Source: a virus
Virus record (IMG/VR): IMGVR_UViG_3300030099_001904
Span: 1 to 21,041 of that record
Length of the DNA: 21,041 bases
Reading direction: 5' to 3' (one strand)
This document shows positions 1-21,041 of this stretch, one piece after another. Under the pieces are notes generated by a model that was given only the letters and a program-made list of their open reading frames with translations, did not search any database and was not told the DNA's origin. A program made the translations under genes and the position numbers. Within the stretch, counting starts at the first letter, position 1, and each line of letters begins with the position of its first letter.

Positions 1-605
1 ACTTGCGATTGCGTGCTCATTTCCTCCGTCCTCTGCATCAAATACGATGGCAAAATCTGAAATAATTTGTTTACGAAAGTCCAAAAAAAAACCAGCATGT
101 TCTGCACTTGTTCTGCAGGCATTTTTTTAAATATTTCACTCCTAATTTTTATATTGCCATTATACGCTTCAATCGTGTATATATTGTTTTTCTTTTCAAT
201 TACAGGTCTAAATAAAATAGCACATAATTCAGGTAAGTACTTATCTATTCCTAATTTAATGTATGTTTCAATATCAGCATATTCGCCTAATGTAATTTCT
301 TCTAAGTCAGGGTGGAAACCATATTCAATACCATCTATTTCTATAATTTTATTTAGAGTAGTATTTTGTTCAGTTTGTAAATCAGTTAGCCTTTTCATAA
401 CTAATGCAACATCTTGTACGCTTAACTGCTTAATTAATTTTGTAGGAATATCTGAAAATAATTTAACTACTTTTAATGCTTCTTCACTGCCTGAAAGATT
501 CTCGTAACCGATTAGTGTTAACCACTTATCTAGTGTTACATCTGACCAACTATTTATAATGTTGTAATCTTTAGTTTTTTTGCCTTTTTTTATCTTGACC
601 TTCAT
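1..605 (-). CDS. Tail assembly chaperone-like protein (3' end cut by window edge)
   Basis: Starts at ATG 605 and stays open to position 1 (201 codons). The protein begins MKVKIKKGKKTKDYNIINSW and has a middle part with FHPDLEEITLGEYADIE and an ELCAILFRP segment, a layout I associate with tail assembly chaperones of Bacteroidetes phages. Such chaperones coat the tape measure during tail assembly in the cytoplasm. The start follows a TACATTATATA box by 2 nt. At minus-strand positions 91-83 there is a run of nine T. Frame 0 continues as LVFFWTFVNKLFQILPSYL, while the -1 frame continues as LVFFLDFRKQIISDFAIVFD and has codon endings more like the rest of the genome. Both remain open to the edge. 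If the window is circular, frame 0 would end at 20981 (221 aa) and the -1 frame at 20973 (224 aa), immediately before the tape measure. Function rests on position and pattern, not on a catalytic motif. Confidence 0.6.
   Translation of the reverse strand, partial: MKVKIKKGKKTKDYNIINSWSDVTLDKWLTLIGYENLSGSEEALKVVKLFSDIPTKLIKQLSVQDVALVMKRLTDLQTEQNTTLNKIIEIDGIEYGFHPDLEEITLGEYADIETYIKLGIDKYLPELCAILFRPVIEKKNNIYTIEAYNGNIKIRSEIFKKMPAEQVQNMLVFFWTFVNKLFQILPSYLMQRTEEMSTQSQ
83..91 (-). other. T9 homopolymer, possible -1 frameshift site
   Basis: Nine T in a row on the coding strand, read GTT TTT TTT TGG in frame 0. Slipping back one base gives TTT TTT TTG GAC and opens a frame with no stop to the window edge. 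Slippery sites in this position are well known between the two tail-chaperone products (lambda gpG/gpGT type). A one-base homopolymer error in the assembly would look the same. Confidence 0.55.
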
Positions 606-607
606 AA

Positions 608-618
608 TATATAATGTA
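608..618 (-). promoter_or_regulatory. TACATTATATA box before tail chaperone
   Basis: One of five exact copies of this 11-mer on the minus strand. It ends 2 nt before the ATG at 605. It could be a promoter element read by a phage or host sigma factor, or a translation-start leader. Confidence 0.5.
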
Positions 619-682
619 AAAAGTTTGTATTTAGTTTAAAGTTTGTATATTCGCAGCTTCATTTCTGTTTTTCTCTTGTCGT

Positions 683-722
683 AAGGGGGGTTCTAAAGTT
701 TACTAAAATGCTTGCCCCCCTT
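683..722 (-). other. G6/C6 hairpin downstream of terminase
   Basis: Positions 683-690 (AAGGGGGG) pair perfectly with 715-722 (CCCCCCTT), leaving a 24-nt loop. It begins 3 nt after the large-terminase stop codon, so it is placed as a transcript-end or mRNA-stability structure. On the minus strand it is not followed by a U-run. The T-rich flank is instead on the plus-strand side, where no gene needs a terminator. The rest of 606-724 shows no gene. Confidence 0.5.
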
Positions 723-724
723 TC

Positions 725-2035
725 TTATTGCACAAAATACCTTCCGTAGTTACCATCTATTTCATAATACATACGCATAGCTAATGCATCAGAATAATCA
801 GGTGAACGTCCTAGTATGGCTTTTACTGTTTCTTTAGGTATTATTTGCAACTTGTTATCTTTGTCTGCGTCTTTTGTTCTAACTTGTTCTAGTTCTTCTA
901 TAATATTATTACGCACATTAACATCAGGACAATCTATGCCAATTTGCCCTTTATTTATTAAGTCAGCTAATTTATAGTAACATTGCGTTTTTAAGTTTTG
1001 GTAGTTTTCGTTCTTCAATGCTTTTGAGTTATTGACAAAACCTTTGCATCTCAAAAAATCTTTAGCACCACCACCTACACCATCTTCATCTATTATAATA
1101 TTACTAAGATTAACTGCATATTCCTGTTGTAATGCCCTAACTTGCTCTACAACATCATTTATAGCCGATTTAAGCAACGTTATTGTTTTTTTAAGGTATA
1201 ACCCTTCCCAATACATTATAATTGTTTTATCGCTTCCAAAACGTGCCACATCACAAGATATGTATTTCTGCCCTGCTACGCCTTTTTGATTGAATAGGTT
1301 AATTATAGAATCGTAATTAATTAATGCGTCATCACTCGCATCGTATTCCCAATTACCATACAGTAATCTTTGTTTGCTTAATTCATCAAGAGTTTGTAGT
1401 TGTGTTTTGTAATATTTAGAAATATACTCATTATCATCTACTAGACTTTGTATAAACTTCCTATGCTTTTTTTGTTTACCGTCTTTTGCAGGTCTGTAGT
1501 ATTGTGTATATACCCAATTTTTAGCAGGGTTACAAGTCATTAGCATTTTAGGTATTAAATTGTAATCATCTAGTTTGTATCTTAATCTTGATGCTACTAT
1601 ATTTTTTGCTTTCTCAGTTATTTGATTTGCTTCATCTATAAATGCACCTGTTATTTCTAATGAACCTAAGTTATCAAAGTTTCTATCTGAAGGGTATAAG
1701 AATAAATCTTTAAGCATTATCTCTGACTTATTAAAAAAAGTTATAATGTTTGAACCCCCATTGAAGTTGTAATGCTTACCTGCTTTTATCCCCCAAGTTT
1801 CGCAGACTTCAAAAAATGTATTAAGTGTTGTTTTCTTAAGTGAATCAAGTTTACTCCTACCCATTAAGAATCTTGTCTTAGGATATTTTAAGCACATCAG
1901 TATTAACCACGAACAACCTACCCAAGACTTACCACCTCCTGCTGCACCTCCGAATAATACTTCTGTAGTTTCTTTGTCAAAGAGATATTCAATAGCTTGT
2001 TCTTGCGTGTGTGTAAATATTGCATTAATGTTCAA
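725..2035 (-). CDS. terL: Terminase large subunit
   Basis: This is the 436-aa DNA packaging motor: an ATPase that drives genome translocation into the prohead at the portal, plus a nuclease that cuts concatemers. The Walker A motif is GGAAGGGKS at residues 29-37. A Walker B-like FIDEAN follows near 133-138 and a coupling motif with TCNP near 168. The C-terminal RNase H-like nuclease shows its acidic residues in SCDVARFGSD (about 260-269), IIIDEDG (about 313) and DYSDALAMR near the end. Length and motif order are normal for the family. The start overlaps the end of the small-subunit gene by 11 nt, which suggests translational coupling. No frameshift or inserted domain is seen. Confidence 0.96.
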   Translation of the reverse strand: MNINAIFTHTQEQAIEYLFDKETTEVLFGGAAGGGKSWVGCSWLILMCLKYPKTRFLMGRSKLDSLKKTTLNTFFEVCETWGIKAGKHYNFNGGSNIITFFNKSEIMLKDLFLYPSDRNFDNLGSLEITGAFIDEANQITEKAKNIVASRLRYKLDDYNLIPKMLMTCNPAKNWVYTQYYRPAKDGKQKKHRKFIQSLVDDNEYISKYYKTQLQTLDELSKQRLLYGNWEYDASDDALINYDSIINLFNQKGVAGQKYISCDVARFGSDKTIIMYWEGLYLKKTITLLKSAINDVVEQVRALQQEYAVNLSNIIIDEDGVGGGAKDFLRCKGFVNNSKALKNENYQNLKTQCYYKLADLINKGQIGIDCPDVNVRNNIIEELEQVRTKDADKDNKLQIIPKETVKAILGRSPDYSDALAMRMYYEIDGNYGRYFVQ

Positions 2036-2378
2036 CTCCTTTGATGTTTACGTTAATTTTAATCGGCTCATCGCCTGAACTTAAATCTAACTCGCTACGT
2101 TCTATATACCCTCGCTTCTTGCCTTTTGTTTTCAAATAGAAGATTGTAGCTGAAGTGTTACCATCTTTCATTTGTGAATGTAATTGGCTTTCAGCAAAGT
2201 CTAATGCAATATTCTCTATTTCCTTAACTGACTTAGCAAAATCTTCATCTTCTTTTAACCATTTGTAATATGTGCTTCGTGGCGTATCGCTTTGTTTACA
2301 AGCAACTGTTACTACTCCTAAACTATTCTCTAACGCTTGTAGCATTGCTTCCTTTTTTATGTGTCTACTTTTGTTCAT
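2025..2378 (-). CDS. terS: Terminase small subunit
   Basis: A 117-aa protein directly upstream of, and overlapping, the large terminase gene. The N-terminal third is a helix-turn-helix of the type used to bind the packaging start site (residues about 12-45, with TPRSTYYKWLKEDEDFA). A helical segment (EIENIALDFAESQLHSQM) follows, then the segment GNTSATIFYLKTKGKKRGY, which is common in small terminases that recognise DNA with an HTH and form rings through central helices. The role is recognition of the viral DNA and delivery to the large subunit. The identification rests on both these patterns and the position. Confidence 0.88.
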   Translation of the reverse strand: MNKSRHIKKEAMLQALENSLGVVTVACKQSDTPRSTYYKWLKEDEDFAKSVKEIENIALDFAESQLHSQMKDGNTSATIFYLKTKGKKRGYIERSELDLSSGDEPIKINVNIKGVEH

Positions 2379-2379
2379 T

Positions 2380-3189
2380 CTATATTCCTTTAAATGCTTT
2401 GAGAGGATAGAATATCAAACTATTTCTATACCCATCTTCGCTGATTTGTTTTATCGGTGTTACTCCGTGTACGTTCTTCCAAGCAGGATATACTAACATT
2501 GAATTGTCAGCTTGTTCAAAGGTTGCATCGTAGTCAGGCACATTTAAACAACCACCATTCGCATTGTTTCTTTTTGTGAGTATTGTGTTTACTGTTCCTA
2601 CTATATTTCCTGTATCTCTGTGAAAAGGTGCTGAGATATTAAAATTAGATATACTACTTGTATACATATTACCAAATCGCCATTCTTTTTTTATATCTTC
2701 AAATAATTCAACTTGCCTTTTATATATTTCAGGTGTTAGTTTCTTGATGATTTGTTCTGCTTCTAAACAACAACCCCACATTGCTTTGATGAATGTCTGA
2801 GCTTTCTTATCTCTGTGTACTGCTGATATTGTAGGGTATGGTCTACGCATATGAGGTTTTGGTGCTACGCTTCCTAATATTGCACTCATCTGTATTGTTC
2901 CTTCTTTCTTTGCTTGTTTACGAGTCATACCTTCTGAATATACTTTACTGAACACATCACTACGTTCTAATAAAGACTTTGGTACATTTGAACTTCTAAA
3001 CTCTTTGTCTGCTACTGCTAATAGTTTGCTCATACGTTCACTGTATTCCGCTATATCTTTAATGTAAAACCCTATTATTTCGCCATCAACTTCTAACAAG
3101 CAGCTTTCAGTTACATTTGGTTCTATATATTCACAACGATTACCTACTTTCCTAGTGTGTTCTATTTTTTGTAATTTAAGTGTTTTCAT
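2380..3189 (-). CDS. TET/JBP-like 2-oxoglutarate/Fe(II) dioxygenase
   Basis: A 269-aa protein whose C-terminal half carries the double-stranded beta-helix dioxygenase signature. The metal ligands are H190 and D192 in APFHRDTGN and H241 in NVHGVTPI. R255 in YRNSLIFYPL is the likely 2-oxoglutarate-binding arginine. The H-x-D motif followed by DTGN, the spacing and the R-x-S-x-I-F-Y end resemble phage TET/JBP enzymes that oxidise the methyl group of 5-methylcytosine or thymine in DNA. The gene overlaps the glycosyltransferase gene by 4 nt and lies just before the terminase genes, matching published TET/JBP phage neighbourhoods. I infer that it hydroxylates a base in viral DNA before glycosylation and packaging. 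Other substrates, including proteins, cannot be excluded, because many phage dioxygenases share the same fold. Confidence 0.75.
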   Translation of the reverse strand: MKTLKLQKIEHTRKVGNRCEYIEPNVTESCLLEVDGEIIGFYIKDIAEYSERMSKLLAVADKEFRSSNVPKSLLERSDVFSKVYSEGMTRKQAKKEGTIQMSAILGSVAPKPHMRRPYPTISAVHRDKKAQTFIKAMWGCCLEAEQIIKKLTPEIYKRQVELFEDIKKEWRFGNMYTSSISNFNISAPFHRDTGNIVGTVNTILTKRNNANGGCLNVPDYDATFEQADNSMLVYPAWKNVHGVTPIKQISEDGYRNSLIFYPLKAFKGI

Positions 3190-3914
3190 TTTTTTAATAA
3201 TTTTTTGTAATCTATTTCTAGTTGATTTTCTCTACGACTATGCGGTTTTACAATACCATAATGTTTTTGTAATATGTATTTATTGCATTTAGACTCTCTC
3301 TCTGAAGTTCTATAATCATTTGCACCACCTTTGTTACCTCTATGCGGAAATGTCATTAGAAGAAGATTAAAACGCAAAACTCTGTTTCCTGCTTGAACTT
3401 GTCTTATGAACATATCGTAGTCTTCTTTTAAATCTGCTTTCTCATCAAATAACATTTTACCGTCTACTATTATACAATCATTTACAATTAATTTATTTTG
3501 TTGAACTTGCTTACCTGTATAATAAAACAAGTTATCTGTTATTGCTGTTCCTGCGTAACTACCTTTTAATTTTTTAAAATTATCTACCATTATTTGTATA
3601 GCTTTCAAAAATGATATTTCTTTTTTTCTGTATGTTCCGTTGTTGCCAATAACTAGGTTTACTTTTTTATAGTCATCAGATATTTGTAAACATAATTTAC
3701 CTTGCGCATCTTTTATAGCTTGATTTCTAGCTACGCATATATTGCCATCAACTTCTACAACTTTACTTGCTCCTTCTTTTAAATATGTTTCAGATTCATT
3801 TACTCTTGTATAATAAGTAAATTTTAAACCTGTTTTTTCTTCAAGTGCTTTCACATTATCAGGTCTGTTTGTAGATATACAACTACAATATATATCGAGT
3901 TCTTTATGATACAT
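3186..3914 (-). CDS. GT-A glycosyltransferase, TET-associated (TAGT-like)
   Basis: A 242-aa protein with the pattern of a GT-A nucleotide-sugar transferase. Residues 58-69 (NICVARNQAIKD) lead into LQISDDY, where S79-D80-D81 would be the DxD-like metal and sugar-nucleotide site. An acidic motif KEDYDMFIR lies at 163-171 and HRGNKGG at 191-197. The combination ARN, then SDD, then EDYD resembles the TET-associated glycosyltransferase family described next to phage TET/JBP genes. It overlaps the ParB-like gene by 11 nt and the dioxygenase gene by 4 nt, so the three are probably co-translated. Likely role: transfer of a sugar onto the hydroxymethyl base made by the dioxygenase. Acceptor base and sugar cannot be read from the sequence. 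Confidence 0.75.
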   Translation of the reverse strand: MYHKELDIYCSCISTNRPDNVKALEEKTGLKFTYYTRVNESETYLKEGASKVVEVDGNICVARNQAIKDAQGKLCLQISDDYKKVNLVIGNNGTYRKKEISFLKAIQIMVDNFKKLKGSYAGTAITDNLFYYTGKQVQQNKLIVNDCIIVDGKMLFDEKADLKEDYDMFIRQVQAGNRVLRFNLLLMTFPHRGNKGGANDYRTSERESKCNKYILQKHYGIVKPHSRRENQLEIDYKKLLKK

Positions 3915-4464
3915 TTTTAAATGCTTGTAATACTATTGCTCCGACATCATTACCTTCTTCTCTAGATTTTTTTATTAATTCACTAGCTTCATCATATATC
4001 AAAGTATCAAATTCTATACAGATTGCTCTTTTTACTCCTGCTGTTTTATCTTCTAATGTATCTCCTAAATCTATATCATCTAATACAGAATAATCAACTG
4101 CTTCTTCAGGTTGCCATACATCCATACCCCATTCGCCTAGTTTTACATTATCCCAATCATTACCTAAACTATCCCAATCCCATTCACCGAATCCTACATT
4201 ATCTTTTACAATAAATTCGCTTTTTTGTTCATCAGTCAATCCTTCAGCAATCTTGATAGGCACTTCTTTGATTCCTGCTTGTATACATGCTTTGTAACGC
4301 ATATTACCTCCTAGTATTGTCATTTCCTCATCAACAACAATAGGTCGTAAATCTAACATTTCAGGGAAGTCTTTTATGCTTTGTACTAACTTCCTGAACT
4401 TAGGTTCTTTTATTATTCTAGGATTACTTTCGTTTGGTTTTAATTTGCTTATTTTTATCTTCAT
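3904..4464 (-). CDS. ParB-like nuclease-domain protein
   Basis: A 186-aa protein with an N-terminal ParB/Srx-type domain: NPR at 14-16, LRPIVVDE at 39-46 and the core GGNMRYKAC near 52-60, followed by G..EVP. After residue 90 comes the Trp- and Asp-rich segment GFGEWDWDSLGNDWD, usual in phage ParB-like proteins. In Bacteroidetes phages such domains are often fused to, or next to, DNA methyltransferases. Here the methyltransferase is missing and the partners are a glycosyltransferase and a dioxygenase. The role may be DNA or CTP binding, or nicking linked to DNA modification. It is not a partition system, as no ParA is present. The gene starts 2 nt after a TACATTATATA box and heads the modification/packaging cluster. 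Confidence 0.82.
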   Translation of the reverse strand: MKIKISKLKPNESNPRIIKEPKFRKLVQSIKDFPEMLDLRPIVVDEEMTILGGNMRYKACIQAGIKEVPIKIAEGLTDEQKSEFIVKDNVGFGEWDWDSLGNDWDNVKLGEWGMDVWQPEEAVDYSVLDDIDLGDTLEDKTAGVKRAICIEFDTLIYDEASELIKKSREEGNDVGAIVLQAFKNVS

Positions 4465-4466
4465 AG

Positions 4467-4477
4467 TATATAATGTA
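4467..4477 (-). promoter_or_regulatory. TACATTATATA box before ParB-like gene
   Basis: Exact copy of the recurrent 11-mer, 2 nt before the ATG at 4464 and preceded by CAAATAAA. It would place the ParB/glycosyltransferase/dioxygenase/terminase genes under the same control as the virion genes that carry the box. Confidence 0.5.
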
Positions 4478-4489
4478 TTTATTTGATTT

Positions 4490-4750
4490 TTATTTAAAGT
4501 CCTCGTTTATACCTCTTTCTCCTACTAGTTTTTCTTTTGCACTATGCCAAAGGTAATCACGTTTCTTATTTCTACTAAGTGATTCTTCTGTTCTGTGTAA
4601 ATTAGGTATTCCATCTTCAGGTTCACTGTCCATATATTTACCACAACTGCATACAGCTTCTTTGCATACCCATTTACCTTCTCTGTGTACGATAGTAGCT
4701 TTACCTACTTCTTTTGTTTCTTTACAGCATTCGCATTTATATATTGTCAT
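4490..4750 (-). CDS. Small zinc-ribbon-like protein
   Basis: An 86-aa protein with a Cys-rich N-terminal half: CECCKETKE near residues 6-14, then a VHREGKW turn, then CKEAVCSCGKYM around 29-41. The paired cysteines suggest one bound zinc. The C-terminal half (DGIPNLHRTEESL ... AKEKLVGERGINEDF) is polar. I recall similar small proteins in flavophages, but none with known function. It overlaps the end of the DUF3310-like gene upstream by 14 nt. Confidence 0.7.
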   Translation of the reverse strand: MTIYKCECCKETKEVGKATIVHREGKWVCKEAVCSCGKYMDSEPEDGIPNLHRTEESLSRNKKRDYLWHSAKEKLVGERGINEDFK

Positions 4751-4955
4751 TATACAATCTATCTAGTTCAAAATGTAAATGATTTATAGCTTTTTTAATA
4801 TCTTGTATTCCACCATCATCATGTTTATTCTTACTTCTGAGTAAATATGTTACTGCTGTTCCTATATTATATGTAAGGTCAAAGTTTTGCACGACATCTA
4901 TTGCCATATAGCCATTAGCACCTTTGTAGTATTCAGGAATGTCTTTTTCGTTCAT
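4737..4955 (-). CDS. DUF3310-like small protein
   Basis: A 72-aa protein with the family pattern P-x-Y-Y-K-G at the N-terminus, AIDVVQNFDLTYNIGTAVTYLLRSKNK in the middle and a final helix DIQDIKKAINHLHFELDRL-like segment. In larger phages this small domain occurs alone or near nucleotide-metabolism genes. No biochemical role is established that I can cite. The start codon lies inside the end of the membrane-protein gene 4933-5085 (23-nt overlap), consistent with one operon. Confidence 0.75.
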   Translation of the reverse strand: MNEKDIPEYYKGANGYMAIDVVQNFDLTYNIGTAVTYLLRSKNKHDDGGIQDIKKAINHLHFELDRLYNDNI

Positions 4956-5085
4956 TATTATGTTTATTTAAGTTTTTATAGAATTTATTTCTTTCATGTT
5001 TTTTAAATGCTGCTTCAATCATAATTGCTGCAAATAAAAATATTAAGGCAATAATCGCCATTACTATAAGTGCGTATTTCATCAT
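4933..5085 (-). CDS. Single-span small membrane protein
   Basis: A 50-aa ORF starting MMKYALIVMAIIALIFLFAA. One clear membrane helix spans about residues 4-24, followed by a basic tail (KKHERNKFYKNLNKHNNERKR) that should face the cytoplasm. Its ATG overlaps the stop of the upstream gene 5082-5489 in an ATGA arrangement, the main reason for preferring this frame to a competing 61-aa ORF in the same stretch. Function unknown; an accessory lysis or membrane role is possible but not shown. Confidence 0.65.
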   Translation of the reverse strand: MMKYALIVMAIIALIFLFAAIMIEAAFKKHERNKFYKNLNKHNNERKRHS

Positions 5086-5489
5086 TCTGTATTGTATTTA
5101 TTATATAATTTTTGTATTCCATCACGACAAGCAGATAAGCAAGACCCACAATTAGTATTAGGATTGTAACTTGTATTGTATATTGCGTTATACAATTCAA
5201 CCATTTTTCTTTTTGCTTCTACATGACTTGCAACTCCTGATTGTATATCTTGCCATACATTTTTTATTTCTTCTATTACATCTTCAGGTAAATCATCAGG
5301 CACTTCAATATCTGTAGTTTTTTCCCACTTCTTAGGATTATCTGCACATTCCATAGGTGCTAATCGTGCTTTTATTTTCATGAAACATTTGCATATACCA
5401 CAATTACCTAGTAGGCTCAAATAATGTTCACAAGATTTGCATATTGTTATTCTATCTTGATATATGTTATCAGGTACAAAAAATCTCAT
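5082..5489 (-). CDS. Cys-rich putative metal-binding protein
   Basis: A 135-aa protein with a first Cys cluster (ICKSCEHY ... NCGICKCFM, residues about 16-36) followed by KARLAPMECADNPKKW, and a second cluster (NCGSCLSACRDG) near 113-124. The first part resembles a zinc knuckle seen in several flavophage hypothetical proteins; the middle is an acidic helical segment. Its ATG overlaps the stop of the 35-aa gene upstream (ATGA), and its stop overlaps the next start in the same way. Function unknown. Confidence 0.7.
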   Translation of the reverse strand: MRFFVPDNIYQDRITICKSCEHYLSLLGNCGICKCFMKIKARLAPMECADNPKKWEKTTDIEVPDDLPEDVIEEIKNVWQDIQSGVASHVEAKRKMVELYNAIYNTSYNPNTNCGSCLSACRDGIQKLYNKYNTE

Positions 5490-5593
5490 TTAGTCCATCT
5501 TCTTTTGTATTTATAATCTTTTGGTGCTTCAAAGCCAAACATCATTACCCAAGTATTATTCTTTACAGGATTGTATAATTTTACTTTACTCAT
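5486..5593 (-). CDS. 35-aa hypothetical protein
   Basis: A short ORF starting MSKVKLYNPVKNNTW, with MMFGFEAPKDYKYKRRWTK at the end. It fills the gap between the sigma-like gene and the Cys-rich gene. The ATG overlaps the end of the sigma-like gene by 8 nt and the stop overlaps the next ATG (ATGA). This double coupling and the balanced, non-repetitive composition support a real gene. It is basic and aromatic-rich; function unknown. Confidence 0.6.
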   Translation of the reverse strand: MSKVKLYNPVKNNTWVMMFGFEAPKDYKYKRRWTK

Positions 5594-6158
5594 TTAATTT
5601 AATTTTAAGAATGTTCCTTACTTTGTCTATTGTAGTAAATAAACTGTTCCTACTGATTTTTGTTTTTTTTGCAAGACTATCTAGAGTATTACCTTCGTAA
5701 TAATATAATTCAAATATTTTTTTATCATACCAATTTAATTGTTCAAGAGCATCGTCTATTTCTTTAAAATAATATGATTTGTCTGTTTGAGTTTCTTCTG
5801 GAATATTTTCCAAAGTTTTATAATTAATACGATGGTCATATACATAATTAAAATCAGTAGTAATACTACTAACGTGAATACTGCTATCAAGATGTGTATT
5901 GTACTTTTTGTATTTATAATAGAACGCATTGTTTTTACATGTTAATGCCCTTCTGATTACAACCGCACCATATCTTATTATTCCTTTTTGTCCGTCTTGT
6001 AACCATATTTTTTTTATAGTATCAGGATTCATCTGTAAGAAATAAAGCATCAATTCTTGTACTACATTGTCAATATCTTCTTTGTCATTTGTAATACCGT
6101 AACACATTTCTCTGAACTTGTCTGACAATTTAGATATTTCAATGTAAATATCATTCAT
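5586..6158 (-). CDS. Sigma-factor-like protein (regions 2 and 4)
   Basis: A 190-aa protein laid out like a small sigma-70-family (ECF-type) factor. Residues 28-41 (DIDNVVQELMLYFL) resemble the region 2 core-binding helix. Residues 137-185 (ALEQLNWYDKKIFELYYYEG, then TLDSLAKKTKISRNSLFTTIDKVRNILK) resemble region 4 with its helix-turn-helix for the -35 element. The linker in between is divergent and region 2 is weak. It could therefore be a transcription activator with only a region 4-like HTH. If functional, it would redirect host RNA polymerase to phage promoters, and the repeated TACATTATATA box is a candidate target. It overlaps the gene upstream by 8 nt. Confidence 0.65.
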   Translation of the reverse strand: MNDIYIEISKLSDKFREMCYGITNDKEDIDNVVQELMLYFLQMNPDTIKKIWLQDGQKGIIRYGAVVIRRALTCKNNAFYYKYKKYNTHLDSSIHVSSITTDFNYVYDHRINYKTLENIPEETQTDKSYYFKEIDDALEQLNWYDKKIFELYYYEGNTLDSLAKKTKISRNSLFTTIDKVRNILKIKLNE

Positions 6159-6507
6159 CAGTTGGTTCGAGTTTTTCTATTTTATCAATTAGCTGTTCAA
6201 GCATTTCTGCTAAAACAACTCTGTATGCTCTTATTTTTGCTGTATTTCTTTTTGTTTCTATACCTGCGAAATATCCCTGTGTCATAACTGATACATTAAT
6301 AGGTATAATCATCAGCCAATCCCAATAATTATTTTCTCGTTTACCTTTGCCATAATTATTATGATATTCAATTATAACATCTAAAACTTCTTTGTAATTG
6401 TCGTATCTTGTTTTGTTGCTTACTTCATTAACAAATTCATCACAAAAGTTGAGATATGTTTCAACTGCTTGTTTGTGTTGTTCGTTTGCGTATATAGCAA
6501 CATTCAT
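6151..6507 (-). CDS. Hypothetical protein, helical
   Basis: A 118-aa protein I do not recognise. It is mostly helical, with a segment DWLMIIPINVSVMTQGYFAGIETKR in the middle that is too polar for a confident membrane span, and a charged C-terminal helix (MLEQLIDKIEKLEPTDE). It lies between the NinG-like gene (21-nt gap) and the sigma-like gene (8-nt overlap), so it belongs to the same transcription unit. Confidence 0.65.
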   Translation of the reverse strand: MNVAIYANEQHKQAVETYLNFCDEFVNEVSNKTRYDNYKEVLDVIIEYHNNYGKGKRENNYWDWLMIIPINVSVMTQGYFAGIETKRNTAKIRAYRVVLAEMLEQLIDKIEKLEPTDE

Positions 6508-6528
6508 ACGCCAAAGGTAAAAAAAAAG

Positions 6529-6936
6529 TTACTCTAAAATCTTATCTTTTTTCAATTTATTAACAACAGATTTGTAATAACTTATCTTTTCTTGATAATC
6601 TACTCTAGTAAACTTTACTGTTTGATGTGCAAAAAATTGTAGTTCTTGTGCTGTTCCTTCGCCATATTTAGCATCTAATTGTAATGAAAACTTGTATTGT
6701 TCGCCTTGCTTGAACATATTGCAGCCTACGCATTGAGGTTGACAATTCTGTTCATCAAATCTTGTTGAGAGGTGTGTTCGGCTTTGAAAATGTCCGCATT
6801 GCATTCCTCTATTGTATGGCTTGACTATACCACAAGTGAAACATTGTACCATACCATATTCATTCGCATCACGCAAACGTATATAAAGACTGAACCATTT
6901 ATCAAGCTCTTTTTTAAGTTTGTTTATTGTCTTCAT
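6529..6936 (-). CDS. NinG/Rap-like recombination protein
   Basis: A 135-aa protein with the NinG (lambda Rap) pattern. An N-terminal helix leads to CFTCG near residues 32-36, then MQCGHFQSR (about 45-53), TRFDEQNCQPQC (about 58-69) and CNMFKQG. The Cys pairs bind zinc and the H/N residues form an HNH-like centre. In lambda, NinG/Rap is a structure-specific endonuclease that resolves recombination intermediates. Here it overlaps an HNH gene upstream by 23 nt and lies at the end of the replication cluster. Length is shorter than lambda NinG (about 200 aa) but common for Bacteroidetes phage copies. Confidence 0.85.
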   Translation of the reverse strand: MKTINKLKKELDKWFSLYIRLRDANEYGMVQCFTCGIVKPYNRGMQCGHFQSRTHLSTRFDEQNCQPQCVGCNMFKQGEQYKFSLQLDAKYGEGTAQELQFFAHQTVKFTRVDYQEKISYYKSVVNKLKKDKILE

Positions 6937-7132
6937 ATATTTGTATTAGATTTTCTATTTCATCTCTCGGAATATAACCACTTTGATGTATAACAACGTG
7001 AACTACAGATGGTACAGCAATTAAATTATCAACATTGTTATTATTGTGATTAAAATCTATATGGTGAACTTCCCATTTATTTGGTATTTTACCATATTTT
7101 TTTTCGTATAATTTTCTATAATTAATTTTCAT
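6914..7132 (-). CDS. HNH endonuclease domain protein
   Basis: A 72-aa minimal HNH protein. WEVHHIDFNHNNN supplies the HH pair and metal-binding Asp/Asn, VDNLIAVP supplies the middle Asn, and VVHVVIHQ supplies the final His. It has no visible DNA-recognition domain beyond the YRKLYEKKYGKIP leader. It may be a free-standing nicking endonuclease or act with the overlapping NinG-like protein. The start codon follows the 7138-7203 RNA element by a few bases, so that structure may affect its translation. Confidence 0.8.
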   Translation of the reverse strand: MKINYRKLYEKKYGKIPNKWEVHHIDFNHNNNNVDNLIAVPSVVHVVIHQSGYIPRDEIENLIQIYEDNKQT

Positions 7133-7137
7133 AATAT

Positions 7138-7203
7138 AAGGGGGAACGTAAAATCCACAAAGTATAACCGCTCATTGTTATAAGTTTCAATTACTACCCC
7201 CTT
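7138..7203 (-). ncRNA. Structured intergenic RNA element
   Basis: Outer stem: 7138-7144 (AAGGGGG) with 7197-7203 (CCCCCTT). Inner hairpin: 7163-7168 (TATAAC) with 7177-7182 (GTTATA), loop of 8 nt. The element fills the 74-nt gap between the HTH gene and the HNH gene, ending 5 nt before the HNH start codon on the minus strand. It could be a leader that masks the start, a processing site or an attenuator. No U-run follows it on the minus strand, so it is a poor terminator in that direction. Confidence 0.4.
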
Positions 7204-7206
7204 TTG

Positions 7207-7602
7207 TTAATATTCATCGTAACCACCTATTGTATATGGCTTTGTACTATTGTATACCTCACAACTCTTAAATAAATTCATTTCTTTATTAGGTTCATTA
7301 TATACATATTTAGATAATGTAACAGTTCTTCCAAATCTAGTTTTCCTGTGTATAGGTATGCTATCTATTTTATAACCATTTTTTCTATGGTTAAATATAA
7401 TACCTGATAGCCTAGTAGCTCCGTATTCTTTGATAGCTTCATAACTTGTTATGTTACCATACCTTTTCAAGTGCCATAATATAGCATCTGATTGGCTTTT
7501 AACCTGATTTTCTGTAATAAGTATTTTTTTCATTTCTTTAAATTTAGTTATTATTTCAGTTCTCTGATTATCCACATTACTATTGCGGTTATTATTACCC
7601 AT
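7207..7602 (-). CDS. Helix-turn-helix protein
   Basis: A 131-aa protein. After a polar N-terminus, residues about 36-85 read as a winged helix-turn-helix (SQSDAILWHLKRYGNITSYE, AIKEYGATRLSGIIFNHRKN, then IDSIPIHRKTRFGRTVTLSKYVY). This matches a helix-turn-helix domain widespread in phage early regions. Likely DNA-binding regulator or replication accessory. It starts 4 nt after the preceding gene and ends just before a structured intergenic element. Confidence 0.7.
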   Translation of the reverse strand: MGNNNRNSNVDNQRTEIITKFKEMKKILITENQVKSQSDAILWHLKRYGNITSYEAIKEYGATRLSGIIFNHRKNGYKIDSIPIHRKTRFGRTVTLSKYVYNEPNKEMNLFKSCEVYNSTKPYTIGGYDEY

Positions 7603-7606
7603 CCTA

Positions 7607-7969
7607 TCATTTTATTAATTTTATTGGTTCTTGATAATATAATACATTTTTTTGTTTTAATGTGTGTACTTTGTAATACGCTTCGTCTATTGTTTTTTTA
7701 TGGGCATATACCCATTTGTAAAAAGTTCTTATGTTCATATATGGTTCATCTTTACCGAACCTTACGCCAATATGAAACGCATCTTCTATTTGATTAAACG
7801 TTAATTTTTTGAATCTAGTTTCTTTTTGTAAATCAACTGCAAATATTTTACTCAAACTTGCCAAAGTTTTTGCATCTGTTTTATGTCCTATTTCTACTGA
7901 TGTTTTTGCTAATAGGTCTAATACCTTTTCAGTTAATTCTTGTATGTTCTCTTGACTTAGATATTTCAT
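7607..7969 (-). CDS. Hypothetical early protein
   Basis: A 120-aa protein with no recognised family. The segment KLTFNQIEDAFHIGVRFGKDEPYMNIRTFY-type region (written in parts: KLTFNQIEDAF, GVRFGKDEPY, TFYKWVYAHKK) is well ordered and resembles uncharacterised proteins next to phage replication initiators. I chose ATG 7969, which overlaps the stop of the replication protein as ATGA. A longer reading from 7993 would begin at TTG, inside that gene. Possibly a helicase-loader partner, by position only. Confidence 0.6.
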   Translation of the reverse strand: MKYLSQENIQELTEKVLDLLAKTSVEIGHKTDAKTLASLSKIFAVDLQKETRFKKLTFNQIEDAFHIGVRFGKDEPYMNIRTFYKWVYAHKKTIDEAYYKVHTLKQKNVLYYQEPIKLIK

Positions 7970-8583
7970 AATAATTTTTTTGCTTCTTGCCAAGCACTTA
8001 TCTGACTATCAAGTTTTGACATTGTTGGCTTGTTTTGTTTTCTTTTTTCCCAAGTTCTTACTGCTGCTTTCCAATCTTTCATTTTGTTTTTTCCTATTTT
8101 CCAATCTTTACTTTCATAAAAGTTTATAAAAGATTCTGCATCTATATTATTATTACGCTCTAAACAATATTCTAAAACTTCTTCCAATTTTGGCTTTTTA
8201 AAGTATTTATTTTTTATTGTTATTATTTTATTCTTATTAATAGATGTATAATTTTTAACTGACAAGTTGTTTAAAATTTGAAGGACTTGTTCTTCATTTA
8301 TTTTAAAATACTGTTTCGCAGGTATACCTTTACGCTTAACTTGTATTAATCCTTTGTCCTTAAGAGTTTTAAGACACTTTCTTTGATGATATGAGTTAAG
8401 TGTTGTATCTTCTTCTATATTGGCTTCAGTGTTAAAAAACCAACCATCTGTCATACCATTAGCAATAAAGTATTCTTCCTTTGAAATAAGGTCAGCAAGT
8501 AGGACTGCTGCTTTCAATCCTATTTGTCTTGCTAACCCTTTATTCAAAACCAAAAAAGCTGTACTGCTCAATAAGTGTTTCAT
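7966..8583 (-). CDS. DnaD-like phage replication protein
   Basis: A 205-aa protein with two parts. Residues about 18-95 form a winged helix: AAVLLADLISKEEYF, then GWFFNTEANIEEDTTLNSYH, then CLKTLKDKGLIQVKRKGIPA. The C-terminal part has FINFYESKDWKIGKNKMKDW followed by KAAVRTWEKR, the typical end of DnaD/replisome-organiser proteins of phages. Such proteins bind the phage origin and recruit the host helicase. The gene begins with a 4-nt overlap (ATGA) with the DnaA-like gene, so initiator and loader are probably co-translated. Confidence 0.78.
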   Translation of the reverse strand: MKHLLSSTAFLVLNKGLARQIGLKAAVLLADLISKEEYFIANGMTDGWFFNTEANIEEDTTLNSYHQRKCLKTLKDKGLIQVKRKGIPAKQYFKINEEQVLQILNNLSVKNYTSINKNKIITIKNKYFKKPKLEEVLEYCLERNNNIDAESFINFYESKDWKIGKNKMKDWKAAVRTWEKRKQNKPTMSKLDSQISAWQEAKKLL

Positions 8584-9113
8584 CGTATGTGTAATTTATA
8601 GTTACAATCTGTAAGAGCAAAATTAATCTTTTCTAACGTATTGGAAAAATCTGCGTATGTAGTTTTTATATTTACGCTAACTTTACCTGATGTAACTTTA
8701 ATCAATACTTGTTTCTTTTCACTACTAATTACACCATGAGCAGATAAATGATTTCTTAGTTGGATAATATCCTCAAAAGTTCTTTTAGATTTTTTTATAT
8801 TATCGTATTTATCATATATCTTATTGAATAAATCTCTATATTCAGGATATGTTCTGTAATTAGATTTGTGCATATTGACATAATAATTGATACAGGTTCT
8901 ATCTCTATTAATACCTTTTGCAATAACGTTGTAATGAGTTTCATCTACCATACTTGCAACAACGCTTACAACCATTCTAGGTAATTGCAGGTGCTTTTTC
9001 CTAGACCTAGATGCTAAAGAACCCTCAGGTAATTGTAACATATTTGTTGTCATTTGGCATAATGCATCAAAGTATTCTTGCTGCTGCACTTTAAAAAGGG
9101 AGGTCGTTTTCAT
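8580..9113 (-). CDS. DnaA domain IV-like DNA-binding protein
   Basis: A 177-aa protein. Residues about 36-85 follow the DnaA C-terminal (DnaA-box-binding) pattern: SRSRKKHLQLPRMVVSVVAS, then THYNVIAKGINRDRTCINYYVNM, where the second half corresponds to the G-R-D-H-T-T-V signature helix. No AAA+ ATPase part is present. It is probably a phage origin-binding protein, or a competitor for host DnaA boxes. The C-terminal 80 residues are unrecognised. I chose ATG 9113, which overlaps the SSB-like gene by 23 nt. A reading from 9167 would add 18 unconvincing residues. Confidence 0.75.
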   Translation of the reverse strand: MKTTSLFKVQQQEYFDALCQMTTNMLQLPEGSLASRSRKKHLQLPRMVVSVVASMVDETHYNVIAKGINRDRTCINYYVNMHKSNYRTYPEYRDLFNKIYDKYDNIKKSKRTFEDIIQLRNHLSAHGVISSEKKQVLIKVTSGKVSVNIKTTYADFSNTLEKINFALTDCNYKLHIR

Positions 9114-9426
9114 CTTCTTGTATGTTTTTGTGTACTTCAGCATTTTTATTAGCAAACCAATATCCATCTAAACTTGTATAATATCTTCCGTTGTATTCTC
9201 TTGAATATACATTACACATAATGTCAATAGTATCTCCTTCTCTGAATTTATTTAATTGATTAATTTTATCTACGCCAAAAGCACTGATTACAACATCTTT
9301 GTTCCAATCTCTATCAACGTTTTGTTCTATTATTACGTTTTGTTTTTGCCATTCTTTTCCTGACTTAGAAGTTCCTTGTTCTAGTTCTAGAATCTTTTTA
9401 ATTGTTCCGTTAATTGTTAAGCTCAT
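9091..9426 (-). CDS. SSB-like OB-fold protein (DUF3127)
   Basis: A 111-aa protein starting MSLTINGTIKKILE, with SKSGKEWQKQNVIIEQN and FREGDTIDIMCNVYSREY, the beta-strand pattern of an OB fold of the DUF3127 type common in Bacteroidetes and their phages. It ends in the acidic tail EDENDLPF, like the C-terminal tip by which bacterial SSB recruits partner proteins. Likely role: coating single-stranded DNA during phage replication and recombination. It sits between an annealing-like protein and a DnaA-like protein. Confidence 0.85.
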   Translation of the reverse strand: MSLTINGTIKKILELEQGTSKSGKEWQKQNVIIEQNVDRDWNKDVVISAFGVDKINQLNKFREGDTIDIMCNVYSREYNGRYYTSLDGYWFANKNAEVHKNIQEDENDLPF

Positions 9427-9438
9427 TTTATTTATTAT

Positions 9439-9831
9439 TTAGTTATTACTCTTTTTAAAATCTTCTGCTTCATCTTCGCCAAATACACCTAGCTCATAGA
9501 ATCCTGTCAGCTTCAATACTGCTCTTGACATTGCTCTTTTTTCTGCCATCTCTAAAACATACCAAGTATTAGTATTACCATCTTTAAAGCTGTTACCCTT
9601 TAAAGCTGAACCAAATGTCTGTATAGTATTTGTTTCTTTTATTGCTGTTGCTTTGACTGAAGCAAAGTTCGGCTCGCATTTTATTACATCATAATTAATA
9701 TGTATGTTTTCTAATGCTTGAATTTTTTCTATACCACTTCTTGTGATAATAATGTAATGCTGATGTTTAAAAACATCGTCAGCAGTTAGTTCGTACTTCT
9801 CGTACTTTTGTTTTAATAGTTCTCTTTTCAT
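9439..9831 (-). CDS. Possible single-strand annealing protein
   Basis: A 130-aa protein conserved in my recollection of flavophages. The segment GIEKIQALENIHINYDVIKC, followed by TIQTFGSALKGNSF and AEKRAMSRAVLKLTGFYELG, resembles the strand-rich core plus the A-E-x-R-A-x-x-R-A helix of Rad52/Erf-like annealing proteins. The C-terminus is acidic. It is shorter than typical members, so assignment to that family is tentative. Location immediately before the SSB-like gene (12-nt gap) fits a recombination pair. Confidence 0.45.
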   Translation of the reverse strand: MKRELLKQKYEKYELTADDVFKHQHYIIITRSGIEKIQALENIHINYDVIKCEPNFASVKATAIKETNTIQTFGSALKGNSFKDGNTNTWYVLEMAEKRAMSRAVLKLTGFYELGVFGEDEAEDFKKSNN

Positions 9832-9878
9832 TTCTGTTTATGTTTAAAATTTTGTTAAAAATATAAAAATTATTTGAA

Positions 9879-10178
9879 TTAAAATTGTCGTATTATAAAA
9901 GATTCATCTCCAAATGCCCAATAAGATGTAACATTCATTATAGCTGCTTCATCAGGATAATCTTCTTGGTTATAATCTAACCAAAATTCTGCTATATTAT
10001 CATATTCTGTATATTCACAACAGAACGCTATTGGGTCGTATTCTATTTCTTCTCCTGTATCTTCTTCATAGCTAGTTAGCATATCATATAAAGCATTAAG
10101 ACCATCATAGCTAAAATTGTTTGGTCTGTGCATTTCAAACCATCTTCTAAATTCGTATAAACTTATTGTTGTTTTCAT
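9879..10178 (-). CDS. Conserved acidic phage protein
   Basis: A 99-aa, strongly acidic protein (ISLYEFRRWFEMH, FSYDGLNALYDML, EEDTGEEIEYDPIAFCCEYTEY, then a C-terminal FIIRQF). Similar small acidic proteins with the FSY-GL-ALFD and DPIA-CCEYTEY signatures occur in many unrelated phages and plasmids without a known function. The charge raises the possibility of DNA mimicry, which is only inference. Overlaps the preceding gene by 4 nt (ATGA). Between its stop and the next gene (9832-9878) only A/T-rich leader is seen. Confidence 0.75.
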   Translation of the reverse strand: MKTTISLYEFRRWFEMHRPNNFSYDGLNALYDMLTSYEEDTGEEIEYDPIAFCCEYTEYDNIAEFWLDYNQEDYPDEAAIMNVTSYWAFGDESFIIRQF

Positions 10179-10381
10179 TTCTCTTGTATGTATTTAGTTA
10201 ATTGTTCTTTAATATAATCTAATTGTTCTTTGTCTATCCAATTTATGAAGTCGTAACTATCCCACCAAACTGTAAAGTCTTTGCCATATTCATCTGTTCC
10301 TCTTAGGCATACTTCGTTTTCGTGTGCTTGGAATGTGTTTATATCATTCATTCTTTTTATTATTTCAGTTTCTTTTTCCAT
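10175..10381 (-). CDS. Hypothetical early protein
   Basis: A 68-aa acidic protein, MEKETEIIKRMNDINTFQAH, then VCLRGTDEYGKDFTVWWDSY, then a C-terminal helix EQLDYIKEQLTKYIQEK. I chose ATG 10381 because it forms a TAATG overlap with the stop of the gene before. An alternative ATG at 10405 would add eight residues. The stop overlaps the next start (ATGA). No known family. Confidence 0.6.
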   Translation of the reverse strand: MEKETEIIKRMNDINTFQAHENEVCLRGTDEYGKDFTVWWDSYDFINWIDKEQLDYIKEQLTKYIQEK

Positions 10382-10653
10382 TATCTTGCATTTAAAATTA
10401 GACATTCTTTTTTATCATTATATATTTTTAACCATTCAGGTCTTGTGTCAATAGCAAAGCTATCTCTTAATTGCCAGCCGTGGTTTCTTAACATATATCT
10501 GAATTTATCTCTAATCTGTTCTTTAGTTCCTACAACTACAACACTACCTCCTGACATTCTATAATCAACACATTTAGTATCAGTATTATAATCATGAACA
10601 GATACTGCATCATAGCACCCTTTGAGTACCCAATATTCGCTTAAAAGTTCCAT
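10381..10653 (-). CDS. Hypothetical early protein
   Basis: A 90-aa protein I do not recognise. A strand-rich middle (SGGSVVVVGTKEQIRDKFRY) suggests a small alpha/beta fold. It overlaps the previous gene by 13 nt and the following one by 1 nt, so it is part of the early operon. Confidence 0.6.
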   Translation of the reverse strand: MELLSEYWVLKGCYDAVSVHDYNTDTKCVDYRMSGGSVVVVGTKEQIRDKFRYMLRNHGWQLRDSFAIDTRPEWLKIYNDKKECLILNAR

Positions 10654-10898
10654 TGTGTAATATCTTTAAAGTTGTAGTATTCAGTTTTAATCTCAATAAA
10701 TAAATCTCTTACCTGATTCCAAGTAAGACAATCTAACCACATAGAACGCTGCCTAGTAGTAGATAAGTCATTAAGTAAAGCAAATAAATCGCTTTTACAT
10801 TTATTAAGCCATACTGGGTTTTCTGCCATTACATCGCATATAGATATAATAGCTTCTTGTTTTCCTGTTGCTTCTAGCATTTTAAAATTTGATTTCAT
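10641..10898 (-). CDS. Hypothetical early protein, first gene after the structured RNA
   Basis: An 85-aa protein starting MKSNFKMLEATGKQEAIISI, helical, with NPVWLNKCKSDLFALLNDL and SMWLDCLTWNQVRDLFIEI. I chose ATG 10898. A longer reading to 10952 would need a TTG start and would put a hydrophobic segment inside the 3' arm of the RNA's closing stem. It is the first gene downstream of the promoter at 11259-11289, so it would be transcribed with the RNA if no termination occurs. No known family. Confidence 0.6.
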   Translation of the reverse strand: MKSNFKMLEATGKQEAIISICDVMAENPVWLNKCKSDLFALLNDLSTTRQRSMWLDCLTWNQVRDLFIEIKTEYYNFKDITQWNF

Positions 10899-10927
10899 TT
10901 CTGTTTTATTTAAGTTAATAATTATTA

Positions 10928-11249
10928 TAGTTAATTGAAATAGTAGTGTCAACTTGTAGTACTTCGTTTACTAGCACGTCCACATACTGAGTACGATTTA
11001 TTATCAACCTTTTGAGCCTTTACATCAAACCTTTATTTGATGTGATAATACCACTTGCCTCGCTTCGGTTTATATGCTATCACAGAGCCTAATCCCATCG
11101 TTTAAATATGTTTAATACCTCGCCAAGTATTAGAATAACATTGTTGCTATTTTATTTTATAAAGCGTATAACATATTTAACCCTCATCGCTAGGGTGCGC
11201 GTCTAGTTTCCTATATTCAAGATTCGTTTACTACTATTTCAATGAACTA
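10928..11249 (-). ncRNA. Large structured noncoding RNA or leader (about 320 nt)
   Basis: No ORF of note lies here. The ends form an inverted repeat: 10928-10947 pairs with 11230-11249 in 19 of 20 positions, including a 14-bp perfect run (10934-10947 with 11230-11243). Internal stems: 10957-10961/10969-10973; 10983-10987/10991-10995; 11022-11029/11036-11043; 11041-11047/11078-11084; 11102-11112/11170-11180 (11 bp); 11113-11120/11125-11132; 11180-11184/11192-11196. Two stems need G-U pairs that exist only in the minus-strand RNA, and a promoter on that strand begins 10 nt upstream of the 5' arm. An 11-nt direct repeat (TTCGTTTACTA) occurs at 10963 and 11223. It could be a stand-alone ncRNA or the 5' leader of the early operon. 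It matches no RNA family I know. Confidence 0.7.
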
Positions 11250-11258
11250 ATTATGGAA

Positions 11259-11289
11259 CAAATATACATACTTTTTTTATATTAACAAA
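11259..11289 (-). promoter_or_regulatory. Bacteroidetes-type promoter
   Basis: On the minus strand TTTG (11289-11286) is followed after 19 nt by TATATTTG (11266-11259), matching the Bacteroidetes primary-sigma pattern TTTG-N19 to 21-TAnnTTTG. Transcription would begin around 11250-11253, at the first base of the RNA's closing stem. It lies in the A/T-rich gap after the metallophosphoesterase stop (11351). It should drive the structured RNA and probably the early genes from 10898 downward. Confidence 0.72.
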
Positions 11290-11350
11290 CTTTTTAACGT
11301 TTTTTTTAACAAAAAAGTGTATCTATATCTAGTAAATTAGTGTGAAAATT

Positions 11351-12079
11351 TTATAAAGGCATCAGAATATTTATGGGAGTTTTGCCATTATTGCTGACAA
11401 TTCCTACCCCCACGGCTGGTCTTTTTCCGTATTTTGCATACGCCATCGCGTAACTTTTGTGGTTTATACCGCAACCAACTTGCATTCCAAATACTCTGAA
11501 ACGCTTACCAACATAATGTTCGCAGTATGCTTGTGTGTGTAAATGTCCTTGTACTGTATTCATCATATCAGCACGACATTTGGTTCTCGCCGTACCACCT
11601 TCTCCATGAATGTATTGTACGTTGTCTTTCTCGTATCTTTCAACGAAGTTCCAATCAGGCACTTCTAATACTTCTTTGTATGATTTAATCCATTTGCTAG
11701 GAATACTAGAAGTTTGTGCCTTACGCATTATAATGCGGTCATGGTTACCGATTATAACAGTAGCCATCGGAAATGCGTTACGCCAACGTGCTATACGCTT
11801 AATAGCTAATTCTAACTCGTCTAAGCCACCTAATCCGTCAGCTGAGGACTCATGGTAGCTTGAATAGTGATTGTCGATTATATCGCCTATAAAGACTACC
11901 TCCGTGCAATTATAGAAATAGTATTGGTCTATACAGAATTCTAAGTATGAATCTAAGCAAAATGGTTCATGAAGGTCACCGATGACTAGAACATTTCTAG
12001 TCTCGGATTCCCTCATCTTTTCTAGTGCCACAATCTCGTGTGGTTTTAGTCTATATCTATTACTTTCGTTCTTTACCAA
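11351..12079 (-). CDS. Calcineurin-like metallophosphoesterase
   Basis: A 242-aa protein with a complete set of metallophosphoesterase motifs: GDLH (D35, H37), GDIIDN (D66), GNHD (N112, H113), HGEGG (H158) and GHLH (H179, H181). These form a two-metal centre that hydrolyses phosphoesters. Phage relatives include nucleases (SbcD/Mre11-type fold), nucleotide phosphatases and cyclic-nucleotide phosphodiesterases; the sequence does not decide among them. There is no partner ATPase of SbcC type nearby. It overlaps the end of the holin-like gene by 20 nt and is the last gene before the promoter and RNA at 10928-11289. Possible roles are DNA degradation or repair, or neutralising a nucleotide-signal defence. 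Confidence 0.88.
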   Translation of the reverse strand: MVKNESNRYRLKPHEIVALEKMRESETRNVLVIGDLHEPFCLDSYLEFCIDQYYFYNCTEVVFIGDIIDNHYSSYHESSADGLGGLDELELAIKRIARWRNAFPMATVIIGNHDRIIMRKAQTSSIPSKWIKSYKEVLEVPDWNFVERYEKDNVQYIHGEGGTARTKCRADMMNTVQGHLHTQAYCEHYVGKRFRVFGMQVGCGINHKSYAMAYAKYGKRPAVGVGIVSNNGKTPINILMPL

Positions 12080-12245
12080 AATCAGCAGCAGATTGTCCTA
12101 ATAACATAGCTAATAGTGAATACCATATCTTAGATACAGCTTCTTCATCAGCTCCTAAAAAGTTTGCAATCATAGGTATAATAATAGATGATATACCTAA
12201 CCATACTTTCTTTGATTTCAATAATTGTGTTAAAATAAATTTCAT
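12060..12245 (-). CDS. Holin-like small membrane protein
   Basis: A 61-aa protein: a short basic N-terminus with KSKKVW, a first hydrophobic segment (LGISSIIIPMIANFLGA, about 16-32), then a second (WYSLLAMLLGQSAADFG, about 41-56) and a basic end GKERK. Small two-helix proteins with the KSK-W start next to an endolysin are common phage holins that open the inner membrane. It lies 36 nt after the M15 peptidase gene. Assignment rests on topology and neighbour. Confidence 0.65.
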   Translation of the reverse strand: MKFILTQLLKSKKVWLGISSIIIPMIANFLGADEEAVSKIWYSLLAMLLGQSAADFGKERK

Positions 12246-12281
12246 AATATATTTATTTGGTTAATATTCAAATTTAGTGGC

Positions 12282-12728
12282 TCAATATAGCCATATAACA
12301 TCTTCATCTTTAATTTTATCAACATCTGCATGTATAAAAGTCTTGCCTATTCCAAATCTGTTTACGCCTACTATCATTAAAGCATTGATTATCAAATACC
12401 TTTCTCTACTACCTTTGTACGCTATATCAACAGCTAATCCTTTTTTGTGGCTTGAACCTACTCTAGCACCTAATACAGTATCATTGTGATGTGCTGTTCT
12501 GTACCCTGAATTAATTTTAAAAGGAATACCAGCTATACCCCTAGCTGTATCTAATCTTCTTAGAAAATCTTTGTTCATTCTATAACCTGAGCCATATTCA
12601 TCAGGACTATCAAATTCAGTGATTGTAAAATATGTTAAATCCAAATTATAGGGAATATACTTTGTAAACTTTACAACCTTTAGCTTCGCAAGCAAGTTCT
12701 CTACGAACTTTAATATCCTTTTCAACAT
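12282..12728 (-). CDS. M15 family peptidase (endolysin)
   Basis: A 148-aa peptidase M15_3-type protein. Zinc ligands are visible as H94 and D101 in SSHKKGLAVD and H133 in FIHAD; INSGYRT (72-78) precedes them as usual. The family cuts peptide cross-links of peptidoglycan, which fits lysis. Close relatives usually begin near YFTITEFDSPDE (residues 33-44), so the first 30 residues (basic and hydrophobic) are an extension. They overlap a second small ORF (12646-12777). A TTG codon at 12644, right after that ORF's stop, is an alternative start. I keep ATG 12728 as the simpler choice. Small membrane proteins lie on both sides. Confidence 0.88.
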   Translation of the reverse strand: MLKRILKFVENLLAKLKVVKFTKYIPYNLDLTYFTITEFDSPDEYGSGYRMNKDFLRRLDTARGIAGIPFKINSGYRTAHHNDTVLGARVGSSHKKGLAVDIAYKGSRERYLIINALMIVGVNRFGIGKTFIHADVDKIKDEDVIWLY

Positions 12729-12777
12729 TTCTTAAATATTTAGGGTTCTTTGAGTTGAGCTTTCTTTTCTTAGGCAT
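12646..12777 (-). CDS. Possible 43-aa basic peptide overlapping the endolysin start
   Basis: ORF starting MPKKRKLNSKNPKYLRNVEK, with two cysteines near the end. Its ATG overlaps the stop of the membrane-protein gene 12770-12928 by 8 nt, which favours translation, but 83 nt overlap the endolysin in another frame. Only one of the two readings of this stretch may be used. Very basic; no known family. Confidence 0.35.
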   Translation of the reverse strand: MPKKRKLNSKNPKYLRNVEKDIKVRRELACEAKGCKVYKVYSL

Positions 12778-12928
12778 CTTTGTTAAATTTAAAAAACTTG
12801 TAAATGGTAAACGCTATTGCTAGTATTAATGATACGAATGTGAGGATTTCATTACAATCTGTAATACTGAATCCTATTGCTGTGCTATTTGCTACAGCTA
12901 CTTGTACTGTGTCTTTTACGTTGTCCAT
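12770..12928 (-). CDS. Small single-span membrane protein, possible holin or pinholin
   Basis: A 52-aa ORF starting MDNVKDTVQVAVANSTAIGF. One membrane helix (ILTFVSLILAIAFTIYKFF, about 28-46) is followed by a basic tail KFNKDA. It lies between the connector gene and the M15 peptidase, the usual place for a holin or spanin-type protein. The acidic/polar N-terminus and single helix predict an N-out, C-in orientation. No second membrane protein function can be read from sequence. Confidence 0.65.
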   Translation of the reverse strand: MDNVKDTVQVAVANSTAIGFSITDCNEILTFVSLILAIAFTIYKFFKFNKDA

Positions 12929-13001
12929 TTGTATTATTTTTATCTAAATATGATTTCAATTTAGTTATGTTAGTTTTTTTTGGTTTGTAATATTTCTTCA
13001 T
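12885..13001 (-). CDS. Possible 38-aa Lys-rich peptide
   Basis: ORF starting MKKYYKPKKTNITKLKSYLD. Its ATG comes 2 nt after the TGA of the connector gene, favouring re-initiation. The 3' part overlaps the next membrane-protein gene by 44 nt in a different frame and turns Ser/Arg-rich, so only the first 25 codons look natural. Function unknown. Confidence 0.35.
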   Translation of the reverse strand: MKKYYKPKKTNITKLKSYLDKNNTNGQRKRHSTSSCSK

Positions 13002-13003
13002 TA

Positions 13004-13576
13004 TCAATAGTCAGAAGCATTTAAAAAGTTTCTCAAAGTTATCTCAGTTCCTTGTCTTGGTTTTTCAAGATTCATACCATTATAATATGCATTAGGGTCT
13101 GGATTAACATCAGCACCGCTATTTTGATTATATTCAGGAAAACTACTTATATTGTTTCTAACATAATCAATCATACGTTCTGTATAATATTCAGCAGTAT
13201 TTCTTACTTCTTCTCTAAGGTGTTGTGCTTCGTCTGTACTTAAAGCAGTTCCTGTTTCAGATGTCTTTGAATAAATATTACCATTTTCTATTTTAAATCT
13301 TAAAAAAGGTACTGCGTGATAAAAAGCCCAATTCGGCAACATGTCACCTATGTAATCATCAACTAAAGATTTATACGCTTCATTACCTACATTACCTAAA
13401 GTTCCTGCGGTAATTAAATCTTTTAATTTTTGCGTAAGTTTCGTTCCTAGTTTAGCTTCAACATACAACTTCTGTGCTTGCCTTACATAAGGTAATAATA
13501 AATCTACATCAACGTTCAGGTTGATTGCTGTGCTGTCTTTGAGTTTTTGTTCTGATATGAATAATACGTATGCCAT
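13004..13576 (-). CDS. Head-tail connector/adaptor-like protein
   Basis: A 190-aa protein starting MAYVLFISEQKLKDSTAINL, then VDLLLPYVRQAQKLYVEAKL, GTKLTQKLKDLI and a central NWAFYHAVPFLRFKIENG. This is the layout of helical adaptor proteins of Bacteroidetes phages and prophages (DUF6712-like) that sit below the portal and join head to tail. It starts 2 nt after the portal stop, which supports the role. The C-terminus is Asn/Pro-rich. Confidence 0.68.
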   Translation of the reverse strand: MAYVLFISEQKLKDSTAINLNVDVDLLLPYVRQAQKLYVEAKLGTKLTQKLKDLITAGTLGNVGNEAYKSLVDDYIGDMLPNWAFYHAVPFLRFKIENGNIYSKTSETGTALSTDEAQHLREEVRNTAEYYTERMIDYVRNNISSFPEYNQNSGADVNPDPNAYYNGMNLEKPRQGTEITLRNFLNASDY

Positions 13577-13578
13577 AA

Positions 13579-15639
13579 TTATCTTGGTTCTAAAAATCCT
13601 TGGTTAATCATTCTTTTTGGTGGTCTTGCTACAAGTGCATCATTACGCTCTGCTGTGAACCCTTCTGATAGTGCTTTAGTGTAACTAATAATTTGATTGT
13701 CGTTAATTTTACTTTTTGCACCTCTTAGAGATGTTTTGTAAATTCTTCTTAACCAAAAATGGTGACAGTTTCCGCCTCCTTTCCATAACCAGATTGAGTA
13801 AGTATCTGCTCCACGAGGTCCCCAGCCCGGATTAACTTTCCTATCTGTCATTTGTAAAATATCTTCTTTACGATAGATTTTATTAGCTGACATCATTTGG
13901 CGGCAAAAATCTCTAGTTTCTCCTTCTTGACTTAAAAAATTATCTTTAGTATATACATATCTAACTTTGTAAAAATCATTGCCTGACCTGTTCAAGCCAT
14001 CTTGTTCGCTTCTTGCATTTGGTCTTGCTGTTCCTGTGCTTACTGCAAAATCATATTTTTCGTTTACAGCTTTATTTAATTCAGTTTCGTAGTTAAAATC
14101 CTGATGCTCACCATCTACTACTTCTTCATCTACTAATTCCCAATCTTCAGGTATATCTTCTCCAAATTCTTTTATAAATTTAGAAAGTTCTGTAAGTTCT
14201 GTTTCACTACTTAACTTACAATTACACTGAGCATTTATTTGTTTTATTTGGTCGTGGTTTTCACAAGGCATATAATACTCCTTACCATCCATAGTATGTA
14301 TATGCGAACCTTTACATCCTATTCTTTCAGCTTCTGCTTCAGCTTCCTCTTTTGTTTCATACAACGGTAAATCTATCTTACCATCTTTACCGTCTGTAAC
14401 CATACTACCAACTTTTGCAAAATCTTCTCTTATCTCTAAATCTAATGGCTCTAAACCTAATTCATCTCTTATTTCATCTTGCGTCATTACACCTTTTAAA
14501 TCTTCACTTGTAAACTGTACTGTAATAGGTTTTAACTGAACGAAGTTAACAGGCATATCCATGTTGTTTACCTTAAATATCTTTCTTAGCTCTTTTACAA
14601 TATGGTCCTGATAAGGTTTTACGACAGTATTTAGATAAAAATTTGCTGCTGCATTAAGTTCGTCTACATTTGAACCTAATCCTGTTTCGTTCTTAATACC
14701 CATAAGCATAGGAGAAGTAACTCTGTGACCTGTCAATATATTCTGAACCAAAAGTTCCTGTAATGCTAGATATTGCTTATCTGCGTCAGACATACTGATT
14801 GGTACTATTTCCGGAGTTCTTGTTCTATCGTCTGAGAATGTCAATACAAATCGTCCTGCTGCCTTTTCTCCTGTGAATTTATCTGCTAGACTTTGTTCTA
14901 TTTGATAACGCTCTTCAGCTGTTGGTATACCGTTAGCAAAGCTGATGAAGTATGAACCTGCAAATCCATTAGAAATATTAGCTAAATGGTATTCCGCAAC
15001 CTTTTGGTCTACTAATGCCCAATTGTTAGCGGCTACGTAATCAGGAGTGTGATATACGTTCATATTAGGACTATAAAGACCTGAATAAAGAATTTGATTT
15101 GCAGAAGTCCTGTCATTAGTGTTGAATGCAGGTACTCTGTAAGGCTTGTTGATTCTTGTATTTCTCCAATCAGATGATACATAAAACGCTTCTACCCTAC
15201 CCATTTTATTTGGCTTCTCTGCCCTTATCTTCTCAACAGGTATATGATATATCTCTGCTATCTGAGTTCTGTCCTTAGACCACACTATATTAAGTGCAAA
15301 TGCACCTTGAAGTTTAAAATCAAATGCTATTTTCTTTATTACTTCATGTAGGCTTTCTTTCGAGTTAGCTCTATCCATGAAATGGCTTAATTTAACTCTA
15401 GCATCAATATTTCTATCTTCTTCATCTTCTATTACTAAGTTTTCTGCTGCTATCATTTCTGCTGTTGCATTAATAATAGCTGCCTGAGTTGAAGAATTGT
15501 AGTATAAATCAATTAAAAACTGCGGATATAAGTTGTTCCAATTTTCTGTTCCATAACTAATCCAATCTTTACCTCTTTCTTCTATTACGTGAGGTGCTGT
15601 TTCTGTTTCTAAGTTGATATTTAAAATGTTATCTTTCAT
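13579..15639 (-). CDS. Portal protein with C-terminal extension
   Basis: A 686-aa protein. Residues 1 to about 410 look like a phage portal: WISYGTENWNNLYPQFLIDL, GAFALNIVWSKDRTQIAEIY, YHIPVEKIRA, then a wing and clip region, and LLVQNILTGHRVTSPMLMGI. Portals are dodecameric rings at one capsid vertex through which DNA enters. The extra 275 residues hold two blocks that I associate with other head-assembly proteins of Bacteroidetes phages: a Cys/His block (GCKGSHIHTMDGKEYYMPC, 441-459) and a block at 556-636 with YVYTKDNFLS, TRDFCRQMMSANKIYRKEDI, GWGPRGADTYSIW and GGGNCHHFWLRR. The fusion may bring a capsid-maturation or morphogenesis function to the portal. It starts 10 nt after the preceding gene's stop. 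Confidence 0.85.
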   Translation of the reverse strand: MKDNILNINLETETAPHVIEERGKDWISYGTENWNNLYPQFLIDLYYNSSTQAAIINATAEMIAAENLVIEDEEDRNIDARVKLSHFMDRANSKESLHEVIKKIAFDFKLQGAFALNIVWSKDRTQIAEIYHIPVEKIRAEKPNKMGRVEAFYVSSDWRNTRINKPYRVPAFNTNDRTSANQILYSGLYSPNMNVYHTPDYVAANNWALVDQKVAEYHLANISNGFAGSYFISFANGIPTAEERYQIEQSLADKFTGEKAAGRFVLTFSDDRTRTPEIVPISMSDADKQYLALQELLVQNILTGHRVTSPMLMGIKNETGLGSNVDELNAAANFYLNTVVKPYQDHIVKELRKIFKVNNMDMPVNFVQLKPITVQFTSEDLKGVMTQDEIRDELGLEPLDLEIREDFAKVGSMVTDGKDGKIDLPLYETKEEAEAEAERIGCKGSHIHTMDGKEYYMPCENHDQIKQINAQCNCKLSSETELTELSKFIKEFGEDIPEDWELVDEEVVDGEHQDFNYETELNKAVNEKYDFAVSTGTARPNARSEQDGLNRSGNDFYKVRYVYTKDNFLSQEGETRDFCRQMMSANKIYRKEDILQMTDRKVNPGWGPRGADTYSIWLWKGGGNCHHFWLRRIYKTSLRGAKSKINDNQIISYTKALSEGFTAERNDALVARPPKRMINQGFLEPR

Positions 15640-15648
15640 AATTTATTT

Positions 15649-16194
15649 TTATTGTCCGTAGTATATATAATTTGTACCACTTGGCTCAGGGTGTTGCGTA
15701 TATTGTACTTCTTGTGTTCCATCAACGTCTGTTAAATACATCAGACCTTTAGTTACTAATCCTCTTACTACACCTGCTGTATCTGCAGGTTCTAAAACTT
15801 GCGTTTCTGTAGCAGGTGCTGTTGTTGGTGTTAAACTAACCGTACCATCCCAAGATACTTCGTAAACCTCATAAACATAAGTTCCTGCCATTTTAAAACT
15901 TGTTTCACCATTATATACACTATTTGAATCTAATGTAGCTTCGTAACTAAACTGTATTGCTGTATATCTATCAAATATATTAGAACTACCACCTTTATTG
16001 TATGCATACTGAACAGATTTGTCCATTTGGTTTATGAACTTAAATAATAATCTAATTTGTGTCTTAGGCACATTACGACCTTCTATTGCTGCAGGGCATG
16101 GAGGTAAATAAAATTGATAGATTCTATTATCCTCTGTAACTACTATTCCATCTGTGTTGCTTAGTAATGCTGACTTGGTTTTACCTTGTATCAT
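15649..16194 (-). CDS. Putative virion structural protein
   Basis: A 181-aa, strand-rich protein (starts MIQGKTKSALLSNTDGIVVT; later VQYAYNKGGSS, FKMAGTYVYEVYEV). It has a Thr/Pro/Ala linker near 128-140 (LTPTTAPATETQV) and an aromatic C-terminus. Composition suggests a beta-sandwich surface protein, such as a head decoration, tail terminator or spike. I cannot decide among these. It stands alone after a strong terminator and a TACATTATATA box, so it probably has its own promoter and is co-transcribed with the portal gene. Confidence 0.6.
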   Translation of the reverse strand: MIQGKTKSALLSNTDGIVVTEDNRIYQFYLPPCPAAIEGRNVPKTQIRLLFKFINQMDKSVQYAYNKGGSSNIFDRYTAIQFSYEATLDSNSVYNGETSFKMAGTYVYEVYEVSWDGTVSLTPTTAPATETQVLEPADTAGVVRGLVTKGLMYLTDVDGTQEVQYTQHPEPSGTNYIYYGQ

Positions 16195-16196
16195 AT

Positions 16197-16207
16197 TATA
16201 TAATGTA
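16197..16207 (-). promoter_or_regulatory. TACATTATATA box before structural gene
   Basis: Exact 11-mer, 2 nt before ATG 16194 and 27 nt downstream of a rho-independent terminator. The terminator implies that transcription of the following genes must restart here, so this copy is the best argument that the box is a promoter element. Confidence 0.6.
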
Positions 16208-16233
16208 AAAACTTTCTATTTATTTGCTTATAT

Positions 16234-16266
16234 AAAAAAAAGAGTAGCCGAAGCTACCCTTCTTTA
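16234..16266 (-). terminator. Rho-independent terminator
   Basis: The minus-strand stem 16253-16259 (GGGTAGC) pairs with 16242-16248 (GCTACTC) around a TTCG tetraloop (16249-16252), extended by A-U and G-U pairs, and is followed by a run of eight T (16241-16234). This is the clearest terminator in the window and ends the transcript of the tail-tube and capsid genes. Confidence 0.92.
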
Positions 16267-16317
16267 TGATGAACGCTAGATTACTCTATATAAGGTCGAA
16301 CCTTACCACCCTCATCA
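16267..16317 (-). ncRNA. Three-way-junction RNA before the terminator
   Basis: Minus-strand pairing: closing stem 16312-16317 (TGATGA) with 16267-16272 (TCATCA); hairpin TAAGG/CCTTA (16301-16305 with 16291-16295, loop TTCGA); hairpin TAGA-GTAA-TCTA (16288-16277) with a GNRA-type loop. With the adjacent terminator it forms a compact 3' end. It could be an independent small RNA or a 3'-UTR structure that protects the tail-tube/capsid mRNA. No gene lies in 16267-16342. Confidence 0.5.
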
Positions 16318-16342
16318 AGCTATATTAAAACTACAAAATGTT

Positions 16343-16924
16343 TTAAGATGATACAATCGGTATTGGATTACTACTATCTGCATTGTCAAATGGAGTTGAA
16401 GTATAATCTTTTACCATTAAAAATGGTTCAGTTTCTAAGCCGTCAAATGTCAATGTATAACCCCCTCTATCACCGAATGCAGCACCACTATCCATAGTAC
16501 CTGTATTAAGTTCCATACCATTAACTCTACCTAAGCATACAATAACTGTGTTACCACTTGAAGTCAATGTAGCATTTAATTCAGCAAATATAATAGTTTT
16601 AGTAGCACCTAATAATTTTATCTGATTTTGGTCTTCTTTTGTTAGTCTATTAAGTATAATGTTTATTGTAGGAGTATAAAAGATAGTACCATTTTCACGT
16701 GAACCTGTAATAGTGTCTGTCAAACTAGCAACGCCTAAAGGCATTACGTATTTATACAAACTACTTGTTCCCATATCAATATCTGTAATACTACCTAAGT
16801 CAGCTCCTGTACCTAAAGTTGTAGATAATACTTGGTCATATACTGCAAAATAAACATTCTTAATTCCGCCTGATATTCTATTACAATCTAGCCCTCTACC
16901 TTTTGTTAATGTTCCGCATGCCAT
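16343..16924 (-). CDS. Major tail (tail tube)-like protein
   Basis: A 193-aa protein starting MACGTLTKGRGLDCNRISGG, then IKNVYFAVYDQV. The start block with GR-x-x-x-C-N/K and GGIK-x-x-YF resembles tail-tube proteins of Bacteroidetes siphophages. The rest is beta-rich with a final GGYTLTFDGLETEPFLMVKD, as in tube proteins where a late strand pairs between subunits. Tube rings stack around the tape measure to form the tail. It follows the capsid gene by 64 nt and is ended by a terminator. A head-decoration role is the main alternative. Confidence 0.65.
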   Translation of the reverse strand: MACGTLTKGRGLDCNRISGGIKNVYFAVYDQVLSTTLGTGADLGSITDIDMGTSSLYKYVMPLGVASLTDTITGSRENGTIFYTPTINIILNRLTKEDQNQIKLLGATKTIIFAELNATLTSSGNTVIVCLGRVNGMELNTGTMDSGAAFGDRGGYTLTFDGLETEPFLMVKDYTSTPFDNADSSNPIPIVSS

Positions 16925-16950
16925 ATTTATTTATGTTTTTAAGGTTAAGG

Positions 16951-16975
16951 AAGTGAGGGTATAATACCCCCACTT
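16951..16975 (-). other. Stable hairpin between capsid and tail-tube genes
   Basis: An 11-bp stem (16965-16975 with 16951-16961, three-base loop) that is fully paired only in the minus-strand RNA, where one position is G-U. It lies 13 nt after the capsid stop codon. No U-run follows, so it is likelier to be an mRNA-stabilising or partial termination structure that keeps capsid mRNA in excess. Confidence 0.55.
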
Positions 16976-16988
16976 TCATTTAATTTAT

Positions 16989-17903
16989 TTATGATTGATA
17001 AACGATGTCAGCGTTGATACCTGTCTGAACACCTGCTGAATATCTAGCAACTACTCTTAAGTTATCAGAACCATCTAAGTTACCCATATCTAATAATTGG
17101 ATTCTAGTGTGGTCAGATAATAAGTCAGTTCCAAAGAATAAGTTAGATTTCTCAGCACATACAACTTTATTATCTAGCATACCTGGACAAACAGCTATCT
17201 TGTGTCCTTCAAATACAGGCTCATAGTCACCATTCATGTTGTAAGCATTTACATATCCTAATGTAGATACTGCAGAAATATACATAGAGTAAGTCTTTTT
17301 ATTCATGTATATGTACGTATCTTCTTTGTACATTGTGTTAACTGCACTTGAAGCTGCTGACCAATCAGTAACTAAAGTCTGTAAGTTAGCTATGATGTTA
17401 CCTGTAGTATAAGCTGCTGAAGCTGATGAAGCAACGATACCAGCACCTGTAGCAATAGTACCTGCTGCTGCATCTAAGAATCCTAAGAATCTTCCTGCAC
17501 CATTATCACCTGCCCATATATCACCTTCAACTCCATCTGCTATAATTCCACTTAAATAAGAAATTACATAATCTTCAAAAGATGCTGGAGGTGGAGCACC
17601 TGCTCCTGCTCTCATTTGTAATGCTTCCCACGAATCTAGTAAATCTTTCTTACATAAATCCGTGTTAATCATTAATAATTTTGGTTCAAGTACATTCTCA
17701 GTTAATGCAAGAGTACCTGCTTCACTAAAGTCACACGCTGCATTTTTTACCATTCCTGTTGCATTCATTTTCTGAATGTTACTTTTAAATTTGATGTTTT
17801 CAATAGTAGTTAAGAAGTCTAAAGATTTAGCCTCTTTAAGAGCTGCTGAGATATAAAATCCAGCTGCTTTACCACTAAAATTTGATGTTGTAGTTAACGC
17901 CAT
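16989..17903 (-). CDS. Major capsid protein
   Basis: A 304-aa protein starting MALTTTSNFSGKAAGFYISA and continuing ALKEAKSLDFLTTIENIKFK. The long helix-like SFEDYVISYLSGIIADGVEG near residues 107-126 and the P-domain-like strands TYIYMNKKTYSMYIS and FEGHKIAVCPGML fit an HK97-fold coat protein. Position directly after an acidic scaffold gene and before the tail-tube gene supports this. It forms the icosahedral shell. The N-terminus is not followed by an obvious long delta domain, matching a separate scaffold. Codon use is slightly richer in G+C than neighbours, as usual for a highly expressed coat gene. Confidence 0.86.
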   Translation of the reverse strand: MALTTTSNFSGKAAGFYISAALKEAKSLDFLTTIENIKFKSNIQKMNATGMVKNAACDFSEAGTLALTENVLEPKLLMINTDLCKKDLLDSWEALQMRAGAGAPPPASFEDYVISYLSGIIADGVEGDIWAGDNGAGRFLGFLDAAAGTIATGAGIVASSASAAYTTGNIIANLQTLVTDWSAASSAVNTMYKEDTYIYMNKKTYSMYISAVSTLGYVNAYNMNGDYEPVFEGHKIAVCPGMLDNKVVCAEKSNLFFGTDLLSDHTRIQLLDMGNLDGSDNLRVVARYSAGVQTGINADIVYQS

Positions 17904-17927
17904 TTTAATTTATTTTTTTTGTTAATA

Positions 17928-18713
17928 TTATTTGTTTAAATTGTATAAAAATCTTTCTTGTCTAGAAAGTTTGTTGTATTCTTTCCTACTTAAAGGTTTT
18001 CTGTCTGAACTAAACTTGTTTGTGTTTAGAGGTGATTCAGCAGGAGAAGAAGATAATTCAGCTTTTAGTTTTTCATTTTCTTCTTTTAATGCTTCTACTT
18101 CCTCTTTAGAAAATTCAACAACCTCAGTAGTCTTTGTTGTAACAGTTTTCGGTGAATCAGTTTTTTCTTCAGTTTGTTCTTCTGACAAATCAACTTCTTC
18201 TTCCATTCCTTCCCCCATTTTTGCTTTTATATCTGCAACTGCGTCTTCTAGGTTTTGAACTTTTTGCTTCATTTCTTCATAAGTCTTTGCCCAATCTGCT
18301 TTTTCTGCAGGTGTTTCAGGAAATTCTTCTGCATAATCTTCATGTCCTGGTTTATGTTTTAAATCTTCATTTTTATCTTCAAATTCAGCTTTTTCATACG
18401 CTTCATCTGCAGTCATTTCTTCTTTATCATCGCCAGCTTCGATTTCTTCTTCAGTTTCACTCTCGATAACTTCAGCAACTATTCCTTCTTCTTCTACCCT
18501 GAAAGATACTCCTGTATCTAATTTATATGTTCCAACAGGTAATAAAATTGTAGTACCATCATCAGTCATTACTGATATGTCAACTCCTGCTTCTAATTCT
18601 TCTGCAGTAGATACTAACATAGTACCATCTTCGGTTTTAGCTTGAAATGCTAATTTAACTTCTTCGTCTTTATTAAGACCAAGAGCTACTAATATTTGTT
18701 CTTTGATGTCCAT
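17928..18713 (-). CDS. Capsid scaffold protein
   Basis: A 261-aa, strongly acidic protein (Glu/Asp stretches at about 80-105 and 160-190) with an N-terminal MDIKEQILVALGLNKDEEVK, two coiled-coil segments (EEMKQKVQNLEDAVADIKAK; EEVEALKEENEKLKAEL) and a basic C-terminal end (RKPLSRKEYNKLSRQERFLY). An acidic coiled coil with a basic tail that binds the coat protein is typical of scaffolds. It lies between protease and coat genes, in the usual order, and should be removed by the protease. It may also be expressed from a TACATTATATA box 12 nt before its ATG. Confidence 0.8.
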   Translation of the reverse strand: MDIKEQILVALGLNKDEEVKLAFQAKTEDGTMLVSTAEELEAGVDISVMTDDGTTILLPVGTYKLDTGVSFRVEEEGIVAEVIESETEEEIEAGDDKEEMTADEAYEKAEFEDKNEDLKHKPGHEDYAEEFPETPAEKADWAKTYEEMKQKVQNLEDAVADIKAKMGEGMEEEVDLSEEQTEEKTDSPKTVTTKTTEVVEFSKEEVEALKEENEKLKAELSSSPAESPLNTNKFSSDRKPLSRKEYNKLSRQERFLYNLNK

Positions 18714-18725
18714 AGGTTCTTTTTT

Positions 18726-18736
18726 TATATAATGTA
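18726..18736 (-). promoter_or_regulatory. TACATTATATA box before scaffold gene
   Basis: Exact 11-mer, but 12 nt rather than 2 nt before ATG 18713; AAAAAAAGAACCT fills the extra distance. The different spacing argues against a pure translation-start signal and for a transcription role. Confidence 0.5.
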
Positions 18737-18737
18737 A

Positions 18738-19463
18738 TTATTTGTTAGTTATTTGATTTTCCTTTATTATCTCATTCAAAGCCGATAGTATTTCTTCGTT
18801 TGTAGGAGTTCTTTCAGACATTTCTTCCATTTTATCTGTAAAGTAACCCTCAATTGATAAGCCCTTTAATTCACCTGCTTTTATTTTATTCCAAAGCTCT
18901 GTGTTGTTTATTTTCATCTTAACGAACCATGTTCCGTTTGGCAAATCGTAACCATACATTTTTGACTTATCCATATCGCCTTCTTTTATCCAAGATTCCA
19001 CAGTTAAAACACCGCTCACTCTGTCTTGATGTTCGTATGTAGCTTTGTGGTGATTGTTGTGTTTTAAGTATAATTCAGATGCTTTACGTACTGTTTCAGG
19101 ACTGAAGTAAACGTAGTATTCTGAATCAGTATTTGGGTCGTATCTAAATATTTGCTTATTTGGTATTAATGCAGGGCTAACTAGCATTCTTTTATCTTCA
19201 TCTATTTTAGCTAATGTCAAGTTGTTTTTCTTTTTATTGAAATAAACCATATCTTGCTCAATAGCAGGATTAGCCACTAAACTTATTGCATCGATAGCAA
19301 GTTCTTGATTTTCATCAGATATTACTAACTCAACAATTCTAGTAGTTTTCATTTCTTCATAATAATCTTTGTTGGCTTCATCACATTCTTGTGCTGTTTC
19401 ATATTCACAAGAACCTCTAGTTCCCCATTTGTATTTTCCGTTATCACATTTTTCGCAAGGCAT
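18738..19463 (-). CDS. XkdF-like prohead protease (peptidase S78_2 type)
   Basis: A 241-aa protein. The N-terminus has a Cys block (MPCEKCDNGKYKWGTRGSCE) that recurs in Bacteroidetes phage head proteins and could bind zinc. The protease core spans about 40-212: YVYFSPETVRKASELYL, then KATYEHQDRVSGVLTVESWI with candidate catalytic H145, and GELKGLSIEGYF with candidate catalytic S203. These are the H and S-I-E-G positions of XkdF-type serine proteases, which cleave scaffold and coat during capsid maturation. It lies directly before the scaffold gene. An alternative start in front of MKTTRIVELV (residue 39) would remove the Cys block. Confidence 0.84.
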   Translation of the reverse strand: MPCEKCDNGKYKWGTRGSCEYETAQECDEANKDYYEEMKTTRIVELVISDENQELAIDAISLVANPAIEQDMVYFNKKKNNLTLAKIDEDKRMLVSPALIPNKQIFRYDPNTDSEYYVYFSPETVRKASELYLKHNNHHKATYEHQDRVSGVLTVESWIKEGDMDKSKMYGYDLPNGTWFVKMKINNTELWNKIKAGELKGLSIEGYFTDKMEEMSERTPTNEEILSALNEIIKENQITNK

Positions 19464-19465
19464 AT

Positions 19466-19476
19466 TATATAATGTA
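19466..19476 (-). promoter_or_regulatory. TACATTATATA box before protease gene
   Basis: Exact 11-mer, 2 nt before ATG 19463, in the 36-nt gap after the tape-measure gene and preceded by CAAATAAATA-like sequence, as at 4467. Confidence 0.5.
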
Positions 19477-19499
19477 TTTAATTAATATTTATTTGATTT

Positions 19500-20969
19500 T
19501 TAAATTGTTGCTCTCCTTCTAATGTTTGCTAATTGATTCTGACTGTCTGTCATTTCATCTGTCACTACAAACGCCTTAGTAGGCTCAGGTTCAATTCCAC
19601 CTGTTAAGTCAAACTCACCTGACATCATTTGAGGTGCTGGAGTTGCTGCAGGTGCTGATGCAGGTATTGAAGCACCACCACCGCCTCCTTTTTTTGCACT
19701 TTTAATTGCTGCAATATTTTTCATACCTGCTGCTACTGCTGCGGCTGCTGCTACTGCTCCTAACGCAGGACCCACAACAGGAATACCTGCCATAGATTTG
19801 TAAGCTGATTGTGCAGATTGGAAAGTATCAACTGTAGTTGCCATAATAGCAAAAGCTTTACCAGCTTCACTTTCTTCTCCTAATATTTTTGCCATATTTT
19901 TAGCAGTAGTTGAAGCTATCATCATTCTTTCTTTGTCTGACATTGCAGCCCATTCAACTCTTTGCTCACTTAATTGTTGAATAGTCATATCTTGCTCTAC
20001 CTTTTCATTAAAAAATTGCTTTTCAGTGTCCATTAAATTCGTGATAGCTTTTTGTTGTTTGTCGTATGCTTGTTCTATACTTGTAGATATTCTTTCTAAC
20101 TCGCCTAATCTTTCAGCTTCTGCGTCTTTAAGGGCTTGTAGTGCTTCTAATTCTTTTGCTTCTGCTTCTCTTTTAATAGAGTTAATTTTGTTATTTAATT
20201 CAATTTGTTTTGTTGTACTTTCTTGCCTAATATTAAATAGCTCTATTTCTCTTTGTGCTAAAGCATCTAAATCCGCTTCACTACTTTCGTTTAGTTCATT
20301 TTGCTCTCTTTGTATTCTAACTGCTTCTTCTGCATTTGCTATACGTTGTGCTAATAAATCATTTTCAATTTTAAATGCCTTTTCAGCTGCTGCTAATCTT
20401 TCTTCTTCTGACTTTGTTGTATCTTCAGCAATTAATTTTAATGCTTCAATTTCTGCTCTACGTCTTGCTGTTTCAACATTTAATTCTCTATTTGAATCTT
20501 TCAATCTTTGAAATGCTTTTTCTAATGCAGTAGCTTCTCTCACGTCATTTGCTATTTCAACGCCTATATCTTTAAAAGCATTTTTCATTTGTGATAAGCC
20601 ACTTAAATTACCACTAAGTAGTTTGCCTAAACCTTCACCAAATTGTATAACTCTATCAACTAAAACATTGAAGCCTGCTGTTAATCCTGATAATGCTTGA
20701 CCTAGTTGTTCTGCTCCTCTTTTTGATTGAGTAAAATAAGTGGCTAATGATGCTATTGCTGCTACAAAAACACCTATGATAGATGTTTTTATTGCTTTGT
20801 TAATAGTTGCGAATGAAGCTGCAGCAGTTCTTGCAATAGCTCTAAAGCCATTTCTAACATCATTTAAAGATACACCCATTAGCTTGAACTCACTAGCTAA
20901 GTCTGATGCTTCTTGTGCTGTTTTTCCTATATTTGATTTTACGTTAAATGTTAAAACTTCTGTTGCCAT
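19500..20969 (-). CDS. Tail tape measure protein (short)
   Basis: A 489-aa protein: an Ala-rich helical N-terminus, a hydrophobic segment (SIIGVFVAAIASLATYF, about 63-79), a long coiled coil of heptads rich in Glu, Lys and Ala (about 140-330), a second hydrophobic segment (GIPVVGPALGAVAAAAAVAA, about 395-414) and a Gly/Pro/Ala-rich linker before a polar tail. This is the architecture of tape measures, which set tail length and are ejected with the DNA. At about 1.5 angstrom per residue it predicts a tail near 70 nm. It begins 3 nt after the end of the partial gene at 20973-21041, which I take to be the tail chaperone. Confidence 0.82.
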   Translation of the reverse strand: MATEVLTFNVKSNIGKTAQEASDLASEFKLMGVSLNDVRNGFRAIARTAAASFATINKAIKTSIIGVFVAAIASLATYFTQSKRGAEQLGQALSGLTAGFNVLVDRVIQFGEGLGKLLSGNLSGLSQMKNAFKDIGVEIANDVREATALEKAFQRLKDSNRELNVETARRRAEIEALKLIAEDTTKSEEERLAAAEKAFKIENDLLAQRIANAEEAVRIQREQNELNESSEADLDALAQREIELFNIRQESTTKQIELNNKINSIKREAEAKELEALQALKDAEAERLGELERISTSIEQAYDKQQKAITNLMDTEKQFFNEKVEQDMTIQQLSEQRVEWAAMSDKERMMIASTTAKNMAKILGEESEAGKAFAIMATTVDTFQSAQSAYKSMAGIPVVGPALGAVAAAAAVAAGMKNIAAIKSAKKGGGGGASIPASAPAATPAPQMMSGEFDLTGGIEPEPTKAFVVTDEMTDSQNQLANIRRRATI

Positions 20970-20972
20970 ATC

Positions 20973-21041
20973 TTATATTTTTATAAACTTACGTCTGTTT
21001 GTATCATTGTTATTCTTACTGTCATATTCCATTCTAATGTC
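20973..21041 (-). CDS. C-terminal end of a gene cut by the window edge, probably the tail chaperone
   Basis: An open frame of 22 codons ending in TAA at 20973, 3 nt before the tape-measure ATG; the visible end is DSKNNNDTNRRKFIKI. If positions 1 and 21041 are joined, this frame is the direct continuation of the -1 frame of the gene at 1-605 (FAIVFDAEDGGNEHAIAS, then DIRMEYDSKN). The 0 frame of that gene also continues, to a stop at 20981. Both readings depend on the circular join. Confidence 0.6.
   Translation of the reverse strand, partial: DIRMEYDSKNNNDTNRRKFIKI

Follow-up and report, generated by a model that had tools for sequence, protein, structure and literature searches.

The analysed stretch of DNA (hereafter the window, 21,041 nucleotides) comes from a small marine phage with a Bacteroidota-type host and carries, on its minus strand, a structured non-coding RNA of about 325 nt (10925..11252) that on sequence comparison is a member of a new RNA family not present in Rfam. 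As read from the DNA, the locus combines a promoter, a boxA, a leader-trailer helix and a conserved fold with a lack of coding content and independence from its neighbours. We consider it probable that this is a self-contained accessory phage ncRNA gene, laid out as a miniature pre-rRNA and using the antitermination route of host rRNA. The first-pass annotation had described a promoter-driven, structured and unlisted minus-strand phage ncRNA, which is supported here; it had missed the boxA element.

The RNA locus (minus strand, 11289→10925) lies in a 452-bp gap (10899-11350) that separates two minus-strand genes, a calcineurin-like metallophosphoesterase upstream of the slot (11351..12079; phrog_221, PF00149) and an 85-aa ORF, the first gene after the RNA (10641..10898; no PHROG or Pfam match). 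Only one ORF of 50 aa or more reaches into the gap, an extension of the 85-aa gene that begins at a TTG; this is in line with the earlier claim that the enclosed region is free of ORFs, and no terminator was seen between the RNA and the 85-aa ORF. Upstream of the RNA is a perfect Bacteroidota-type promoter, TTTG-N19-TATATTTG (11259..11289, minus strand), in which the -33 TTTG (11286-11289) is followed by a 19-nt spacer and the -7 element TATATTTG (11259-11266). The promoter alone is weak evidence, since the pattern has two matches in the window where 0.8 are expected by chance, the second being on the plus strand (14642-14672) within the minus-strand gene 13579-15639. The call is supported by its conservation in the homologue L098 (TTTG-N20-TATCTTTG), and most members of the RNA family are preceded by a similar promoter. 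Transcription would start at about 11250-11253, and GTTCATTGAAATA starts 11 bases past the promoter. As boxA forms part of the leader strand of the outer helix, the promoter abuts this helix, as had been noticed initially.

The outer helix, P1, is formed by an inverted repeat of 20 positions with 19 Watson-Crick pairs and arms about 300 nt apart, consisting of a leader strand that includes boxA (11230..11249, minus strand) and a trailer strand that contains the anti-boxA (10928..10947, minus strand). This repeat, already recognised in the first-pass annotation, has more pairs than any found in 150 dinucleotide-shuffled versions of the gap, which reach 17 at most. When arms were swapped between 10 subfamilies, each with one representative, own arms reached a mean of -19.5 kcal/mol versus -10.2 for swapped arms, and none of 200,000 permutations was as good. 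The boxA itself (AGTTCATTGAAATA, 11235..11248, minus strand) is of the rRNA type, lies just 3' of the promoter, matches the box of Flavobacteriaceae 16S leaders and is conserved in the RNA family. Among the boxA-led loci listed, a convincing complementary trailer was found only in the family of the window RNA. Once P1 has formed, boxA is no longer accessible, so that the box would be usable only during transcription.

Within P1, three inner helices are upheld by comparison. In P3, the 5' strand ACTAGACG (11200..11207, minus strand) pairs with CGTGCTAGT (10970..10978, minus strand), which contains a bulged G; its six counted pairs are 100% paired in 23 sequences, four of the six show compensatory changes, and own arms are favoured over swapped ones (-4.2 versus -2.0 kcal/mol, permutation p 1e-5). 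P7, in which GCGA (11060..11063, minus strand) pairs with TCGT (10993-10996), is also 100% paired in the 23 sequences, with a compensatory change in one pair. P8, in which ATTATCA (11043..11049, minus strand) pairs with TGATAAT (11000-11006), changes from U-A to C-G between the window and L098, and its own arms reach -5.6 versus -2.5 kcal/mol, with 0 of 100,000 permutations as good. Taken together, the counted pairs of P3 and P7 are formed in 230 of 230 alignment cells, compared to 19-41% when the partner is slid, and 33 cells are compensatory versus 9.9 in shuffles that ignore relatedness. The arm-swap tests are alignment-free, with one representative per subfamily, and were used because RNAalifold yielded few informative pairs: with two sequences mostly invariant pairs and zero double changes, and with 23 sequences only 12 pairs, since the variable arms misalign. 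Since P1, P3 and P8 covary strongly, the locus specifies a genuine RNA on the strand that had been predicted. Energy alone does not choose the strand, as the z-scores of the fold energy against shuffles are alike (-2.7 for the minus and -2.65 for the plus strand); it is covariation, boxA and promoter that uphold the minus strand. The inner stems proposed at first thus fared unevenly: P3, P7 and P8 stand, whereas a CCCT/AGGG hairpin and others are broken in L098.

About two dozen other IMG/VR contigs carry homologues of the RNA; they add 22 distinct sequences to that of the window, and the family members are about 300-350 nt long. One of them, L098, was found by a pattern scan and has the RNA at the same locus; it is about 91% identical in the RNA, versus roughly 67-79% at the DNA level in the flanking genes. 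A scan for promoter plus boxA added the members L234, L266, L242, L235 and L284, and a scan with a core motif derived from these matched 26 contigs, of which 24 are clear family members. All 23 distinct aligned sequences, including the window, are recovered by the profile at E <= 1e-39, being the profile's own input. The family is thus defined by homologous sequence in other phages and by compensatory change in P1, P3, P7 and P8, so that both homologues and covariation, for which the first-pass annotation had suggested a search, were found.

The claim that the RNA belongs to no recognised family likewise held. At the gathering scores, no Rfam 15 family matches the RNA of the window, of L098 or of the family loci scanned, a permissive Rfam search of the window region gave no match either, and the family loci scanned have no Rfam match of any kind, tRNA included. 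Neither ARAGORN nor Rfam identifies the RNA as a tRNA or tmRNA, and the GOLLD covariance model (RF02032) has no match in the window or L098, although the same search detects GOLLD elsewhere. A DNA similarity search of isolated phages gave only promoter-like or chance matches, and none to the RNA. The core pattern has no match in 396 Flavobacteriales genomes, and neither has model R1 in 399 Flavobacteriaceae genomes, an absence that is soft given the lossy first filter. Readings as a retron, a group I intron or a CRISPR-RNA mimic were set aside, with no Rfam intron match and no reverse transcriptase recognised beside the RNA.

Two conserved cores are present in the family. In the window, core 1 is GCTCTGTGATAGCATATAAACCGAAGCGAGGCAAGTGG (11051..11088, minus strand), a derived form of GTGAAAAGATAGCANACCNAAGCGAGG, and core 2 is AAATCGTACTCAGTATGTGGACG (10977..10999, minus strand), a derived form of AAATCGTATGTGGCTATTGACCG; L098 also carries the derived version of both. 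The covariance model scores the window copy at 79.7 bits and L234 at 113.7 bits. With its core motifs diverged, the window copy could be losing function. In another member, L345 (836-1160), the RNA is a mosaic, with ends like those of L339 and a core stem like that of L358, which suggests that RNA modules probably recombine between phages, as L345 combines two subfamilies.

The genes around the RNA vary across the family. Upstream neighbours include metallophosphoesterase, terminase, tail and capsid genes (named from sequence, partly by profile matches), and downstream neighbours are many unrelated small ORFs, mostly within about 60 nt. In close relatives, the slot behind the early promoter is occupied by a 95-aa ORF and a terminator-like hairpin (L003 and L004), by other small ORFs or by other non-coding leaders, or is empty (L005). 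In L004 (~6860-7190), which is among the closest relatives, the 95-aa ORF is followed by a G+C-rich hairpin, GGGGGCGTAACAGCCCCC, in place of the RNA. Seen across these neighbourhoods, the conserved unit is promoter-boxA-RNA, rather than the RNA with a particular gene.

This context bears on a role in cis. The RNA lies at the start of an early operon, directly past its promoter, contains an antitermination element in the form of boxA and is separated from the ORF by no terminator, as would be expected of a nut- or put-like leader that makes polymerase processive along the early operon of ~10 kb on the minus strand; given that no terminator is visible, the RNA could also have a role as a 5' UTR. 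Nevertheless, close relatives keep the promoter and the operon without boxA or RNA, in other phages the RNA adjoins terminase, tail, capsid or other genes, and the covarying fold far exceeds what antitermination needs, so that we regard an antitermination leader as unlikely. The suggestion of the first-pass annotation that the RNA leads the early operon is weakened in the same way: the operon persists in close relatives that lack the RNA, and family members are followed by different genes.

It had also been suggested that the RNA is a decoy, which in its present form would titrate NusB-S10 (or S10) and thereby lower host rRNA synthesis during infection. The identity of the box with that of the host rRNA leader is consistent with this, as are the two copies in a different boxA-led RNA, that of L006. 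However, every subfamily tested pairs the box with the trailer, with strong covariation, and a box buried in P1 is hidden in the finished RNA, which makes a decoy quite improbable. Marginally less probable still is a cis-regulatory leader, such as a riboswitch or attenuator, for the small ORF just 3': most members do directly precede a small ORF, but these ORFs are diverse, the entire RNA lies inside the outer helix, and no competing terminator or start codon was identified. Finally, a MITE-like inverted-repeat element that inserted past the promoter and has no RNA function would explain the terminal inverted repeats, the AT-rich flanks and the presence or absence among close relatives (the slot of L005 being empty), but it is largely refuted by the covariation of the repeat arms between copies and of the internal helices, and by a conserved unit that includes promoter and boxA, and hardly merits belief.

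The preferred reading, an accessory ncRNA gene of pre-rRNA design, draws on the resemblance of its box to that of the host. In most of about 28 Flavobacteriaceae leaders with enough upstream sequence, AAGTTCATT(G/A)ACATATTG is found 110-170 nt upstream of 16S, and some leaders have an extra boxA copy past an upstream promoter. The flavobacterial box resembles the published boxA motifs of E. coli, GYTCTTTAANA (PMC5725501), and Legionella, GTTCTTTAAAA (PMC7862264); from its position and this similarity we infer that it is a functional, NusB-S10-binding Bacteroidota boxA. Across about 180 loci around the slot and its relatives, boxA is confined to non-coding-leader slots (the window RNA, L098, twice in L006, and L007), apart from three matches elsewhere.

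The combination of promoter and boxA is found more widely, in at least 120 viral contigs; the counts that follow are among the matches listed and are tallies, not rates. Within about 500 nt of 78 new promoter-boxA loci, tRNA or tmRNA genes are present in 25, and in 14 of the 78 GOLLD begins about 400-500 nt 3' of the header. Promoters with boxA are followed by non-coding DNA more often than the other promoters of these loci (52/66 versus 60/119, Fisher p 1.5e-4), with a modest enrichment for tRNA or tmRNA downstream (20/66 versus 17/119, p 0.012). GOLLD follows promoter and rRNA-type boxA in L226, L230, L231, L236, L237, L246, L251, L260, L264 and L270-L274, and a tmRNA lies near GOLLD on the opposite strand in L226, L236, L264, L272 and L273. 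A tmRNA directly follows the header in L253, L279 and L293 and, judging only by the resemblance of its start, in L232.

Like the window RNA, GOLLD (RF02032) is a large structured ncRNA encoded by phages with no assigned function, and in the phage loci found here (at least 14) it has the same promoter-boxA header, which agrees with the initial comparison to stand-alone phage ncRNAs such as GOLLD and ROOL. There is no sequence match between GOLLD and the window RNA family, and GOLLD is the larger, with more than 800 nt in many members and assembly into a 14-mer nanocage (PMC12286853); closure of boxA by a trailer was not detected in the GOLLD loci found here, among the matches listed. ROOL is similarly a structured ncRNA of phages and prophages, often near tRNA islands, but differs in size and gave no match in the Rfam scan. 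GOLLD and ROOL are therefore the same general kind of RNA as the new family, unrelated in sequence.

In its layout the RNA is also like the bacterial pre-16S leader, where a promoter and boxA are followed by a long-range helix that closes a folded RNA, and its box is nearly the same as that of the flavobacterial host leader. In E. coli pre-16S, a boxA-tethered complex and a leader-trailer helix of more than 17 bp have been described (PMC10250234). In host pre-16S the stalk lies mainly downstream of boxA, whereas in the phage RNA the closing helix has boxA within one of its two strands. The nut site of lambda resembles the window RNA in placing boxA on an early phage transcript, and put of HK022 is an RNA structure on an early phage transcript that acts on polymerase. 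In contrast to both, the window RNA is a much larger structured RNA and its unit is found in varied gene contexts.

By analogy, boxA would load NusB-S10 and other Nus factors onto RNA polymerase, and the untranslated transcript would thereby escape Rho. The tether may keep the leader strand close to where RNA leaves the polymerase until the trailer has been transcribed and can close P1, as has been proposed for pre-16S (PMC10250234). RNase III-type cleavage at P1, or closure of P1 itself, would then split the RNA from the following early mRNA, a separation proposed because no terminator was seen before the ORF; the RNA is probably excised at P1. For the mature RNA we can offer a guess: it may be a dispensable, trans-acting accessory whose most plausible role, given that it sits in an early slot of variable content, is host takeover or counter-defence. 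Equally tentative is the wider idea that promoter and boxA form a general rRNA-type cassette of Bacteroidota phages for large ncRNAs, in which the antitermination complex might serve as a folding chaperone and boxA might be handed from NusB-S10 to the trailer, closing and releasing the RNA before it acts in trans in takeover or counter-defence.

With this family, the short list of known large phage ncRNAs gains an entry that is supported by covariation. The combination of Bacteroidota promoter and rRNA-type boxA, which marks tRNA arrays, tmRNA, GOLLD and the window RNA family, provides a rule for finding and expressing such RNAs, bears on how GOLLD-type RNAs are made, and suggests that phages borrow the antitermination and folding machinery of host rRNA for RNAs of their own. 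No report of an rRNA-like header on a phage ncRNA was found in the literature searched, which lay largely outside subscription journals.

Several other non-coding elements were observed in related phages. A second boxA-led non-coding family comprises L006 (3701-4066, plus strand), L287 (1404-955, minus strand) and L296 (7582-7088, minus strand); L006, whose two boxA copies are separated by 128 nt and lie in the slot that the RNA occupies in the window, shares blocks of 53-81 nt at 77-85% identity with L287 and L296 and is unrelated to the window RNA. A 3' module of about 60 nt, AACCACCTTACCAAACGGAGC, is common to otherwise different leaders (L123 2746-3001, L287 ~1070-1011 on the minus strand, and L110 ~2451-2541). 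The same slot holds further non-coding leaders in L014 (6861-7130), L058 (6971-7146) and L007 (6867-7058), mutually unrelated by blastn, and the phage contig L228 contains a match to the Type III hammerhead ribozyme (RF00008; 379-435, minus strand).
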